Part shown: in pieces, positions 1-64,000 of the stretch | How positions within the stretch are numbered: the stretch's first letter is position 1 | Layout of the letters: every line of letters begins with the position of its first letter | Translations under genes and position numbers: made by a program | Assembly: GCF_011758655.1 (NCBI RefSeq) | Contig: NZ_JAAMPA010000002.1 | Location: forward strand, 248,001 to 312,000 | Length of the DNA stretch: 64,000 nucleotides | Direction of reading: 5' to 3' | DNA from: Modestobacter marinus | GTDB taxonomy: Bacteria > Actinomycetota > Actinomycetes > Mycobacteriales > Geodermatophilaceae | The notes under the pieces: model-generated | The model's database searches: none | What the model was told of the DNA's origin: nothing | What the model saw: the letters and a program-made list of their open reading frames with translations, nothing else

Positions 1-1
1 C

Positions 2-763
2 TGCGACATCGTCGAGCACCAGCAGTTCGACGATCCGCTCCGCGGGCAGTTGTTCCTGCGCACGGCGTTCGTCGGCGCGGAGGACAGCGACGTCGGCCGC
101 CTGTCCCGGGCGTTCGGAGCGGTGGCCGACGAGTTCGGGATGTCCTACCGGGTGGCCGGTGATCAGCCGGAGCGGGTGCTCGTGATGGTCTCCAAGCTCG
201 GGCACTGCCTGAACGACCTGGTCTTCCGGTGGCGGGCGGGCAACCTGGGCGGAGAGCTGGTCGCGGTGGTCTCCAACCACGAGGACCTGCGGCCGATGGC
301 GGAGGCCGCCGGCCTGCCCTTCGTGCACGTGCCCGTGACCCCGACGACGAAGGGGGACGCCGAGGCCCGGCTGCTCGAACTGGTCGACCAGTACGACGTC
401 GACCTGGTGGTGCTGGCCCGGTACATGCAGGTCCTCTCCGACGAGACGTGCGCGGCGCTGTACGGACGGGCGATCAACATCCACCACTCGTTCCTGCCGG
501 GCTTCAAGGGTGCCAAGCCCTACCACCAGGCGTTCGACCGCGGCGTCAAGCTGGTGGGGGCGACCGCCCACTACGTGACACCCGACCTGGACGAGGGCCC
601 GATCATCGAGCAGGAGGTCATCCGGATCGACCACACCCACGACCCCCGCGCACTGGCCACCGTCGGCCAGGACGCCGAGGCGCTCGCGCTCTCCCGGGCC
701 GTGCGCTGGCACAGCGAGCGACGGGTGCTGCTCAACGGTCACAGCACGGTCGTCTTCCGCTGA
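2..763 (+). CDS. purU: Formyltetrahydrofolate deformylase, 5'-truncated by window edge
   Basis: PurU hydrolyses 10-formyl-tetrahydrofolate to formate and tetrahydrofolate, supplying formate for purine synthesis and balancing one-carbon pools in the cytoplasm. The frame is open from base 2, so the start and most of the N-terminal ACT domain lie outside the window. The visible 253 residues hold the end of the ACT domain and the whole formyltransferase-fold domain. The active-site stretch INIHHSFLPGF carries the Asn/His pair of the formyltransferase family, and the catalytic Asp sits in DLDEGPII. The C-terminus is complete. A TTG at 50 is internal and should not be taken as the start. Confidence 0.95.
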   Translation, partial: CDIVEHQQFDDPLRGQLFLRTAFVGAEDSDVGRLSRAFGAVADEFGMSYRVAGDQPERVLVMVSKLGHCLNDLVFRWRAGNLGGELVAVVSNHEDLRPMAEAAGLPFVHVPVTPTTKGDAEARLLELVDQYDVDLVVLARYMQVLSDETCAALYGRAINIHHSFLPGFKGAKPYHQAFDRGVKLVGATAHYVTPDLDEGPIIEQEVIRIDHTHDPRALATVGQDAEALALSRAVRWHSERRVLLNGHSTVVFR

Positions 764-797
764 GCCCGGCCGCGGCGGCTCCGCGCACCCGGACCGG

Positions 798-1382
798 TCA
801 CCGCCGTCCGGTGGCGCGGTGCATCAGCACGCACTCGAGGGTGGGGCCCTCGGGGAGGGCGACGCCCACCCGCTCGATCTCGGTGAACCCGTAGGCGGTG
901 TAGAGCGGCACGCCCGGCAGGGTGGCCATGAGCGCGAGTGCGCGGAAGCCCGCACCCGCAGCATCGTGCAGGCAGTGGTCCAGCATGGCTCGCCCCAGGC
1001 CGCGGCGGGTCCAGTCGCTCCGGACGAACATCGCCCGCACCCGTGCACGCTCGGCGCGGGGGTCGAGCACGCGGTCGCCGTCCTCGGGTGAGCCCGGGTA
1101 GAGCAGGGCACGCCGACTCCACCCACCGCAGGCCACGATCTCCTCACCGGCCTCCTGGACGACGTAGGTGCCGTCGGCGATGAGCAGGTGGTCCGGGCTC
1201 GTGAGGTGCACGACGGCGGCGGCGGTCTGCTCCGCGTCGTAGCAGCGCGGGAAGATGGCGCGCACCGACGCCCGCTTCAGCGCTGCGATGGCCGGGGCGT
1301 CCTCGGGCACCGCTCGCCGCATCGTCGGCATCAGCGCGGCCGGCACCGGGTGCCGGCGCTCGTCGGGGGTGGTGGTGGTCAT
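798..1382 (-). CDS. GNAT-family N-acetyltransferase
   Basis: Predicted acetyl-CoA-dependent N-acetyltransferase of 194 residues; the substrate cannot be read from the sequence. The fold is recognisable from the acetyl-CoA pyrophosphate-binding motif RRGLGRAM (about residues 131-138), preceded by the beta-strand VRAMFVRSDW and followed by the C-terminal YTAYGF segment typical of GNAT proteins. The ATG at 1382 has a GGAGG ribosome-binding site about 5 nt upstream. It converges on purU with a 34-bp gap. It is probably a single-gene unit, since the next upstream gene on this strand ends 87 bp away. Confidence 0.85.
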   Translation of the reverse strand: MTTTTPDERRHPVPAALMPTMRRAVPEDAPAIAALKRASVRAIFPRCYDAEQTAAAVVHLTSPDHLLIADGTYVVQEAGEEIVACGGWSRRALLYPGSPEDGDRVLDPRAERARVRAMFVRSDWTRRGLGRAMLDHCLHDAAGAGFRALALMATLPGVPLYTAYGFTEIERVGVALPEGPTLECVLMHRATGRR

Positions 1383-1469
1383 GGGGTCCTCCAGGGGTGG
1401 GTGGTCTCCCTGGACGGCGGGAGGCGGTGGCTCCCGTCCGGGAGGTCCGGCCTCCCGGCACCACCGGCC

Positions 1470-4199
1470 TCACCTCCCGAGGACCTCCCAGTGCACCTCG
1501 TCAGCCGGCTCGTAGGCGCACCAGCGCCCGGTCCGCACCGTCGTCCGCAGGTGGTCCCCGAGCGACGGGTGGACCTGGGCCAGCCGCTTGATCGCATCGC
1601 GGATGCGCCACGTCACCGCCGAACGTGCGCGCTCGTCGACGGCGCCCGCGCGGCGGGTCCGCCCGCCGAGACCGGTGCTGCTGGCCAGCTCCGCCAGCAG
1701 CTGGTCCAGCTCGAGCCGAGCCTGCTCGGCGCGACCGAGGTCGCCGAGGTCCTCGGCCTCGAGGACGTCGTCCTGCAGGTCCGCCACCCGCCGGCGGTAC
1801 TGCGCCTTGGCGGTCTCGTCGATCATCGGGCCGAGGTCGGGGCTCTCGACGGCGGCTCCCATCAGCTCGGCCGCGGAGACCTCGACGTTCGGCCTCCCCA
1901 CCAGGACGGCCAGGTCGGCCAGGCCCTTGGCATCCGGTGTCCGGACCGTGCGGCCGGCGAAGGTGATCACCCAGAGCGGGCCCTCGCGCGACCAGGTGCC
2001 CGGTCCGGGCCGCGGAGTCCGCGATCCAGTCCGTGGCCGCTCGTCCGGTGGTCCGGCCGCCGGCGCCGGCCCGGAGCCACCGGTGGCGCCGGCGAGGTCG
2101 GCGAGGCCGGGTCGCGCGACGGCGAGGGCTGCCCGCAGGCCCGCGGCGGACAGCGGGCGCACGGCGGCCGGGAGCGGTTCCAGCAGCAGCTCCTCCAGCG
2201 CCGGCAGCTCGGACATGCCCGGGGGGACGGCGGCCTGCGCCACCTCCGCGGCCGACGCTCGCCCGGCCGTCGACAGCGTCGCCGCCGCCCACCGCAACGT
2301 GGTGGCGACCTCCGCGTCGTGCCCCAGCGCGACGAAGACGTCCAGGGACCGGGTCAGGTGGGCGGCCGCCCCGGCCAGGTCGCCCTGCCCCAGCGCGACC
2401 GCCGCCAGCCCGCGGTGTGCGGTGCCCACACCCCACGGGTAGCCCGCTGACGACGCCTGGTCCAGTGCGGCGGAGAAGAGGGTGACCGTGCCGGCCGGGT
2501 CGCTGGTGTCCATCAGCCCCGCGCAGGTGACGACGGCGAAGACCCCGAGGATCGGACCGTCGGCGTCGGTCAACCCGCGCTGCACCTCACGGGCGACCTC
2601 CAGGCCGGCCGCGCGGCCACGGACCCGGCTGGTGGCCAGCGCCCGGATGATCTCCAGCTCGTGCGCGCAGGCCACCCAGCCCCCTCCGTACGCGGCATCG
2701 ATGCCGCGCTCGACGATCGACAGCGCCGCGGCCCACTCGCCGTCCGCCCGACGGACCATGTGGAGGGCCCGGGTGGCCATCGCCTCGCCGAGGCGACGCG
2801 GGGAGTCCCCGGGCCCGGCGGAGTCCAGGACCCGCTCGGCGAGGCCCCGCCCGCGGGCCAGGTCGCCGGTGACGATCGCGGCGGTGGCGGTCGTCGCGAC
2901 GACCTCGCACCAGAGCGGCAGGGCCGGGTCGTCCCAGCGGTCGAGCAGCTGGTCCCCCAGGGCGAGGACGGTCTCCGCGCGGGCGTTGTGCACCACCCCC
3001 CAGAGCGGGATGAAGAGCGAGAAGGCGCGATCTGCGTCCGCGTCGTGGCCCAGGCACCACCGGATGCCCTCCTGCAGGTTCAGCTGGGTGGACAGCAGCG
3101 CCGCGAAGAGCTCCCCGGGCCAGGAGCGCTGGGAGAGCCGGACGATCTGCTCGGCGTCGGCGGTGTGCCGGCGCACCGCCCGCTCCTCGCAGAGCTCCAG
3201 CTCACCGGCCTCGGACAGCCGGTCGCGGGCGAACAACCGGAGGCTCTCCGGGAGGGAGTACCAGGTGCGGCCCAGCCGGGACGCCGTCGTGAGCAGCGAG
3301 GGGGTGACCAGCGCGTCGAGCCGGGTCAGGGAGGTCGCCAGCGTGTCGCCGTCGTCGGCCGCGACGGCGTGCGCCGCCTCGTCGGAGAACGGCCCGCGGA
3401 AGGTGCCCAGCCGGGCGAAGAAGCGCTGGACCGCCGGGTCCAGCCGGGCGTGCGACCAGCCGATCGCCGACTCCAGGCTCTGCTGCCGGTCCGGCCGGTG
3501 CCCCCGCGCGCTGGTCAGCAGCTGGAAGCGGGCGTCCAGGTGGCGGAGCATGTCCGCGGGGCCCAGGGTCCGGGAGCGCGCCGCCGCGAGCTCGATCGCC
3601 AGGGGCAGGCCGTCGAGTCGGCGGCAGAGCGCGGCCACGCACACGGCGGTCGGGTCGTCCAGGACGAGGTCGGCCCCGGCCTCACGCGCACGCGCGGCGA
3701 ACAGCTGCACGGCGGGTGAGGCCAGGGCGGCGACCGGGTCGTCGCCGTCCGGGACCGGGAGGGGCGCCAGCACGGTCACCCGCTCGCCGGGCAGCCCGAG
3801 CGGGACCTGGCTGGTGACCAGCAACCGCAGGCCCGGGACCTCCGTGAGCAGTGCCTGGGCGACGTCGGCCACCGCGTCCAGGTGGTGCTCGGCGTTGTCC
3901 AGCAGCACCAGTCGCTCGGCGTCGGCCAGGCCGAGGGCCGCTCCGGACAGCGACCCGAACCCGAGCGCCTCGGTGACGGCTGCCGGGACCCCCGCGGGGT
4001 CGGCGACGGCCGCGAGCTCGCACAGGCTCACCGGCAGGCCGCCTCCCTCCTCCGCGACCGCCGACGCGACGCGCGTCTTCCCGACGCCACCGGGGCCCAC
4101 CACCGTGACGAGCCGGTGCCCGGTCAGGAGCGCGCGGACCCGTCGCACGTCGTCGTCGCGTCCGACGAGGGAGGAATGGACCACCTGCCGTGGGGCCAT
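1470..4199 (-). CDS. Large regulatory ATPase (AfsR/LuxR-like NTPase without HTH)
   Basis: A 909-residue STAND-type ATPase. Residues 1-300 form an NB-ARC-like NTPase: Walker A GPGGVGKT at about 35-42, Walker B VLLDNAEH near 95, then GLPLAIELAAARS as in AfsR/LAL proteins. A TPR-like helical middle follows. The last 180 residues are a domain common behind actinobacterial predicted ATPases, with the signature AGRTVR..DAKGL and the ending TVRTGRWCAYEP. No DNA-binding helix-turn-helix is visible, so it may act through a partner. The frame stays open to 5264, but sequence upstream of 4199 is antisense to the methyltransferase gene and reads as non-coding. ATG 4199 was chosen because homology begins there (MAPRQVVH..LVGR); its ribosome site is weak. 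Confidence 0.8.
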   Translation of the reverse strand: MAPRQVVHSSLVGRDDDVRRVRALLTGHRLVTVVGPGGVGKTRVASAVAEEGGGLPVSLCELAAVADPAGVPAAVTEALGFGSLSGAALGLADAERLVLLDNAEHHLDAVADVAQALLTEVPGLRLLVTSQVPLGLPGERVTVLAPLPVPDGDDPVAALASPAVQLFAARAREAGADLVLDDPTAVCVAALCRRLDGLPLAIELAAARSRTLGPADMLRHLDARFQLLTSARGHRPDRQQSLESAIGWSHARLDPAVQRFFARLGTFRGPFSDEAAHAVAADDGDTLATSLTRLDALVTPSLLTTASRLGRTWYSLPESLRLFARDRLSEAGELELCEERAVRRHTADAEQIVRLSQRSWPGELFAALLSTQLNLQEGIRWCLGHDADADRAFSLFIPLWGVVHNARAETVLALGDQLLDRWDDPALPLWCEVVATTATAAIVTGDLARGRGLAERVLDSAGPGDSPRRLGEAMATRALHMVRRADGEWAAALSIVERGIDAAYGGGWVACAHELEIIRALATSRVRGRAAGLEVAREVQRGLTDADGPILGVFAVVTCAGLMDTSDPAGTVTLFSAALDQASSAGYPWGVGTAHRGLAAVALGQGDLAGAAAHLTRSLDVFVALGHDAEVATTLRWAAATLSTAGRASAAEVAQAAVPPGMSELPALEELLLEPLPAAVRPLSAAGLRAALAVARPGLADLAGATGGSGPAPAAGPPDERPRTGSRTPRPGPGTWSREGPLWVITFAGRTVRTPDAKGLADLAVLVGRPNVEVSAAELMGAAVESPDLGPMIDETAKAQYRRRVADLQDDVLEAEDLGDLGRAEQARLELDQLLAELASSTGLGGRTRRAGAVDERARSAVTWRIRDAIKRLAQVHPSLGDHLRTTVRTGRWCAYEPADEVHWEVLGR

Positions 4200-4307
4200 G
4201 CCTGCAGGGTGACAGGTCGGTGAGGTCCGGGTGGGGCTCGTCCGCACGGCGTGAGGTCCGACCTCCCGCCGTACCGGGTGTCCGAACGACACCCAGAAGG
4301 GGAGACC

Positions 4308-5390
4308 ATGACGACCACCCTCACCACCCTCGACGAGGCGGAGGTGCTGTCCGAACGCCTGTTCGGCGCCGCCGTCCAGTCGCTGGAGCTGTTCGCGGTG
4401 CACCTGGGCCGGCGACTCGGCCTCTACCGCGTGCTGGCCGACGGCCGGGCCAGGACCGCTGCCGAGCTCGCGGCCGACGCCGGGATCGCCGAGCGCTACG
4501 CCCGCGAGTGGCTCGACCAGCAGGCCGTCGCCGGCCTGCTGGACACCGACGACGGCGAGCCGTCCACCGGGCGGCGGTACCGCCTCGGCGCCGCCCACGC
4601 CAGGGTGCTGACCGTGGCGGACGACCCGCTGCACGCCGCCCCGCTGGCCTCGATGCTCGCCGGCATCGGTCAGGCCCTGCCCGACGTGGTCGAGGCCTAC
4701 CGGTCCGGCGGCGGGGTGCCCTACGCCCGCTACGGCGAGGACTTCCGGGACGGTCAGGGCGGGGTCAACCGGCCGGCCTTCACCCACGACCTCGTCCAGG
4801 ACTGGCTCCCGGCCGTGCCCGACGTCCACTCCCGGCTCGCGTCCGGGGCCCGGGTGGCCGACGTCGGTTGCGGGCAGGGCTGGTCGACGCAGGCCATCGC
4901 CCGGGCCTACCCGGCCAGCACGGTCGTCGGGGTGGACGTGGACGCGGGCTCGGTCGCCGATGCCGCCGCCACGCTGGACGACGACCTCGCGGACCGGGTC
5001 AGCTACGTCGTCGCCGACGCGGCCCGGCTCGATGCGCTCGGCGTCTTCGACGTCGTCGTGATGCTGGAGACGCTGCACGACATCGGCCGCCCGGTGGAGG
5101 CCCTGGCCGCCGTCCGTGCGGCCCTGGCGGACGGGGGGACGCTCGTCGTCGCCGACGAGCGGGTCGCCCCGTCGTTCTCCGCCCCCGGCGACGAGGTCGA
5201 ACGCATGATGCTCGGCTGGAGCGTCGTCCACTGCCTGCCCGCGGCGATCGCCACGGGTGACCACGACGCCATCGGCACGGCCATCCGGCCCTCCGTGGTC
5301 GTCGACCTGGCCCGGCAGGCCGGGTTCGGCACCGTCGAGGTGCTGCCCATCGACAACCCGCTGTTCCGGTTCTATCGGATCCAGGACTGA
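4308..5390 (+). CDS. Class I SAM-dependent methyltransferase with N-terminal winged helix
   Basis: A 360-residue methyltransferase. The first 100 residues resemble the winged-helix dimerisation domain of small-molecule O-/C-methyltransferases. The Rossmann domain then carries motif I VADVGCGQGW (about 183-192), the acidic loop VVGVDVD, and motif IV around DVVVMLETLHD. The substrate is unknown. ATG 4308 is preceded by AAGGGGAG at 4297-4304; the frame extends to 4251 but that part lacks a ribosome site. The gene is divergent from the large ATPase gene with a 108-bp shared promoter region, and is followed after 11 bp by the Tat-exported barrel protein, probably in one operon. Confidence 0.85.
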   Translation: MTTTLTTLDEAEVLSERLFGAAVQSLELFAVHLGRRLGLYRVLADGRARTAAELAADAGIAERYAREWLDQQAVAGLLDTDDGEPSTGRRYRLGAAHARVLTVADDPLHAAPLASMLAGIGQALPDVVEAYRSGGGVPYARYGEDFRDGQGGVNRPAFTHDLVQDWLPAVPDVHSRLASGARVADVGCGQGWSTQAIARAYPASTVVGVDVDAGSVADAAATLDDDLADRVSYVVADAARLDALGVFDVVVMLETLHDIGRPVEALAAVRAALADGGTLVVADERVAPSFSAPGDEVERMMLGWSVVHCLPAAIATGDHDAIGTAIRPSVVVDLARQAGFGTVEVLPIDNPLFRFYRIQD

Positions 5391-5401
5391 GAGGAACCGT
5401 C

Positions 5402-6037
5402 ATGTCCGACATCTCCAGGCGCTCGGTCCTGGCCGCGGCCGCCGCCGTGCTCACCGTCCCCCTGCTGGGTGGTCTGGCCGTCCGTCAGGTCGACACCGGT
5501 CCGCCCGGCAACGACCGGCCCCCGGCTCCGGCGCAGCCGTTCGAGTTCGACGTCTCCGAGGACGGCACGCGGTTCGTGTTCGAGGACGACCCGGTGTTCT
5601 CCGACGGGCTCCCGGCCGCGGGCAACAGCTTCGTCACCCAGGGCTGGATCTACCTGGACGGGACCCTCGGCGACCACGACGGGGTCGTCGTGGACGCGGC
5701 AGGTCAGGCCCAGCCGGAGTTCCCCGAGGAGGTCATCGGGGAGTGGACCTGCTGGGGGTTCTTCATCGGCGCGGGAGCGCATTCGACCCACGACGCCTGG
5801 GTCGCCACGACCCAGGTCTTCGAGTTCTCCGACGGGTCCACCCTGACCTCGATCGGGACCGAGCTGCCCCAGCAGGCGGGGACCGTCGACCGGGCGGTCA
5901 CGGGTGGGACGGGGAGCTACGCCGGAGCCCGCGGGGAGATGGCCCAGACCACCAACGGGCACAACGGCACCGACGGGGTGAACGCCGACTTCGTCGTCCA
6001 CCTCGCTGACGGGTCCCACCCGTCGGCCGGGGACTGA
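5402..6037 (+). CDS. Tat-exported allene-oxide-cyclase-like barrel protein
   Basis: A 211-residue secreted protein. The N-terminus has a twin-arginine signal (SRRSVLAAAAAVL, residues 6-18) and a hydrophobic stretch ending near residue 27. The mature part has beta-rich segments and the motif TGGTGSYAGARGEM (about 170-183), which matches the allene oxide cyclase / dirigent-like barrel fold found in many actinobacterial secreted proteins. In plants such barrels guide cyclisation or coupling; the bacterial function is unknown. It begins 11 bp after the methyltransferase stop, and AGAGGAA gives a ribosome site, so co-transcription is likely. A strong hairpin follows. Confidence 0.75.
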   Translation: MSDISRRSVLAAAAAVLTVPLLGGLAVRQVDTGPPGNDRPPAPAQPFEFDVSEDGTRFVFEDDPVFSDGLPAAGNSFVTQGWIYLDGTLGDHDGVVVDAAGQAQPEFPEEVIGEWTCWGFFIGAGAHSTHDAWVATTQVFEFSDGSTLTSIGTELPQQAGTVDRAVTGGTGSYAGARGEMAQTTNGHNGTDGVNADFVVHLADGSHPSAGD

Positions 6038-6046
6038 TCCGGCGAT

Positions 6047-6084
6047 CCGGTGGTCCGGACCCGGCAGGGACCCCGGACCACCGG
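6047..6084 (+). terminator. Hairpin terminator, perfect 12-bp stem
   Basis: The arms CCGGTGGTCCGG (6047-6058) and CCGGACCACCGG (6073-6084) are perfectly complementary across a 14-nt loop, 9 bp after the stop of the barrel-protein gene. There is no T-run, as is usual in high-GC actinobacteria, so an intrinsic or Rho-aided terminator is inferred from position and stem strength. Confidence 0.65.
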
Positions 6085-6203
6085 ACCGAGGGACCTCCCT
6101 CGTCCACGGCGGTTCCTGACCCGATGACGCCGCCGTGACGGCGGTGGGGAGCCCGGGGAGAGGTCTCAGCAGCACTGCTGTCCGCACGGGCGGGGGCCGC
6201 CCC

Positions 6204-6404
6204 ATGGGGCGGGAGCGGGAGAGCTCCGGACGACCAGCCGAGGCTCGCACCTCCTACGACCACCAGGTGCTCGACCGCCTCGGTGCGCACGTGCAGGCGT
6301 TCATCCGGCGCCTGGTCGTGGTGTTCCTCGCGACTGCTGATGCACGTGGCGAGGCGGACTGCTCCTCCCGCGCCGGCCCGCCGGGGTTCGTCGCCGTGCT
6401 CGAC
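6204..6404 (+). pseudogene. Truncated pyridoxamine-5'-phosphate-oxidase-like N-terminus
   Basis: In the frame of the following methyltransferase, about 65 codons read like the first third of a PPOX-family FMN-binding protein: QAFIRR, then VFLATADARGEADCS, then RAGPPGFVAVLD. In intact proteins this is followed by more than 100 further residues (the rest of the split barrel). Here the similarity stops at the VLD codons (6396-6404) and gives way to a short linker and a complete methyltransferase. The ATG at 6204 has no convincing ribosome site. I interpret this as a deletion remnant; a deliberate fusion is possible but would lack most of the FMN site. Confidence 0.55.
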
Positions 6405-6440
6405 CTACCGAGTCGGCGGGCCGCTCGGCATGCTGGGGGA

Positions 6441-7100
6441 GTGCCTCCGGCTCCTGCTGCTGTCCACCATCCCGTCTTCGCCCGGGTCTTCGGCCGACTT
6501 GCCGCGGCGGGGGAGCGGTCCGGGCTGGCCGAGCTGCGGGGCAGGGTGCTCGCCGACACGGCCGGCCGGGTGCTGGAGGTCGGGGCGGGGTCCGGCAGCA
6601 ACTTCGCGCACTACCCGCCCGCGGTGACCCAGGTGGTCGCCGTCGAGCCGGAGCCGTACCTGCGTGGACTGGCCGAGCAGGCTGCCCGACGAGCACCCGT
6701 GCCGGTGGACGTGGTGGACGGCGTCGCGGAGGCCCTGCCCGCCGGCGAGGGTGAGTTCGACACCGTCGTCAGCACGCTGGTCCTGTGCAGCGTGGCCGAC
6801 CAGCCGCGTGCGCTGCGCGAGCTGCACCGGGTGCTGCGCCCCGGCGGGCGGCTGGTCTTCTGGGAGCACGTGCGGGCCGAGCGGCCGCCGCTGACGATCG
6901 TGCAGGACGCCCTCGACCGGACAGTCTGGCCCGTGCTGTGCGGCGGGTGCCACGTCGGGCGCGACACCGCCACGGCGATCACCGCGGCCGGCTTCACGAT
7001 GGAGCGCCTGGAGCGCCACCGCCTGCCGGACACGCGCATCCCGCTCCCCATGGCGCCGCACGTCCTGGGCACCGCGCGGCGGGCCGAGCCGGCACGGTGA
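6441..7100 (+). CDS. UbiE-like class I SAM-dependent methyltransferase
   Basis: A 219-residue methyltransferase read from GTG 6441, where homologous proteins begin (HHPVFARVFGRL, usually H-P-x-F-A-R-x-Y). Motif I is GRVLEVGAGSGSN, followed by the acidic end of strand 2 (VAVEPEP) and LHRVLRPGGRLVFWEH as in the UbiE/phosphatidylethanolamine methyltransferase group. The substrate is not determinable. The frame is open to 6135 and includes the PPOX-like remnant, so a longer fusion product from ATG 6204 or 6135 cannot be excluded. GGGGGA at 6435-6440 is too close to GTG 6441 for ideal initiation. Confidence 0.75.
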   Translation: MPPAPAAVHHPVFARVFGRLAAAGERSGLAELRGRVLADTAGRVLEVGAGSGSNFAHYPPAVTQVVAVEPEPYLRGLAEQAARRAPVPVDVVDGVAEALPAGEGEFDTVVSTLVLCSVADQPRALRELHRVLRPGGRLVFWEHVRAERPPLTIVQDALDRTVWPVLCGGCHVGRDTATAITAAGFTMERLERHRLPDTRIPLPMAPHVLGTARRAEPAR

Positions 7101-7166
7101 GGCGGCGGCCGACCCGGTCGGCGAGGAGCTGCTGAGCTCGGCAGCGGCTCCGCCACGCGCATCCGG

Positions 7167-7901
7167 CTACCGGGTCGAGCTGCTCACGGTCCGGCGGCGG
7201 GAGAGGAGGTGGCCACTCAGGAGCACCACGGCGAGGACGCCGATCACCACGACCGTGGTCGTCCCCGACCACGGCAGCGCCTCCTCGCTCGCCCGCGGTC
7301 CGGTCGCGGTGTCGGCGGCTGTCGCCGTGCCGTAGCCGTCGGTGGTCCCGGAGCCGGCTGTGGTCCCGGAGCCGGCCGGCGTCTCGGAGGCGGCGGTGGT
7401 CGCAGGACCGGCTGTGGTCTCGGGGCTGGGCGCCGTCTCGGCGAGGGACTGGAGCCGGCCGGCCAGCGTGAGCACCGCGTCGGTCCAGCGTCGGGCCGCC
7501 AGGTCCGGGGCCACCTCGTCGGTCAGCACGCCCTGGACGTCGGCCACGGGCAGCGTGGACCCCTCGCCCACCCACGACCCGTACTCGTACGTCCCCCCGC
7601 CGACGGCCACGGCCAGGAGGACGTCGGAGTCGCCGAGTCCGGACAGCTCGGCGGTCCGTCCCGCCCAGGTGGAGGCCGGGACGGCGTCGAAGTCGGAGAC
7701 GAAGACGGCGTGCAGACCGATGCCCCGCTCCGCCGCCAACCGGTCCATGGCCTGCTGGACCACCTGCCGGTCCGCAGCGCCGATCACGATCGTGTCGTCC
7801 GTGAGCTGTCCGGGCAGCTCCCGCGGCGGGCCGGCCGACGCCGGCCCGGCGGTGAGGAGAACGACCACGAGGGCCCCGAGGACCGTCCACGTCCTGCGCA
7901 T
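7167..7901 (-). CDS. Secreted TPM-domain membrane-anchored protein
   Basis: A 244-residue protein with a signal peptide (LGALVVVLLTAGPASA, residues 8-23), then a TPM/YgcG-like domain (LPGQLTDDTIVIGA near residue 30, then VFVSDFDAVPASTWAGRTAELSG split into two helices). A threonine/alanine/glycine-rich linker with repeated SGTTAGSGTT-type units follows. A C-terminal membrane helix (TTTVVVIGVLAVVLLSG) and the basic tail SRRR end it. TPM domains are thought to act in membrane-protein quality control or as extracytoplasmic phosphatase-like modules. The topology is N-out with a C-terminal anchor. ATG 7901 has GGAGAT upstream. The ORF could extend to 8339, but that part has no signal or homology. 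Confidence 0.75.
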   Translation of the reverse strand: MRRTWTVLGALVVVLLTAGPASAGPPRELPGQLTDDTIVIGAADRQVVQQAMDRLAAERGIGLHAVFVSDFDAVPASTWAGRTAELSGLGDSDVLLAVAVGGGTYEYGSWVGEGSTLPVADVQGVLTDEVAPDLAARRWTDAVLTLAGRLQSLAETAPSPETTAGPATTAASETPAGSGTTAGSGTTDGYGTATAADTATGPRASEEALPWSGTTTVVVIGVLAVVLLSGHLLSRRRTVSSSTR

Positions 7902-8326
7902 TCCACCATCTCCAAGATCCGTCCGGGATCGCTCCCGCTGGGTGGCACGGCGCGCCAGGCACGGAGTGCGCACCGCTGTGGTGCACGGCGGCCCGGCGCT
8001 CGAGGAACGTGCAGCCGAGCCGGGTCGGTCGACCCTCACGCGTTCGGCCGGGCTGCCGTCACCGGATGGGTCGTCGGGGCCGTCCCGCCGCAGGAGAGCG
8101 CCCATGAGCGCGCCGGTGACGTCACGCTGACCACTCGTCACGCGTCGTCGTCGGCGAGCGCTGAGGTCGTCGTCCCGACGCCGTCCTGATCGGCGGCTGC
8201 CCCGGCGGATCGGCCCGATGAGCCATCCGTCGTGCCCCCTCCTTGCGAACGCAGGGCGTGCGCGGGGCGAGGACTCAGTCGACTCCGCGGGTCCCGGATG
8301 CCCAGCTACCTGCGGAGAGTGAGCGG
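7902..8326. other. 425-bp divergent intergenic region
   Basis: This region lies between the divergent TPM-domain and DUF418-like genes and should hold both promoters. I see no convincing gene: the open frames crossing it are arginine/serine-rich shadows. No clear -10/-35 pair, repeat or structured RNA could be assigned by eye. Confidence 0.4.
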
Positions 8327-9715
8327 ATGTCGTCCTCACCTGACATCGAGGGGACGGTCAGCGGCGCCCCGCCGGCGCCCGGATCGATGCCCGTCCCGGC
8401 CGGTTCGTCGACCGCGGCGCCGGCTGTCCGTCCGCCGGTCCCCGGCGGCGTCCCGCAGCTGCCGCATGCCTGCGACGTGGTCCCGTCGGGCGACGTGGCC
8501 GGGACGCCGTCGAGCACGGCAGGACCCGCACGGTCGACGCCCCGGCTGGTCGGCATCGACGCCGCGCGGGGCTTCGCCCTGGTCGGGATGATCGCGGTGC
8601 ACAACCTGGACGCCACCGACGCGGACGGCACGGCGTCGCTGGCGTGGACCCTCTCGGCGGGCAAGTCGGCGGCGCTGTTCGCCCTGCTGGCCGGGGTGGG
8701 CATCGCCTTCGCCAGCGGGGGCCGGCGGCGGCCGACGGGACGGACGTGGACCGCCCAGGCGGCGTCGCTGCTGGTCCGCGCGCTCCTCATCGGCGCGGTC
8801 GGGCTGGCCCTCGGGTACCTGGTCCCGACGGACTCCGCCGGGGTGATCCTCCCGTACTACGCCGTCCTGTTCGTGCTGGCCGTCCCGCTGCTGTCCCTGT
8901 CCAGCCGCGCCCTGGTGGTCCTGGCGACGGTGGTCGTGGTCGCCGTCCCCGGCCTCAGCCACCTGCTCCGGGCCGGCACGGAACCGGTGGTCGTCCCCAA
9001 CCTGACGTTCACCGCGCTGCTGGACCACCCGCTGCAGGCGCTGACCGAGCTGACCCTCACCGGCCAGTACCCGGCGCTCGCGTGGACGGCCTACCTGTGC
9101 GTCGGCCTCGCCCTCGGCCGCGCCGCGCTCTCCAGCCGGCTCGTCCTCGCGGGCGTGGTCCTCGTCGGTGCCGCGCTGGCCGTCGTCCCGGTGGCGGTGT
9201 CCTGGCTGCTGCTCGACGTGTCCGGTGGCCGGGCCCGGCTGGAGGAGGTGGCCCTGCAGTCGATGACGTCGGCGGAGTACGCCGACGTGGTGGCCTCCGG
9301 GTGGAGCGGGACGACGCCGACGGACACCGGCTGGTGGCTGGCCACGATGGCGCCGCACTCCGGCACGTCGCTGGACCTCGCCCACACGATCGGCGTCGCC
9401 CTCGTGGTGCTCGGGGTGTGCATCCTGCTCGGTCGCCTCACCACCTCGCTGCTGCGGCCCCTGGCCGCCGCGGGGAGCATGACGCTGACCCTCTACTGCC
9501 TGCACCTGGTCCTGCTCAGCGCCCCCGCGCTGCCCGGTGGGCCGGCGGGCTTCCTGCTGCAGGTCGCCGTCGTGGTGGCGTTCGCGCTGCTGTGGAGTCG
9601 CTCCCACGCCCGGGGCCCGTTCGAGGAGATCGTCGCGGAGGCCGCCGGTGCCGTGCGCCGCAGTGTCGCGGCCGCGGGGGCGACGGAGCACCGCGGCGCC
9701 CACCGCAGGGGCTGA
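8327..9715 (+). CDS. DUF418/DUF1624-like multi-pass membrane acyltransferase-family protein
   Basis: A 462-residue membrane protein with a proline-rich N-terminal cytoplasmic segment of about 65 residues, then roughly ten membrane helices. The first helix carries the family signature IDAARGFALVGM (R-L-x-x-I-D-x-x-R-G), shared by DUF1624/HGSNAT-type and DUF418 transmembrane acyltransferase-like proteins. Such proteins often acylate cell-surface glycans, but the donor and acceptor are unknown here. ATG 8327 has GGAGAG about 10 nt upstream; the frame is open to 8243 without signs of coding. It converges on tspO after 99 bp. Confidence 0.75.
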   Translation: MSSSPDIEGTVSGAPPAPGSMPVPAGSSTAAPAVRPPVPGGVPQLPHACDVVPSGDVAGTPSSTAGPARSTPRLVGIDAARGFALVGMIAVHNLDATDADGTASLAWTLSAGKSAALFALLAGVGIAFASGGRRRPTGRTWTAQAASLLVRALLIGAVGLALGYLVPTDSAGVILPYYAVLFVLAVPLLSLSSRALVVLATVVVVAVPGLSHLLRAGTEPVVVPNLTFTALLDHPLQALTELTLTGQYPALAWTAYLCVGLALGRAALSSRLVLAGVVLVGAALAVVPVAVSWLLLDVSGGRARLEEVALQSMTSAEYADVVASGWSGTTPTDTGWWLATMAPHSGTSLDLAHTIGVALVVLGVCILLGRLTTSLLRPLAAAGSMTLTLYCLHLVLLSAPALPGGPAGFLLQVAVVVAFALLWSRSHARGPFEEIVAEAAGAVRRSVAAAGATEHRGAHRRG

Positions 9716-9814
9716 GACAGCCGGCGGCACCCACCACCCGGCGCAGGTCCGTCCGGAGGCAGTGGGCCACAGGACGACGACCACGATCCCGAGCACCCTG
9801 GCCCGGCGGCCGGG

Positions 9815-10276
9815 TCAGGTGCGGCGGGCGATCGCCGCGGACAGCGCCGTGGCGAAGGCCGTCCACCCCGCGTACGGGACGAGCACGGCCGCTGCCGGGC
9901 TGCTGACGGCGGCTGCCCGGCGCACCAGGTCGACCGTCGAGACCGTCAGCGCCGCGCACTCCACGGTGGCCGCCCAGGGCCGGTGGGCGCGGAAGAACAG
10001 CGGGGTCCACGCGGTGTTCAGCACCAGGTTCACCGCGTAGGCGCGGGCGAACGACCGGCGGGAGGCCGGCTCGGCGTGACTGAGCACCTCGCCGGCGGCC
10101 CAGGCGGTGCCGGCGTAGAGGGCGGTCCAGACGATGCCGAAGGTCTGCGGCGGGGGATACCAGGACGGCTTGTCCAGCGACCGGAACCACCGGCTGTCGG
10201 GGTCGGTGGACAGGCCGCCGATCAGGGCGGCGGCCGCCGGACCGGCGGCCGCCAGCAGGCGCGGGCGAGCGGGCAT
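9815..10276 (-). CDS. tspO: TspO/MBR-family tryptophan-rich sensory protein
   Basis: A 153-residue protein with five predicted membrane helices. The family motif PSWYPPPQTFGIVWTALY lies between helices 1 and 2, followed by NTAWTPLFF in helix 3 and PYAGWTAFATAL in helix 5. TspO binds porphyrins and cholesterol-like ligands and modulates stress and tetrapyrrole responses. ATG 10276 (MPARPRLL) was chosen over the frame limit at 10327 because the upstream residues are not membrane-like. It ends 99 bp from the convergent DUF418-like gene and lies downstream of the hydrolase gene, from whose stop it is 57 bp away. Confidence 0.85.
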   Translation of the reverse strand: MPARPRLLAAAGPAAAALIGGLSTDPDSRWFRSLDKPSWYPPPQTFGIVWTALYAGTAWAAGEVLSHAEPASRRSFARAYAVNLVLNTAWTPLFFRAHRPWAATVECAALTVSTVDLVRRAAAVSSPAAAVLVPYAGWTAFATALSAAIARRT

Positions 10277-10333
10277 GGGTCCATCGTGGCCCGCCGGGAG
10301 CAGGGCTGCAGGGCGCCTGACCGCCACGCCGCC

Positions 10334-11545
10334 TCAGCGGTCAGGTGCAGGGACGTGCTCGTCGAGCCAGTCGAAGACCCGCTCGTTGCGCAGCCCGACC
10401 GCCGCCGGTTCGCAGTGCCCGTCGGCCCCCTCGTCGGCCGTGAAGGGCAGCAGCGTGACCGGGCAGGTGAGCGCGGCGGCCATCCGGGCGGACTGCCCGG
10501 GCCAGAACTGCTCGTGCTCGGGATCGGTGACCAGCATCGGGCAGGTGATCGCGGCCAGCTGCTCGTCGGTCAGCGCGTACTCGCGGGCGGCGGTGAAGAA
10601 GTCGAACGGCGAGGTGACCCCGTAGGGCCGCATCCGCCACCGCATCGTGGCCCGGGTCGCGGGGGAGAGCTTCAGGGCCCACGCCATGTCCCTGTCGAAC
10701 TGCTCCCGCTTCCCGTCGTCCAGCAGCCGCACGAGGAAGTGCGGGAGCTGCTGCAGCATGGTCGTGGAGACGTCGACCACCCCGGGATCGGCGACCGCGG
10801 CCGCGATGCGGTGCTCGTGGGCCGCCGCCCGGGGCACCCAGTAGCCGCCCTGGCTGATGCCCATGACCGCGATCCGGCCGGGGTCGACGTCCGACCGCTC
10901 GGTCAGGGCGTCGATGACCGGCGTCAGGACGTTCTCCCAGTCCGGGCGGAAGGTCAGGCCCTGGCGCATCAGCGCGGCGTTCTGCCCCGGGCCGTCGTAG
11001 GTCATCGCGTTCCAGCCGCGGGCGAGGGCCTCGGCGATGCCCCGGGACCAGGCTCCGACGACGGAGCCGTCACTGCCGTTGGTGTAGACCAGCGTCCGCC
11101 GGGGGGCGGTGTCGGCCGCGCGGCGGAAGGAGTACCCGGGCAGGGTCGTCCCCGCCCAGGGGATCTCGAGGCGCTCCACGGCCACGTCGCCGACGGCCAC
11201 GGTGCAGTCGACGAACCGGTCCCACGCGTGGCGGTGGGACTCCCACAGCTGCGTGGCGCCGTCGGTGGAGTCGGCCTTGTCCGACGCCTCGGACCAGTAG
11301 CCGGCGGCGCGCAGCCAGCGGGCCGCGGCGCTGCGGAGGTGCCCGGCCGCCTCGGCGGCGCGCGCCTCGCCGGCGACCCGCTCGGCGGTCGCGGACCACT
11401 GCTCGACCCAGGCGCGCGCGTCGCGGTTCGGGATCCGGTCGACGGTGGCCAGCACCTCACCGACGTCGGCCGCGCGGGACCAGGTGCTGCCGAGGACGTT
11501 CTCGACGGCGAACTGGAAGTCGTCGTCGGTGAAGAAGGCGTGCAC
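10334..11545 (-). CDS. Alpha/beta hydrolase (FrsA / dienelactone-hydrolase-like)
   Basis: A 403-residue hydrolase with a helical N-terminal lid of about 150 residues and a C-terminal alpha/beta hydrolase domain. The nucleophile elbow is GISQGG (Ser at about 250). The His is probably in GADGHCEP near the C-terminus, as in FrsA and 2,6-dihydropseudooxynicotine hydrolase. The likely activity is C-C or ester bond hydrolysis; the substrate is unknown. GTG 11545 has GGAG 6 nt upstream. Its promoter region carries the TTGGAG direct repeats also found before three other transcription units here, so it is a predicted target of the neighbouring SARP regulator. Confidence 0.8.
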   Translation of the reverse strand: MHAFFTDDDFQFAVENVLGSTWSRAADVGEVLATVDRIPNRDARAWVEQWSATAERVAGEARAAEAAGHLRSAAARWLRAAGYWSEASDKADSTDGATQLWESHRHAWDRFVDCTVAVGDVAVERLEIPWAGTTLPGYSFRRAADTAPRRTLVYTNGSDGSVVGAWSRGIAEALARGWNAMTYDGPGQNAALMRQGLTFRPDWENVLTPVIDALTERSDVDPGRIAVMGISQGGYWVPRAAAHEHRIAAAVADPGVVDVSTTMLQQLPHFLVRLLDDGKREQFDRDMAWALKLSPATRATMRWRMRPYGVTSPFDFFTAAREYALTDEQLAAITCPMLVTDPEHEQFWPGQSARMAAALTCPVTLLPFTADEGADGHCEPAAVGLRNERVFDWLDEHVPAPDR

Positions 11546-11617
11546 GTGGGGCTCCGTTCGGATCTGTCGGCGACGGGTCGTCGGGCCGGTGCCGGGACGG
11601 TCCCGCCGGCGGGCCGG

Positions 11618-11650
11618 ACTGTCCCGGCACCGGCTCCAAGACCTCTCCAA
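11618..11650 (-). promoter_or_regulatory. SARP-type operator and -10 upstream of the hydrolase gene
   Basis: Reading on the minus strand, heptamers TTGGAGA (11650-11644) and TTGGAGC (11639-11633) start exactly 11 bp apart. Nine bases downstream lies GACAGT (11623-11618), a plausible -10. SARP regulators bind heptameric direct repeats of 11-bp period placed about 8 bp before the -10. The same architecture recurs at 16902-16934, 17041-17073 and 19618-19650. Confidence 0.7.
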
Positions 11651-11675
11651 CCGGGTCGGGGCCCGGCCCGGGAGC

Positions 11676-11969
11676 TCAGGCCCGGACGGTCTCCGGGCCG
11701 GTGACCAGGTCGGCGAGGGTCAGGCGGGCGCCCGCCGCGCGGGCGCGCTCGGCCGCGGCGGGCTCCAGGGCCCGGGTGACGCCCGGCAGCACGTGGGACG
11801 TCTCGGCCAGGGCGGGCCACCGCAGCGCGTTGCGCTGGGCCTGGGTGCGTGCGGCGGAGAACAGCCGCACCGACTCGTCGGGGCGGCCGCCCATCGCCGC
11901 GACCAGGGCCCGCAGCTCGAAGGCGACGGGGCCGTCGGACGTGCCGAGGGTCAGCCGGTGGGCGATCAT
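11676..11969 (-). pseudogene. C-terminal part of the SARP regulator beyond an in-frame TGA
   Basis: This 97-codon stretch continues in the same reading frame as the SARP gene. After its TGA (11981-11979) come three sense codons and then ATG 11969. The product is a TPR-like helical segment (ELRALVAAMGG, VRLFSAARTQAQR) of the kind that ends AfsR-type proteins, and codon use does not change across the stop. No ribosome site precedes ATG 11969. Most simply it is the detached end of one gene; reinitiation, readthrough or a sequencing error are alternatives. Confidence 0.6.
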
Positions 11970-11978
11970 CCGGTCGGA

Positions 11979-14591
11979 TCAGGTCAGTGCCCGCGCGGGG
12001 TCGGCCGCCCGGAGCGCGGCGACCACCGACATCCCGGCGACGAGCAGCGCCACGTGCGCGTTGCCCAGCTGCAGGGCGCGGCGGTGCAGGCCGCTGAGCG
12101 CCTCGTCGGTGCCGAGCCCGTCGACGCTGCCGGCCAGGGTCGCGCACGCGTCGGCGAAGAGGTCGAGCTCCGGGTCCGTGCCGGTGGCGACGGCCGCGGC
12201 CCGCACCCGTCCGGCGACCTCGCGGGCGGCGTCGGGACCACCGGCCGCGACGAGCGAGTGCGTCAGCAGGGTGAGCACCTCGGCGACGACCCGCGACGCG
12301 GCGTGCCCGCTGCCGTCCAGCAGGGCGAAGGCCGCGGCGACGTGCGGCCCGGCGAGGTCGTCGTCCCCACCGGAGCAGAGGTGGTGGGCCAGGGTCAGCC
12401 GGACCAGCGCGGCCGACAGCGGGTCGGCGAGGTGCTCGTGGTCGATCGCCCGCTCCGCCCAGGCCCGCCCCTCGACCGTCTTGCTCCGGAAGTACCAGAA
12501 CGCGCCCAGCCGGCCGGCCAGCCACACCCCGTCGGCGGAGGGGCGCTCCACCAGGAGGTGCTGCAGGGTGGCGCGGACGGCGGGCAGGTCGTCGTCGAGC
12601 GCGTCGAACCAGGCCCGCTCGGTCACGTGCCCCAGCGGGGGCCGGTCCCGGACCAGGCCGGCCACCCACGCGTCCCGGCTCCGGACCAGCCGGGGCCCGT
12701 CCGCGGCCGCGGCGTGGCAGGCGTGCCCCCGGATGGTGGCGAGCTGGGTGAACCGGCTCCGCCCGCCCGGCCGGGCCGGACCCAGGGGCACCAGCAGGGA
12801 GTGGTGGACCAGCCGGGCGACCAGGTCGGCGGTCCTCCCGGCGTCCCCGTCGGTGCCGCGGTACACGCCGTCGGCCGCAGCCACGGTGAAGGGGCCGGGG
12901 AGGGCGGAGAGGCTGCGGTGCAGGGCGGCCTCGTCGGCGGGCAGCGCGGCACAGCTCTGCTCGATCGCGACGCGGACCGTCCGGTGGTGGTCGCTCCCGC
13001 GTCCCATCCGGGCCAGGGAGCTGGGGTCGGCGGTGACCTGGTGGGCGATCTCCTCCAGGGTGAACGCCCGGGCCCGGTCGGCGGCCAGCTCCAGCGCCAG
13101 GGGCACCCCGTCCACGGCGGTGGCGATCCGCACCACCGCGCTGAGCAGGCCGAGGTCCCGGCGGTCGGCACCGGTGGCCGCGAGCCGGTCCAGCAGCAGG
13201 GCGACGGCGGGGGAGGCCGTGGCGTCGCCGTCGTCGGTGGGCGGGGGCAGCGGACCGACCGGGTGGACGTGCTCGCCGTCGACCTCCAGCGGCTCCCGGC
13301 TGGTCGCCAGGACGGCGAGCCCGCCCGGCACCCGGGACCAGTCGTCGACGAGGTCGGCGACCGGGTCGAGGACCTGCTCGCAGTTGTCCAGCACCAGCAG
13401 GGCCCGCCGGTCCCGCAGGAACGCCCGCACGGCCGCTCCGGGCCGGGCGGTGTCGGCCGGCGCGAGGGCGAGGGCGGACACGACCGTGGAGAGCACCGAG
13501 CCGGCGTCCCGCGCGGCGGTGAGGTCGACGAACCAGACGCCGCCGGGGAACCGGCCGGCCAGCGTGCGGGCCACCTCGACGGCCAGCCGCGTCTTGCCGC
13601 ACCCGGCCGCGCCCACCAGCGTGGTCAGCCCCCGCCGGGGCACGGTCTCGGCCAGCCCGGCCAGCTCCTGCTCCCGGCCCACCAGCGCAGACACCCGGTG
13701 GGGGAGGTGCACCTCGACCGGCCCGCCGCCGCCAGCCGCCCCGGACCCGGGTGCCGCCGGGGAACGGACCGTCGGAGCTGCCGGGACCCAGGGTCCCGGG
13801 CCCGCGAGCGTGGGGTCCTCGGCCAGGATGCGGGCCTGCAGCTCGCGCAGCTCGGTGCCCGGCTCGAGCCCCAGCTCGTCGAGCAGCACCCGGCGGACCT
13901 CGGCGTAGCTGCGCAGCGCCTCCTCCGCCCGGCCGAGGCGGTGCTGGGCGAGCATCCGCAGCGACCAGAGCCGCTCCCGCAGCGGCGTCTCCGCCAGACC
14001 GGGGCCGAGGGCCAGCAGTGCCCGCTCCGGCGCGCCGCAGGAGAGCAGCGCCTCGGCGAGCAGCTCCCGCAGCTGGTCGCGGACCTCGGTCAGCCGGGCC
14101 ACCGCCGCCACCGCCCACGGCTCGTCCGCGAATCCGGCGTAGGGCTGCCCCCGCCACAGGGCCAGGGCCCGTTCGGCGGTGCGGCGGGCGTCCTCGGGCC
14201 GGCCCGCGGCGAGCAGCTCCCGGGCCTCGTCGGCCAGCGCGGCGAAGCGCACCGAGTCGATGGTCGCGGCGTCGGTCACCAGCCGGTAGCCGCCGAGGTC
14301 GCGGCGCAGCGTGGCCGACGGGCGGCCACGCTCGCGCTGCGGTTCGAGCGCCTTGCGCAACCGCCAGACGTGCGAGTCCAGGGTGGACGGCGACCGGGAC
14401 GGCGACTCAGCGCCCCACATGGCCTCGGACAGCGCGCCGACGCCGACGTGCTGCCCGGCGTGCACCAGCAGCAGGGCGAGCGCGGCGGCGAGCCGGGTGC
14501 CGCCCAGGCCGACCGGGACCCCGGCACGCTCGACCTCCAGGGGACCGAGGTCCCGGATGCGCAGGGCGCCGTCGGGTGTGTCGGACTGCAC
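11979..14591 (-). CDS. AfsR/SARP-family transcriptional regulator
   Basis: An 870-residue regulator. Residues 10-105 form an OmpR-type winged helix (LDSHVWRLRKAL recognition region, then GGYRLVTD). Residues 110-260 are the bacterial transcriptional activation domain (LWRGQPYAGFADEPW, LGLEPGTELRELQ). An NB-ARC ATPase follows with Walker A VGAAGCGKTR at about 326-335, Walker B LLVLDNCEQ and GVPLALELAADR, then TPR-like helices. GTG 14591 has a near-perfect AGGAGGT 6 nt upstream. The frame is cut by TGA at 11979 although coding character continues to 11676, so the product lacks about 100 C-terminal residues. Predicted targets are the neighbouring units carrying 11-bp-spaced TTGGAG repeats. Confidence 0.85.
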   Translation of the reverse strand: MQSDTPDGALRIRDLGPLEVERAGVPVGLGGTRLAAALALLLVHAGQHVGVGALSEAMWGAESPSRSPSTLDSHVWRLRKALEPQRERGRPSATLRRDLGGYRLVTDAATIDSVRFAALADEARELLAAGRPEDARRTAERALALWRGQPYAGFADEPWAVAAVARLTEVRDQLRELLAEALLSCGAPERALLALGPGLAETPLRERLWSLRMLAQHRLGRAEEALRSYAEVRRVLLDELGLEPGTELRELQARILAEDPTLAGPGPWVPAAPTVRSPAAPGSGAAGGGGPVEVHLPHRVSALVGREQELAGLAETVPRRGLTTLVGAAGCGKTRLAVEVARTLAGRFPGGVWFVDLTAARDAGSVLSTVVSALALAPADTARPGAAVRAFLRDRRALLVLDNCEQVLDPVADLVDDWSRVPGGLAVLATSREPLEVDGEHVHPVGPLPPPTDDGDATASPAVALLLDRLAATGADRRDLGLLSAVVRIATAVDGVPLALELAADRARAFTLEEIAHQVTADPSSLARMGRGSDHHRTVRVAIEQSCAALPADEAALHRSLSALPGPFTVAAADGVYRGTDGDAGRTADLVARLVHHSLLVPLGPARPGGRSRFTQLATIRGHACHAAAADGPRLVRSRDAWVAGLVRDRPPLGHVTERAWFDALDDDLPAVRATLQHLLVERPSADGVWLAGRLGAFWYFRSKTVEGRAWAERAIDHEHLADPLSAALVRLTLAHHLCSGGDDDLAGPHVAAAFALLDGSGHAASRVVAEVLTLLTHSLVAAGGPDAAREVAGRVRAAAVATGTDPELDLFADACATLAGSVDGLGTDEALSGLHRRALQLGNAHVALLVAGMSVVAALRAADPARALT

Positions 14592-14779
14592 CGGGACACC
14601 TCCTGCGAGCTGTCCCGGTGACGCGGAGCGGGGCGCCCGACCTCGGTGACGCGGGCGCCGTGGCGGCGCCCGGGGCACCGGGTGCCGGTGCTCGTCGGAC
14701 GACTGCGTACCGCATCTCCCGCGGTCGCGGTAGGCCCTTGCGCGCGGGGCAGTGCGGCGCGCACGGGCGGCCGGGCACC

Positions 14780-15529
14780 TCAGCCGGCGACCGGGTTCGG
14801 TACCGCTGGAGTCGTGCGGGGCGGCACCGCGGCGAACAGGTCGACCAGGCGGTCCCAGCGGTTGCGCCGTCCGGGCGGGAACCGTCTCCTGCTCCGGGCC
14901 GCGCGGCGGCTGCCGGGCCGGTACCAGCGGCGCGCCCACGGGGAGGCCGGGCGGGCCAGCCGGACGGCGGCGACGGCGGCGATCAGGGGGACGAACACCC
15001 CCGCCACGCCCAGCACCACCCGCCCCTTGAGGATGGCGACGACCGCGAAGCAGAGGTTGAGCAGGACGGTGAGGGCCAGCACGCCCTCGCCCCGTGACCG
15101 GTCGGCGTCGAACGGGTTGGCGCCGATGAGCAGCATCCCGCCGACGACCGCCGCGAGCAGGACCGCGTCCACCGAGCTGCGGCCCTCCCGTGACCAGTAC
15201 ACGTCCTCCAGGTGCAGCCAGAGCGCGAACTCGTCGAGCGTGAGCGCCGCGCCGGCGCCGAAGAGCGCGGCGAGCAGGCCGGCCCACGTGCCGTCCGGGC
15301 GGTAGGCGAACTCGGCGGTGCCCGTGCCCAGCAGGAGGAAGATGCCGTACACCTCGTGGTGCACGTGCACCCCGCCGACGCGGGCGTCCCGGAACGGGCC
15401 CCGGCCCGTGCGGATCGCGTGCGTGACGAACCGGGTGACCAGGAAGGTCACCAGGAAGCCCAGCACCAGCCACGCGACGAGCTCCCGCCGGCCGGTCAGC
15501 GACGGCAGCAGTTCCGGTGCCCAGCCCAC
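14780..15529 (-). CDS. Conserved actinobacterial integral membrane protein
   Basis: A 249-residue protein with about six membrane helices and a basic C-terminal tail rich in arginine. Conserved-looking polar motifs sit at membrane edges: HVHHEVYGIFLL after helix 1 and LTLDEFALWLHLEDVYW after helix 3, arranged like a His/Asp/Glu cluster that might bind metal. I know similar proteins in actinobacteria only as hypothetical integral membrane proteins. GTG 15529 was chosen because GGGAGG lies about 6 nt upstream; GTG 15535 would overlap that site. It lies upstream of the SARP gene on the same strand with a 188-bp gap. Confidence 0.65.
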   Translation of the reverse strand: MGWAPELLPSLTGRRELVAWLVLGFLVTFLVTRFVTHAIRTGRGPFRDARVGGVHVHHEVYGIFLLLGTGTAEFAYRPDGTWAGLLAALFGAGAALTLDEFALWLHLEDVYWSREGRSSVDAVLLAAVVGGMLLIGANPFDADRSRGEGVLALTVLLNLCFAVVAILKGRVVLGVAGVFVPLIAAVAAVRLARPASPWARRWYRPGSRRAARSRRRFPPGRRNRWDRLVDLFAAVPPRTTPAVPNPVAG

Positions 15530-15649
15530 GTCCACCTCCCTGCCTCGCCGCTGCAGCCTGCGGGGTGCCGCTGCACGCCGACGCCGGCGACCGGCGCCGT
15601 GGCGGGCCGGCCGACCCCCTCGGGAACCGCAGCTCCGGTCACCGCGGGG

Positions 15650-16855
15650 TCATCGTGCCGGGCCCACCGGGTCCGCGGGGGACGGCGAGGCCGCCGGCCG
15701 GGCCGGTCCGCGGCCCAGCGCGACGACCACGGCGGGGAACACCAGGACGGTGACCATGCCCGCGCCGACGAGGGCCGCGGCGTCGTCGGAGGTCATCGTG
15801 CCGCTGCGCACCGCGATCTCGGTGAGCGCGACCAGCACCGGCAGCGCCGTGGCGCTGACCAGGGCGGTCTGGCAGCGCTCGCGCCGGTCCAGGACCCGGC
15901 GGTAGACCAGCAGCACCGGGCCGCCCCGCACCGCGAGCATCAGGACCAGGAAGAGCACGAGCAAGAGCGGTGCGGCCGCGATCGCGGGCAGGTCCAGGTT
16001 CATCCCCGAGTAGACGAAGAAGAGCGGGACGAAGAACCCGTAGCCCACGGCGTCGAGCTTGGACTCCAGCTCCGGCGCGGCCTCGCCCACCCACCGGCGC
16101 AGCACGATCCCGGCGAGGAAGGCCCCGAGCACGGCGTCCAGGTGGAACCGGTCGGTCAGCGCGACCAGCGTCAGCAGCAGCAGGATCGTGCCCCGCAGGG
16201 TGATCTGCGCGGTCTCGTGCTGCCCGGCCCGGACGACGTCGGCCAGCCGGCTGCCGTCCCGGACCCCGTGCCGCAGCAGGCCGAGCAGCACCGCCAGGGC
16301 GGCGACGCCGCCCAGGGACACCAGCGCGGTGACCCGGCCCTGGCTGCCCAGGAAGACGGCGATCACCAGCACCGGCAGCAGCTCACCGACCCCGCCCGCC
16401 GCGAGCAGGTACCGCCCCAGCCGGCCATGGAGCAGGCCCTCCTCGCGCAGCACCGGGAGCAGCGTGCCCAGGGCCGTGGTGGTCAGCCCCAGCGCGACCG
16501 GGAGGAACGCCTCGACCAGCCCGGCGGCGGTGAGCAGGCCGACCACGACGGCGGCGAGCCCGAAGGAGACCGCCCAGGAGAGCAGTGCCCGCCGTCCGGC
16601 GTCCTGCCGGAACAGCCGCAGGTCCAGCTCGTAGCCGGCCAGCAGGAAGACGAACCCGAGCCCCACGTCGGCGAGCACCTGCACGCCCGCCGGCGAACCG
16701 ATGCCCAGGACGTGCGGGCCGATGACGACACCGCCGACCAGCAGCAGCACCACCTGCGGTACCGGCAACCGGGGGAGTAGCCCGACGAGCAGGGCCGCGA
16801 GCAGCGCGACCGCGGCCACGGCGGCGAGGGTGTCGATCGAGACGACGTCGTCCAC
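15650..16855 (-). CDS. Kef-type cation:proton antiporter (CPA2 family)
   Basis: A 401-residue integral membrane protein with about 12 helices and the Na+/H+ exchanger fold. Characteristic segments are VGGVVIGPHVLG, LLAGYELDL, LGAFLAGIVLRR and FFVPLFFVYSGMNLDL. It should exchange K+ or Na+ for protons at the cytoplasmic membrane. No C-terminal RCK/TrkA-N domain is present, so it is of the short type. GTG 16855 has GGGGAG upstream; the frame runs open to 17638 but overlaps the divergent gene. Its promoter carries the 11-bp-spaced TTGGAG repeats, making it a predicted SARP target. Confidence 0.85.
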   Translation of the reverse strand: MDDVVSIDTLAAVAAVALLAALLVGLLPRLPVPQVVLLLVGGVVIGPHVLGIGSPAGVQVLADVGLGFVFLLAGYELDLRLFRQDAGRRALLSWAVSFGLAAVVVGLLTAAGLVEAFLPVALGLTTTALGTLLPVLREEGLLHGRLGRYLLAAGGVGELLPVLVIAVFLGSQGRVTALVSLGGVAALAVLLGLLRHGVRDGSRLADVVRAGQHETAQITLRGTILLLLTLVALTDRFHLDAVLGAFLAGIVLRRWVGEAAPELESKLDAVGYGFFVPLFFVYSGMNLDLPAIAAAPLLLVLFLVLMLAVRGGPVLLVYRRVLDRRERCQTALVSATALPVLVALTEIAVRSGTMTSDDAAALVGAGMVTVLVFPAVVVALGRGPARPAASPSPADPVGPAR

Positions 16856-16901
16856 CCGCGCTCCCCTCGGCACCCGCGACCGGCGGCGCGGCGTGCCGCG
16901 G

Positions 16902-16934
16902 ATCCTGGTGAGGATCCCTCCAACCGCGCTCCAA
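16902..16934 (-). promoter_or_regulatory. SARP-type operator and -10 upstream of the antiporter gene
   Basis: On the minus strand TTGGAGC (16934-16928) and TTGGAGG (16923-16917) start 11 bp apart. After nine bases comes CAGGAT (16907-16902), a fair -10 hexamer. The start codon lies about 47 nt further on. Spacing is identical to the other three copies. Confidence 0.7.
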
Positions 16935-17040
16935 CGGAACAGCCTCCCGACGGCAGGTGACGGATCCGGGACACCCTGCGGCGGGCGGAGGGGGGTGACG
17001 CGTCCGACGGGTGCGGGACGCCGGGGTCGTCCAGCGGGCC

Positions 17041-17073
17041 TTGGAGCCCGGTTGGAGCGCCCGGCGGGATCGT
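17041..17073 (+). promoter_or_regulatory. SARP-type operator and -10 upstream of gene 17082
   Basis: TTGGAGC (17041-17047) and TTGGAGC (17052-17058) are identical heptamers 11 bp apart. Nine bases on is GATCGT (17068-17073). A -10 there places the transcript start at or next to ATG 17082, so a leaderless mRNA is predicted. Confidence 0.7.
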
Positions 17074-17081
17074 GACCGGCC

Positions 17082-17708
17082 ATGAAGCCGTTCTCCTTCG
17101 TCCTGGGTCTCCTGCCCTGGATCGTCTTCACCGTCGTGGCCGACCGGATGGCGGCCGACGCGGTCGCCTGGAGCGCCCTGCTCGCCGTCGCGATGACCGT
17201 CGTCGGCCTGGCCGTCGCCGCCCGGCGGCACGGGCCGACGGCGCTGAACGCGGTCTCGCTCGTCCTGTTCACCGGCATCGCCGTCGCCGGCTTCGCCGGT
17301 GGCGCGGGCGTCGACGACTGGCTGTTCCGGTGGGGGCAGCCGCTGGTGGGGGTGGCCCTCGGCCTGTACGTGCTGGCGACGGCCGCCACGCGCCCCTTCA
17401 CCGAGGAGTACGCCCGCCGGTCGGCCCCGCGCGAGGTCTGGGGGTCGCCCACCTTCCGGTCGGTCAACCGGGTCCTCAGCGCGGCCTGGGGCGCCGGTCT
17501 GGTCGTCATCGGGGCGGCCGGGGTGCTGGTCACGCTGCTGGACGAGCACGCCACCAGTCGCGACTCGGCGCACCTGCCCGAACTGGTGCTGAACTGGGTC
17601 GTGCCCCTGGTGGTCGTCTGGGCGCTGATCCGGTTCACCGGCGCCTACCCCGACCGGGTCACCTCGCACGCCGGGCAGGGCCCCGCCGTGGCACCCGGGG
17701 CCCGCTGA
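17082..17708 (+). CDS. Hypothetical five-helix membrane protein, predicted SARP target
   Basis: A 208-residue membrane protein: helices at about 5-25, 30-48, 57-75, 88-103, 136-155 and 168-185. A charged loop between the fourth and fifth (TRPFTEEYARR, then FRSVNRVLSAAWG) resembles DUF3159-like or VC0807-family membrane proteins, but I cannot assign a family firmly. ATG 17082 fits a leaderless start 9 nt after a -10 hexamer; no ribosome site is needed or seen. It is divergent from the antiporter gene, sharing a 226-bp region with one SARP-type operator facing each way, and converges on the decarboxylase gene. Confidence 0.65.
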   Translation: MKPFSFVLGLLPWIVFTVVADRMAADAVAWSALLAVAMTVVGLAVAARRHGPTALNAVSLVLFTGIAVAGFAGGAGVDDWLFRWGQPLVGVALGLYVLATAATRPFTEEYARRSAPREVWGSPTFRSVNRVLSAAWGAGLVVIGAAGVLVTLLDEHATSRDSAHLPELVLNWVVPLVVVWALIRFTGAYPDRVTSHAGQGPAVAPGAR

Positions 17709-17750
17709 CCCCGGCCGGTGCGGTGTCCGGGACGCGGCGTGCGCCGAGCG

Positions 17751-19544
17751 TCAGGGGCCCGCGCCCGGTGCGCCGAGGGCGCGGGTGAGGGTGGCGAGCA
17801 GCGCCGGGACGTCGTCGCGGGGGACGACGGCCTGCACGAGGGCGAACCCACCGGGGTCGTCGGCGGCCTCGCGGTAGGCCTGCCGCAGCGCGCCGACGGT
17901 GCTGGCCCGGTCGGTGCGGACGCGCTCGCCGCTGCAAAACAGGCGGGCCAGCGCGGTCCAGTCCCAGCGGGCGATGTCGTTGTACGGCTGGTCGGCGCCG
18001 TGGATGGCCCGCTCGACCGTGTAGCCGGCGTTGTCCACCACGACGACGAGCGCGGGCAGCCGCTCCCGGAGCACGGTGGCGAGCTCCTGGACGGTCATCT
18101 GGGCGGCGCCGTCGCCGATGAGCAGGACACCGCGACGGCCGGGCGCGGCCGTGCCGGCACCCAGGAGCGCGGGCAGGGCGTACCCGATGGAGGCCCACAG
18201 CGGCTGCCCGACGAAGGTCACGCCGGGCGGCAGCCGGTGCGGCGCCATGCCGTAGAACGAGGTGCCCTGGTCGGCGAGGACGACGTCGCCCGGGCGCAGC
18301 GCGGCCGTGGTCTCCCGCCAGAGCGCGGCCTGGGTCAGCGGGGCCGCGTCGTCGTCCGGTCGTCCGTCGGCCGGCTCCTCCGGCGGCGGCAGGGGAGCGG
18401 GGGTCAGGGCCGCGACCACCGGGCGCAGCGCGGCGAGCGCGGCCGGCAGCTCCAGCGGCGCGAACACGGCTGCCCCGACGCGCGCCGACCGCGGGGACAG
18501 GTCGATCGTCCGGGCGCGGGAGATCCGCTGGGTGAACAGGCCGCTGGTGAGATCGGTGAACTGGACGCCGGCCAGCACCAGCGCCGCGGCGTCCTCCACG
18601 ACCGCCCGGGTCGACTCCGAGCTGCCGGCCGCGCCGGCGTAGGTCCCGGCGAACCCGGGGGCCGTCTCGTCGAGCAGGCTCTTGGCCCACGGGGTCGTGG
18701 CGTGCGGCAGGGGCCCGGCGGCGAGCAGGCCGGCCAGCTCGTCCACCGCGCCGAACCGGTGCACGAGGAGGCCGGCGAGCACCGCGACCCGGTCGGTGGA
18801 CCCGGCCCGGGCGAGGAGCTGCGCGGCAGCCGCGGTGAAGGCCTCGAGCACCTCGGGGTCGGTGCCGTCGGCGCGGAGGGGGAGCGACGCCGGTGCGCGT
18901 TCGGCGGGCAGCTCGGCGACGTCCGCCGGCACGAGGAGGTAACCGGGCAGCCGGCTGTCCCGGACCTCGGTGAGCACGCGGTCGACCTCGTCGACGGCGG
19001 TGCCCGGTGCGAGCACGGCGCGGGCGCAGGTGATGTCGGTGTGCATGGCCGCGAAGTGGCCGAACACCCCGTCGCCCAGGGTGTGGTGCAGCGCGCGGTG
19101 CTCGGCCTGTCTCGCCAGTGCAGGGGCGCCCACCACGTGGACGACCGGCACGTGCTCGGCGTAGCTGCCCGCGATGGCGTTGACCGCGCTGAGCTCACCG
19201 ACGCCGAAGGTGGTGCACAGCGCCGCCAGGCCGCGCAGCCGCGCGTAGCCGTCGGCGGCGTACCCGGCACCGAGCTCGGTGACGCACCCGGTCCAGCGCA
19301 CGGTCGGGTGCGCGGTGACGTGGTCGAGCAGCCGGAGGCTGTAGTCGCCGGGCACCCCGAACACCCGGTCGACCCCCAGCTCGGCCAGCCGGTCGACCAG
19401 GTGGTCGGCGACGGTGTACGGCGCCATGTCCACGGCAGCCATGTCCACGGCGGCCATGTCCACGGCGGCCATGTCCACGGCGGTCATGTCCACGGTGACC
19501 GCGCCGGCGGGTGGGGAACCGTCGTCCTCGGGTGTGGTGTGCAC
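17751..19544 (-). CDS. Thiamine-diphosphate-dependent 2-oxo-acid decarboxylase (pyruvate/indolepyruvate decarboxylase-like)
   Basis: A 597-residue ThDP enzyme of the pyruvate/indolepyruvate decarboxylase group, converting a 2-oxo acid to aldehyde and CO2. The N-terminal PYR domain has GVPGDYSLRLLD with the catalytic Glu in CVTELGAGYAADGYAR, and the His pair HH in LHHTLGDG that marks decarboxylases. The C-terminal PP domain has the ThDP motif GDGAAQMT ending in VVDNAGYTVE. Indolepyruvate, phenylpyruvate or pyruvate are all possible substrates. GTG 19544 has GAGAGGGG upstream. The first 40 residues include five tandem M-A/T-A-V-D units that precede the normal start of the fold (YTVADHLVDRL). 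A SARP-type operator lies upstream. Confidence 0.85.
   Translation of the reverse strand: MHTTPEDDGSPPAGAVTVDMTAVDMAAVDMAAVDMAAVDMAPYTVADHLVDRLAELGVDRVFGVPGDYSLRLLDHVTAHPTVRWTGCVTELGAGYAADGYARLRGLAALCTTFGVGELSAVNAIAGSYAEHVPVVHVVGAPALARQAEHRALHHTLGDGVFGHFAAMHTDITCARAVLAPGTAVDEVDRVLTEVRDSRLPGYLLVPADVAELPAERAPASLPLRADGTDPEVLEAFTAAAAQLLARAGSTDRVAVLAGLLVHRFGAVDELAGLLAAGPLPHATTPWAKSLLDETAPGFAGTYAGAAGSSESTRAVVEDAAALVLAGVQFTDLTSGLFTQRISRARTIDLSPRSARVGAAVFAPLELPAALAALRPVVAALTPAPLPPPEEPADGRPDDDAAPLTQAALWRETTAALRPGDVVLADQGTSFYGMAPHRLPPGVTFVGQPLWASIGYALPALLGAGTAAPGRRGVLLIGDGAAQMTVQELATVLRERLPALVVVVDNAGYTVERAIHGADQPYNDIARWDWTALARLFCSGERVRTDRASTVGALRQAYREAADDPGGFALVQAVVPRDDVPALLATLTRALGAPGAGP
19423..19497 (-). 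repeat. Five tandem 15-bp units in the decarboxylase N-terminus
   Basis: CATGTCCACGGCGGC-type units start with CAT at 19425, 19440, 19455, 19470 and 19485, exactly 15 bp apart. On the coding strand each unit gives Val-Asp-Met-Ala/Thr-Ala, so every unit offers an in-frame ATG. Unit-number change would keep the frame. Confidence 0.85.
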
Positions 19545-19617
19545 GGTCCGGCCCCTCTCCCGTCCACCGGCCCGGGCGCAGGCCGGCAGCCCGGCGGCTG
19601 GTCCGCCGGACGTCCGC

Positions 19618-19650
19618 ACTGTGCCGGGCAGGCCTCCAAGGCCGCTCCAA
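19618..19650 (-). promoter_or_regulatory. SARP-type operator and -10 upstream of the decarboxylase gene
   Basis: On the minus strand TTGGAGC (19650-19644) and TTGGAGG (19639-19633) start 11 bp apart. Nine bases later is CACAGT (19623-19618), nearly the same -10 as before the hydrolase gene (GACAGT). The start codon is about 74 nt downstream. Confidence 0.7.
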
Positions 19651-19757
19651 CGAGCGTCGACCGGCCGGGCCCCGGTCGTCAGCCGCAGGAGACGTGACCG
19701 GCGGGCCCCGCCGGTTGAGCCGGGCGCGACGGTCTGGCCGACACGCCCCCGGCTTCG

Positions 19758-19763
19758 TACAGT
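19758..19763 (+). promoter_or_regulatory. Probable -10 element for a leaderless transcript
   Basis: TACAGT fits the TAnnnT -10 consensus and is followed by 7 nt and then ATG 19771. No ribosome-binding site precedes this ATG. The arrangement is typical of leaderless actinobacterial mRNAs. No convincing -35 is visible. Confidence 0.45.
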
Positions 19764-19770
19764 GCGCCGG

Positions 19771-20712
19771 ATGGACGGTCCGGGTCCCGTGCGGCCCCAG
19801 GGAGTCGAGGCGGCCAGGGATGGACGGTCGGACGAGGGGGCCGGTCCGGTGACCGGCGAGGGACCGTCGCACGAGGAGCTCGTCCGTTACCGCCGGGCGG
19901 TCGCCGAGCTCGTGGACGACCTGCCCGGTGCGGCGGCGAGCTCCGTCGTCCTGGCCGCGGCCCGGCGGCCCGAGGTGTGCGCGGTGCTCGACCACCTCCC
20001 GGGCGGTGCACCGGCCGCGCTGGAACGGCTGGCGGAGGAGGTCCGCTGCTTCCGGCCCAGCCCCCGGTCCAACGCGGCGACCGCCGCCCGGATGGCCAGG
20101 ATCGTGCTGCTCCAGCAGGTCGACGTGGTCTGGTACGGCACGGTGCCGCCGTTCGCCGACACGGAGGCCGTCCTGGGGGCAGCGGAGCTGACGTCGCTGG
20201 CGGCCCTGCGCCGGCGCGGGCAGCTCCGCTTCCACTACCGGGTCGGCACGAGCGCGCTGCCGCGCCGGGCGCGCGACCACGTCGTCCGCCGGTGGCTCCC
20301 CGGGCTGGAGCCACGGACGTCCGGGCTCAGCCACCCGCTGGCCCGGCCGGAGATGGTGGCCGTGCTCAACGAGATCGCCGACCGGTTCGCCGAGGCGGTC
20401 CCGGCGTGGCGCCGCGGCCTGTGGGTGAACTGCCTGGTGCGCAGCACGCTGGACCAGTACCGGCTGCGCGAGCTCGGGTACTCGGCGCTGCTGCCGAGCG
20501 CGCACTGCACCGGCCACGCCGCGGACATCGAGATGGCCTGGCTGCACCGGCACGGCGTGGCCGGGGCGCTGCACGACGTCCTGACCGACTACGCCGACGA
20601 CGGGACGCTCAACGTGATCGACGAGGGCCAGGCCTGGCACGTGTGCCTGCACCCCGACCGGATCGGCCACTACGGGACGACGGTCGCGCGCAGCGCCGGG
20701 GGAGCCCGCTGA
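19771..20712 (+). CDS. LAS/M15-like zinc-peptidase-fold protein (DUF5715-like) coupled to an amidotransferase
   Basis: A 313-residue cytoplasmic protein (no signal peptide). Its C-terminal third has the metal-site pattern of the LAS/M15 peptidase superfamily: VNCLVRSTLDQYRLRELG, then SAHCTGHAADIEM (His and Asp ligands spaced as H-x6-D), then DEGQAWHVCLHP (catalytic Glu and third ligand His). All four expected residues are present, so peptidase or amidase activity is plausible. The N-terminal 150 residues are helical and unassigned. The stop overlaps the ATG of the next gene (TGATG), so the two are translationally coupled. The start is inferred from the leaderless promoter; GTG 19849 is an alternative. 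Confidence 0.6.
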   Translation: MDGPGPVRPQGVEAARDGRSDEGAGPVTGEGPSHEELVRYRRAVAELVDDLPGAAASSVVLAAARRPEVCAVLDHLPGGAPAALERLAEEVRCFRPSPRSNAATAARMARIVLLQQVDVVWYGTVPPFADTEAVLGAAELTSLAALRRRGQLRFHYRVGTSALPRRARDHVVRRWLPGLEPRTSGLSHPLARPEMVAVLNEIADRFAEAVPAWRRGLWVNCLVRSTLDQYRLRELGYSALLPSAHCTGHAADIEMAWLHRHGVAGALHDVLTDYADDGTLNVIDEGQAWHVCLHPDRIGHYGTTVARSAGGAR

Positions 20713-22289
20713 TGTGCGGGATCGCCGCCGTCGTCGGGCCAGGGTCCGGGGCCGAGCGCGCGCGGTTCGACGCGATGCTCGCTGCCCTCTCCCCGCGGGG
20801 CGAGGTGGAGGAGGTCCTGCACGACGACGCCGCCCTCCTCGGCACCGCCCGGCTGCGCATCGTCGACCGGGAACACGCCGTGCAGCCCTGGGTGTCCGAG
20901 GACGGGCGGTGGGCGCTCTGCTTCAACGGCGAGGTGTTCAACCACGCCGCGCTCCGCGACCGGTTGCACGCGGAGGGACGCCGGACGCGGTCGGTGAGCG
21001 ACACCGAGGTCGTGCTGGAGACGGTGCTGGCGTGGGGTGAGCAGGCGCTGCAGCGGATGCGCGGGGAGTTCGCCTTCGCCCTCGTCGCGCGGGACACCCA
21101 CCGGGTGTTCCTCGCCCGCGACCCGGTCGGCGTCAAGCCGCTGTACTGGGCACGGGTGGCCGACCGCCTGCACGTCGCCTCCGAGGTCAAGGCCCTGGTC
21201 CCACTCGGCGTCCCGGTCTCCGAGGTGCCCCCGGGGCACTGCGGCTGGGCCGAGCCCGGCGCCGACCCGGACCTGCACCCCTGGCTGGACCTGTACCGGC
21301 TGGGCGAGGGCCGACCGGTCCTGTCCGACGTGGACGAGGCCGCGGCGGCGCTGCGGGAGACCCTCACCGACGCCGTCCGGATCCGGGTGGACACCGACCT
21401 GCGGGTCGGCGTCGTCCTCTCCGGGGGGCTGGACAGCTCCCTGACCCTGCTGCTGGTCCGGCAGCTGCACCCCGACTGCGTGGCCTTCACCGTGGGCGCC
21501 GAGGGCAGCGCCGACCTCGCGCACGCCCGCCGGCTGACCGCCGCGCTGGCGGTGGAGCACGTCGTCGTCCCCGTCCGGCCGCGGGACATCGGCGCCGGTG
21601 ACGTCCGGGAGGCGATCCGGGTCTCCGAGCTGACCGAGTACGGCGACATCATCAACGCCGTCGTCTCGCAGCGGCTGTTCGCGGCCGTGCACGAGGCGGG
21701 GGTGAAGGTCGTGCTCACCGGTGACGGGTCCGACGAGCTCTTCGGCGGCTACGCGATGTACCGGCGGGTCGCCGCCGAGGACCAGCGCCGGCTGTTCCTG
21801 CACAAGATCCGGCACCTGAGCCGCACCGAGCTGCAGCGGGTCGACCGGACGTCGATGGGACACGGCGTGGAGGCCCGGGTGCCCTTCCTCGACCCGACGA
21901 TGCTCGACCTGGCGATGCGGGTCCCGCAGGAGCTCAAGCAGCGCGACGGCTACGAGAAGTGGATCGTCCGGCACGCCTTCGCCGACCTGCTCCCGGACCA
22001 CGTCGCCCGCCGGCACAAGGACCCGATGTCGCACTCCAGCGGCCTGCACGAGCGGATCCGGCTGTTCCGGCCGCTGTTCCCGCGGATGTACCGCAGCTGC
22101 GGCTACGCGTGCCTGGCCCCGCTGCAGCGCGACTTCTCCGAGGTGCTGCGGGACCACGACCACGACCTGGACGCGGCCGTGGCGGCGGCGCGGACCCCGC
22201 GGGACCTGACCCTGGCCGAGCACGCCCGCGACCTCGCCGGGGCGGTGCGCTGGAACGTCGCCGCCGCGGTGCGCCGCCCGCCGCGCTGA
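20712..22289 (+). CDS. asnB: Asparagine-synthetase-like glutamine-dependent amidotransferase
   Basis: A 525-residue class II amidotransferase. Cys2 (MCGIAAVVG) is the nucleophile of the N-terminal glutaminase domain (RLRIVD, FNGEVFNH, SDTEVVLE). The synthetase domain has the PP-loop VLSGGLDSS at about 235-243 that adenylates the acceptor carboxylate, and GDGSDELFGGY. The length is shorter than E. coli AsnB (554) and the C-terminus is divergent. Because it is translationally coupled to a peptidase-fold protein, the acceptor may not be free aspartate; amidation of a peptide or cell-wall precursor (as LtsA/AsnB does for diaminopimelate) is an alternative. The gene ends before a strong hairpin. 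Confidence 0.8.
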   Translation: MCGIAAVVGPGSGAERARFDAMLAALSPRGEVEEVLHDDAALLGTARLRIVDREHAVQPWVSEDGRWALCFNGEVFNHAALRDRLHAEGRRTRSVSDTEVVLETVLAWGEQALQRMRGEFAFALVARDTHRVFLARDPVGVKPLYWARVADRLHVASEVKALVPLGVPVSEVPPGHCGWAEPGADPDLHPWLDLYRLGEGRPVLSDVDEAAAALRETLTDAVRIRVDTDLRVGVVLSGGLDSSLTLLLVRQLHPDCVAFTVGAEGSADLAHARRLTAALAVEHVVVPVRPRDIGAGDVREAIRVSELTEYGDIINAVVSQRLFAAVHEAGVKVVLTGDGSDELFGGYAMYRRVAAEDQRRLFLHKIRHLSRTELQRVDRTSMGHGVEARVPFLDPTMLDLAMRVPQELKQRDGYEKWIVRHAFADLLPDHVARRHKDPMSHSSGLHERIRLFRPLFPRMYRSCGYACLAPLQRDFSEVLRDHDHDLDAAVAAARTPRDLTLAEHARDLAGAVRWNVAAAVRRPPR

Positions 22290-22347
22290 CCCCCGGCCGC
22301 CCCCGGTGGAGGCACGGGAACGCAGCGCCGGCACCGCGACCGCAGGC

Positions 22348-22379
22348 GGGCGCGGCCAGCCCGAGGACCGGCCGCGCCC
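22348..22379. terminator. Hairpin terminator between convergent genes
   Basis: GGGCGCGGCC (22348-22357) pairs perfectly with GGCCGCGCCC (22370-22379) across a 12-nt loop, between the amidotransferase gene and the convergent small membrane-protein gene. It could serve both strands. Confidence 0.6.
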
Positions 22380-22385
22380 AGCGGG

Positions 22386-22817
22386 TCACCTGCGGCGGCG
22401 GGCCAGGACGGTCAGCAGCACCGCCGTGGCGGCGCCCGCGCCGATCACCCAGCGGCCGCGGTCGGCGGCGACCAGCACGACCGCGGCGCGTGGCTGCACC
22501 CGCCGGGTGCCCAGCAGCAGCGCGCCGGCCGGTGAGTCGACGCCGGCGCCGGCCACGGCCACCGGACGCGAGGGCGACTCCAGGTGGGCGGTGATCCCGG
22601 CCGCGGCCAGGGTGTCGGCCAGCCCGCCGACGTCCCGCCGGCCCGGGGCCACACCCGTCCGTGCGGTCGCCGCCTCCCGGACCCGGGCCACGAAGGCCCC
22701 GACGTCCTCGGCGACGACCCGCACGTCCGCCCCGTCGGCGTGCACCTGCACGCCCGACCCGTCCACCTCCAGCGACAGCTCCCCGATCAGGTGGAGCGGG
22801 CCGTGCGACCCCGTCAT
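22386..22817 (-). CDS. Hypothetical protein with C-terminal membrane anchor
   Basis: A 143-residue protein I do not recognise. The first 90 residues form short beta/alpha segments (GELSLEVDGSGVQVHADG, then VRVVAEDVGAFVARVREAA). A single hydrophobic helix near the end (GAGAATAVLLTVLA) is followed by RRRR, suggesting a tail-anchored or type II topology. ATG 22817 overlaps the stop of the upstream gene as ATGA, so translation is coupled. The last base of the stop lies 7 bp from a strong hairpin. Confidence 0.55.
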   Translation of the reverse strand: MTGSHGPLHLIGELSLEVDGSGVQVHADGADVRVVAEDVGAFVARVREAATARTGVAPGRRDVGGLADTLAAAGITAHLESPSRPVAVAGAGVDSPAGALLLGTRRVQPRAAVVLVAADRGRWVIGAGAATAVLLTVLARRRR

Positions 22818-23062
22818 CCCCGGCTGGCGTTCTCGGCGGTCGTGATCCGCAGCGTGCCGTTGAGCCGCCAGACGGCGCGCGGCGCCTCGGCACCGGTCTC
22901 CCGCGGCACCTCCACGACCATGTCGACGAACTCGTAGTTGATCGCTGCGCCCTTGCCGGTGAGGTAGGACCACATCTCCTTGCCGAGGTCGGCGAAGCTG
23001 GTGGTCTCGTGCGCCTTGATGTCGCGGGAGCCGGTTGCTGCGTCGGAGCTGGACATGCTCAT
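22814..23062 (-). CDS. Small hypothetical protein, coupled to the downstream membrane protein
   Basis: An 82-residue soluble protein of unknown function. It has an N-terminal Ser/Asp-rich segment, an amphipathic middle (FADLGKEMWSYLTGKG) and a C-terminal beta-rich half (AINYEFVDMVVEVP, AVWRLNGTLRITT). ATG 23062 has AGGAGA about 8 nt upstream; a second ATG two codons on is also possible. Its TGA overlaps the next ATG. It is divergent from the ABC-transporter operon. Confidence 0.6.
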   Translation of the reverse strand: MSMSSSDAATGSRDIKAHETTSFADLGKEMWSYLTGKGAAINYEFVDMVVEVPRETGAEAPRAVWRLNGTLRITTAENASRG

Positions 23063-23242
23063 CGGTGCGATCTCCTCGAGCGTCGGGTCGTCCGCCGGCG
23101 GTCCTGCCGACGTCGGTTGTGCACTACCCGATGCCCTACGAGCCGAACCGGTGACGCTCCGTCGCCGACATCGCCCGCGCGCACCGGGCCGGCGTGCCAC
23201 CGCCCGCACCGGTCGGCAGGACGTCGCCGGCAGGCGAGGGCC

Positions 23243-23280
23243 TTAACCGACGCGAAACGCCTGGGGACGAACCGCGAAAC
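23243..23280 (+). promoter_or_regulatory. GlnR-like box upstream of the ABC-transporter/deaminase operon
   Basis: TTAAC (23243-23247), six bases, GAAAC (23254-23258), then a second GAAAC (23276-23280) exactly 22 bp after the first. The GlnR box of actinobacteria is gTnAC-n6-GaAAC repeated with an 11-bp half-site period, so three of four half-sites fit and the third (GGACG, 23265-23269) is poor. The box ends 10 bp before a TAGCTT -10 element. Confidence 0.6.
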
Positions 23281-23290
23281 GACCCGCTCC

Positions 23291-23296
23291 TAGCTT
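23291..23296 (+). promoter_or_regulatory. Probable -10 element of the ABC-transporter operon
   Basis: TAGCTT fits TAnnnT. A start about 7 nt downstream gives a leader of roughly 65 nt before ATG 23367. The -35 region overlaps the proximal GlnR-like half-site, as expected for an activator-dependent promoter. Confidence 0.5.
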
Positions 23297-23325
23297 TCGG
23301 CCGAACCCCACGCCGGGACGGCACC

Positions 23326-23347
23326 CCACACCCCACTGCGGGTGTGG
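23326..23347 (+). promoter_or_regulatory. Leader hairpin before the ABC-transporter operon
   Basis: CCACACCC (23326-23333) pairs with GGGTGTGG (23340-23347) around the loop CACTGC, giving an 8-bp stem in the predicted 5' leader. GGAG (23357-23360) is the ribosome site and ATG 23367 follows. The adjoining CTGAGAG resembles half of a thi-box, but the second half is absent. Confidence 0.5.
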
Positions 23348-23366
23348 CTGAGAGACGGAGCACCTC

Positions 23367-24425
23367 ATGACCATCCGCCACCGCGCCGTGCGCGCCGGAG
23401 CCCTGCTGTCCGCTGCTGCCCTCGTGCTCACCGCCTGCGGGTCCGACGACGGCGAGGCCGCGGCCGCCAGCGGCGGGGAGGGCGACCTCGGCGACCTCAC
23501 GCTCCAGCTGTCGTGGATCAAGAACGCCGAGTTCGCCGGTGAGTTCTTCGCCGACAGCCAGGGCTACTACCAGGACGCCGGCTTCGGCTCGGTGACCATG
23601 GACCCCGGCCCGGGCGCCATCGAGACGCTCGTCGCCACCGAGGACGCCGACTTCGGTCTCAGCAACGCCGTCTCCACCGCCCAGGTCATCGCCGAGGAGG
23701 ACGCGCCGCTCAAGATCGTCGGCACCAAGTTCCAGAAGAACCCGTTCACGATCCTCTCGCGGGCCGACGGCGGCAACATCGCGACGCCGCAGGACCTGGT
23801 CGGCAAGACGATCGGGGTGCAGGCCGGCGGCAACGAGACCCTCTTCGACGCGCTGCTCGAGGTGAACGGCATCGACCCGGCCGACGTGACGAAGGTCCCC
23901 GTCGAGTACGACCCCGCACCGCTCGTCGACGGCGAGGTCGACGGCTTCCTGGCCTACCTGACCAACGAGTCGATCACCGTCCAGTCGCTGGGCATCGAGG
24001 TGACCAACCTGCCCTTCGCCGACAACGGGCTGCCCTTCGTCGCCGAGTCGGTCATCACCACCGACCGCATGATCGCCGAGGAGCCGGAGAAGGTGAAGGC
24101 GTTCCTCGAGGCCGAGATCCGCGGCTGGCAGGACGCGCTGGCCGACCCCGCCGAGGGCGCCCGGATGGCGGTGGAGGAGTACGGCAGCGACCTGCAGCTG
24201 GACATGACCAAGGAGCTCGAGCAGTCGGAGGTGCAGGCCGGCCTGATCGTCACCCCCGACGTCGAGACGAACGGCCTGTTCACCATCTCCGAGGACCTGA
24301 TCGAGCAGAACATGACCACCCTGGAGGCGGCCGGCATCGAGCTCGACGCCGCGGACCTCTTCGACCTGTCGCTGCTCGAGGAGCTGCTCGAGGAGAAGCC
24401 CGAGCTCACCGAGCTGCCGTCCTGA
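23367..24425 (+). CDS. NMT1/THI5-type ABC transporter substrate-binding lipoprotein
   Basis: A 352-residue periplasmic-type binding protein anchored as a lipoprotein: basic start ([11 protein letters not shown]), hydrophobic core and lipobox LTAC with Cys at residue 23. The mature protein has the NMT1/SsuA fold, with [25 protein letters not shown] near the N-terminus, the family's usual ligand-facing start, and [12 protein letters not shown]. The family imports hydroxymethylpyrimidine, riboflavin-type, sulfonate, nitrate or nucleobase ligands; THI5-like W-x-K-N-A-E-F points toward a pyrimidine-like heterocycle. It is the first gene of a six-gene operon behind a GlnR-like box. Confidence 0.85.
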
Positions 24426-24454
24426 CCGGGACGGAGGCGACGGAGAGGTCGGAC

Positions 24455-25294
24455 ATGGCGCAGGTCGCAGAGGCGTCGGCGAGCGCCGGTGCCGGGGGAG
24501 CGGCTCCCTCGATCGGCACCGGCGTGCGGATCGACCACCTGAGCAAGACCTTCCGGGTCGGCCGCCGCACGGTCGCCGCCCTGGAGGACGCCACCCTGTG
24601 GACGGACGAGGGCAGCTTCCTGTCGCTGCTCGGTCCCTCGGGCTGCGGCAAGTCCACGATCCTGCGGATCCTCGCGGGGCTGGAGGAGCCGACGTCCGGC
24701 TCGGCGCTCGTGGCGGGCCGGACGCCGCTGCAGCTCCGCCGCGGCAACGAGCTGGGGATCGCCTTCCAGGACTCCGCCCTGCTGCCGTGGCGGTCGGTGC
24801 TGTCCAACATCCGGCTGCCCTTCGAGGTCTCGGGACAGGAGCCGGACGACGCCCTCGTGGCCGAGCTGATCGAGCTGGTCGGCCTGCAGGGCTTCGAGAA
24901 GGCGAAGCCCGCCCAGCTGTCGGGCGGCATGCGCCAGCGCGTGTCGATCGCCCGGGCGCTGGTCGTCACCCCGTCGGTCCTGCTGCTCGACGAGCCCTTC
25001 GGCGCGCTGGACGACATGACCCGGCAGCGGCTCAACGTGGAGCTGCTGCGGATCTGGACGGAGAAGCCGGCGACCACGCTGATGGTCACCCACAGCATCT
25101 CGGAGGCGGTCTTCCTCTCCGACCAGGTCGCCGTGATGAGCGCCCGCCCCGGGCGGGTCCAGGAGGTCCTGCAGGTCGACCTGCCCCGGCCGCGGACCCC
25201 CGACCTGATGCGCACGCCGGAGTTCCACGCCCTGCACGACCGGGCCTCGGAGCTGCTGTTCGGCGGGGCGTCCACCGCACCGGGGGAGGACTGA
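24455..25294 (+). CDS. ABC transporter ATP-binding protein (nitrate/sulfonate/taurine type)
   Basis: A 279-residue ATPase: Walker [10 protein letters not shown] (about 61-69), Q-loop [11 protein letters not shown], signature LSGGMRQR, Walker [12 protein letters not shown], and the switch His in VTHSISEAV. The FQ(D/E)xxLLPW signature is typical of the SsuB/TauB group that works with NMT1-type binding proteins. It would energise import with the two permeases that follow. The start is ATG 24455, 29 bp after the binding-protein stop, with GGAGGCGACGGAGAGG upstream. Confidence 0.9.
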
Positions 25295-25296
25295 GC

Positions 25297-26085
25297 GTGC
25301 ACCTCTCGCGTGCGTCGACCCGCTCGCTGGGCACCGGGGCGGCCGGCATCCTCGCGCTGGTCGCCGTGTGGTGGCTGGCCGCCCTCACCGTGCTGTCCGG
25401 CGCCCGGGTGCCGACCCCGGACGGCGTGCTCGGCACCGCCGTCGACGCCGGATGGGGGTTCTGGTCGCTGCACTTCGGGATGACGATCCAGGAGGCCTCG
25501 GTCGGCTTCCTCTACGGCACCCTGGCCGGGCTCGTCGTCGCCTCGCTGGTGCTGCTGCTCCCCGTCGCCGAGCCGGTCCTGATGCAGGTGGCGGTGATGA
25601 GCTACTGCGTGCCCCTGGTCGCCATCGCACCGGTGCTGTTCATCGTCATCGGCAACCCGGACGAGGGTGCGCGCTCGGGCACCGCCACCGCCCTCGCCGC
25701 CCTCGCGGTCTTCTTCACCACCGTCGTCGGCACCGTGCTCGGGCTCCGCTCCGCCGACCGGGCCAGCCTCGACGTGGTGCGGGTCTTCGGCGGCGGCCGG
25801 GTCCGGCAGCTGCAGAAGGTGCAGCTGATCTCGGCCCTGCCCTCGATCCTCGCCGCCATGCGGATCGGCGCGCCGGCGGCCTTCCTCGGCGCGATCCTCG
25901 GCGAGTACGTCGGCGGGGTGCAGCGGGGCGTCGCGCTGGTCCTCAAGATCGCCCAGCAGAACGTCGACGTCGAGCAGGCGTGGGCGGTGGGGATCGGCTG
26001 CGCGCTGGTGGCCGGGACGGTCTACGCCGTCCTGGGTCTGGTCGGCCGGGTGGTCACGCCGTGGTCGAGGGGAGCGACCTCGTGA
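25297..26085 (+). CDS. ABC transporter permease 1
   Basis: A 262-residue BPD-type permease with about six helices. The cytoplasmic EAA loop that contacts the ATPase is at about residues 150-170 (DVVRVFGGGRVRQLQKVQLISALPS region). GTG 25297 is 2 bp after the ATPase stop with GGGGGAGGA upstream. Its last four bases overlap the next gene (GTGA). Two different permease subunits imply a heterodimeric channel, less common in this transporter class, where a homodimer is usual. Confidence 0.85.
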   Translation: MHLSRASTRSLGTGAAGILALVAVWWLAALTVLSGARVPTPDGVLGTAVDAGWGFWSLHFGMTIQEASVGFLYGTLAGLVVASLVLLLPVAEPVLMQVAVMSYCVPLVAIAPVLFIVIGNPDEGARSGTATALAALAVFFTTVVGTVLGLRSADRASLDVVRVFGGGRVRQLQKVQLISALPSILAAMRIGAPAAFLGAILGEYVGGVQRGVALVLKIAQQNVDVEQAWAVGIGCALVAGTVYAVLGLVGRVVTPWSRGATS

Positions 26086-26921
26086 GCACGGTGCTGCCCG
26101 GCACCGACCGGGTCCCCGGCGCGACCGGCTCGCTGCTGCGGTCCGCGCTCCGTCAGGTCGCCACCACCGTGCTGGTGCTCGGCGTGGTGGTGCTCCTCTG
26201 GATCGCCGCGCTGCGGGTCTGGGACGTCTCGCCCTACGTGGGCAAGACCCCGGCGGAGGTGTGGACCAGCCTGTTCGGGGACGCCGACTCCGCGGAGCTG
26301 CGCGCGGAGATCTGGGGCCTGCTCCAGCAGACGCTGGTCGACGCCGCCGTCGGGTTCGCCGCCGGCATGCTGACCGCGATCGTGCTGGCGGCGGTCGTCG
26401 TGCGGTACCGGCTGCTGGAGGGGGCGGTGATGCCGGTCGCGGTGGTGCTGCAGACCGTCCCGCTCATCGCGCTGGCGCCCATCCTGATCCTGCTCGTCGG
26501 CCGCGGGTACGCCGTCGTCGCGCTCATGAGCGCGATCGTCGTCCTCTTCCCGGCCCTGGTGAACATCGTGGCCGGCCTGCGCTCGGTCACCCCGCAGATG
26601 CGGGACCTGGTGCTCGTCTACGGCGGGTCACCGTCGACCGTGCTGCTCAAGGTGGGCTTCCCCTCCGCGCTGCCCGCGCTGTTCGCCTCCGTGCGGATCG
26701 CGGTGCCCGGTGCGCTGACCGGCGCGCTGCTCGCGGAGTGGCTGGCGACCGGGAAGGGCATCGGGTACGCCGTCGTGTCCGCCGCCAACCGGTCGCAGAA
26801 CACCCGCGTCTGGGCGCTGGTCGTGGCCATCACCCTGACCGCGCTGCTGCTCTACCTCGTCGCCCAGCTGCTCGAGACGGCGGTGCTCAGCCGGTTCGGG
26901 CGCGCGGCGGTCCGACGGTGA
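26082..26921 (+). CDS. ABC transporter permease 2
   Basis: A 279-residue permease with six or seven helices and the EAA-loop sequence DLVLVYGGSPSTVLLKVGFPSALPALFAS at about 180-208, where the conserved Gly is followed by the coupling-helix Pro. It is paralogous to permease 1. GTG 26082 overlaps the preceding stop by 4 nt, and its own TGA overlaps the GTG of the deaminase gene in the same way, so all are translationally coupled. Confidence 0.85.
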   Translation: MSTVLPGTDRVPGATGSLLRSALRQVATTVLVLGVVVLLWIAALRVWDVSPYVGKTPAEVWTSLFGDADSAELRAEIWGLLQQTLVDAAVGFAAGMLTAIVLAAVVVRYRLLEGAVMPVAVVLQTVPLIALAPILILLVGRGYAVVALMSAIVVLFPALVNIVAGLRSVTPQMRDLVLVYGGSPSTVLLKVGFPSALPALFASVRIAVPGALTGALLAEWLATGKGIGYAVVSAANRSQNTRVWALVVAITLTALLLYLVAQLLETAVLSRFGRAAVRR

Positions 26922-28009
26922 GCCTGGCGACCGGGGTGCACTCCACCCCCGTGCCCGCCGACCCGGCCATCGACGCGATGGTCACCGCGCTGCCGAAGGT
27001 CAGCCTGCACTGCCACCTCATCGGCAGCGTCGCGCCGCAGACCGTGCTCGACCTGGCCCGGAAGCACGGCATCGCGCTCGGCCGGTCGGCGGAGGAGCTG
27101 TACGACCACCACAGCTACGCCGACCTCGCCGAGTTCCTCCGCGTGCTGGACGTGGTCGGCTCGCTGATCCGCGACGTCGACGACTTCCACCGGGTCGCCT
27201 ACGAGTCCCTGACCGCCGGTGGCGCCGACCACGGGGTGCTCTACCGGGAGGTGCACCTGAGCCCGCCCGGCCACCCCGGGGTGCCCTACCCCCGGATCGT
27301 GGAGGGCGTCCTCGCCGGGGCCCGGGACGCGGAGGCCGACACCGGTGTCCGGGCCGCCTTCGTCGTCGGTCTCTGCCGGGAGCGCAGCGGCGTCGCCGCC
27401 GTCGAGCTGGTCGAGCAGGTGGTGGAGCACCGCGCCGACGAGGTGCTCGGCATCGGGCTCGACTACGCCGAGGTCGCCGGGCCGCCGGGCCGGTTCGTCG
27501 AGGCCTACCGGCTGGCGGCGCGGCACGGCCTGCAGCGGACGGCGCACTCGGAGTCCGGCCCGCCGCAGCACATCGAGGTCCTGCTCGACCAGCTCGGCTG
27601 CAGCCGGGTCGACCACGGCTACCACGTGGTGGACGACCCGGTCCTCACCGCGCGGTGCGTGGCCGAGCGGGTGCCGTTCACCTGCACGCCGGTCAGCTCC
27701 GACATCGGTCGCTACTCCGGGAGCGGGGACGGCAGCCACCGCCGGATCGCGGAGATGGTCGACGCCGGGCTCTGCGTGACCGTCGACAGCGACGACCCAC
27801 CCATGTTCGGCACCGACCCGACGCACGACTACCGCGTGCTCGCGCACGCGCTCGGCTACCGCCGCGACCAGCTGGCCGCGTTCACCCGCAACGCCGTCGA
27901 GGCCTGCTGGCTCGACGAGACGGACAAGGCCGGCCTGCGCGCGCGGGTCGATGCCGTCGTGGCCACCACCCCCGACGCACCCCCACCCCTCATGGAGGAC
28001 CGAGCATGA
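26918..28009 (+). CDS. Adenosine-deaminase-family aminohydrolase with variant catalytic motif
   Basis: A 363-residue amidohydrolase of the adenosine/adenine deaminase group. Metal ligands are visible: LHCHL (His31, His33), the His of TAHSE (His210), and the Asp of VDSDDPPMFG. RVDHGYH carries the catalytic His. Canonical members have H-A-G-E, with the proton-shuttling Glu three residues after His; here the Glu is only two after (H-S-E-S), one residue shorter. The substrate may therefore differ from adenosine, and activity is uncertain. Deamination of an imported amino-purine or pyrimidine would release ammonia, which fits the GlnR-like box. GTG 26918 overlaps the permease stop; its TGA overlaps the next ATG. 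Confidence 0.8.
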   Translation: MSLATGVHSTPVPADPAIDAMVTALPKVSLHCHLIGSVAPQTVLDLARKHGIALGRSAEELYDHHSYADLAEFLRVLDVVGSLIRDVDDFHRVAYESLTAGGADHGVLYREVHLSPPGHPGVPYPRIVEGVLAGARDAEADTGVRAAFVVGLCRERSGVAAVELVEQVVEHRADEVLGIGLDYAEVAGPPGRFVEAYRLAARHGLQRTAHSESGPPQHIEVLLDQLGCSRVDHGYHVVDDPVLTARCVAERVPFTCTPVSSDIGRYSGSGDGSHRRIAEMVDAGLCVTVDSDDPPMFGTDPTHDYRVLAHALGYRRDQLAAFTRNAVEACWLDETDKAGLRARVDAVVATTPDAPPPLMEDRA

Positions 28010-29052
28010 CCAGCGCGTTCCACGTCCCGACCGTCGACATCTCCTCCTACGTCGGCGCCGGCACCCCGCAGGAGCGCGCCGCCACGGCGGCGGCCTTCGA
28101 CGAGGCAGCCCGCACCGTGGGCTTCGTCCAGGTGCTCGGCCACGGCGTCCCGACCGCCGTCACCGACGCGTTCGCCGCCGCCCTCGACGAGTTCTTCCTC
28201 CTCCCGCTGGAGGTGAAGAAGCAGTACCGCACGCCGCCGGAGGTCAACCGGGGCTACGCACCACCGAAGACGGAGTCGCTCAGCCTCAGCCTCGGGCTCG
28301 CGCCGTCCAACCGGATGCACGACTTCTTCGAGGCCTTCAACGTCGGGGCCGCGGTGTCGGACTTCCCCGGCCTCGACCTGCCCGCGGCCGACTACCCGGA
28401 GAACGTCTGGCCGGCCGAGGCCCCGTCGTTCCGCAGCGCCGTCTCGGCCTACTCCGCCGAGGCCTCCCGCGTGGCCCGGACCCTGACGTCGGTGTTCGCC
28501 GACGCGCTCGGCCTGCCTGCCGGCTTCTTCGAGCAGTACACCGACCACAGCCTCGACGTGCTGCGGATGAACAACTACGCCCTCGAGCCCGGCGCGCTGG
28601 AGCTCGACGGCGACCTGACCGGCATGGGGGAGCACACCGACTACGGCATCGTCACCGTGCTGTGGGCCGACCAGGTCGCCGGCCTGCAGGTGCTCGGGCG
28701 CGACGGGGGCTGGCACGACGTCCAGCCCGCCGACGGCGCGCTGCTGATCAACCTGGGCGACCTGATGGCGCGGTGGACCAACGAGCGCTGGATGTCGACC
28801 CTGCACCGGGTCAAGCCGCCGATCGTGGACGGCAGCATCCAGCGGCGGCGCAGCGCGGCGTTCTTCCACGACGGCAACGTCGACGCCGTCATCGAGACCC
28901 TGCCGACCTGCGTGGGCGACGGGTCGCCGTACCCGCCGATCACCGTGGGGGAGCACATCCGCGCCAAGCTCGCCGGCTCCCGGGCGGGCGTGGCCAACAC
29001 CGAGGCCGAGCGTGAGGCCGCCCGGGTGCTGGCGGCGCAGGGCAGCGCCTGA
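28006..29052 (+). CDS. 2-oxoglutarate/Fe(II)-dependent oxygenase (isopenicillin-N-synthase family)
   Basis: A 348-residue non-haem iron oxygenase. The N-terminal DIOX_N part reads VPTVDISSYVG and GFVQVLGHGVP. The iron facial triad is HTD (in GMGEHTDYG, about residue 210) and the distal His in STLHRV, with the 2-oxoglutarate Arg in RRRSAAFF. Relatives include thymine 7-hydroxylase, xanthine-oxidising and gibberellin/cytokinin-type enzymes. In this operon an oxidative dealkylation or ring hydroxylation before or after deamination is the natural guess, but that is inference. ATG 28006 has GGAGG upstream and overlaps the deaminase stop by 4 nt. Confidence 0.85.
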   Translation: MTSAFHVPTVDISSYVGAGTPQERAATAAAFDEAARTVGFVQVLGHGVPTAVTDAFAAALDEFFLLPLEVKKQYRTPPEVNRGYAPPKTESLSLSLGLAPSNRMHDFFEAFNVGAAVSDFPGLDLPAADYPENVWPAEAPSFRSAVSAYSAEASRVARTLTSVFADALGLPAGFFEQYTDHSLDVLRMNNYALEPGALELDGDLTGMGEHTDYGIVTVLWADQVAGLQVLGRDGGWHDVQPADGALLINLGDLMARWTNERWMSTLHRVKPPIVDGSIQRRRSAAFFHDGNVDAVIETLPTCVGDGSPYPPITVGEHIRAKLAGSRAGVANTEAEREAARVLAAQGSA

Positions 29053-29083
29053 GGGCCGCGGCGTCCCCGACCGCGACGGGGCG

Positions 29084-30784
29084 TCAGTGCGGCCCCTCGC
29101 GCTCGGGTTCGGGTCTCGGCGGTCCCGCCTGCCGTTGCCGGTCCTCCGTGAGGTAGCCGCTGACGAGCTGCTCGGCGGTCGAGGCGGTGGCGGTGGAGCC
29201 GGTGACCGCCGAGACGAACTGGGGCCCGCTGAGCGTGGCGAGCTCGGTGTCCTCGAGGGCGTGGACGGTCGCCGTCCGCGGCACCGCCTGGAGCAGGGCG
29301 ATCTCGCCGAACGCCGCTCCGGGCCCCAGCCGGCGGATCTCGTACCCGTCGTCGAGGACGGCCACCTGGCCGGACTCGATGACGTAGAACCCGTCGCCGG
29401 GATCGCCCTTGCGGAACACGTCGGTCCCCGCCGGGACGCGGGTGCGGCCCAGGCGCATCGCCAGGCTCTCGATGGCCGGGACGGGCAGCAGGCGGAGCAT
29501 GCCGACCCGGCGCAGCAGCACGATCCGGTCCCGCCGGACGCCGATGTCGGCATCGATCGCCCGCAGCGCGGCCCAGCGTGCGGCGACCGCCAGCGGCAGG
29601 ACGGCTCCGGTGGCGATCAGGGCGCCCGTGTCGCCCAGCGCGGCGAGGAGGAACGGGACCGCCAGGGAGCCGAGGGCCAGCGCCAGCGAGAACACCGCCT
29701 CGGTCAGGGCCAGGACCCGCGCGAGCGTCTGGTCGGGGACGAGTCGCTGCAGCAGGGTGAACCCGGTGACGTCGACGAGTGCGTTGGCGGCACCGATGAC
29801 GACGAAGGCGCCGACCGCGACGGCGTCGCCCGTCACCAGGCCGATGAGGACGATCGGCAGGCCCCACAGCGCGACCCCGGCACCGAAGAGGGTGCCGAGG
29901 CGGGCGCTCCCGGCCGCGCCGATCGACGCCAGCGCCGCTGCCAGGCCGCCGACCCCGAACGCCGCCCAGAGGACCCCGACCCCGGGGCGGCCCAGGTCGG
30001 TGACCTCCACGGCCACCACCACGGCCAGCACGGTCAGCGCGCCGCGCACCACGCACTGCGCGCCGCCCAGCACGATCACCTCCAGCGCGCGGGGCCGGCG
30101 ACGGAGCTCCCGCAGGCCGTCGACCACGTCGTCGACCACCCCGGTGCGAGGGGGCTGCTCGGCGGCGGCAGCGCGCGGCGACTCGTAGCGCAACCGGGCA
30201 GCGAGGACCCCGGCCGCACCGGCCAGCAACGCCACCGCCGCGAACGCGGCCGCCGGGTCGTACGCCACGAGCAGCGCAGCCGCGGCGAGGGGGCCGATGA
30301 GCGCGGCCGCACCGTCCAGGATGGCCCGGATCGCGTTCACCCCGGTGAGCTCGTCCGGGGCGGTGCACAGCATGGGGAACAGCGCCGCGAGCACCGGCCG
30401 GTAGGCCGCGTGGCAGACCGTCGACAGGGTCAGCAGGGCGTAGACCGCGACCGGCTGGGCGACGGCGACCGCCGCCCCCGCCGCGGTGCCCGCCCGGAGC
30501 GCGCAGGCGACGACGAGCAGCTGCCGGCGCGAGACGCGGTCGGCCAGCACCCCCAACCACGGGAGCGCGACCGTCGCCGGCAGCACGCGCAGGAACCCGA
30601 CCAGGCCCACACCGGCCGCGCCGTCCTGGTCGAACGCGTACACCGTCATCGCCGACAGGAACAGGAACTCGCCCGTCCAGGCCGACAGCGACGACAACTG
30701 CGCGAGCCGGAGGTTCCGGTTGCGGGTCACCGATGCCCAGGCGTCGCGGTAGGAGCCCGCCACGGCGCGGACGCTAACAGCCAC
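29084..30784 (-). CDS. MFS transporter with C-terminal cyclic-nucleotide-binding domain
   Basis: A 566-residue fusion. Residues 10-420 form a 12-helix MFS transporter (FLRVLPATVALPWLGVLADRVSRRQ is the loop 2-3 region). Residues 440-545 are a cyclic-nucleotide-binding domain: VFRKGDPGDGFYVIESGQVAVLD region, then the phosphate-binding cassette FGEIALL..VPRTATV with the needed Glu and Arg. It ends in a charged tail. Transport would thus be gated by cAMP or cGMP. GTG 30784 was chosen; GTG 30763 is an alternative and neither has a strong ribosome site. It lies 65 bp downstream of a cyclase-like gene on the same strand. Confidence 0.8.
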   Translation of the reverse strand: MAVSVRAVAGSYRDAWASVTRNRNLRLAQLSSLSAWTGEFLFLSAMTVYAFDQDGAAGVGLVGFLRVLPATVALPWLGVLADRVSRRQLLVVACALRAGTAAGAAVAVAQPVAVYALLTLSTVCHAAYRPVLAALFPMLCTAPDELTGVNAIRAILDGAAALIGPLAAAALLVAYDPAAAFAAVALLAGAAGVLAARLRYESPRAAAAEQPPRTGVVDDVVDGLRELRRRPRALEVIVLGGAQCVVRGALTVLAVVVAVEVTDLGRPGVGVLWAAFGVGGLAAALASIGAAGSARLGTLFGAGVALWGLPIVLIGLVTGDAVAVGAFVVIGAANALVDVTGFTLLQRLVPDQTLARVLALTEAVFSLALALGSLAVPFLLAALGDTGALIATGAVLPLAVAARWAALRAIDADIGVRRDRIVLLRRVGMLRLLPVPAIESLAMRLGRTRVPAGTDVFRKGDPGDGFYVIESGQVAVLDDGYEIRRLGPGAAFGEIALLQAVPRTATVHALEDTELATLSGPQFVSAVTGSTATASTAEQLVSGYLTEDRQRQAGPPRPEPEREGPH

Positions 30785-30849
30785 GTCACCGCACCGGCGC
30801 CGGATCGGACGCCGTCTCTCCGGACGCCTCGCTGCTCGGCGAGCGGATC

Positions 30850-31569
30850 TCAGGTGGCTGACGCCAGCGACCGCACCCGGCGGCGGGGCAGGACGTGGGG
30901 GAGCCCCCGGCCCACCATGTCGAAGGTGGCACCGAGGCGCAGCAGCAGCGACGGGGCCGGCAGGTCCGCGAGGGGTGCGGCGATGTCCTCGACGTCGATG
31001 TAGAAGCTGCGCACCGGCCCGATGCCCTCGAGGTCCTGCGCGATCTCGTGGGCGACCAGCTCGGCGGAGGCCGGGCCGCCGTTGGCGTAGAGGTCGTCGG
31101 TGACGAGGAGGTACTCCGGCACCGTGACCGGGTTCTTGAGCAGGCGGTGGACGTAGATCACGTCCATGCCGACCAGCTTCTTCCGGCGCCGGATCGTCTG
31201 GGTGGCGACGTCGCCGACGTGCGCGACGAACTTCAGCTTCAGCGCGCTGGTCCGCGTGCAGCTCCCGCAGGGGCACATGTTGAGCTCGATCAGCCGGCGC
31301 TGCGCGTGGAAGGAGCTGTGCATGGCGACGGCGGTACGCGTGAGGGCGGTCAGCGTCGCAGCTCCGTCCAGCCCGTCGGCGTCCCGGGCCAGGAAGGCCG
31401 CGTCACCCTCGATCTCGATCAGGTCGAACCCCCGCGCGGCGTCGACGACCTTGTCGAGCAGCCGCTTGGTGGCCGCCTCGGCGTGCCCCAGCATGCTGCG
31501 GTGGTACTGCATGTACTCCGTGTAGCCGCCGATGTCGGCGATCAGCAGCAGCGCACGCTGGGTGGCCAT
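30850..31569 (-). CDS. DUF2652 / class III nucleotidyl-cyclase-like protein
   Basis: A 239-residue protein resembling the class III adenylate/guanylate cyclase fold. LLLIADIGGYTEYM gives the first metal Asp (A-D-I-x-G-[FY]-T), and IEIEGDAAFLA the second (x-x-G-D). The Lys normally just before GD is Glu here, and later substrate residues are not evident, so activity is doubtful. A CPCGSC pair of cysteines (about residues 99-104) is unusual for cyclases and may bind metal. ATG 31569 starts the gene. The downstream partner carries a cyclic-nucleotide-binding domain. Confidence 0.7.
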   Translation of the reverse strand: MATQRALLLIADIGGYTEYMQYHRSMLGHAEAATKRLLDKVVDAARGFDLIEIEGDAAFLARDADGLDGAATLTALTRTAVAMHSSFHAQRRLIELNMCPCGSCTRTSALKLKFVAHVGDVATQTIRRRKKLVGMDVIYVHRLLKNPVTVPEYLLVTDDLYANGGPASAELVAHEIAQDLEGIGPVRSFYIDVEDIAAPLADLPAPSLLLRLGATFDMVGRGLPHVLPRRRVRSLASAT

Positions 31570-31780
31570 GGGCGGACCGTAGACCCACCGGGCGGCCCGT
31601 GGCGGACATCGCCGTCGCGCGATGGCGGTTCACCGGAGCCGGGCGGCGCCGAGATGGCGGTCCCACTCGGCGAGGTGCTCGGCGACGGGGCCGGCGCACG
31701 GACGCCGGAGACGACTGCGCGCCGCGTGGAGGAGGTGCTCACCTCATTCGCCTGACGGCGACGAACAGCGCCTGTCCGGG

Positions 31781-31786
31781 CACACT
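31781..31786 (+). promoter_or_regulatory. Possible -10 for a leaderless regulator transcript
   Basis: CACACT lies 6 nt before GTG 31793, which lacks a ribosome-binding site. This fits a leaderless start, but the hexamer matches only the A and final T of TAnnnT and no -35 is evident. Confidence 0.35.
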
Positions 31787-31792
31787 CGGGCC

Positions 31793-32647
31793 GTGACAGG
31801 TCAGGAGTTCGGCGCCGCGGTGCGCCACCTGCGGGAGGGCACCGACCCCGTGGCGGTCGGCCTGCCGGCGGGCGGCCGGCGGGTGCCCGGGTTGCGGCGG
31901 GAGGAGCTCGGTGAGCTCGCCGGGACGTCCGCGGACTACGTCCGCCGGCTGGAACAGGGGCGGAGCCACCCCTCGGCCGGTGTGGTGCGGGCCATCGCCC
32001 GGGCCCTGCGGGTGAGCCGCGCGGACTACGAGCGGCTCTCCGCGCTCGCCGGGTACGCCGCCGCGGACGGGCAGGTGCCGACCGACGTCGGGCCGGGTGC
32101 GACGCGACTGCTGGAACGGTTCCCGGACACCCCGATGATCGTCACCGATGCGGCGATGAACGTCGTCGCGGTCAACAGCGGGCTCCTGGCCCTGGAGCAC
32201 TGGGACCTCACCGGGGAGCGGTGGGACTGGAACGTGGCCTGGCGCATCTTCTGCCACCCATTCGCGGCCTTCCAGCAGTCCAGGGCCGACGCGACCACGC
32301 ACGAGACGATCCAGGTGGCCCAGCTGAGAGCCGCGCTGCTGCGCTACCCCGCCGATGCCGCGCTCGCCGGCATGGTGGACGAGATGCGGTCCCGGAGCCG
32401 GCGGTTCGACACGCTGTGGCGGGCACCGCGTCCGGTGGAGGTCTACGAGAGCAGCGCGAGGTTCACCCAGTCCGACGGGGACTCCGTCACGCTGGCCGGG
32501 AACCTGATCGCGATCCCCGGTGACGACCTGGCGGCGGTGATGCTGACCGCGGCGCCGGGTTCCCGCGACGCGACCCGGCTGGCGGAGGTGGTCGGTGCAA
32601 CCGACGGACCGGCGGTCGTCAAGGTGGGCCAGTCCGGCCCAGGATGA
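31793..32647 (+). CDS. XRE/MmyB-type helix-turn-helix regulator
   Basis: A 284-residue regulator. The HTH domain at 10-75 has the actinobacterial hallmark RVPGLRREELGELAG..ADYVRRLEQGR. The C-terminal 180 residues match the MmyB-like ligand-binding domain (DTPMIVTDAAMNVVAVNSG at about 105, WNVAWRIFCHP), a PAS-like fold that may bind a fatty acid. In many genomes such regulators control the adjacent oxidoreductase, and here a quinone-oxidoreductase-like gene follows after 65 bp on the same strand. The start is GTG 31793; no ribosome site is present. Confidence 0.85.
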   Translation: MTGQEFGAAVRHLREGTDPVAVGLPAGGRRVPGLRREELGELAGTSADYVRRLEQGRSHPSAGVVRAIARALRVSRADYERLSALAGYAAADGQVPTDVGPGATRLLERFPDTPMIVTDAAMNVVAVNSGLLALEHWDLTGERWDWNVAWRIFCHPFAAFQQSRADATTHETIQVAQLRAALLRYPADAALAGMVDEMRSRSRRFDTLWRAPRPVEVYESSARFTQSDGDSVTLAGNLIAIPGDDLAAVMLTAAPGSRDATRLAEVVGATDGPAVVKVGQSGPG

Positions 32648-32712
32648 CCGGCGCGGGACCTGCGAGGTTGGGAGCCGTTCCCCACGGCACACCCCAGAGA
32701 GCAGGTCCAGCG

Positions 32713-33648
32713 ATGAAGGCAGTGCGTTTCCACGAGGTCGGTGGTCCCGAGGTCCTGCGGTACGAAGACGTCGACCAGCCCACCCCCGGTGCCGGTGAGG
32801 TGCGGCTGCGGGTGGCGGCCTCGGCGTTCAGCGCCGCGGACGCCGGCATGCGCGGCGGCTTCCTGCCGATCCCGGTCGTGCTGCCGCACGTGCCCGGGTA
32901 CGACGTCTCCGGCACGGTCGACGCGCTCGGGGACGGCGTGGACGGCGGCCTGCAGGTGGGGGACGCGGTGATCGGGTTCCTGCCGATGGAGCGGGACGGC
33001 GGCGCGGCGGAGTACGTGGTCGCCCCGGCCGAGGCCCTGGTCCCGGCGCCCACAACGATCCCGCTGGCCGACGCGGCGGCGCTGCCGTCCGTGGCGCTGA
33101 CGGCCTGGCAGGCGCTGTTCGACGAGGGCAAGCTGGCCGCTGGGCAGCGGGTGCTGGTCAACGGCGCCGGGGGCGTGGTCGGCAAGTACGCCGTCGCGCT
33201 GGCCAAGCGGGCCGGCGTGCACGTCGTGGCGACCGCCAGCCCGCGCAGCAACGACGCGGTCCGCGCGGCCGGGGCCGACGAGGTCATCGACCACACCACC
33301 ACCGACGTGCTGGCCGCGGTCGACGGGCAGGTCGACGTGCTGGTCAACCTCGCGCCCATCGACCCCGACCAGTTCGCCGCGCTCGTGGCGGTGGTCCGCG
33401 ACGGGGGCAAGGTCGTCAGCACCACCGCGTTCATGGCCACCCCCGGTGACGAGGGCCGCGGCGTCACCGCAGCGACGGTGTTCGTGCTGCCCCACCGCGA
33501 GCGCCTGACCGAGCTGGTGTCCCTGGTCGACAGCGGGGAGCTGCACGTCGAGGTCACCCGCCACATCGCGCTGACCGAGCTCCCCGCGCTGCACGCCGAG
33601 GCCGCCGCCGGTCCCATCGCGGGGAAGGTCGTCGTCGAGCCCGCCTGA
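32713..33648 (+). CDS. Zinc-independent NADP-dependent quinone oxidoreductase-like protein
   Basis: A 311-residue medium-chain dehydrogenase/reductase without zinc ligands. The GroES-like domain (residues 1-115) contains PHVPGYDVSG. The Rossmann domain contains VLVNGAGGVVGKYAVALAK at about 148-166, the NADPH-binding loop of quinone oxidoreductases (A-x-x-G-x-x-G). A reductase role on quinones or enones in redox stress is likely. ATG 32713 follows GAGAGCAGG. It is probably regulated by the MmyB-type regulator upstream. Confidence 0.85.
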   Translation: MKAVRFHEVGGPEVLRYEDVDQPTPGAGEVRLRVAASAFSAADAGMRGGFLPIPVVLPHVPGYDVSGTVDALGDGVDGGLQVGDAVIGFLPMERDGGAAEYVVAPAEALVPAPTTIPLADAAALPSVALTAWQALFDEGKLAAGQRVLVNGAGGVVGKYAVALAKRAGVHVVATASPRSNDAVRAAGADEVIDHTTTDVLAAVDGQVDVLVNLAPIDPDQFAALVAVVRDGGKVVSTTAFMATPGDEGRGVTAATVFVLPHRERLTELVSLVDSGELHVEVTRHIALTELPALHAEAAAGPIAGKVVVEPA

Positions 33649-33858
33649 GCGCGACCTCCACGCGGCGGCAGCCCCTCGGGGGGCGCGGTGTCGACGGCGA
33701 TCGCGTGCCGGTCCTCCCGCGAGGACCACTGGCGCGCTCTCCCCGACCATCACACGATGGGCCCGCGCCGGTGATCGCCCACGCGGTCGTGGCCCGGATC
33801 CAGCCCCGGCGGGAGGCCGCCGTCCCGGCCGGGACGACGCCCGGAAGGGGAGCGCCGG

Positions 33859-34413
33859 ATGAGCGAGTCCAACCACCCCGGAAGGAGCCGGTCGGCGATC
33901 CGGCTGCGGCTCGTCCTCACCGTCGGTCTCCTGGTGGTGGCCTACTACCTGGTGCCGGTGGGAGAGGCCGCCGCGCAGGCGGACACCCTGCTGCGCGGGG
34001 GTGCGACCGCGGCAGCGCTCGGCCTCGCCGGCTGGTTCGTGGTGCGGGAGGTCGTCCGGGAGGCGGGCGACGCAGACGCCGCCCGCCGGCTGGACCGGCT
34101 GCTCGTCGCGTTGGTCGGCGGCATCCTCGTGTTCGCCCTGGCCGACTTCGTCGTCGCCACGAGGCACAGCGGGCAGTTCGTGGGTCTCCGGACGAGGACC
34201 GATGCGCTGTACTTCGCGCTGTCCACCCTGACGACGGTGGGGTACGGCGACGTCCACGCGGCGGGTCAGGTGGCGCGGGCGCTGGTGAGCCTGCAGCTGG
34301 TCTTCAACGTGCTGGTGCTCGCCACCGCCGCCCGGGCCCTGTGGCAGGGGCTGGGCGAGCGCCGAGCCGGCGGGCGCCCACCGGCCCCGCCGGCCGGGAC
34401 CGGGACGGGGTGA
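33859..34413 (+). CDS. Two-helix-pore potassium channel
   Basis: A 184-residue membrane protein. Two N-terminal helices (15-35, 47-65) are followed by a KcsA-like unit: a helix at 85-102, the pore helix and the selectivity filter TTVGYGD at about 128-134, then a final helix. TVGYG is the canonical K+ filter. There is no cytoplasmic RCK domain. ATG 33859 has GGAAGGGGAG upstream. The gene is alone on its strand; a 23-bp tandem repeat begins 34 bp after its stop. Confidence 0.85.
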   Translation: MSESNHPGRSRSAIRLRLVLTVGLLVVAYYLVPVGEAAAQADTLLRGGATAAALGLAGWFVVREVVREAGDADAARRLDRLLVALVGGILVFALADFVVATRHSGQFVGLRTRTDALYFALSTLTTVGYGDVHAAGQVARALVSLQLVFNVLVLATAARALWQGLGERRAGGRPPAPPAGTGTG

Positions 34414-34446
34414 GGCTCACCCGCCCGCCAGGCCGTCCCGGCCACC

Positions 34447-34618
34447 TCGCTCTCGCCCTCCCGGCCGGGTCGCTCTCGCCCTCCCGGCCGGGTCGCTCTC
34501 GCCCTCCCGGCCGGGTCGCTCTCGCCCTCCCGGCCGGGTCGCTCTCGCCCTCCCGGCCGGGTCGCTCTCGCCCTCCCGGCCGGATCGCCCTCGCCCTCCC
34601 GGCCACATCGCTCTCGCG
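34447..34618. repeat. 23-bp tandem repeat, about 7.5 copies
   Basis: Units begin with TCGCTCTCGCCC at 34447, 34470, 34493, 34516, 34539 and 34562, each exactly 23 bp apart; 34585 is slightly diverged and 34608 partial. The first six units are identical. Each junction forms the 10-bp palindrome CCCGGCCGGG. The array lies between convergent genes (channel and DUF308-like), so it may act in termination; a peptide frame on the minus strand (PGREGESD-type) has no start context. Confidence 0.9.
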
Positions 34619-34699
34619 CAGGGGGACGTGCTCGACCGTCCGGGCCCGAGGGGCTGCGTCCACCGTTCTGCCGCGTCCACCGTCAGGCTCGACCAGTGC

Positions 34700-35278
34700 T
34701 CAGGCCATCGAGTGCGAGCCGTCCGTGGGGGAGGCGTTGCCCATGTCCGGACCGGCGGGCATCGGACGGACGCGGCCCACGGCCACCAGGGTCACGCCCT
34801 CCACCAGCGTCTGCAGCGCGAGCAGCGTGCCCAGGAGGGTCAGGCTGGCGGTGGTCAGGTTCAGCAGCACCCACAGGCCGAGCCCGGCGGAGATCAGGCC
34901 GCTGACGATCAGCAGGCCCCGCGCCTCGGGGACGACCGACGCGGCGAAGACGCGGACCAGCCCGGTGGTGAGGAACATCGACCCCGCGATCAGCGTCAGG
35001 GTCAGCGCGCCGATGGCGGAGTTCCGGAGGATGAACAGGCCGAGGACGGCGAGGACGACGCCGCCCAGGGCGACCGTCCACGAGGCACCGGAGCGGAGGC
35101 GCACCAGCGTGCCGACGACCATCACGATGCCGGAGACCAGGGCGGTCCAGCCCAGGAGCAACACGGAGACGAGCGTGGCGAAGACGACGTTCCCGAGCAG
35201 GATCACCGCCGCGATGATGAGCAGTACGCCCACGGCGATGTCGAGAGCCGTGCGCCGCCGTTCCATGGTCGTGGTCAT
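34700..35278 (-). CDS. DUF308/HdeD-family membrane protein
   Basis: A 192-residue protein with six short membrane helices in three pairs, as in HdeD (acid-resistance membrane protein). Features are LDIAVGVLLIIAAVILL in helix 1, glycine-rich LGLFILRNSAIGALTLTLIAG in the middle, and LLIVSGLISAGLGLWVLL. A polar C-terminal tail of 25 residues follows. The function is unclear; HdeD is linked to acid stress in E. coli. ATG 35278 has GAGGGATGG upstream. Confidence 0.8.
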   Translation of the reverse strand: MTTTMERRRTALDIAVGVLLIIAAVILLGNVVFATLVSVLLLGWTALVSGIVMVVGTLVRLRSGASWTVALGGVVLAVLGLFILRNSAIGALTLTLIAGSMFLTTGLVRVFAASVVPEARGLLIVSGLISAGLGLWVLLNLTTASLTLLGTLLALQTLVEGVTLVAVGRVRPMPAGPDMGNASPTDGSHSMA

Positions 35279-35563
35279 GGTCCATCCCTCTCTGGTGTTG
35301 CGGACGTGCCGAGCCTGGCGGGCCAGGTGGCCGACCGGCTCACCCGAGGAGGGTGAGCCGTCGGCCGGGGCGTCCTCCCGGCCCGGCGCTCGGGCCCGCG
35401 GAGGGGAGCCGGTGGGCTGGCCGTCCCCGCTCTGCACCCGCTGGTCGCGGAGGGCCGCACGATGGAACGGGTGGCAGCTGCCGGACCGCCCGGCTCACCG
35501 TCGGCGGCGACGTGGACCGCCGGTGCCGCGTCCGCGGTGGAGCGACCCACGCGCCCGCAGCGG

Positions 35564-35959
35564 TCAGGCCGGGACGCTGGTGCGCGGCGAGGGGGCGGGG
35601 GAGCCGCCGGTGACGCGGGCCTTCTCGGTCGCGAACTCGGGGTCGGTCAGGTAGCCCCTCGTGTGCAGGTCGGCCAGGACCCGCAGCTGCTCGGCCCGGT
35701 TGTCCGGGGAGTAGCGGGCCACGAACTCGCGACCGGCCTCGTCCATGGCTGCCCGCTCCTGCTTCGTCGCGCCCACCGGCCGGACGATCAGGTAGACGAG
35801 CGTGCCGACGAGCGGCAGCAGGATGACCGCGACGACCCACAGCGCTCTGGCCCACCCGGAGATGTCGTCCCGCCGGAAGATGTCGGAGATCGCGAAGCCC
35901 CAGACCAGCAGCAGTGGGATGTAGATCAGGAACAGCCAGAACAGGTCGGAGAACTCCAC
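35564..35959 (-). CDS. PLDc_N membrane protein with SHOCT-like tail
   Basis: A 131-residue protein with two N-terminal membrane helices (LFWLFLIYIPLLLVWGFA, ALWVVAVILLPLVGTLVYLIV) that match the phospholipase-D nuclease N-terminal (PLDc_N) motif ending in Y-L-I-V-R-P. A cytoplasmic tail has LRVLADLHTRGYLTDPEFATEK, the short SHOCT oligomerisation motif. It probably serves as a membrane scaffold and is not catalytic. GTG 35959 has GGGAGG 4 nt upstream. Confidence 0.75.
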   Translation of the reverse strand: MEFSDLFWLFLIYIPLLLVWGFAISDIFRRDDISGWARALWVVAVILLPLVGTLVYLIVRPVGATKQERAAMDEAGREFVARYSPDNRAEQLRVLADLHTRGYLTDPEFATEKARVTGGSPAPSPRTSVPA

Positions 35960-36116
35960 GACGCCTCCCGCGCTCGTGGGACCACTGGACGCGGGCCCGT
36001 CCACGCAGGGTGCGCGGTGCCCGGCACCGGCGGCTCACCCGCGCCGGGTGAGGCCCGACCGCGGGAGGAGGCGCCCGGGCGGCAGGTCGAGCACCAGCCC
36101 CGGGACGGGCCGTCGT

Positions 36117-38807
36117 TCAGACGAGGCCCAGACTCCTGGCCTTCCGCACGGCGTCGTTGCGCCGGGAGACGGCGAGCTTCCGGTAGATGCCGCGCTGATG
36201 GGTCTTGACGGTGTTGATCGACAGGAACAGGTCGTGGGCGATGTCCTCGGCTGACATGGCCTGGGCCATGCGGACGAGCACGGTCGTCTCACGGTTGGTC
36301 AGGGGTTCGGCGGGCATCTCGACCGGGCCGGCGACCGCGGCTCCCCTCGGTCCGGGAGTGCCGGACCCCACCGGAGGGGTCAGCCCGAGCCAGCCGTTCG
36401 CGCCGACCAGGTCGGGGAACGCGGACAGCAGGCCCCTGCCCGGGCCACCGGGGCGCAGGAAGACCCGACGACGGCGTTCGGGCTCGGCGAGCGACAGTGC
36501 GCGGCGCAGGGCCTCTCGTGCCAGCGGCCGGGCCCGGTTCGCCAGGTGCACCCGGGCGGCGAGCAGCCAGGCCTCGACCTGGCTGCCGGTGTCGTCGATC
36601 AGCTCGCCGGCCAGGACAGGGGACAGCAGCTCGGCTGCCCGGCCTCGATCACCGCCGGCGAGGGCCAGCGTGGCCCGGGCGACGACCTGCTGGGCACTCG
36701 GCGGCGTCACCGCGTCGAGCGCGGCCTCCGCAGCCGCAGCGTCCCGTCGCTCGGTGTGGACCAGGGCCGAGGTCAGCGCGAGCCGGTCGGCGAGCCACGG
36801 TGGCAGGGACCGGCCACCTGCGGCGGCGGGGACAGCGGCCAAGGACGAGAGCGCCCGCCTGGCGTCACGGTGATCGGCGTGCACGAGGGCCCGGAGCATC
36901 GGTACCCAGGCGGCGACCAGGGGGTCCTGACGGGCTCCCACGCTCGCGGCCGCGGCGTCCAGGTGCCGGCGGGCCGCCGTCTGGTCGCCCTGGTCCACGG
37001 CGACCAGCGCGAGCGCCAGGTGCCCCGCCCCCGTGCGGCGGGCGACCGGCAGGCCGGACTCGTCGGCGAGGGCGACCTCCGCACGCCCCAGCTCCGCGGC
37101 GCGGCCCAGCTCGCCGCGTGCGTACTCCAGGACGGCGAGCCGGCCGAGGACGTTCAGCCGGGGGTACTGGCAGCCGGGGCCGGCGGACACGGCCAGTCCC
37201 CGTCGGAGGACCTGCTCGGCCTCGTCGAACCGTCCGGCCCACAGCTGGACCGTGCCGACGCTCGACAGCAGCAGGGCGTGCATCTCCGGGTGCGCCCCGG
37301 CCTCCGGTGTCCGGGACAACTGCGACTCGCCCGCGGCGAGGGCCGACTCGGCGGCCGGCAGGTCCCCGTCGATCCGCGCCACGATGGCCCGGATGACGGC
37401 GGTCGACGCGAGCAGGGGCGGCCGGTCCGCCTCCGCCTCGTCCTCCGCGCGCTCCTCGGCTGCGGCGACCTGCTCGCGGCAGGCCTCCAGGTCGAAGACC
37501 GTCAGGGCACGCGCGGCGCGGATCACGGCCGGCATCGACCCGCCCACGGTCGCCGGGAGGTCGAGCAGCGCAGCGTCCAGCTGGTTCGTCTCCCGGCCCA
37601 CGAGGATGCGCCCGATGCCCAGGCGCCGGACCACGACGGCCGTCGCAGCCTGCCAGTCCGACGCCGCAGCCGCGTGCCGGACGGCTTCCAGGAGGAGGCC
37701 CTCGCGCTCGAACCAGGCCGACGCGCGCCGGTGGAGTTCGTCGACCGACCCCGGCCGCGCACGCCCGAGCTCAGCTCGCAGGACGTGGAGGAGCAACGGG
37801 TGGTAGCGGTACCAGCCGGGAGCCTGCTCCACCTCGGTGGTGAGGACGTTGGCCGTCTGGAGGCGCCGCAGCACGACCTCGCCGTCCGCCCGGCCGGTCA
37901 GCGCGTCGGCCAGCGCGGGGCACAGCCGGTCCACCACACACGTGCGTGCCAGGAAGTCGCGGACGTCGGGAGGCTGGCCCTCGAGCACCTCGTCGACCAG
38001 GTACCCGGTCACGGTCGGGTCGGTGCCGGGAAGGGGCGCCTCGAACGGGGCGGGCCCGCCGCGTCGCTGCATGCTGAGGGCGCAGAGGCGGAGACCCGCC
38101 GCCCAGCCCGACGTCTGCTCCGTGAGCGCCGACAGGGCCGCCGGCGGCAACTGCAGGCCGTGCTGCTGGAGCAGGCAGGCGGCCTCCTCCTCGGTGAACG
38201 CCAGATCCGCGTTCCGGATCCTGACCAGGTCCCCGCGCAGCTCGTAGCGGTGCAGCCAGCGCGACCCGTCGTCCCGGGTGAGGAGGACCAGCCGCAGCAT
38301 CCCGGCGGTGTGGCGGAGGAGGACGTCCAGCTCCTGGTGCACCTGCCGGCTCGTCACCGCCTCGAACTGGTCGAGCACGAGCACGACGGGAGTGGCGCCG
38401 GTCGCGAGGCTGTCGGCCACCCGGGCCAGGAGGTGGTGCGCGACGCTGCTGTCCAGGAACGGCTCACCCACGTCGTCCGGGAGCCGGGCCCCGGCACGCC
38501 GCAGAGCGGCGATGACGTACGCCCAGAAGGCACCGGGCGCGTCGTCCTCCGGCTCGAGCGTGAGCCAGGCGACGGGGCCGGGCGACGTGGCCGTGGCGCA
38601 CCAGGAGGCCACCAGGAGGGTCTTCCCGGAGCCGGCTGCACCACTGACCACCGTCAGCGGACCGTCCACGCCGCGGGAGACGAGCTCCACCAGGCGTGGC
38701 CGGTCGACGACCGGTGTGCGGATCCGGGGCGACACGAGCTTCGCGACGAGAAGGGGGTCGTCGGGCCGGCTCCGGGCTCGCTCCGCGCCAGCAGCGGTAC
38801 TCATCAT
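36117..38807 (-). CDS. MalT-like LuxR-family ATP-dependent regulator
   Basis: An 896-residue LAL/MalT-type activator. The ATPase domain (residues 20-330) has Walker A VSGAAGSGKTLL at about 58-69 and Walker B VVLVLDQFEAV. Winged-helix and TPR-like segments follow. The C-terminal LuxR HTH reads LTNRETTVLVRMAQAMSAEDIA, then SINTVKTHQRGIYRKLAV. MalT-type proteins act as ATP- and inducer-dependent activators; the inducer is unknown. The start is ATG 38807 (or 38804), with GAGG upstream. The frame stays open to 38960 with no further homology. Its strand neighbour downstream is the PLDc_N gene after 157 bp. Confidence 0.85.
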   Translation of the reverse strand: MMSTAAGAERARSRPDDPLLVAKLVSPRIRTPVVDRPRLVELVSRGVDGPLTVVSGAAGSGKTLLVASWCATATSPGPVAWLTLEPEDDAPGAFWAYVIAALRRAGARLPDDVGEPFLDSSVAHHLLARVADSLATGATPVVLVLDQFEAVTSRQVHQELDVLLRHTAGMLRLVLLTRDDGSRWLHRYELRGDLVRIRNADLAFTEEEAACLLQQHGLQLPPAALSALTEQTSGWAAGLRLCALSMQRRGGPAPFEAPLPGTDPTVTGYLVDEVLEGQPPDVRDFLARTCVVDRLCPALADALTGRADGEVVLRRLQTANVLTTEVEQAPGWYRYHPLLLHVLRAELGRARPGSVDELHRRASAWFEREGLLLEAVRHAAAASDWQAATAVVVRRLGIGRILVGRETNQLDAALLDLPATVGGSMPAVIRAARALTVFDLEACREQVAAAEERAEDEAEADRPPLLASTAVIRAIVARIDGDLPAAESALAAGESQLSRTPEAGAHPEMHALLLSSVGTVQLWAGRFDEAEQVLRRGLAVSAGPGCQYPRLNVLGRLAVLEYARGELGRAAELGRAEVALADESGLPVARRTGAGHLALALVAVDQGDQTAARRHLDAAAASVGARQDPLVAAWVPMLRALVHADHRDARRALSSLAAVPAAAGGRSLPPWLADRLALTSALVHTERRDAAAAEAALDAVTPPSAQQVVARATLALAGGDRGRAAELLSPVLAGELIDDTGSQVEAWLLAARVHLANRARPLAREALRRALSLAEPERRRRVFLRPGGPGRGLLSAFPDLVGANGWLGLTPPVGSGTPGPRGAAVAGPVEMPAEPLTNRETTVLVRMAQAMSAEDIAHDLFLSINTVKTHQRGIYRKLAVSRRNDAVRKARSLGLV

Positions 38808-39116
38808 CAGGCCTCGCTCGCTTCGCACGAGATGGACGACCACGGCGATCACCGTCGTCCCCCCGTGATCCGATGATCGTCGGCCGGCGCCGCCCTGCCA
38901 CGGGTCACCAGGCCCCGCCGCAGCGGGACCATGGGCCCGCATCCGTCGGGCCGGGCGCACCGGCCGTGGTCACCCGAGGGGGGTGGAGCCACACGCTGTC
39001 CCGTCGGCCGCGGTCCGGGTCGCCGGGCTGCCCGAGGGGTCCGGTGACGGCGGCGCGCCCCTGCGAGCGGCCCCGCGGCGCAGACGTCACCGGGTCCCGG
39101 GGTCCGCGCCCGGCCG
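38808..39116. other. 309-bp region without a recognised gene
   Basis: It lies between the start of the MalT-like gene and the end of a small ORF on the same strand. It must contain the regulator's promoter. The overlapping open frames are proline/arginine-rich shadows; no repeat or clear -10/-35 pair was seen. Confidence 0.4.
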
Positions 39117-39290
39117 TCAGCGAGCGGCTCCCCGCAGGCGCCGCCCAGCTGCCCTGACCGCGTCGGCCGCGGCCTCGACGGCGTAGGGGAGGCAGGCCGC
39201 TGCGACGTCGACGACGGCGATCCCGGCGCGGACCGTGAGCCGGAACCTGCCCTCCTCGCCGGCCACCCGAGAACTGCCGGTCCGCCGCAT
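39117..39290 (-). CDS. Small hypothetical protein of 57 residues
   Basis: ATG 39290 is preceded by AGGAGA at a 6-nt spacing, one of the best ribosome sites in the window, and the frame runs 57 codons to TGA at 39117. The product is basic at both ends (MRRTGSS, RRLRGAAR) with a hydrophobic middle (FRLTVRAGIAVVDVAAACL) too short or polar for a sure membrane helix. I know no family. It is divergent from the alkylsulfatase gene. Confidence 0.55.
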   Translation of the reverse strand: MRRTGSSRVAGEEGRFRLTVRAGIAVVDVAAACLPYAVEAAADAVRAAGRRLRGAAR

Positions 39291-39488
39291 GCGGTCTCCT
39301 CCCTGCGCTGCGGACCAGGCTCGGGCCCGAGGGCCACCGGCACCTCATCCGGAGCGGGTGATGCGTCGCGTGGCCGGGCGGACGAGCCTCGCGTCCACGA
39401 GCGGGCCGGTCGTCCGGTCGACGGGGGTGCGACCGCCGCTGACCGACGGCCGCCCCGCACCGGAGCTCACGACCCAGGGCAGGCAGAC

Positions 39489-41450
39489 GTGACCCAGACG
39501 CGCTCGACCGACGTCCGCACCGACGCCGTCCCGGCGTCCCCTCGGGCCGCCGGCGGGGAGCCGGCGGCAGCGGCGAAGCCGGCGACCGAGGCGGTGGCCG
39601 CGCAGCACCGGCAGCTGCTGGCCTCGTTGCCGTTCGCCGACGGGGAGGACTTCGAGGACGCACGGCGCGGCTTCGTCGCCGCGCTGGAACCCGGGATCGT
39701 GCACGCGGACGGCCGCGTCGTGTGGGACAACGACGCCTACGCGTTCCTGGTCGGCGACGCCCCCGAGACGGTGAACCCGAGCCTGTGGCGCCAGTCCTCG
39801 CTCAACGCCGTCCAGGGGCTGTTCGAGGTGACGCCGGGCATCTACCAGGTGCGTGGGCTGGACCTGTCGAACGTGACCTTCATCGAGGGTGACCGCGGCG
39901 TCCTGGTCCTCGACCCGCTCATCTCGGCCGAGACCGCCGCGGCGGCGCTGAGCCTCTACCGGCGGCACCGTGGGGAGCGGCCGGTGACCGGGGTGCTCTA
40001 CACGCACAGCCACGCCGACCACTTCGGCGGCGTCCGCGGGGTGGTGGCGCAGGCGGACGTCGACGCCGGACGGGTGCCGGTCCTGGCCCCGGAGGGGTTC
40101 GCCGAGCACGCGATCAGCGAGAACGTGTACGCGGGGACGGCGATGGCCCGGCGGGCGGGCTACATGTACGGGGCGGCGCTGGACCGCGGGCCGCGGGGTC
40201 AGGTGGGGGCCGGGCTGGGGCAGACGACGTCGACCGGCAGCTTCGGCATGATCCCGCCGACCCTGGACGTCACGACCACCGGCCAGGAGGAGACGGTCGA
40301 CGGCGTCCGCATGGTCTTCCAGATGGCACCGGGCAGCGAGGCCCCCGCCGAGATGCACGTGTACTTCCCGCAGCGTCGCGCCCTGTGCACGGCGGAGAAC
40401 GCCACGCACGTCCTGCACAACGTCCTCACCATCCGCGGCGCGCAGGTACGCGACGCGCACGCGTGGGCCGGCTACCTCACCGAGGCGATCGACCTGTTCG
40501 GCGGTGAGCTGGAGCTGGTCTTCGCCTCCCACCACTGGCCCACCTGGGGCCGCGAGCGGTCGGTGGGCTACCTGGCCCTGCAACGGGACCTCTACGCCTA
40601 CCTGCACGACCAGACCGTGCGCATGCTCAACCAGGGCCTGACCGGCGCGGAGATCGCCGAGACCCTGGCGCTGCCGCCGGCACTGGAGAACGCCTGGCAC
40701 GCCCGCGGCTACTACGGCTCGGTCAGCCACAACGTCAAGGCCGTCTACCAGCGGTACATGGGCTGGTACGACGGCAACCCCTCCCACCTGTGGCCGCACC
40801 CGCCGGAGGCGGCCGCCCGCCGGTACGTGGCGTTCATGGGCGGTGCGGACGCCGTCGTCGACCGGGCCCGGGAGTCCTTCGACGCCGGGGACCTCCGGTG
40901 GGTCGCCGAGGTGCTCAACCACGTCGTGTTCGCCCAGCCCGACCACGACGCGGCCCGCCAGCTGCTCGCCGACACCTACGAACAGCTCGGCTACGGCGCG
41001 GAGAACGGCACCTGGCGCTGCGCCTACCTCTCCGGTGCCCACGAGCTCCGGCACGGCGGCTTCGGCACACCCGTCACCCCGGTGTCCCCGGACGTGCTCG
41101 CCCAGCTGACCCCCGAGCAGCTGTTCGACGCCCTCGCCGTCCGGGTGGACGGACCGCGCTGCTGGCACGAGCACGTGACGCTGGACGTCGACCTGACCGA
41201 CGTCGGCGTGCGGTACCGGCTGACCCTGCGCAACGGCGTGCTCAGCCACACCACGGCCGCGCAGACCACGGACGCCGACGCCGTCGTCTCCCTGCCGGCC
41301 GCGGCGCTGCCGGCGGTGGCCACCGGCGCCGCGGACCCGGCGGGCTCCGCGGCAGCGGGCATCAGCATCGCCGGGGACCCGGCTGCCCTGGGGCGGCTCA
41401 TGGCTGCCCTGGACGACCCGGACCCCGACTTCGCGATCGTCACCCCGTGA
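39489..41450 (+). CDS. SdsA-type alkylsulfatase (metallo-beta-lactamase fold)
   Basis: A 653-residue linear alkylsulfatase that would hydrolyse alkyl sulfates such as dodecyl sulfate to the alcohol and sulfate. The MBL domain has THSHADHFGGV (His-x-His-x-Asp-His, two zinc ions) at about 177-187. Further ligand residues sit in ALCTAENATHVLHN, a signature specific to SdsA1/BDS1. The dimerisation domain and a C-terminal SCP2-like lipid-binding domain follow. No signal peptide is seen in the 50-residue N-terminal extension, so a cytoplasmic location is likely. The start is GTG 39489. Confidence 0.9.
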   Translation: MTQTRSTDVRTDAVPASPRAAGGEPAAAAKPATEAVAAQHRQLLASLPFADGEDFEDARRGFVAALEPGIVHADGRVVWDNDAYAFLVGDAPETVNPSLWRQSSLNAVQGLFEVTPGIYQVRGLDLSNVTFIEGDRGVLVLDPLISAETAAAALSLYRRHRGERPVTGVLYTHSHADHFGGVRGVVAQADVDAGRVPVLAPEGFAEHAISENVYAGTAMARRAGYMYGAALDRGPRGQVGAGLGQTTSTGSFGMIPPTLDVTTTGQEETVDGVRMVFQMAPGSEAPAEMHVYFPQRRALCTAENATHVLHNVLTIRGAQVRDAHAWAGYLTEAIDLFGGELELVFASHHWPTWGRERSVGYLALQRDLYAYLHDQTVRMLNQGLTGAEIAETLALPPALENAWHARGYYGSVSHNVKAVYQRYMGWYDGNPSHLWPHPPEAAARRYVAFMGGADAVVDRARESFDAGDLRWVAEVLNHVVFAQPDHDAARQLLADTYEQLGYGAENGTWRCAYLSGAHELRHGGFGTPVTPVSPDVLAQLTPEQLFDALAVRVDGPRCWHEHVTLDVDLTDVGVRYRLTLRNGVLSHTTAAQTTDADAVVSLPAAALPAVATGAADPAGSAAAGISIAGDPAALGRLMAALDDPDPDFAIVTP

Positions 41451-41490
41451 CCCGCCACGGGTCCGGGCGCGGCTGAAGGGGGTGGGCGAC

Positions 41491-42150
41491 GTGCGCGACG
41501 TGCTGCTGGGCCTGCTGGCGATCGCCGTCGGGGGTCTCTTCTGCTTCCGGGGCTACCTGACGATGCGGCTGGTGATCCCCGTCTGGGGCGCCTTCGCGGG
41601 CTTCCTGCTGGGCGCCGGCCTGGTCGGACGGTGGAGCGGGGACGGGTTCCTCAGCGGCGCCCTGGCCTGGTCGGTGGGCCTCGCCGTCGCCGCCGTGTTC
41701 GGGCTGCTGGCCTACGCCTACTACGAGGTGTCCGTGGTGCTGGCGATGGCGGCGGTCGGCTTCGTGCTCGGGGCGAGCCTGATGGTCGGCCTGGACGTCC
41801 GCTGGTCCTGGGCCGTCGTCCTGGGAGGGGTGCTGGCCGGGCTCGCCCTGGCCGTGCTGGCGGTGGTGGGCCGGCTGCCGATGCTGCTGCTCACCGTCCT
41901 GACCGCGCTCGCCGGCTCGGCCACGATCGTCGCCGGCGTCATGCTGCTCACCGGGGCGCTCACCGCGGACGACCTGGACTCCACGGCCGTGGTGTCGCGG
42001 ATCGAGGACTCCGCCGGCTGGTGGGTGCTGTACGTGGTCGGCGTCGTGGTGCAGGTCCGGTTCCTGGACGACGTGCGGCGGAGCGTGCGCGCGCAGTGGG
42101 CGCGGGACGGCGGACGTCAGCTGTACGTCCGGCACCGCGCGGCACGCTGA
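41491..42150 (+). CDS. DUF4203/TMEM198-like membrane protein
   Basis: A 219-residue protein with about seven closely packed, glycine-rich membrane helices (RGYLTMRLVIPVWGAFAGFLLGAGL, AMAAVGFVLGASLMVGL). The arrangement resembles TM7S3/TMEM198-like DUF4203 proteins; the function is unknown. GTG 41491 was preferred over GTG 41482 because AAGGGGG (41476-41482) is then at correct distance. It follows the alkylsulfatase by 40 bp and may be co-transcribed. Two strong hairpins follow. Confidence 0.65.
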   Translation: MRDVLLGLLAIAVGGLFCFRGYLTMRLVIPVWGAFAGFLLGAGLVGRWSGDGFLSGALAWSVGLAVAAVFGLLAYAYYEVSVVLAMAAVGFVLGASLMVGLDVRWSWAVVLGGVLAGLALAVLAVVGRLPMLLLTVLTALAGSATIVAGVMLLTGALTADDLDSTAVVSRIEDSAGWWVLYVVGVVVQVRFLDDVRRSVRAQWARDGGRQLYVRHRAAR

Positions 42151-42180
42151 CCGCCGGTCGTGCCGGTCCACGACCGGCGG
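42151..42180. terminator. Hairpin terminator, perfect 12-bp stem
   Basis: CCGCCGGTCGTG (42151-42162) and CACGACCGGCGG (42169-42180) pair perfectly over a 6-nt loop, starting right after the stop codon of the DUF4203-like gene. Confidence 0.75.
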
Positions 42181-42187
42181 CCGGTCA

Positions 42188-42214
42188 CCGGTCCCGGCCG
42201 GACGCCGGGACCGG
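42188..42214. terminator. Second hairpin terminator
   Basis: CCGGTCCCGG (42188-42197) and CCGGGACCGG (42205-42214) pair perfectly over 7 nt, 13 bp before the end of the convergent LapA-like gene. With the preceding hairpin it insulates the convergent pair. Confidence 0.7.
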
Positions 42215-42226
42215 CGGTCGGCCCGC

Positions 42227-42466
42227 TCAGCGCCGGGTGCGCACCAGCGCGCCCACGGCCGCGCCGACCAGCACGGTGATCGTCAGCAGCAGCCACAGCG
42301 GCGCCGAGACGGTCGCGGTGAACAGGTGGATGGACACCCGGTCGCGGTTCTGGGCGATGAACACCACCGTCAGGAGGGCGAGGACGGCTGCGAGGACCCA
42401 CGCCGGCCGCACGGGTCCCCTGGACGTGCTGCCGTCCGCCGTCCGGCGGGTGGACGAACCGGTCAT
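42227..42466 (-). CDS. LapA-domain small membrane protein
   Basis: A 79-residue protein with two membrane helices separated by a short loop: AWVLAAVLALLTVVFIAQN, then LFTATVSAPLWLLLTITVLVGAAVGAL. The FIAQN..R.SIHLFTATVSAPLWL pattern is the LapA/DUF1049 (lipopolysaccharide assembly protein A-like) signature, widespread in actinobacteria where its role is unknown. ATG 42466 has GGAAGGGG upstream. Confidence 0.8.
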   Translation of the reverse strand: MTGSSTRRTADGSTSRGPVRPAWVLAAVLALLTVVFIAQNRDRVSIHLFTATVSAPLWLLLTITVLVGAAVGALVRTRR

Positions 42467-42683
42467 CGCGGGCCCCTTCCGGTGTTCGCGCGGTCCCGGT
42501 GTCCGCGCCCCCTGCTGGTCATGGTGCTGGCCGGCTGCCGCCGCCACCTCATCCCGGGCGGGGGAGGTGCGGCGGTGCCCGACGGCTGGACGATGCGCAC
42601 GGCCCGCGCCGGACCCGCACTCCCGCGCCCACTGACCGGACGACCCGGACCGGCGTGCACGGGCAGGGGAGGAGGGGCGAGGC

Positions 42684-43121
42684 GTGCGATGGGATCGCCT
42701 GACGGGCGCCGTCGTGGACGTCTTCGTCTACGTCGTCGTCCTGAACCTGTTCGTCCAGTACCTGCCCAGCGTCCTCAGCGAGAGCTTCACGGTCTCGCTG
42801 CTCACCGCCGTCCTGCTGAAGGTGGTCCTCGAGGGCGTCGTCGCCGTGAAGAAGAGGGCCGTGGGCCTGTTCGTGCGGGCGCCGACGCCTGCCCGGAGGA
42901 TCGGGGCGGCCGTGCTGCTGTGGTCGGTCCTCATCGGCAGCAAGATCGCCGTCCTCGAGGTCGTCGACGTGGTCTTCGGCTCCCGGGTCAGCCTGGGCGG
43001 CTTCCTACCCGTGACGGCGCTGGTGGTGACGCTGCTGGCCTCCCGTGCCGCCGTCCGCCGCGTGCTCCGGGACCCTCGCCCGGGCGTCCCGAGGCCGGCG
43101 GGTCGTGCGCCGGCACGGTGA
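42684..43121 (+). CDS. Hypothetical membrane protein
   Basis: A 145-residue protein with about four membrane helices (VVDVFVYVVVLNLFVQYL, VSLLTAVLLKVVLEGVVAV, IGAAVLLWSVLIGSKIAVLEVV, FLPVTALVVTLLASRAAV) and a proline-rich basic tail. I recognise no family. GTG 42684 has a long GGGGAGGAGGGG upstream. It is divergent from the LapA-like gene and converges on the next gene. Confidence 0.65.
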   Translation: MRWDRLTGAVVDVFVYVVVLNLFVQYLPSVLSESFTVSLLTAVLLKVVLEGVVAVKKRAVGLFVRAPTPARRIGAAVLLWSVLIGSKIAVLEVVDVVFGSRVSLGGFLPVTALVVTLLASRAAVRRVLRDPRPGVPRPAGRAPAR

Positions 43122-43203
43122 GGAGGCCGTCGCCGTGACGGGCGAGCCGGGGGCATGCGCGCTCCCGGGAGCAGGGCCTCCCCGTCGGTGCCGCCGGGTC
43201 GGC

Positions 43204-43626
43204 TCAGAAGGCGACCAGTTGGGCGGTGCCCGAGAGCTGGTGGACCCGGTGGGTCTGGAGGACGCCGGCCGGACCTGGCGGAGGGAGGAACGCCCCCGAC
43301 GCGTCGGTGGTCTCGACACCGAGAGCGGAGAACTCGACCGCGTCGCCCATCTGCAGCCGGACGACGGGGACCACCAGGGTGAAGGTCCGGGTGAACGCGT
43401 CGACGACGTCCTGCAGGACGACCGTCACCAGTTCGCCGATGGGGGTCTGCACGCGGCTGATCTCCTCGCCGGAGAAGTGCAGATCGAGCTCGGTGTCGCG
43501 GTAGGACAGCAGCGGCAACCCGGTGATGCTCGAGCGGGAGTAGTGCACCCCGATCGAAGCGGAGACGTCGAACAGGTTGGCCTCGGCCAGCTGGGCGACC
43601 GCGGTGGTCGTGTGCTCTGCGGACAT
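43204..43626 (-). CDS. Hypothetical soluble protein
   Basis: A 140-residue protein without signal or membrane helices. It has a beta-rich middle (LSYRDTELDLHFSGEEISRVQTP split by short turns) and VTVVLQDVVDAFTRTFTLVVPVVRL. A Pro-rich loop precedes the C-terminus. ATG 43626 has GAGGA upstream. I know no family or function. Confidence 0.6.
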   Translation of the reverse strand: MSAEHTTTAVAQLAEANLFDVSASIGVHYSRSSITGLPLLSYRDTELDLHFSGEEISRVQTPIGELVTVVLQDVVDAFTRTFTLVVPVVRLQMGDAVEFSALGVETTDASGAFLPPPGPAGVLQTHRVHQLSGTAQLVAF

Positions 43627-43857
43627 GCCGTCCTCCTCGTCGACCTGCTCCCCGGGTGGAATCAGGGCGGAACGGCCATCCCGCCCTGCGGGCGTCGCGG
43701 ACCCGGGTGAGTCCGTTCCACCAGGGTGTCGGCTGCGGTGTCACGACGTCGTCACCCCGTCGTCACCGCGGATCCTGTGCCCGGGCTGCCGACCGCGATC
43801 GGCCCGCGACCGCCCTGTCCGGCCACGACCCTGCCTCCCCGACCCGCGCAGGCGCGC

Positions 43858-43873
43858 GGGGGAGTATCAGCGG
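43858..43873 (+). promoter_or_regulatory. Shared 16-nt promoter-like motif, copy 1
   Basis: GGGGGAGTATCAGCGG lies 24 bp before ATG 43897 and is identical at 15 of 16 positions to 50868-50883, upstream of another hypothetical gene. It may be a -10 region for an alternative sigma factor or an operator. Confidence 0.35.
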
Positions 43874-43896
43874 CCTCAGGCCGCCCTCGTCAGTAC

Positions 43897-44241
43897 ATGG
43901 ACCCAGGACGAGAACAGCAGGTGCCCGTACCAACGGTGCAGGACCACCACCCGGGGCCGGCGGCAGCCGAGTGGACGAGAGGGCCGCAGCCGTCGGCCTG
44001 CCGGCGTGCTCTGGAGGCGGCGTGCGCGCTCGGCCGTGCGGACGGGCAGTTCGCGGTCGCTGTGGACCCGGCCGACGAGCCGGCCGCGACGGGCTCGTGG
44101 TGCCATGGCCTCGACCCCGAGGGCCTCGCGCGGTACGTCTGGGACGCAGCCGGATCTCCGCCCGCCGCGGTGCTGCTCAACGCCCCGCTGTGGTACCTCC
44201 ACGGCTACCGCGACGTGCTGGCGAGCGCCCGTGCCGGGTGA
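43897..44241 (+). CDS. Small hypothetical protein
   Basis: A 114-residue protein from ATG 43897; the frame is open to 43726 but upstream codons look random. The N-terminal third is low-complexity. The rest (RRALEAACALGRADGQFAVAVD, then LARYVWDAAGSPPAAVLLNAPLWYLHGY) looks like a compact alpha/beta fold. The family is unknown. The ribosome site is weak; the 16-nt motif upstream may be its promoter. A 6-bp-stem hairpin follows its stop. Confidence 0.45.
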   Translation: MDPGREQQVPVPTVQDHHPGPAAAEWTRGPQPSACRRALEAACALGRADGQFAVAVDPADEPAATGSWCHGLDPEGLARYVWDAAGSPPAAVLLNAPLWYLHGYRDVLASARAG

Positions 44242-44247
44242 GGGACC

Positions 44248-44263
44248 GGGGCGCCGACGCCCC
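44248..44263. terminator. Short hairpin between convergent genes
   Basis: GGGGCG (44248-44253) and CGCCCC (44258-44263) pair over the tetraloop CCGA, 6 bp after the stop of the small hypothetical gene and 61 bp before the P450 gene end. Confidence 0.4.
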
Positions 44264-44324
44264 GCCGGCCGTGACCGTGCGGAGCCGACCGGCCGGACCC
44301 CCGGCAGCTGCTGGCCGGAGCCCG

Positions 44325-45680
44325 TCAGCCGGCGCCTTGGTCCCCGTGCCGCGGGGCCGTGGACCCCACGAACGCGGGAAGTGACTCGTAGCCACGCAGG
44401 ACGATCGTGCGGCGGCGGCGCCCGGGGCCGGCAGGGGTCAGGCCGGGGAAGCGCTCGAACAGTGCTCGCAGCGCGACCTCGCCCTCCATCCGGGCGAGTG
44501 CGGCGCCGAGGCAGAAGTGGATGCCGCTGGCGAAGGCCAGGTGCTCGCGGGCGTTGGCGCGCGTGACGTCGAAGACGTGCGGATCGGGGAAGACGCGCGG
44601 ATCCCGGTTGGCGGCGGCCAGCAGGAGGACCAGCCACTCGCCCTCGGCGACGGGGACCCCGTGGACGGCGGTGGGCGTCCTGGCGCGACGGCCGGTCCGC
44701 TGCACCGGGGGATCGACGCGGAGCACCTCGTCGACCGCGTTCGGCCACAGCGACGGGTCCTCGACGAGCCGCCGGCGCTGCTCGGGATGGGCGAAGAGGA
44801 GGGCGGCCCCGTTGCCGATGAGGTTGACGGTGGTTTCGAAGCCGGCGCCGACGACGAGAGCGGCGGTGGCCCGCAGCTCCGTCTCGGTGAGGCCGCCACC
44901 GTCGTCGTCGACCATGGTGACCAGGCTGGACAGCATGTCGGTGCCCGGGTTCCTGCGCAGCGACTGCAGGTGCTCCCGCCACCACGCGTCGAGCTCGACG
45001 ATGCTGCGCTCGACCTCGCGGTGGGTCGACCAGTCCACGCCCATGTCCAGGACCGGTGCGGCGCGGTCGCCCCAGGCGAGGAACTGCTCGCGCATCGGCA
45101 CCGGGACGCCGAGCATCTCGGAGATGACGGTGACCGGGAGGAGGCTGGCGTAGCGGGTGATGAGGTCCACCTGCCCGCCGTGCGCTGCGGCCTCGTCCTC
45201 GAGCCCGTCGAGCAGCTCCTCGGCGATCTCGTGGGTGCGCTCGCGCAACCCCGCGACGGCCCGGGCGCTGAACGCCCGGCTGACGAGGCGCCGGTAGCGG
45301 CTGTGCTCGGGTGGGTCGACGGCGACCATCGACGGCGGGTCGATCGGGCTCACCCCCGGCCGGGCGCCGGCCAGGCGGAGGAGCAGCCGCAACACCGCCG
45401 GCAGCCTCTCGGTCCGGAACCCGCCGATCTGGCCGAAGTCCTCGCTGCGCAGCACGTCGGTGCACACGTCGTGGTGGACGCTGACGCGGGCCAGGGCGCC
45501 GTCGGCGAAGGGGGCCGCCGTCCGCAGCCGTTCGTAGTGCGGGTACGGGTCCGCGCGGAGGGCGGGGGCGACCAGCACCTGGGCGTCCGCGTTGCCCCCG
45601 CGGGCCCGTGCGCGGATCGCCATCCGCATCGCCCCGTGGGTGGCGGTCCAGCGCACCCCGCTGCGTACCCGTTCCTCCAT
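44325..45680 (-). CDS. Cytochrome P450
   Basis: A 451-residue bacterial class I P450. The I-helix oxygen-activation motif is VVGAGFETT (Glu replaces the usual Asp), the K-helix ExxR is EVLR, and the haem loop is FASGIHFCLGAALAR with the proximal Cys. PPEHSRYRRLVSRAFS matches the C-helix region of CYP105/107-like enzymes. No ferredoxin or reductase gene is adjacent, so electrons must come from elsewhere; the substrate is unknown. ATG 45680 has AAGGGGCGGG upstream. It lies 252 bp downstream of the preceding minus-strand genes. Confidence 0.9.
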   Translation of the reverse strand: MEERVRSGVRWTATHGAMRMAIRARARGGNADAQVLVAPALRADPYPHYERLRTAAPFADGALARVSVHHDVCTDVLRSEDFGQIGGFRTERLPAVLRLLLRLAGARPGVSPIDPPSMVAVDPPEHSRYRRLVSRAFSARAVAGLRERTHEIAEELLDGLEDEAAAHGGQVDLITRYASLLPVTVISEMLGVPVPMREQFLAWGDRAAPVLDMGVDWSTHREVERSIVELDAWWREHLQSLRRNPGTDMLSSLVTMVDDDGGGLTETELRATAALVVGAGFETTVNLIGNGAALLFAHPEQRRRLVEDPSLWPNAVDEVLRVDPPVQRTGRRARTPTAVHGVPVAEGEWLVLLLAAANRDPRVFPDPHVFDVTRANAREHLAFASGIHFCLGAALARMEGEVALRALFERFPGLTPAGPGRRRRTIVLRGYESLPAFVGSTAPRHGDQGAG

Positions 45681-45932
45681 GGTCGCCCGCCCCTTCCGCC
45701 ACCGGTTCCCGTCCGTGGCCGGCGTGCCCTCATCCTCGCGGAGAGAACCCACCCCTTCCAGGGTCGCCGGCGCCGATCGGGCGGCGAGTGCCGACCACGG
45801 TGGTCCGCGCCCGCGCGGCCGTGGGGGACGACGGCGTTCCAGCAGCCGGTCGGGGAGCAGTTGCCTGAGCACGGGCCGCGCTCGCCCGGGTGCGCGAGGG
45901 CCTGTCCGCCGGGGGGTGCTGCCCGGTCCGGG

Positions 45933-46100
45933 TCAGGCCGGCACGCGGCGGACCCGCACGAACAGGTGGTGCAGGCCGGCGATGCCGCCGAACAGGGCGC
46001 CGGTGTCGACCACGTCGACCCGGTCCATCGCGTCCGGGAACGGCGGCTCGAACGGCGGCAGGTTGGCCACCGCGTCGGCGAACGCCTCGTCGAAGCTCAT
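45933..46100 (-). CDS. Short ORF overlapping the upstream gene, possibly its frameshifted end
   Basis: ATG 46100 overlaps the TGA of the upstream ORF as ATGA and gives 55 residues (MSFDEAFADAVANLPP..GLHHLFVRVRRVPA). The same frame stays coding-like upstream of the ATG (AEVEAVGSSAG), whereas the last 22 residues of the upstream ORF are Pro/Arg-rich and look out of frame. This may therefore be the true C-terminus of one 215-residue protein interrupted by a frameshift near 46170. A genuine coupled small gene is the alternative. Confidence 0.45.
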   Translation of the reverse strand: MSFDEAFADAVANLPPFEPPFPDAMDRVDVVDTGALFGGIAGLHHLFVRVRRVPA

Positions 46101-46582
46101 CCCGGCCGAGGAGCCCACGGCCTCGACCTCGGCCGAGGCGGGGTGGCCGCCGGACGCGCCGTCGGCACCACGGCCGCGAAGCCGGCGAGGTCCTCCTCGG
46201 CCTCCTCGACGTCCACGGAGTCCGACCCGTCGGCGTGGTGGACGACGACGACCGGTGCCTCGACGGGGAACAGGACCACCTCGGCATGCCGGTAAGGGAC
46301 GAGGACGGCCGGGAAGAACCCCGGTCGCCGTCGCTGGACCAGGTCGTACTGCTGGGGGAAGACCCGCAGCGGGCTGCGCTGCACGTCGACCTCGAAGCCA
46401 GGGTCCGGCACTCGTCCCTCGGCGAGGAGGAGCACGTGGCGGCCGGCGCGGAACGCCCGGATCCACGTCCGCTGCGCGAACTGCCAGCCGGTCGTGGCGT
46501 CCACCCGCCCGAGGCTGCCGGCGTCGCTGTCCTCAGCGGGCGTCGCTCCGCTGCCGAGGTCGGTGGCGCGCTCCGTGGTCAT
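46097..46582 (-). CDS. Hypothetical protein, possibly frameshifted at its end
   Basis: A 161-residue protein of unknown family. It has an acidic N-terminus, then beta-strand segments (GWQFAQRTWIRAFRAGRHVLLL split around Arg/Ala, PQQYDLVQRRRPGFFPAVLVPY, AEVVLFPVEAPVVVVHH) and an acidic helix (SVDVEEAEEDLAGFAAVV). After that helix the reading frame turns Pro/Arg-rich, while the -1 frame becomes coding-like and leads into the following short ORF. ATG 46582 has GGGAGGGA upstream. Confidence 0.5.
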   Translation of the reverse strand: MTTERATDLGSGATPAEDSDAGSLGRVDATTGWQFAQRTWIRAFRAGRHVLLLAEGRVPDPGFEVDVQRSPLRVFPQQYDLVQRRRPGFFPAVLVPYRHAEVVLFPVEAPVVVVHHADGSDSVDVEEAEEDLAGFAAVVPTARPAATPPRPRSRPWAPRPG

Positions 46583-46746
46583 GCCGTCCCTCCCGGGGTC
46601 ACGTACCGGCAGCCTCCCGGCCGGCCGTCATCGGCCCGTCATCGCGGCGTCACCCGCTCCGCGGACCGGCCGGCGGGGAGGGGCGGCTCGCCGTCGACCG
46701 GTTCCCCGCGTCGACCGTGGCGGATGCTCAGGACGGCGCAGCGGGG

Positions 46747-47247
46747 TCAGCTGTACCAGGCGACGACGAGGTCCCCGAAGAAGCCGAAGGCGACGCCCCA
46801 GACGACGATCGCGATGCCCATCCAGGCGTAGACGGCACCTCTGCGCGCGCCGAGGGCGATCAGGGTCGGCGCGGTGATCTGGGTGGGCAGGATCGTCGCA
46901 CCGAGCAGGGAGACGCCCGGGACCCCCAGGCGCTCGAAGTACGTGGCGACCTTCCGCCTGCCCTTGGACGGCGCCGCCCGGCCCTCCCGACCGCGGGTGG
47001 CGGCACCCCGGACGCCGCTGGCGAGGGCGATCGTCAGGAAGGTGGCCAGGACGTTGCCGAGGACGGCGGCGGGCACCGCCAGGAACGGGTCGACGCCGAC
47101 GATCGTGCCGATGAAGCTGCCGAGGTAGGACTCGACGAACGGGATCATGCCGAAGAGGAGCAGTGCGCCGACCTGCTGCCACTGCTCCAGCCCGGCGGCG
47201 AACTCGGTGAGGTGGGTGAGGAGGTCCTCGACGGGATCGAAGGTCAT
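46747..47247 (-). CDS. Small multi-drug export protein family (COG2426-like)
   Basis: A 166-residue membrane protein with four or five helices. GMIPFVESYLGSFIG is the family's re-entrant motif (P-x-x-E-x), followed by a basic loop (SKGRRKVATYFERLG) and LGATILPTQITAPTLIALGA. The family name is historical; a transport role is plausible but unproven. ATG 47247 is the start. It is divergent from the HEAT-repeat gene. Confidence 0.8.
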   Translation of the reverse strand: MTFDPVEDLLTHLTEFAAGLEQWQQVGALLLFGMIPFVESYLGSFIGTIVGVDPFLAVPAAVLGNVLATFLTIALASGVRGAATRGREGRAAPSKGRRKVATYFERLGVPGVSLLGATILPTQITAPTLIALGARRGAVYAWMGIAIVVWGVAFGFFGDLVVAWYS

Positions 47248-47479
47248 GCCCCCATGACAGCGGCGCGCGGGCGGCCGGGGCAGTGCGTCATCTCAGGACT
47301 TCCCCGTGACGATGTCACCGGCGCCCCGTGGGCGCTGCGACCTCGTCCGCTCGCTGCCCGCCGACCTGGCCGCCCGTGCGGTGCTGCAGCGCGGTGGGGG
47401 TCGCGAGGCGCACCGGCACGGAGGGCGAGCACCGGGCTTGACCATGACACGGTGAGAAGGTGTCCGCTGGGCGCAGGAG

Positions 47480-48232
47480 GTGGTCCCGATCGACACCGCA
47501 GACGGAACCCCGCGGAACGTCCTTGCCGACGCCCTGGCCGCCGACGACGCGTCGGTCCGGCTCCGGGCCGCGCTCGCGGCCGGCACGAGACCCGACCCCG
47601 GCCTCCTGGAGAGGCTCGTCGAGCGGTGCGCACGCGAACCGGACCCCTTCGTCCGGGACATGCTGTCCTGGGCCCTCACGCGACTCCCGTCGGAGATCAC
47701 GTTGCCGCGGCTCCGCCGGGAACTCGACTCCGAGCTCCCGCGGGCCCGCAGTCAGGCGTTGCACTCGCTGTCCAAGATCGGCGACGGGCGAGCGTGGGCG
47801 TGGCTCACGCGGGACCTGCTGCGCGACCCCGACGACGAGGTCGCGCGAACCGCGTGGCGCGTCGCCGTCGGACTCGTGCCCGACGGTGCGGAGCAGGGGC
47901 TGGTCGAGGAGCTCGTCGCGCAGCTCGGGCGCGGGGACCGCGACGTGCAGCTCAGCCTGAGCCGGGCCTTCGTCGAGCTGGGCGAGGTGATCGAGCCCGC
48001 CCTGGAGGGGTGCGCCGCAGATGCCGACCCCGCGGTGGCCGCGCACGCCCGGGCGACTGCGCTGCTCCTCCGGGATCCGGGGATCGCCTTCGACACGGCC
48101 GTCGAGGAGGCCAGGCGGGTCGCCGCACTCGGCCCCGAACGAGCCGCTGTGATCGCCTCCGGAGTCACCGGGACCTCGGAGCCCGTCCCGACCACGGAGG
48201 CGGTCCAGTCGACGGGGGCTGCGTCGTGCTGA
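47480..48232 (+). CDS. HEAT-repeat protein paired with a MerR-HEAT regulator
   Basis: A 250-residue helical-repeat protein: about five HEAT-like units such as FVRDMLSWALTRLP, ARSQALHSLSKIGDGRAWAWL, VARTAWRVAVGLVP and VQLSLSRAFVELGEVIEPAL. These fold into a solenoid for protein binding. The start GTG 47480 overlaps its own AGGAGG, so the true start is unsure, but no other in-frame ATG or GTG lies nearby. The end overlaps the MerR gene by 7 nt. It probably partners or antagonises that regulator. Confidence 0.7.
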   Translation: MVPIDTADGTPRNVLADALAADDASVRLRAALAAGTRPDPGLLERLVERCAREPDPFVRDMLSWALTRLPSEITLPRLRRELDSELPRARSQALHSLSKIGDGRAWAWLTRDLLRDPDDEVARTAWRVAVGLVPDGAEQGLVEELVAQLGRGDRDVQLSLSRAFVELGEVIEPALEGCAADADPAVAAHARATALLLRDPGIAFDTAVEEARRVAALGPERAAVIASGVTGTSEPVPTTEAVQSTGAASC

Positions 48233-49242
48233 TCGGCGAGGTGGCCCGCCGCTCCGGGGTGAGCACCCGGATGCTCCGGCACTACGACGCCCTCGGGCTG
48301 GTGCGGCCGAGCGGTCGCACCGTCGGCGGCTACCGCGAGTACAGCGACGAGGACATCCGCCGGATCTTCCACGTGGAGAGCCTGCGGTCCCTCGGGCTCT
48401 CCCTCAAGCAGGTCGGGGACGCGCTGGAGGACCCGGCGGTGACGCCGTCCGGCCTGGTCGGTGACCTGATCCGGTGGACCGAGGACCGCGTGAAGCGGGA
48501 CCAGGAGCTGCTCGACCGGCTCCGTGCGATCGATGCGTCGGCGCCGGGCGACTGGCAGGGCGTCCTCCGCATCATCGGGCTCCTCCAGGAACTCACCTCG
48601 ACGAGCGCCTCGCGCAGGCAGCAGACCGTCCTGGCCCGGCCGGAGGGCGTGCCGATCCCCGCGGAGCTGCTGGCCGGGGCGGTCCTGGCCGAGGCCGACC
48701 CCGTCGTCGCGGGCGCCCTCCGCTGGGCGCTCGCCCGATCAGATGGCGAGGGGATGGGGACGCTGGCGGCCGGCCTGCGCGCGGAGGACGTCGGCATCCG
48801 GCGGCGCGCGGTGCTGGCGCTCGCCGAGACGTCCGAGGCGCAGGGCGGTACCGGGCTGCTCGAGGGAGCACTGGCGGATCCGGACGGGACGGTGCGCCGA
48901 CAGGCAGCTCTTGCGCTGGGCAGGCGTGGCCGGACCGCGGTCGTGCCGACGCTCGTCGGCATGGTGGTCGAGGGCTGCAACGACGTCGAGGCGGCGGAGG
49001 TGCTGGGCGCACTGTGCGAGGACGCCGGATGTGCGCACCAGGTCGTGACGGCGGTGGTCGACGAGCTCGCCGCGGCCGCCGCGGACCCGGCGGTGCGGAT
49101 CCGCCTGACCCAGGCGCTGGTCGAACTGCCGGGGACCACGGGCCAGGAGGTCCTGCGCCACCTGGCCCACGACGACGACCGCGTCGTCGCCCTCGTCGCC
49201 TCGGCCTTCCTCGGGATCCTCGACGAGCGGTCCTCCGGATGA
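48226..49242 (+). CDS. MerR-family regulator with C-terminal HEAT repeats
   Basis: A 338-residue protein. Residues 1-70 are a MerR winged helix (VARRSGVSTRMLRHYDALGLV, then YREYSDEDIRRI), followed by the dimerisation helix (LLDRLRAIDASAPGDW). Instead of a small ligand-binding domain, residues 135-330 form HEAT repeats (IRRRAVLALAET, VRRQAALALGRRG, VVALVASAFLGIL). Signals are therefore likely to be protein contacts. GTG 48226 lies inside the end of the HEAT-repeat gene, giving coupled translation of the two. Confidence 0.85.
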   Translation: MLIGEVARRSGVSTRMLRHYDALGLVRPSGRTVGGYREYSDEDIRRIFHVESLRSLGLSLKQVGDALEDPAVTPSGLVGDLIRWTEDRVKRDQELLDRLRAIDASAPGDWQGVLRIIGLLQELTSTSASRRQQTVLARPEGVPIPAELLAGAVLAEADPVVAGALRWALARSDGEGMGTLAAGLRAEDVGIRRRAVLALAETSEAQGGTGLLEGALADPDGTVRRQAALALGRRGRTAVVPTLVGMVVEGCNDVEAAEVLGALCEDAGCAHQVVTAVVDELAAAAADPAVRIRLTQALVELPGTTGQEVLRHLAHDDDRVVALVASAFLGILDERSSG

Positions 49243-49474
49243 CCGGCACTCGCCTCGTCAGCGCGGCGATCGCTCGCCGGTGCGAGCCCCGCGCGAGCGG
49301 TGCACAGGCGCGGGCACCCGGTCGGCAGGCCGTCGGGGTCCAGCAGCGTCGCGATCCCGTCCCAGCGCGCCGTCGCGGGGGCGGTCCCGGCGTCCGCGGC
49401 GCTCCGCCGGCTCCGGGCACCCGCACCTCGCTCGCTGGCTGGCCGAGGAGCCGGGCCGGCCTGGCCGTGGGTCG

Positions 49475-50671
49475 TCAGCAGGTCGGGGGTGTCAGCGCCC
49501 CGTCGTCGGACACGTCGACGCCGCAGCCGCCGAAGTCCTCGTGCGACAAGGTGGCCACCTGTTCGACGGCCTCCCGTTCGGGGTCGAGTTCGGGGAGTCC
49601 GGGGTCGGCCATCCGGATGGGGACGAGTTCGCCGCCGAGCCAGCTGCCGTCCGCGGTCAGCTCCACGGTGACGAGGGCGCCGACGCCCTTGGGGCCGTCG
49701 TTGGAGAGCGCCCGGTAGCCCGTGAAGTTGCCCAGGCTGTAGGCGATCAGCCGTCCCTGGTACCACTCCATGCCGCGCAGGACGTGCGGGCCGGCACCGA
49801 GCACGAGGTCGGCCCCGGCGTCGATCACGGCGTGCGAGAAGGCGATGGGGTCGCCGCGGTTCTCGCCGAGGAAGGTCTCCACGCCTGGGCGGGTGTGCTG
49901 GAAGTCCGAGCCCTCACCCCCGGCGTGGATGGTGACGAGGACGACGTCGGCGTGCGCCGCGGCCTCGCGCACGAGGTCCTCGGCAGCCGGGATGTCCAGG
50001 AGGCTCTGCGTCCACCCGTACGGCGAGAAGCCGATGGTCGCCACCCGCAGGTCGTCGACCCGTTGGTACGTGATCTGCCCGGGCATCCCGGTGTGGTCCA
50101 CGCCGGCGGCGGTGAGCGCCTCCCGCGTGTCCTGCAGCCCGGCGACCCCGAAGTCGCGGGTGTGGTTGTTGGCCAGGTTGACGACGGTGAACCCGGCCTC
50201 GGCCAGGCGCTCGGCGTAGGACGGCGGTGCGCGGAAGGCGTAGCAGCCGCTGCTGTCCGGTCCGCACTTCGTGGACGTCGTCACGTCGGTGAGCGCCTGG
50301 TCGAGGTTGGCCAGCACCACGTCTCCGGAGAGGCGGTCGCCCACCCCGGTGAACAGGTCGCGACCCCCGTCCGGGGGCAGCTGCGGTGCCGCACCCATGA
50401 CCACGTCGCCGACACCGGTGATGCGCACCCGCCCACCCCTGTGCCGGGACGTCCGCGCTGCCTCGGAGGCGGAGGGGGTCGGGGAGGTCTTCGCCTGCGG
50501 CGTCGTCGGGCCCGAGCCGGTCGTGGGCCCGGCTGTCGGACCGGCGGCGGACGGCCCCTGAGCGGCGCTGACCGTCCCGCAGGCGGTGGCCGCCAGCGTC
50601 AGGAGCACGGCCGCGGACGTCCGGAACAGCCGGGTGGCACCTCTCCGCCACCGACCGCGGTGCAGCCGCAC
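49475..50671 (-). CDS. CapA-like metallophosphoesterase-fold lipoprotein
   Basis: A 398-residue exported lipoprotein: basic N-terminus, hydrophobic core and lipobox AATAC (Cys at about 31). A Pro/Thr/Ser linker to residue 80 leads to a CapA (poly-gamma-glutamate synthesis/export) domain: ITGVGDVVMG with the first metal Asp, VVNLANNHTRDFG, VTIHAGGEG and GAGPHVLRGMEW with His ligands. It is probably a cell-surface phosphoesterase or polymer-handling protein. GTG 50671 has GAGGGGGA upstream. No capB or capC gene is nearby. Confidence 0.85.
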   Translation of the reverse strand: MRLHRGRWRRGATRLFRTSAAVLLTLAATACGTVSAAQGPSAAGPTAGPTTGSGPTTPQAKTSPTPSASEAARTSRHRGGRVRITGVGDVVMGAAPQLPPDGGRDLFTGVGDRLSGDVVLANLDQALTDVTTSTKCGPDSSGCYAFRAPPSYAERLAEAGFTVVNLANNHTRDFGVAGLQDTREALTAAGVDHTGMPGQITYQRVDDLRVATIGFSPYGWTQSLLDIPAAEDLVREAAAHADVVLVTIHAGGEGSDFQHTRPGVETFLGENRGDPIAFSHAVIDAGADLVLGAGPHVLRGMEWYQGRLIAYSLGNFTGYRALSNDGPKGVGALVTVELTADGSWLGGELVPIRMADPGLPELDPEREAVEQVATLSHEDFGGCGVDVSDDGALTPPTC

Positions 50672-50987
50672 ATCGTCCCCCTCGCGCCGACGACACCGTC
50701 GTCCTCGCAGCACCGTAGGCGGGAGCGACGGGAAATGGTGCAGATCCGGTACCGGAACTTCCGACGACCCGACGCCGGTCACGGCCGCCCGCCCCCGCAC
50801 CGGGAGGCGCTCGTGATGGCCGTGGCGAGGCCAGACGTGCACGCGGCGCCGGCGGACTCCCTGAGCAGGGGGTGTATCAGCGGGTGCGCCGGCGGCCTCC
50901 GTGAGTCGCAGCCGGACGGGAGACCGGCCGGGCGCGGACGAGGGCGAGCCGCCCGACGACGGGTGGTGCCGGGACAGGAGGACCGTC
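50672..50987. other. 316-bp divergent intergenic region
   Basis: It lies between the divergent CapA-like and Cys-rich-protein genes. The only marked element is the 16-nt motif at 50868-50883. The rest shows no gene or repeat. Confidence 0.4.
50868..50883 (+). promoter_or_regulatory. Shared 16-nt promoter-like motif, copy 2
   Basis: GGGGGTGTATCAGCGG matches 43858-43873 at 15 of 16 positions. It lies 104 bp before ATG 50988, which would leave a long leader if it is a promoter. Confidence 0.35.
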
Positions 50988-51494
50988 ATGCAGTTCGACC
51001 CGCAGACCATGAGTGCGACTGCGCCGCCGCCCCAGGACGCGGCCCCGCGCGGAGGGGCACTCGGCTTCCTCGGCACCGTCCCGGGGATCCTCACCGCGCT
51101 GGCCGGGGTGATCACCGCGATGGCGACGTTCTACACGGTCCACGTGACGTCGGGCTCCTCCGGGTCCACCCTCGACCAGCCGGCGGATCCGCCTCCCGAG
51201 GTCACCGCTCCGGTCGACCCCGGCGTCCTCGTCGACCGGCTGGACAGTGCGCCGGTCCCGGACACGACCCTGGATGCGCAGGTGACCGGGCTGGTGACGG
51301 ACTGCACCAACGGGGCGATCGACGCGTGCACCGGCCTGCTCGACCTGCTGGCGTGGACCTGCAGCGACGGCGACCCGTCCGGCTGCGACCTCCTCTACTG
51401 GGTCAGCCCCGTGGGATCGGACTACGAGGCCTACGGCGCGACGTGCGGTGTCCGGGCCGGGTGGGAGTACGCGGGGAGGTGCAGCGAGCTGTGA
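50988..51494 (+). CDS. Membrane-anchored protein with extracytoplasmic Cys-rich domain
   Basis: A 168-residue protein. A proline-rich cytoplasmic start precedes one membrane helix (GFLGTVPGILTALAGVITAMATFY, split by glycine). The external part has six cysteines with the pattern DCTNGAIDACTGLL, WTCSDGDPSGCDLL and YGATCGVR, suggesting three disulfides. Similar C..G...C.....C...CG-type domains occur in actinobacterial surface proteins of unknown role. ATG 50988 has AGGAGGA at a good distance. Its stop overlaps the GTG of the next gene (GTGA). Confidence 0.7.
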   Translation: MQFDPQTMSATAPPPQDAAPRGGALGFLGTVPGILTALAGVITAMATFYTVHVTSGSSGSTLDQPADPPPEVTAPVDPGVLVDRLDSAPVPDTTLDAQVTGLVTDCTNGAIDACTGLLDLLAWTCSDGDPSGCDLLYWVSPVGSDYEAYGATCGVRAGWEYAGRCSEL

Positions 51495-51745
51495 CCGGGG
51501 ACAGGGGACCCGCCGGGGGTCGGGGTGGGACGACGGCCGGTCCCCGCCGGCCCCGGGGTCGGGCCGTCGACGGGCCCGCCTTCTGGTGGGGCGCCGCCGT
51601 GGTGTTCCTGGTCAACGCGGCGCTGACCGCCGGTGACGGCCGGTGGCCGATCGCGGTGCTCCAGCTCCTGACCGCCCTGTGGGCCTTCGTGGCGGGCGTG
51701 ACCGCCGGTGAGCGACGACGGTCCGGCGGGGACCGCCGGGAGTGA
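51491..51745 (+). CDS. Small two-helix membrane protein
   Basis: An 84-residue protein starting at GTG 51491 within the stop of the preceding gene (GTGA overlap). A glycine/arginine-rich N-terminus is followed by two helices (FWWGAAVVFLVNAALTA, IAVLQLLTALWAFVAGVTA) and a basic tail. The family is unknown. Co-translation suggests a partner of the Cys-rich membrane protein. Confidence 0.6.
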   Translation: MTGDRGPAGGRGGTTAGPRRPRGRAVDGPAFWWGAAVVFLVNAALTAGDGRWPIAVLQLLTALWAFVAGVTAGERRRSGGDRRE

Positions 51746-52069
51746 GCCGGCCCGGGCGGGCCCGCAGCCGCCGCCTGTCCCGGAGGAGGGACGGGCTGCG
51801 CACCCGGCCGGGCACCTGCGCGTCTCCGCCCAGGGGCGGCCGCCTCTGGTCGACGTGCGGCCGACGGCGCCCCGCTCGGAACGCACAGCCACCTGATCGG
51901 CGCGTGACGCAACGCCGCGCCGCACGCCGGCCGGCGGGGAGAGCCGAGTGACCCGTCTGGTGTCCGCGCCGGCCCCGGCGAAGCCTCTGACGAGCGGGGA
52001 CCAGCTGAGTCGTGGCCCAGTCGTACCGGCGGCGGGCACGACTGGGGCGGGGCCGGTGAGGGGGAGACC
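51746..52069. other. 324-bp region without a convincing gene
   Basis: A 62-codon frame at 51708-51896 is possible but overlaps the small membrane-protein gene by 38 nt and lacks a ribosome site. No repeat or terminator stands out. The promoter of the following lipoprotein gene should lie here. Confidence 0.4.
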
Positions 52070-53253
52070 GTGACGAGAGACCTGCTCGGGCGACGGAGGA
52101 ACCGGCTGCGCTGCGTGGCACTCGTCGGGACGGCCACCCTGCTCATCACCGGCTGCGGCGGCGACCAGGGCTGGCTCGGGGCGGACGAGGCGGTGCAGCA
52201 GTCCGACGCGGAGCTCGAGACCGGGGACCCCGCGTCCTCGGCGGGCCCGGGCGACGAGTCGGGCGGCAGTCCCGCGGACGAGGACTCCGGCGGCGGCTCG
52301 GGCGGAGGGTCTGGCGGCGGCTCCGGCGGGAGTCCCGGCGGAGGGTCTGGTGGAGGTCCCGGCGGCGGTTCTGGTGGGGGCTCTGGCGGCGGTTCCGGCG
52401 GGGGAGGCGGTGGTGCCGACGAGTACGAGTGGTCTCTGTCCTCGGGCGACAACTCCGTGGGGACCGAGGGCGAGATCCAGGGTTTCGACGCGCTGCTGGT
52501 CTGCGACGGCGCCGAGGCGGTCATCAACGACACGTGGCGAGGCTTCACCAGCCCTCGCAACGTCCTGGTCTATCTGGCCGGCGCAGCCGCCTGCCGCGGC
52601 GACCTGGCCGGTGCCCGGCGCTGGCACGACCTGATGCAGTCGGAGTACGGGACCGGCGGCATGGGGAACTGGGGGAACGTGTGTGCCGTGCACCGGGCGG
52701 TCTCCAGCGTGCTGTTCCAGCAGCCACCGGCCTCCTTCGGCTGCCCCGAGGGCACGTATCCGCTCTGGAAGGCAGACCAGGGGACGTCCCTCGTCGACGA
52801 TCCGCGGACCCCTGACTGCGACGAGTCGGTGGCGCCCCCCGTCGGCAGCGGCGGTGACTGCGACGGTGGCGCCGAGGGCGGTGGCGCCGAGGGCGGTGGC
52901 GCCGAGGGCGGTGGGTCCGAGGGCGGTGGCGCCGAGGGCGGTGGGTCCGAGGGCGGTGGGTCCGAGGGCGGTGGCGCCGAGGGCGGTGGGTCCGAGGCGG
53001 TGGGTCCGAGGGCGGTGGGTCCGAGGGCGGTGGGTCCGAGGGCGGTGGGTCCGAGGGCGGTGGGTCCGAGGGCGGTGGGTCCGAGGGCGGTGGGTCCGAG
53101 GGCGGTGGGTCCGAGGGGGACGGCTCCGAGGGCGGTGGGTCCGAGGGGGACGGGTCCGAGGGCGGTGCCACGGGAGGTGTCGATGACACCGAGGGTGAGG
53201 TCGGCGAGGACACCGGGACGGACCTGCCGCCCGATGCCGAGAGCTCACCCTGA
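52070..53253 (+). pseudogene. Repeat-rich lipoprotein gene with a one-base deletion
   Basis: It encodes an exported lipoprotein (lipobox ITGC, Cys at about 25) with a Gly/Ser linker (residues 65-120), a globular domain of about 150 residues containing four cysteines (unknown fold; GFDALLVCDGAEAVIND start), and a long acidic E-G-G-G-S/A repeat tail. One 15-bp repeat (52994) has only 14 bp, shifting the frame. The uncorrected frame reads AVGPR repeats to 53545 and overlaps the next gene. If one G is restored, the tail ends DTEGEVGEDTG..PDAESSP at TGA 53251-53253, just before the next start codon. The globular domain is intact, so a functional product may still be made. Confidence 0.65.
52874..53172 (+). 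repeat. 15-bp tandem repeats, about 20 units, one of 14 bp
   Basis: Units of GAGGGCGGTGG(G/C)(T/G)CC start at 52874 and every 15 bp to 52979. The unit at 52994 reads GAGGCGG instead of GAGGGCGG, and the following units start at 53008 and continue with 15-bp spacing to 53158. They encode Glu-Gly-Gly-Gly-Ser/Ala. Slippage in such an array changes unit number without frameshift, but single-G loss in the G-run changes frame. Confidence 0.9.
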
Positions 53254-53255
53254 CC

Positions 53256-54122
53256 GTGGCCGAGGTCACCGACCGCAACGCACTGCTGCGCGCGCTGGCG
53301 GGTGCCCTGGCGAACGTCGCCGTCCTCACCGCGCTCCTGGTCTACTTCGGGTGGGTGCGCATCGCCGAGCAGTCCCGGCACCTCGGTGTGGACGAGAGCC
53401 TCTTCCGGGTCTCGACCCGGGAGTACCTCCTCCGCAGCGTCCGCCCGGTGCTCATCCTCCTCATCTCGATCGCGGTCGCCGCACTCGTGTGGGTGGCACT
53501 GGACCAGTGGCTCGCCCGGCGCATCGCGGCCCGGGGGAGTGGTGACCCGGTCGTGCGCTGGTCCGTGCGGGGCTTGGGTGCGTTCGCCGTCCTGCTGCCG
53601 CTGCTCACCTGGCTGCTCCGGCGAGTCTGGCCCGCGACGACCTACGTCGCCTTCCCGCTGACCGTCGCGGCCGGCCTGCTGCTGGTGCTGTACCTCCTGC
53701 GGCTGCGACAGTCCATGGCCGGGGACGCCGCCCTGCCTGCGACCCGGGACGTGGTCGTGCGCGCGTGCGCCGCGCTGCTCACGGCCATCTGCCTGTTCAG
53801 CGCGGCCGCGAACTACGCGACCGTGGAGGGACGGCGGCTGGCTCAGGGGTTCGTGGCGGACCTGGCCTCCCAGCCGCAGGTGGTGGTCTACAGCGCGGCG
53901 CACCTGCACATCGACGCCCCCGGGGCGACGGAGGAGGAGCTGCCGCCCGAACAGAGCGCCTACCTGTACCGGTACGTCGGGCTGCGGCTGCTGGAGTACA
54001 CCAACGACACGTTCTTCCTGGTGTCCGAGGAGTGGACCCCGCAGTACGGCGTCGTGGTGGTCCTCCCCGACGACGAGACGAGGCGGGTGGAGCTCGTCCG
54101 GGACCGGCGGGAGACCCGGTGA
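53256..54122 (+). CDS. Hypothetical multi-helix membrane protein
   Basis: A 288-residue protein with five membrane helices (about 13-33, 60-82, 105-120, 128-145, 172-190) followed by a C-terminal extracytoplasmic-type domain (VVVYSAAHLHIDAPGATEEEL region, then YVGLRLLEYTNDTFFLVSEEW). GTG 53256 is 2 bp after the restored stop of the repeat lipoprotein gene, which supports both the frame correction and an operon. The family is unknown. Confidence 0.7.
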   Translation: MAEVTDRNALLRALAGALANVAVLTALLVYFGWVRIAEQSRHLGVDESLFRVSTREYLLRSVRPVLILLISIAVAALVWVALDQWLARRIAARGSGDPVVRWSVRGLGAFAVLLPLLTWLLRRVWPATTYVAFPLTVAAGLLLVLYLLRLRQSMAGDAALPATRDVVVRACAALLTAICLFSAAANYATVEGRRLAQGFVADLASQPQVVVYSAAHLHIDAPGATEEELPPEQSAYLYRYVGLRLLEYTNDTFFLVSEEWTPQYGVVVVLPDDETRRVELVRDRRETR

Positions 54123-54609
54123 TCCGCCAGCCCCCGCGGCCGCGGGCATCGATGCGTGGGGGAGCCGTGCCCCAGCCGGGTCGCGCGCCCTCGGCTGTGT
54201 CGCGGAGGAACACCACCAGCACGGCGCCTGCGTGAGGGCGCCGACGCCACCGATCCCCGTGAACTGCCGGGCCGCGGGTCCTCTCGGCTCGATCGGGTGC
54301 GGGGGCAGCTGCCCCTGGTGCTGTCGGTCACCACCCGGACGGGAGCCCCAGTTCGCGGGCGGCTGCTGGCGTCGGGATGCACCGGCGGCCGCCCGGGGGA
54401 GGTGGACTGCGTGGGCTCCCAGGCCGATCGTCCGAGCTCCCACGAAGGCCGGCGGGGGACGGTCCGCCGGGCGCGGATGGGGCGGGGATGGGGCGCGCGC
54501 GGCCACCGGCAGGGCGATTGCTGCTGCGCCGGACCCGCCGGGGGTGCACGATGCCGCCGGGACCCGCTGTGCGGCGCGCGACGGGCCCGGTCGGCGATGG
54601 GGGGGCGGG
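54123..54609. other. 487-bp region without a recognised gene
   Basis: Open frames here are rich in Arg, Pro, Cys and Trp and look non-coding. The promoter for the channel operon should lie near the right end. No repeat or structured element was recognised. Confidence 0.4.
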
Positions 54610-54996
54610 GTGAACCTCGAGAAGGTCGTGTTCGGGTTCTTCGTCGTGCTCGCCGCCACCCTGAACTTCGGGTTCTTCCTCGGCGACATCGACGACCCGA
54701 CGGTGCACAACCGGTACGAGTTGTTCGCCGCGGTCGTCGTCAACCTCATCGCCACCGTGCTCAAGTTCGGCGACCGCACGCAACTCGGCGCGGTCCACCT
54801 GGCCACGAGCCTGGTCGCCGACCTCCAGCTCATCGCCGCCGCCCTCCTGCTCGGCTACGCCGCCTACATCTCCACCGCCGGGCTCACCGCCTCCACGACG
54901 GCGAGCATCGTGTCGCTGTCCGGTGGCGCACTGCTGGCGAACCTGGTCTCGGTCGTGCTGCTGGTCGTGGAGACGGCGTCGTTCCACCGCGGGTGA
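54610..54996 (+). CDS. DUF6394-like membrane protein, channel partner
   Basis: A 128-residue membrane protein with four helices. The sequence VNLEKVVFGFFVVLAATLNFG (read in two halves) and KFGDRTQLGAVHLATSLVADLQLIAA closely follow the DUF6394 pattern known to me from other bacteria, where it also sits beside a TrkA-type potassium channel gene. GTG 54610 is preceded by a G-run. The next gene starts 12 bp after the stop, so the two form an operon and probably act together in K+ homeostasis. Confidence 0.7.
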   Translation: MNLEKVVFGFFVVLAATLNFGFFLGDIDDPTVHNRYELFAAVVVNLIATVLKFGDRTQLGAVHLATSLVADLQLIAAALLLGYAAYISTAGLTASTTASIVSLSGGALLANLVSVVLLVVETASFHRG

Positions 54997-55008
54997 TCGG
55001 AGGACGTC

Positions 55009-56850
55009 GTGGGCAACCCCCTGCTCCTGGTGTGGTGGCGTCTGCTCGCGTGGGACGACGACGGCCGGCGGACCAGCAGACCCCCGCCGCCCGAGGTCGC
55101 CGTACCGCACGCCGAGGCGTCGGCTCCGGTGTTCCTCGTGCTGCGGCGGATGCGCGCCCCCCTGATCGTGCTCATCGTCGTGTTCGCGGTGAGCGTGCTG
55201 GGGCTGACACTGGTCCCCGGCGAGGACGCGGCCGGCCGGCCGTGGCGGATGGGGTTCTTCGACGCCTTCTACTTCATGAGCTACACCGCGACGACGATCG
55301 GCTTCGGCGAGATCCCGTACCCGTTCACCCCCGCCCAGCGGATGTGGGCGATGGCGTCGATCTACCTGAGCGTCATCGGCTGGGCCTACGCCATCGGGTC
55401 GCTGCTGGCCCTGCTGCAGGACCGCGCCTTCCGTGCCGCCCTGGCCCTCCAGCACGTCACCCGCAAGGTCAGCCGGTTGGGGGAACCGTTCCTGCTGGTG
55501 GCGGGCTACGGGCGCGCCGGGGAGCTGCTCGGGCACGCGCTCGACCGGCTCGGCCGCCGATTCGTGGTGCTCGACCACGCGAACGAGCGGATCGACGACC
55601 TGGAACTGGACTCCTTCCACGCAGACATCCCCGCCCTGGCCGGTGACGCGCGGGACCCCGGGCACCTCGCCGTCATGGGTCTGGGCTCGCCGTCGTGCGA
55701 GGCGGTCGTGGCCCTCACCGACGATGACGAGGCCAACCTCGCCGTGGTCATGGCCGCGGCCCTGCTCCGCCCGGAGCTGCCGGTCATCGCCCGTGCCACG
55801 TCCGCGGCGATGGCCGAGCGGATGCGGGCCTTCGGCTCGCCCACCGTGGTCGATCCCTTCGACAGCTACGGCGACCACCTGTGCCTGGCCTCCCGCGCAC
55901 CGGCCACCTACCGGTTGCTGACCTGGCTCGAGGGCGGGCCGGGCGCGGAGCTGCCCGCCCTCGGCCACCCACCGCGTGAGGGTCGATGGGTGGTCTGCGG
56001 GTACGGCAGGCTCGGTCGGTCGCTGGCTGCGGACCTCCGCGCGGAGGGCCTCGCGGTGACCGTCGTCGACCCGGGACCGGGCAGGGCCGATGAGGACGCC
56101 GACGACGACCTCGTGGTGGGGGACGGCGTCGACCCGGACGTGCTGGCCCGCGCCGGCGTGAGGACCGCGGTGGGGTTCGTCGCGGGTACGGACAACGACA
56201 CCACCAACCTGTCCCTCGTGGCCGCCGCCCGCCGGGCCAACCCCGGCCTGTTCGTCAGCGCCCGGCAGAACCGGCCGGCCAGCGCCCCGCTGTTCGCGGC
56301 GATGGCGGTCGACACCCTGCTCGTCCCCACCGAAGTGGTCGCCCGGGAGGTCTACGCCCAGCTGGCGACGCCGCTGCTGTGGCGCTTCCTCCGGGAGATG
56401 CCGCGGCAGGGCGACGCCTGGGCGGCGGAGCTGGTGGAGCGCCTCACCGCGCTGTGCGGCCGGCACCTGGAGGGGCTGTGGACGCTCCCGCTGACCCCGC
56501 GGGCGGCGCCGGCGCTCGGGAGCTGGCTCGCCGGTGGCGACGCGCGCCTGGGCGACCTGCTGCGCAACCCCGACGACCGCGACCGGCAGCTGCACGCACT
56601 GGTGCTGTTGGTCGTGCGCGACGGGCAGGCGACCCTGACCCCCGGTGCGGACTTCCTGCTGGCCCCGGGGGACGAGCTGCTGCTGACCGGGTGGGCCGCC
56701 GCCCGCCGCGCGCTCACCACCACGCTCACGGTGGATTCCGTCCGGGAGTACGTGGTCTCCGGGAACCGGGTGCCGGCCGGCTGGTTGTGGCGCCGGCTGA
56801 GCCGGGACACCCGCGCGCCGGAGCCGGCCGCCGGGCGCCGGCGGGGCTGA
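55009..56850 (+). CDS. Potassium channel with two TrkA-N/RCK modules
   Basis: A 613-residue channel. Helices flank the pore at 50-135, and the filter reads TTIGFGE (about 96-102) where most K+ channels have T-x-G-Y-G-D. Two cytoplasmic TrkA-N domains follow: LLVAGYGRAGELLG (about 164-177) and WVVCGYGRLGRSLA (about 328-341), each a Rossmann NAD(H) or nucleotide site. A final TrkA-C-like part (PGDELLLTG) ends it. GTG 55009 has GGAGG upstream. Confidence 0.85.
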   Translation: MGNPLLLVWWRLLAWDDDGRRTSRPPPPEVAVPHAEASAPVFLVLRRMRAPLIVLIVVFAVSVLGLTLVPGEDAAGRPWRMGFFDAFYFMSYTATTIGFGEIPYPFTPAQRMWAMASIYLSVIGWAYAIGSLLALLQDRAFRAALALQHVTRKVSRLGEPFLLVAGYGRAGELLGHALDRLGRRFVVLDHANERIDDLELDSFHADIPALAGDARDPGHLAVMGLGSPSCEAVVALTDDDEANLAVVMAAALLRPELPVIARATSAAMAERMRAFGSPTVVDPFDSYGDHLCLASRAPATYRLLTWLEGGPGAELPALGHPPREGRWVVCGYGRLGRSLAADLRAEGLAVTVVDPGPGRADEDADDDLVVGDGVDPDVLARAGVRTAVGFVAGTDNDTTNLSLVAAARRANPGLFVSARQNRPASAPLFAAMAVDTLLVPTEVVAREVYAQLATPLLWRFLREMPRQGDAWAAELVERLTALCGRHLEGLWTLPLTPRAAPALGSWLAGGDARLGDLLRNPDDRDRQLHALVLLVVRDGQATLTPGADFLLAPGDELLLTGWAAARRALTTTLTVDSVREYVVSGNRVPAGWLWRRLSRDTRAPEPAAGRRRG

Positions 56851-57139
56851 ACCGGTCGTTGGCCCCCAGGACTGGCGGATGACGACGCTGCGGCGGGCGC
56901 TGCCCGCTACTGGAGTCGAGGAGCACCGCTGTCGCCCGACGACGTCCGTGCTCTGGTCGCATTCGAGCCGTCGTGGACGCCGGTCGGGTGCGCGGCGCGC
57001 TGCTGCTCCCGGCAGTTCGCTGCCGCTGCCGAGGTGCGCAGCGCGTCGGCCGATCCGGGGGCGAGGGCATGGTGTCGCTGTCCCCGCCGGCTGCCGTGCA
57101 GCTGAACCGGCGCGGCTGCACAGCGGACTCGGCTCGGGT

Positions 57140-57619
57140 TCACGCGTGGGCTCCGACGCGGGGGTGCTCCACGATCGCTCGGGCGGTCCGGGGCCAGGTC
57201 CAGGACCAGCGCAGGACGAGGACCAGGAGCAGCACCTCGAGTCCGATGGAGAGGCCGTAGAACCAGGAGTAGCTCCAGGACTCCTCGCCAGCCACGTTGT
57301 ACACCGAGACGGGGATGTAGAGCGTTGCCACGACGAGGTTGGTGGCGCGGCCGACACGCGCGGGCAGTGTCGCGGAGAGCAGGATCATGAGGATCGGGAC
57401 GGCCATGAGCGTGAGTGCGAGGGAGACGAAGGCCGGGCCGGTGTCGAACTCATGGACGACGCCGCCCCGGATCTCGTCGATGAAGCCGGGCTTGTACAGG
57501 GCGAGGTAGTCGACGTAGATGTAGAGGAACATGAAGCTGCTCCAGGCCGCTGCGAGCTTCGCTCGAACCGGGAGCTGCGCTTCCTGGAATGCGTCGGCGG
57601 TCGTGCTGCTGCTGGTCAT
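57140..57619 (-). CDS. DUF6326-like membrane protein
   Basis: A 159-residue membrane protein with four helices. SSFMFLYIYVDYLALYKPG and FDTGPAFVSLALTLMAVPILM suit the DUF6326 family as I remember it; the assignment is moderate. ATG 57619 has AGGAGAAGTG upstream. It is divergent from a two-component system, whose response regulator may control it. Its end is followed by 289 bp of apparently empty DNA up to the potassium channel gene. Confidence 0.6.
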   Translation of the reverse strand: MTSSSTTADAFQEAQLPVRAKLAAAWSSFMFLYIYVDYLALYKPGFIDEIRGGVVHEFDTGPAFVSLALTLMAVPILMILLSATLPARVGRATNLVVATLYIPVSVYNVAGEESWSYSWFYGLSIGLEVLLLVLVLRWSWTWPRTARAIVEHPRVGAHA

Positions 57620-57784
57620 CACTTCTCCTGTGCGCTGGTGAGCTGGCCAGGTCGGCTCAGTCGATGTCCTCACCATGACGAGCGTCGACGGGCCACACAT
57701 CCGCCTGCGGGCTCCAGTCGTCCTGGCCGCGGGGACGGGACATCCGCCGTACTTCCGGCTGATCCGCCCGGGCGCCGGCCCCCC

Positions 57785-57790
57785 TAGGTT
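57785..57790 (+). promoter_or_regulatory. Probable -10 of the two-component operon
   Basis: TAGGTT fits TAnnnT and lies 17 bp before ATG 57808; the ribosome site GGGAGGGGGA follows directly. A very short leader is predicted. The -35 is unclear. Confidence 0.45.
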
Positions 57791-57807
57791 GGCCGGGAGG
57801 GGGACGC

Positions 57808-58941
57808 ATGCTTGCTGGGATCTGGGCCGAGCCTCGCCCGCCGGGCGCACCGCTGCGGGTGTGGCGGGACTGGGCGCTCTTCTGGGGTCTCGTCGCGATC
57901 TCGCTCGTCGAGGTGCTGCTGCGCGAGGACAGGGCATGGGCGCCGCTGGTGGTCGGTGTCAGCGTCGTCGTCGCGGCGAGCCTGCTGTGGCGGCGCACCC
58001 GGCCACTGGCCGCAGTCGCCGTTGCCTTCGGGACCCTCCTCGCCTTCGACATCGCGAGGATCGTGGCCGTCGATGTCACCGGCCTGGACAGCATCGCCGG
58101 GGTGCTCGTCCTGCCCTACGCCCTGCTGCGCTGGGGAGCAGGGCGTGAGGCTGCGCTCGGACTCGGCATCGTCCTCATCTGGCTGCCCGTCACCCTCGCC
58201 GCGGTCCCGGCCTCACCCGCGGAGGTGGTCGCCGGCTACGGCTTCTTCCTGTTCTCGGCCGCGCTCGGTGCCGCAGTGCGCTACCGCACCGGGAGCCGTG
58301 ACCGCGAGATCGAGCAGGTGCGGTTGCGCCAGCGCAACGCACTGGCCCGCGAGCTGCACGACACGGTCGGCCACCGCGTCTCGGCCATCGCCGTCCAGGC
58401 ACAGGCAGGTCGCGCGCTGTCGGCCGCAGATCCGGAGCGTGCGCTGGCCACCCTGGTCACCATCGAGGAGGAGGCGTCCCAGACGCTCAAGGAGATGCGC
58501 GCCCTGGTGGGGGTGCTCCGTGATGGCACGGACGCCGATCTCGCCCCCCGCCGGGGCGTGGCGGACATCGAGCGGCTGGCTCGTCCCGGCGGCGAGGTGC
58601 TGGGCGTCCGCGTGCAGGTCTCCGGTGACGTCGAGGCCGTCGACCCCGCAGTCGGCACCGCCCTCTACCTGATCGCCGCCGAGGCGGTCACCAATGCGAC
58701 CCGGCACGCCTCCGGCGCCACCCACGTCAGCGTGGACGTCACCACCGGCCGCAGCCAGGTCGACCTGCGGGTGCACGACGACGGCGAGGCGAGCACGACC
58801 AGCCCTCCGCACGGTGGGTACGGGCTGCGCGGCATGGCCGAGCGGGCGAGCCTGCTCGGGGGCACCCTGCGCGCCGGACCCGACCCAGGTGGCGGCTGGA
58901 GTGTCCACGCCTCGCTCCCTCGGACGGTGCGTGCGTCATGA
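57808..58941 (+). CDS. Two-component sensor histidine kinase (HisKA_3 type)
   Basis: A 377-residue NarL-group kinase. Four or five membrane helices fill residues 20-160. The phosphoacceptor helix has ARELHDTVGHRVSAIAVQ (His at about 190), and the ATPase domain has AEAVTNATRHA (N-box) and GGYGLRGMAERASLLGG (G-box). The stimulus is unknown and no extracellular loop is large. ATG 57808 is preceded by GGGAGGGGGA. The stop overlaps the response-regulator start (ATGA). Confidence 0.9.
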   Translation: MLAGIWAEPRPPGAPLRVWRDWALFWGLVAISLVEVLLREDRAWAPLVVGVSVVVAASLLWRRTRPLAAVAVAFGTLLAFDIARIVAVDVTGLDSIAGVLVLPYALLRWGAGREAALGLGIVLIWLPVTLAAVPASPAEVVAGYGFFLFSAALGAAVRYRTGSRDREIEQVRLRQRNALARELHDTVGHRVSAIAVQAQAGRALSAADPERALATLVTIEEEASQTLKEMRALVGVLRDGTDADLAPRRGVADIERLARPGGEVLGVRVQVSGDVEAVDPAVGTALYLIAAEAVTNATRHASGATHVSVDVTTGRSQVDLRVHDDGEASTTSPPHGGYGLRGMAERASLLGGTLRAGPDPGGGWSVHASLPRTVRAS

Positions 58942-59594
58942 CGATCCGGGTGCTCGTAGCCGACGACCAGGACATCGTCAGGGCAGGGCTCTGCATGATC
59001 CTCGACGCCCAACCGGGCATCGCCGTCGTCGGCGAGGCCGCCGACGGCCGGCAGGCGATCGCCCTGGCCCGTTCACTGCGCCCCGACGTGTGCCTGCTGG
59101 ACATCCGCATGCCCGAGGTCGACGGGATCGAGGCGACCCGGCAACTCGCCGGAGCCGACGTCGCCGATCCGCTGGCCGTCGTCGTCATCACCACCTTCGA
59201 CCTCGACGACCACGTCTACGGCGCGCTGGAGGCCGGCGCCCGCGGCTTCCTGCTCAAGGACGCCGGTACGGAGATGCTCACCCAGGCCGTCCATGCCGCT
59301 GCCCGTGGCGACGCCCTGATCGCACCGAGCGTCACGGCTCGGCTGCTGTCCTCCTTCGCCGACCGGCGCGCGCGGTCGAGGCCACCCGAGCCCGTCGAGG
59401 CGCTCACCGCACGAGAGGAACAGGTCCTGCTCGCTGCCGCTCGCGGGCGGACCAACGGCGAGATCGGCGACGAGCTGTCCATCAGCCTCAGCACCGTCAA
59501 GACGCACATCGCCGCTCTCATGCGCAAGCTCGGTGCCCGCAACCGTGTGGAGATCGTCATGTGGGCCTACGAGACGGGCCGCGTCGACACCTGA
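58938..59594 (+). CDS. NarL/LuxR-family response regulator
   Basis: A 218-residue regulator. The receiver domain has the acidic pair in VLVADDQ, phospho-Asp in CLLDIRMP (about residue 54), Thr in VVITTFD and Lys in FLLKDAG. The LuxR HTH follows: LTAREEQVLLAAARGRTNGEIG, then SLSTVKTHIAALMRKL. It is the cognate partner of the overlapping kinase gene. The divergent DUF6326-like gene is a likely target. Confidence 0.9.
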   Translation: MTIRVLVADDQDIVRAGLCMILDAQPGIAVVGEAADGRQAIALARSLRPDVCLLDIRMPEVDGIEATRQLAGADVADPLAVVVITTFDLDDHVYGALEAGARGFLLKDAGTEMLTQAVHAAARGDALIAPSVTARLLSSFADRRARSRPPEPVEALTAREEQVLLAAARGRTNGEIGDELSISLSTVKTHIAALMRKLGARNRVEIVMWAYETGRVDT

Positions 59595-60154
59595 CTCCAC
59601 CGGACGCGGGGCACCCCAGTGCCTCCTGGAGACCCAGGTCGGGACATGCCTGGCTCACTGAACCCCGTGGGCGGCCGCTCTGCAGGCCATCCGGCCGCCC
59701 GTGGTGGCGGGGGAGTGCCTACGGCCCGCCGTGCGGTCCTCGAACGAGGGCTGTGTCACCCGTCTGCACGGGTGCGGGCTGACACCGGGGGAGAACGCAC
59801 CCGTGGAGCTGCTCCTCCGCCCACGGATCATCGGCCGGCGCGCCGAGCGGGACCACCTGGTCCGTGCCGTCGACGAGGCCGCCCGCGGCGCCGGGCGGGC
59901 ACGGTGCTGCTCGGTGAGGCCGGCGTCGGCACGTCGCGGCTGATCCGGTGGACGAGGCATCGGCGAGTACGTCGAGGCAACCCGTGCGGATGTGCGCATC
60001 GAGCGGTAGGAATGGCGCAGCTGATGACCGCCGTGCTGGCCAGCTCGCGACCGGACGACGCCCGTGCACCACGACGCCGGCGTCGAGATCCGAGTGGGGA
60101 CTCGGGCATCGGCTCTCGGAGAGGAGCGCTGGGCAGGTGCGCGAACAGCCCACC
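59595..60154. other. 560-bp region with gene debris
   Basis: Apart from the truncated AAA-type remnant at 59803-59960, I see no gene. The open frames to 60158 after the remnant are Arg-rich. The dehydrogenase gene at 60155 must start from a promoter here; none is obvious. Confidence 0.4.
59803..59960 (+). pseudogene. Broken start of a LuxR/AfsR-type AAA regulator
   Basis: From GTG 59803 the frame reads VELLLRPRIIGRRAERDHLVRA, the usual opening of LAL-type ATPases. Near 59893 the match jumps to another frame, which gives TVLLGEAGVGTSRLIRW, a Walker A with Thr in place of the essential Lys. After that homology ends. A frameshift, a lost Lys and truncation mark it as a decayed copy. Confidence 0.6.
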
Positions 60155-61219
60155 ATGACGGCCGCCGTCCTCACCGGATTCGGCGGCCCGGAGGTCCTCG
60201 TCGTCCGGCGCGACATCCCGATCCCGCTCCCGGGACGAGGGCAGGTCCGGGTGCGGGTGAGCGCCGCGGGGCTGAACAACACCGACGTGTGGACCCGCGA
60301 GGGGGCCTACGGGACCGCCGAGGACCCGGATGCGCGGGCGGGGTGGCTCGGTCCGATCGCATTCCCCCGGATCCAGGGTGGGGACGTCGTCGGGGTGATC
60401 GATGCCGTCGGCCCGGAGGTGGCACCACAGTTCGTCGGACGCCGCGTGCTGGTCGACCCCGCCCGCTACGCCCACGAGGGGCCTGACGCACCGATCGTGG
60501 CCGTGCTCGGCAGCGAGTTCGACGGGGGATTCGCCGACTACACCGTCGTGGACGCGGTCCGCGTCCACGACGTCACCGAGTCGCCCCTCACCGACGAGCA
60601 GCTCGCCTGCCTCCCCATCGCGGCCGGGACCGCCATGGGGATGCTGGAGCGAGCCCGGATCATGCCCGGGGAGACCGTCGTGGTGACGGGGGCGTCCGGT
60701 GGGGTGGGGCTGGCCGCGGTGGGCCTCGCCGCTGCCCGCGGGGCTCTGGTCACGGCGGTCACCGGGCGGACGAAGGCGGCCCTGGTCGAGCAGGCGGGTG
60801 CGACCCGGACCATCGACCGTTCGGGGTCGGTCCAGGACGTCGTCGCCGTGGTGCGCGCGGTCCATCCCGGCGGCGTCGACGCCGTGGTGGACGTCGTCGG
60901 CGGCGATCAGCTCGGGCAGCTGATCGACGTCCTCGTGCCCGGTGGGCGGGCCGTGGTGGCCGGAGCGGTGGCCGGGCCGGTCGCCGCGATCGACCTCCGC
61001 CGGCTCTACCTGCACAACCGGCGGCTCATCGGGTCGACGATGCACACTGCGGAGCACTTCACGAAGCTGGTGGAGCACGCCCGGGCCGGCGAGATCATCC
61101 CTCGGGTGGCCGCGCGTCATGAGCTCTCCGCCATCCACGACGCCCAGGCGCAGTTCCTGCGCCGCGATCACGTGGGCAAGATCGTGGTGCTCCCGGACGG
61201 TGCCAGCCAGGTGTGTTGA
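60155..61219 (+). CDS. Zinc-independent quinone-oxidoreductase-like dehydrogenase
   Basis: A 354-residue medium-chain dehydrogenase. The N-terminal GroES-like domain carries GLNNTDVWTREG and FPRIQGGDVVGVI. The cofactor loop VVTGASGGVGLAAVGLA at about 170-186 is of the quinone-oxidoreductase type for NADP(H). No structural zinc cysteines are present. ATG 60155 (MTAAVLTGFGG) has a weak ribosome site (CAGGTGCG). A 6-bp stem hairpin (AACTCC/GGAGTT) follows the stop. The flanks are decayed genes. Confidence 0.8.
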   Translation: MTAAVLTGFGGPEVLVVRRDIPIPLPGRGQVRVRVSAAGLNNTDVWTREGAYGTAEDPDARAGWLGPIAFPRIQGGDVVGVIDAVGPEVAPQFVGRRVLVDPARYAHEGPDAPIVAVLGSEFDGGFADYTVVDAVRVHDVTESPLTDEQLACLPIAAGTAMGMLERARIMPGETVVVTGASGGVGLAAVGLAAARGALVTAVTGRTKAALVEQAGATRTIDRSGSVQDVVAVVRAVHPGGVDAVVDVVGGDQLGQLIDVLVPGGRAVVAGAVAGPVAAIDLRRLYLHNRRLIGSTMHTAEHFTKLVEHARAGEIIPRVAARHELSAIHDAQAQFLRRDHVGKIVVLPDGASQVC

Positions 61220-61503
61220 CCAGGACAGCTGGAACTCCGCCTCAGGGGAGTTGCCGACGTGCCGACAGGAGAACCGAGGAACTCCCGCCGGCCGTGCTGG
61301 ACACGGTCCGTTGCCCGGCGACGGACTTCGCCGCGATCGCGCGCGGCCACGGGTTCGAAGCCGTCACGGTCCGGGACGTCGAGGACCTCGCCCCGGTGGC
61401 GTCCTGGGTCGCCGGCCGGCGGAGCGCGCCCCTGCTCGTCGACGCCGAGGTGGCGCGCGGCCGCCCGTCGTGGTGGCTCGAGGAGGCCTTCCGGGGTCAC
61501 TGA
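61213..61503 (+). pseudogene. C-terminal fragment of a thiamine-diphosphate enzyme
   Basis: The frame from about 61295 reads TDFAAIARGHGFEAVTVRDVEDL and then APLLVDAEVARG..WWLEEAFRGH. This matches the end of acetolactate-synthase-like ThDP enzymes (D-F-A-x-x-A-x-x-x-G, then P-x-x-x-D). About 480 upstream residues, including the cofactor site, are missing. It is therefore a 3' remnant. Confidence 0.55.
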
Positions 61504-61844
61504 GCCTGCCGGGCGCGGCGAGGCTGCTTCGGGCGGTGCCCGGTCACTCCGGCCATGGTGCAGATTCTGCGTGGGGCGTGCAGAGGACGACGTAGCTCAG
61601 ACGATCCAGGTGTGCGTCACGCCCGGGCCCTGGAGGACGTGCCGGAGGACCGCATGTTCGGCGCGACCGCATGGGCTGCCGACGCCAGGCGACCCTGGTC
61701 CCGGATTCCCACGTGCCGCACGCGGATGGCTTGTGCGTGCCGACGCGGTTGCGCGACCCTGCACGTCATCGACCCCGTCGGGGAGTCGTGGGCCGGCTCG
61801 ACCTCCGTGGGCTCAGGTCCGACGCTGGAGGCAAGGGGTGCCCC
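61220..61844. other. 625-bp region holding a ThDP-enzyme remnant
   Basis: An AACTCC/GGAGTT hairpin lies near 61230-61250, then the enzyme remnant to 61503. From 61504 to 61844 no gene is recognised; the frames read Arg/Cys-rich. AAGGGG near 61833 is the ribosome site of the next gene. Confidence 0.4.
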
Positions 61845-62912
61845 GTGGCCGACACGATGCGTGCTTTCGTCATGACCGAGGTCGGGAAGACGGCAGTGGT
61901 GGACAAGTCCATCCCGACTCCAGGACCGGAGGAAGCCGTCGTCCGGACCACGGCGTCCCTGATCTGCACATCCGACGTGCACACCGTCAGGGGTGCCCTC
62001 CCTGTCGAGAACGGCCGGACGCTCGGTCACGAATCCGTCGGGGTGGTCCATGCCCTGGGCTCGGCGGTGTCGGGGTTCACCGAGGGACAACGGGTTGCGG
62101 TCAACGCCGTCACCCCCTGCTTCCGCTGCGACTACTGCCAGCGCGGGTTCACCAGCCAGTGCGGGGGTGCGCTGGGGGGTTACCGGTACACCGCCCAGAT
62201 GGACGGCAACATGGCGGAGTACTTCATCGTGCCCGCGGCCACCGCCAATCTGACGCCGATACCGGACGACGTGACCGACGAGCAGGCCGTCTACACCTGC
62301 GACATGCTGTCCACCGGGTTCATGGGTGCCGAGCATGCCCGCATCCAGTTCGGTGAGACCGTCGCGGTCTTCGCGCAGGGGCCGGTGGGGCTCTGCGCCA
62401 CGATCGGAGCCAACCTGCTGGGGGCCGGGCGGGTGATCGCCGTGGAGTCCCGGCCCGAACGACAGGCGCTCGCCAGGAAGTTCGGTGCCGACGACGTCGT
62501 CGACTTCACCGCGGGCGACCCCGTCGAGCAGATCATGGAACTGACTGGTGGCGAGGGTGTGGACGCTGCCATCGAGGCGTTCGGTTTCCCGGCGACCTTC
62601 GAGGGCTGTGTGCGGGCGACCAAGGCCGGAGGTCGCATCTCCAACATCGGCTACCACGGGGAGAACCCCGCACCGCTGCAGCTGCCGCTGGATGCGATCG
62701 GCCTCGGCATGAACGACAAGGCGATCCACACCGGGCTGTGCCCCGGGGGCAGCGAGCGAATGGGACGCCTGATCCGGCTGCTCCAGACGGGTCGGATCGA
62801 CCCCACCCCGATGACGACCCACCGCTTCGCGTTCGATGACGTCGAGCGGGCGTTCCAGATGATGGCGGACAAGGAAGACGGGATCATCAAGCCCCTCATC
62901 AGCTTCACCTGA
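61845..62912 (+). CDS. Zinc-dependent secondary alcohol dehydrogenase (TBADH-like)
   Basis: A 355-residue medium-chain alcohol dehydrogenase. The fragments KTAVVDK, CTSDVHTVRGALP, LGHESVG and GLCPGGSERMGRLI follow the thermophilic secondary alcohol dehydrogenase (TbADH) pattern. Catalytic zinc ligands are Cys (CTSD), His-Glu (GHES) and Asp (CDML). A four-cysteine structural zinc loop is present (CFRCDYCQRGFTSQC), which TbADH itself lacks. The cofactor site is VAVFAQGPVGLCATIGA. GTG 61845 has AAGGGG upstream; ATG 61857 (MRAFVMTE) is an alternative start. Confidence 0.85.
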   Translation: MADTMRAFVMTEVGKTAVVDKSIPTPGPEEAVVRTTASLICTSDVHTVRGALPVENGRTLGHESVGVVHALGSAVSGFTEGQRVAVNAVTPCFRCDYCQRGFTSQCGGALGGYRYTAQMDGNMAEYFIVPAATANLTPIPDDVTDEQAVYTCDMLSTGFMGAEHARIQFGETVAVFAQGPVGLCATIGANLLGAGRVIAVESRPERQALARKFGADDVVDFTAGDPVEQIMELTGGEGVDAAIEAFGFPATFEGCVRATKAGGRISNIGYHGENPAPLQLPLDAIGLGMNDKAIHTGLCPGGSERMGRLIRLLQTGRIDPTPMTTHRFAFDDVERAFQMMADKEDGIIKPLISFT

Positions 62913-63037
62913 CGGGTCCTGCTGCGGACCGCTCGGGCTCCGTCCGACCGACTTCCGGTGCTGCCCATGGTGGCTTCGCCGTGCCAGGAATGAGCTCCGC
63001 CTCTCAGGAGTCCCGGACCCCGGCGGGAGTCCGCCTG

Positions 63038-63070
63038 TGTGCGAGGGGCGACACGGTACATGCGCACGCG
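63038..63070. repeat. 33-bp imperfect direct repeat, copy 1
   Basis: TGTGCGAGGGGCGACACGGT begins the unit, which matches 63592-63624 at 29 of 33 positions. It flanks the transposase scrap on the left. Confidence 0.8.
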
Positions 63071-63128
63071 GCTGACGTGTTGCGGTGAATGGCGCCGGGA
63101 CGACGGGCCCCGGACGGACGGGACGGTG

Positions 63129-63200
63129 CGGTCGAGAGAAGCGGCGTGGCAACGCTGCCGGGTGCACTTCATGCGCAACGTGCTCGCCCTGCTCAACCGG
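63129..63200 (+). pseudogene. IS256-family transposase fragment
   Basis: The frame reads AAWQRCRVHFMRNVLALLN, nearly identical to the conserved W-Q-R-C-R-V-H-F-M-R-N block of IS256-family (Mutator-like) transposases, which normally lies in the middle of a 400-residue protein. Nothing recognisable of the enzyme flanks it, and no inverted repeats were found. It is a short relic. Confidence 0.7.
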
Positions 63201-63591
63201 CCGGCTCCCGCGACCGAGGTGGCGCAGCCGGCACTGATCGTCATGGCCACTCCACGGCTGACCGACACGGTGAGGGCTACATCCTCCACTCAGCGGGACG
63301 TCACGGTCATTCGCCGGCCTCGGCGAGCAGGATCTGATCGCTGTGACGGCGCGAGTCTCCGACGGGCAGGCCCCGCCATGCTCGACGGGGGAGGCCGGCG
63401 TTCGGGTACTGCTACCGATGGCCGGACCCGCTCAGCGTGTCCGGGGCGATGTGGCTCATCGCCCAACGGGTCGGTCAGCGACCCAGGCGACGCCGGGCCG
63501 GCCCGAGGTGTCCGTCGGGCATCGCGTCGAAGTGCCGACGCCGGGAAGAGCAGACCCACCGCCGGCCGGAGGACCGTGGGATTCGTCTTGG

Positions 63592-63624
63592 TGTCCGAGG
63601 GGCGACACGCCACATGCGCACACG
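63592..63624. repeat. 33-bp imperfect direct repeat, copy 2
   Basis: It begins TGTCCGAGGGGCGACACGCC and matches 63038-63070 at 29 of 33 positions, 554 bp away, on the other side of the transposase scrap. Confidence 0.8.
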
Positions 63625-63784
63625 CCTGCAGTCGTAGTCGACGTGAGGTCCGAGGCCCGCGGTGACGGGCACCGCCTGGTGGAGGAGGGGCGCCCGCCGA
63701 CCTCCTGGTGCTTCACCGGTGCTGACCGACCCGCAGTCCGTCGGCTCATCCCGCCGCCAGGACCTGCCGGCCCGCCGGGCATGG

Positions 63785-64000
63785 TCACAGCCAGTCGTGC
63801 TCATGCGCGTAACGCGCCGCTTGGTGCCGGGTACGGGTCTGGGTCTTCTGCATGGCGCTGGACAGGTAGTTGCGCACCGTGCCGGGCGCGAGGTGCAGCC
63901 GGCCGGCGATCTCGGCGACGGAGTACCCGTCGCGGGTCACCCTGAGCACCTCGAGCTCCCGGTCGGTCAGCGGGCAGTCGTCGACGATGGCCGCCGCCGA
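63785..64000 (-). CDS. LuxR-family response regulator, C-terminal part
   Basis: The last 71 residues of a NarL/DesR-type regulator; the receiver domain lies beyond the window. The HTH reads LTDRELEVLRVTRDGYSVAEIA, then APGTVRNYLSSAMQKTQTRTRHQA and a short tail ending DWL. The spacing and the APGTVRNYLS helix match DesR-like regulators that control membrane-lipid desaturase or sensor operons in Gram-positive bacteria. Confidence 0.85.
   Translation of the reverse strand, partial: SAAAIVDDCPLTDRELEVLRVTRDGYSVAEIAGRLHLAPGTVRNYLSSAMQKTQTRTRHQAARYAHEHDWL

What the first reader, a model, noticed from the sequence alone, without database searches (positions are those of the whole stretch)
11618..19650. 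Local SARP regulon defined by four identical operator/promoter architectures
Four sites have two TTGGAG(A/C/G) heptamers starting exactly 11 bp apart, then 9 bp, then a -10-like hexamer (GACAGT, CAGGAT, GATCGT, CACAGT): before the hydrolase (11618-11650), antiporter (16902-16934), gene 17082 (17041-17073) and decarboxylase (19618-19650). Two point left and one right within a divergent or convergent block around an AfsR/SARP gene. SARP proteins are known to bind heptamer direct repeats of 11-bp period about 8 bp before the -10. No biosynthetic cluster is evident, so a SARP controlling a hydrolase, a Kef-type antiporter, a 2-oxo-acid decarboxylase and an unknown membrane protein would be a new kind of SARP regulon.
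Basis: partly seen in the sequence, partly recalled or inferred. Interest (0 to 1): 0.9.

Follow-up and report, generated by a model that had tools for sequence, protein, structure and literature searches.

The report
SARP regulon without antibiotic assembly genes
A regulator of the family that usually switches on antibiotic production appears, in soil and rock actinobacteria, to control a small shifting set of transport, envelope and oxidation genes through one very exact DNA switch, which can be read from sequence and now needs a bench test.

Summary
TTGGAGN5TTGGAG occurs four times in the 5.1-Mb genome, all within 8 kb around one SARP gene. In 112 Geodermatophilaceae genomes the pair is found in 8 of 8 with an intact close SARP orthologue and 3 of 104 others. 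All 26 exact sites in SARP-bearing loci (8 whole genomes, two 22-kb Blastococcus loci) have nAnnnT at gap 10; the 4 stray sites do not. 23 of 26 lie within 80 bp of a start codon. Two SARP-less relatives keep decayed copies at the antiporter promoter. The recognition helix is shared by all 13 close orthologues compared, Pseudonocardia included. The SARP-operator link is strongly supported; binding and activation are untested. In relatives the operator also precedes LysX, a PgdA-like deacetylase, an FAD monooxygenase, a BBE oxidase and an AMP ligase. No polyketide or peptide assembly gene was seen, but only part of the neighbourhood was scanned. The promoter mechanism is textbook SARP; the regulon is new. 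Its purpose (protection or a small pathway) is open. The window's SARP gene carries an in-frame TGA at codon 871 of 971.

The parts
11618..11650 (-). operator/promoter of the hydrolase gene: TTGGAGAGGTCTTGGAG, 10 bp, GACAGT (hexamer at 11618-11623)
   Evidence: start codon GTG 11545 is 73 away by the measure
16902..16934 (-). operator/promoter of the antiporter gene: TTGGAGCGCGGTTGGAG, 10 bp, CAGGAT (hexamer 16902-16907)
   Evidence: distance 47; the orthologous promoters of G106, G025, L102, L103 hold the site with 1 mismatch 32-46 from the start; decayed copies in G101 and G100
17041..17073 (+). operator/promoter of the 208-aa membrane protein gene: TTGGAGCCCGGTTGGAG, 10 bp, GATCGT (hexamer 17068-17073); ATG follows 8 nt later, so the mRNA is probably leaderless (inferred)
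   Evidence: distance 8-9 by the measure in 5 of 5 loci where the gene was found (0, 0, 0, 1 and 2 mismatches)
19618..19650 (-). operator/promoter of the decarboxylase gene: TTGGAGCGGCCTTGGAG, 10 bp, CACAGT (hexamer 19618-19623)
   Evidence: distance 74 to GTG 19544; the GTG at 19619 listed overlaps the hexamer, so 19544 is the likelier start (inferred)
11979..14591 (-). large SARP regulator: winged-helix DNA-binding domain, BTAD, NB-ARC/AAA; 870 codons, then an in-frame TGA (11979-11981); the same frame goes on for 100 codons to a stop at 11676-11678
   Evidence: Pfam Trans_reg_C, BTAD, AAA_22, NB-ARC; stops at codons 871 and 972; G106, G041 and G065 have Trp at codon 871
10334..11545 (-). 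alpha/beta hydrolase, 403 aa
   Evidence: Pfam Peptidase_S9; PDB: SMU_737 9.2e-15, 2,6-dihydroxypseudooxynicotine hydrolase 9.2e-08, Yg1 and AntI weaker
14780..15535 (-). 251-aa membrane protein of unknown family, 80-84% identical in 7 relatives
   Evidence: no Pfam or NCBIfam match; alignment A2; in G106 and L103 a 1-mismatch operator lies 64 upstream; none in the window
15650..16855 (-). CPA2 (Kef-type) cation:proton antiporter, 401 aa
   Evidence: Pfam Na_H_Exchanger 5.6e-51; NCBIfam CPA2 112.8 bits, below its cut-off of 238.3
17082..17708 (+). 208-aa membrane protein, weakly VC0807-like
   Evidence: no Pfam match; NCBIfam VC0807_fam 35.3 bits, cut-off 65
17751..19544 (-). thiamine-diphosphate 2-oxo-acid decarboxylase, indolepyruvate-decarboxylase-like, 597 aa
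   Evidence: 587.4 bits, below the equivalog cut-off of 946; 1ovm, E 4.8e-146

Best explanation
The SARP encoded at 11979-14591 (minus) binds pairs of TTGGAG(C) repeats 11 bp apart that take the place of a -35 element, and recruits RNA polymerase to a weak -10, mostly G(G/C)A(C/G)(A/G)GT, exactly 10 bp further on, activating the hydrolase, antiporter, 208-aa membrane protein and decarboxylase genes. By analogy with AfsR (PMC10936776), two protomers would sit side by side on the two repeats and contact sigma region 4, and the NB-ARC and C-terminal part would hold the activator back until a signal or ATP is bound. Shown: operator structure, its uniqueness in the genome, co-occurrence with this SARP and loss with it, position before start codons, shared recognition helix. 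Inferred: binding, activation, dimer geometry, sensor role. For the regulon's purpose I favour an inducible protective response (ion homeostasis, envelope modification, oxidative conversion of small molecules) over antibiotic synthesis, with low confidence (about 0.5, against 0.35 for a small metabolic pathway); the confidence below is for the SARP-operator link.
For: Four of four exact sites of the genome lie around this SARP. 8 of 8 family genomes with an intact close orthologue have the exact pair, 3 of 104 others (P 3.5e-10, which takes the genomes as independent, though several are close kin). 26 of 26 exact sites in SARP-bearing loci have nAnnnT at gap 10; at the other gaps from 4 to 21 only 1 of 26 once, at gap 19; 0 of 4 stray sites at gap 10. 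In Pseudonocardia, 63-65% identical SARPs go with the same operator somewhere in the genome. The helix STLDSH(V/I)WRLRK is the same in all 13 close orthologues compared. G102, whose SARP is a remnant, has no site with 2 or fewer mismatches. G101 and G100, without a close SARP, keep the antiporter operator with 1 and 3 mismatches at the same distance. The genome has three BTAD matches over the Pfam cut-off; the other two are partial and weaker.
Against: No binding or expression data. The window's own SARP is cut by TGA at codon 871, and in 4 of the 7 other family genomes with an intact DNA-binding domain the C-terminal part is missing, fused or frameshifted. In the four Geodermatophilus genomes examined (G041, G042, G047, G065) the antiporter has no site, and of 9 SARP-less antiporter promoters examined 7 show no relic. 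No site lies before the SARP gene itself in the window. In two near-identical Pseudonocardia records (L108, L109) no site with 2 or fewer mismatches lies within the 22-kb SARP locus; their sites are elsewhere. G116 (Nakamurella, 44% SARP) has none with 1 mismatch. Response-regulator genes, by their first residues, stand near several loci.
Confidence: 0.87

Rival explanations
1. The SARP does control these promoters, but the regulon is a small specialised or catabolic pathway (C-C or ester hydrolase, FAD monooxygenase, BBE oxidase, AMP ligase, 2-oxo-acid decarboxylase) rather than a protective response; envelope and transport genes come along as self-protection and export.
For: The FAD monooxygenase resembles aromatic polyketide and rifampin oxygenases; the hydrolase weakly resembles AntI and Yg1; BBE oxidase, AMP ligase and a SnoaL-like protein stand under the same operator in relatives; monooxygenase, ligase and hydrolase relatives recur in Pseudonocardia.
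Against: No polyketide, peptide or terpene scaffold gene among the proteins scanned with Pfam (27 proteins, not every neighbour); gene content shifts from genome to genome and of this set the window has only hydrolase and decarboxylase.
Confidence: 0.35
2. Another transcription factor that travels with the SARP gene reads the operators.
For: Co-occurrence alone cannot separate neighbours. G106 has a second, 50% identical BTAD protein in the same cluster. Genes that look like response regulators by their first residues stand near L028 and L103, L031 and L032, L032 and L033.
Against: Two 11-bp-spaced repeats about 8 bp before a weak -10 is the documented SARP layout (PMC10936776). Those response regulators are of at least three kinds by their first residues and none was seen in the window's 7-24 kb list or in the G106 lists L037 and L038 (lists read by first residues only).
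Confidence: 0.06
3. The operators are real but the window strain's regulon is dying: the TGA makes the SARP inactive.
For: TGA at codon 871; decay in G102 and relic operators in G100 and G101 of the same genus.
Against: All four operators are perfect; DBD, BTAD and NB-ARC come before the TGA; own-G106 dN/dS over the DBD-BTAD is 0.27, within the range of pairs of full-length SARPs, 0.22-0.46 (crude). In AfsR the isolated SARP domain activates more than the whole protein (PMC10936776).
Confidence: 0.15
4. A dispersed repeat or mobile element, or chance.
For: Only the identical repeat pairs themselves.
Against: 26 exact sites are 26 distinct 45-mers; each has a gene of its own downstream.
Confidence: 0.01

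Closest known systems
AfsR of Streptomyces coelicolor and the afsS promoter (large SARP; PDB 8hvr, 8jke, 8k60)
   Same: DBD-BTAD-NB-ARC order; two 11-bp direct repeats; poor -35; weak -10 (CACTGT there, CACAGT and the like here); AfsR R92, which contacts a T of the repeat, aligns with R77 here
   Different: different repeat sequence; not the AfsR orthologue (NCBIfam AfsR 161.7 bits against a cut-off of 1430); local, variable regulon; 5 of 8 family orthologues lack an intact C-terminal part
Small SARPs such as ActII-ORF4, RedD, DnrI
   Same: DBD-BTAD; heptamer repeats; G042 has such a short form (273 aa)
   Different: those control antibiotic clusters (PMC10972967, passages); no such cluster was seen here
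EmbR of Mycobacterium tuberculosis
   Same: SARP-type DBD-BTAD (2fez matched) with targets outside an antibiotic cluster (PMC9239209, passages)
   Different: FHA domain instead of NB-ARC; different targets
SARP-LAL regulators PimR, SanG, PolR
   Same: two or three heptamer repeats, ATP-binding C-terminal half
   Different: PimR heptamer CGGCAAG (PMC5930380, passages); antibiotic clusters

Membership tests
SARP regulators (regulator protein) | N-terminal OmpR-type winged-helix DNA-binding domain | tested here: met
   Trans_reg_C PF00486, 29.1 bits over cut-off 26.2
SARP regulators (regulator protein) | bacterial transcriptional activation domain (BTAD) | tested here: met
   PF03704, E 1.2e-35; AfsR and EmbR chains matched
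Large SARPs | NB-ARC/AAA domain after BTAD | tested here: met
   AAA_22 and NB-ARC over cut-off
Large SARPs | C-terminal TPR domain | tested here: inconclusive
   no TPR family reported for the 880-aa stretch scanned, which ends at the TGA
AfsR (orthologue) | score over the NCBIfam AfsR equivalog cut-off | tested here: not met
   161.7 of 1430 bits
SARP operators | direct repeats starting 11 bp apart | tested here: met
SARP operators | 3' repeat about 8 bp before the -10 element | tested here: met
   9 bp after the heptamer in 26 of 26 exact sites; definition from PMC10936776
SARP operators | bound by the SARP | not testable with these tools
   needs EMSA or ChIP
Cluster-situated SARP of an antibiotic gene cluster | scaffold-making biosynthetic genes under its control | tested here: inconclusive
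   none among the 27 proteins scanned with Pfam; not every neighbouring gene was scanned

The most novel reading that the evidence does not exclude
A SARP, of the family known for switching on antibiotic production, has become the switch of an inducible protective island: it turns on envelope charge changes (LysX, PgdA-like deacetylase), ion antiport, permeases and enzymes that oxidise or cleave foreign small molecules, answering neighbours' antibiotics instead of making one's own; loss of the NB-ARC/TPR part in several lineages leaves it always on.
Probability: 0.2. Interest if true: 0.78.

Novelty: new variant of a known kind. Interest (0 to 1): 0.62.

Why it matters
It gives a SARP operator so specific that it can be found by eye and tested with one 33-bp probe, in a family (Geodermatophilaceae) for which the one library search that joined the two names found no paper. 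It shows a SARP regulon built of genes that each carry their own copy of the operator and come and go around the regulator, with decayed operators left in two relatives that lack it: a natural record of how a regulon is assembled and dissolved. If the products prove protective, it widens what SARPs are for.

Tried and rejected
Chance and dispersed repeats were rejected. Another BTAD protein of the genome as the binder was judged unlikely (three matches over the cut-off; the others 68.3 bits over positions 37-145 and 28.3 bits near a contig end). The AfsR orthologue reading was rejected. An acid-resistance reading (LysX, permease, antiporter) was dropped: tblastn found no LysX or permease relative in the 64-kb window at E 1e-10. 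'The gene always carries the operator' is false: the antiporter of the four Geodermatophilus genomes examined has none (16 of 25 antiporter loci could be examined; in 9 my start-codon search failed and I dropped them; G028, the 26th genome, was not given to the script). In seven SARP-less genomes the 33-bp pattern with up to 2 mismatches gives 8 places against 9 for the control, so apart from the G101 relic it is at chance level there. G179's single exact site precedes a MeaB-like gene and is probably chance; G340's lies upstream of a 50% identical SARP and may be self-regulation. dN/dS (crude): pairs of full-length SARPs 0.22-0.46, pairs with a shortened one 0.26-0.63; this leans to relaxed constraint in the shortened ones, against the always-on reading. 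Structure prediction was asked for four times and never ran. In one search the text TTGGAG and SARP stand together in 52 papers, 8 listed; in PMC5930380 it occurs once, but the passages shown do not display it, so I cannot say what it is there.
Full report
What is there. The four sites are at the coordinates given. Each is TTGGAG-N5-TTGGAG-N10-nAnnnT. Three point left (11618-11650, 16902-16934, 19618-19650) and one right (17041-17073). They lie 9 to 74 bases (measure) before the starts of an alpha/beta hydrolase, a CPA2 antiporter, a 208-aa membrane protein and an indolepyruvate-decarboxylase-like enzyme.

More than chance. The exact pair occurs four times in the 5.10-Mb genome, only here; backwards control 0. 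One mismatch adds one place, control 2; the 33-bp form with up to two mismatches still gives only the four, control 2. In the family (112 genomes) 11 have the exact pair, 25 sites in all; the backwards control has 4 sites in 4 genomes. In 397 genomes of the order, drawn from a larger group, the exact 33-bp pattern is in 9 genomes, 20 sites; 7 of the 9 are genomes with the close SARP orthologue and hold 18 sites; control 1.

Link to the SARP. The DBD-BTAD part finds close orthologues (72-82% identity) in 7 further family genomes (G106, G025, G041, G065, G047, G056, G042) and a remnant in G102; the next best are 50% (a second copy in G106) and 48% (G058), then 43% or less (E up to 1e-40). Exact pair: 8 of 8 with the intact DBD, 0 of 1 remnant, 3 of 103 others (G021, G026, G036); hypergeometric P 3.5e-10 for 8 of 8 against 3 of 104, which ignores that some of these genomes are close kin. 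All 21 exact sites of those 8 genomes and the 5 in two 22-kb Blastococcus loci (L102, L103; their whole genomes were not held) have nAnnnT at gap 10; over gaps 4 to 21 the only other match is 1 of 21 at gap 19; of the 4 stray sites none has it at gap 10. The 26 sites are 26 distinct 45-mers. The hexamer is (G/C)A, then mostly C or G, then G, A or C, then G (24 of 26) and T, with G before it in 22 of 26.

With up to two mismatches in the 33-bp pattern, 34 sites are found in 9 genomes (the 8 and G102) against 12 for the control; 29 of the 34 lie in the SARP neighbourhood, G102 has none. Beyond the 21 exact ones these are the antiporter (G106, G025), the 251-aa membrane protein (G106), the FAD monooxygenase (G041, G047, G065), the AMP ligase (G041) and one in G041 without a called gene. 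In seven SARP-less genomes the same search gives 8 places against 9 for the control.

Beyond the family. Close SARPs (63-65% identity) occur in four Pseudonocardia records, two of them alike in every called gene. Their genomes have exact or one-mismatch sites: G112 2, G113 4, G114 4, G115 4; control 0. Near the SARP itself there is an exact site in L107, a two-mismatch site in L106, and none in L108 and L109, so there the regulon is scattered rather than local. One site of G115 (the same sequence occurs in G114) is inside a called gene and is likely chance. Targets there: a PrsW-like protease followed by the AMP ligase, a BBE-type oxidase, an FAD monooxygenase (57% to the Geodermatophilus one), a DUF1269 protein, a SnoaL-like protein, and an AMP ligase (69%) divergent from a hydrolase 72% identical to that of G106, which itself has no site of 2 or fewer mismatches. 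The 44% identical SARP of Nakamurella (G116) has no such site at one mismatch. The recognition helix STLDSH(V/I)WRLRK is the same in the window and the 12 other close orthologues; the more distant ones differ (STLESH, STLETH and others).

Regulon content. By gene caller and domain scans: hydrolase (exact site in 7 of 7 Geodermatophilaceae loci where tblastn found it at over 75%: window, G106, G025, G041, G047, L102, L103), 208-aa membrane protein (5 of 5 loci, 0-2 mismatches, start 8-9 after the hexamer by the measure, hence probably leaderless), antiporter, decarboxylase (own site in the window; behind the hydrolase in G041 and behind the membrane protein in G106), LysX lysyl-phosphatidylglycerol synthase, PgdA-like polysaccharide deacetylase, BBE oxidase, FAD monooxygenase, AMP ligase, lipase-like hydrolase. 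An amino-acid permease stands behind LysX (L037, L103, L036) and a 288-298-aa membrane protein behind the antiporter (L037, L103, L036), on the same strand and close, so probably in those operons. For exact sites the start codon is within 80 bases in 23 of 26; the others are two LysX starts (about 150 and 190; the G106 LysX frame is broken near its start) and one PgdA start (about 180, though an in-frame GTG lies 41 away).

Relics. In G101 and G100 (same genus, no close SARP) the antiporter, followed directly by the 251-aa membrane protein, keeps the operator at the window's 46 bases from the start with 1 and 3 mismatches. Chance of 3 or fewer at one fixed position is about 7e-6, of 1 or fewer 1.4e-8 under simple base frequencies. 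The other 7 SARP-less antiporter promoters examined have nothing better than 6 mismatches. G102 has a short frame that joins what looks by eye like an antiporter piece to a SARP piece. Some neighbours of the G100, G101 and G102 loci are alike by first residues, so the locus was probably present in an ancestor of these and lost more than once (inferred).

Regulator. Pfam: Trans_reg_C, BTAD, AAA_22, NB-ARC. Solved relatives by sequence: AfsR and EmbR only. In the window the frame stops at TGA after 870 codons and goes on for another 100; G106, G041 and G065 have Trp there. G042 has 273 aa; G056 and G025 lose similarity soon after the BTAD, in G025 with an open frame running through the operator into the hydrolase; G047 is in three pieces in different frames. 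Sequencing error cannot be excluded. AfsR's NB-ARC and TPR parts inhibit it (PMC10936776: abstract, passages and section 7 read), so shortened forms may be always on; this is inference.

Literature. PMC10936776 gives the SARP rule: repeats 11 or 22 bp apart, the 3' repeat 8 bp from the -10; afsS -10 is CACTGT. PMC10972967, PMC7040171, PMC9239209 and PMC5930380 were seen in passages only. Among the papers listed by searches-37 and 55-58 none, by title and start of abstract, treats this operator or a SARP regulon in Geodermatophilaceae; several listings were cut (8 of 52, 8 of 96, 15 of 34, 10 of 15) and the library is open-access only. EmbR shows that SARP-family regulators outside antibiotic clusters are not unheard of.

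Verdict. SARP-operator regulon: 0.87. Mechanism at the promoter: as in known SARPs. Regulon content: new. Purpose: undecided.

Noticed in passing
window 11979-11981: In-frame TGA in the SARP gene where G106, G041 and G065 have Trp; the frame stays open for another 100 codons.
   Followed up: partly
L028:10342-12654: In Blastococcus haudaquaticus (G025) the shortened SARP frame runs without a stop through the operator into the hydrolase gene, a possible fusion.
   Followed up: partly
L032, L033, L035: SARP C-terminal part missing (G042, G056) or in pieces (G047) while the DNA-binding and activation domains stay intact.
   Followed up: partly
L038:994-3858: Second, about 50% identical (DBD-BTAD) SARP in the same cluster of G106.
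   Followed up: no
L130:1501-1533: In G340 a perfect 33-bp site lies upstream of a 50% identical SARP gene, possible self-regulation.
   Followed up: partly
window 19414-19500: The decarboxylase N-terminus has a short tandem repeat (VDMAAVDMAAVDM...), and the L032 membrane protein a VDLDGVDLDG repeat at its start.
   Followed up: no
window 14780-15535: 251-aa membrane protein without Pfam match, strongly conserved (VHHEVYGIFLLLG stretch), in the loci seen always near the antiporter or SARP.
   Followed up: partly
window 29084-31569: Two genes here (559 and 239 aa) resemble, by first residues, the genes flanking the G106 locus (L037:2-2391), so the locus may sit in the same chromosomal place.
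   Followed up: no
L028, L103, L031, L032, L033: Genes that look like response regulators by their first residues stand near several of the SARP loci; of at least three kinds.
   Followed up: no
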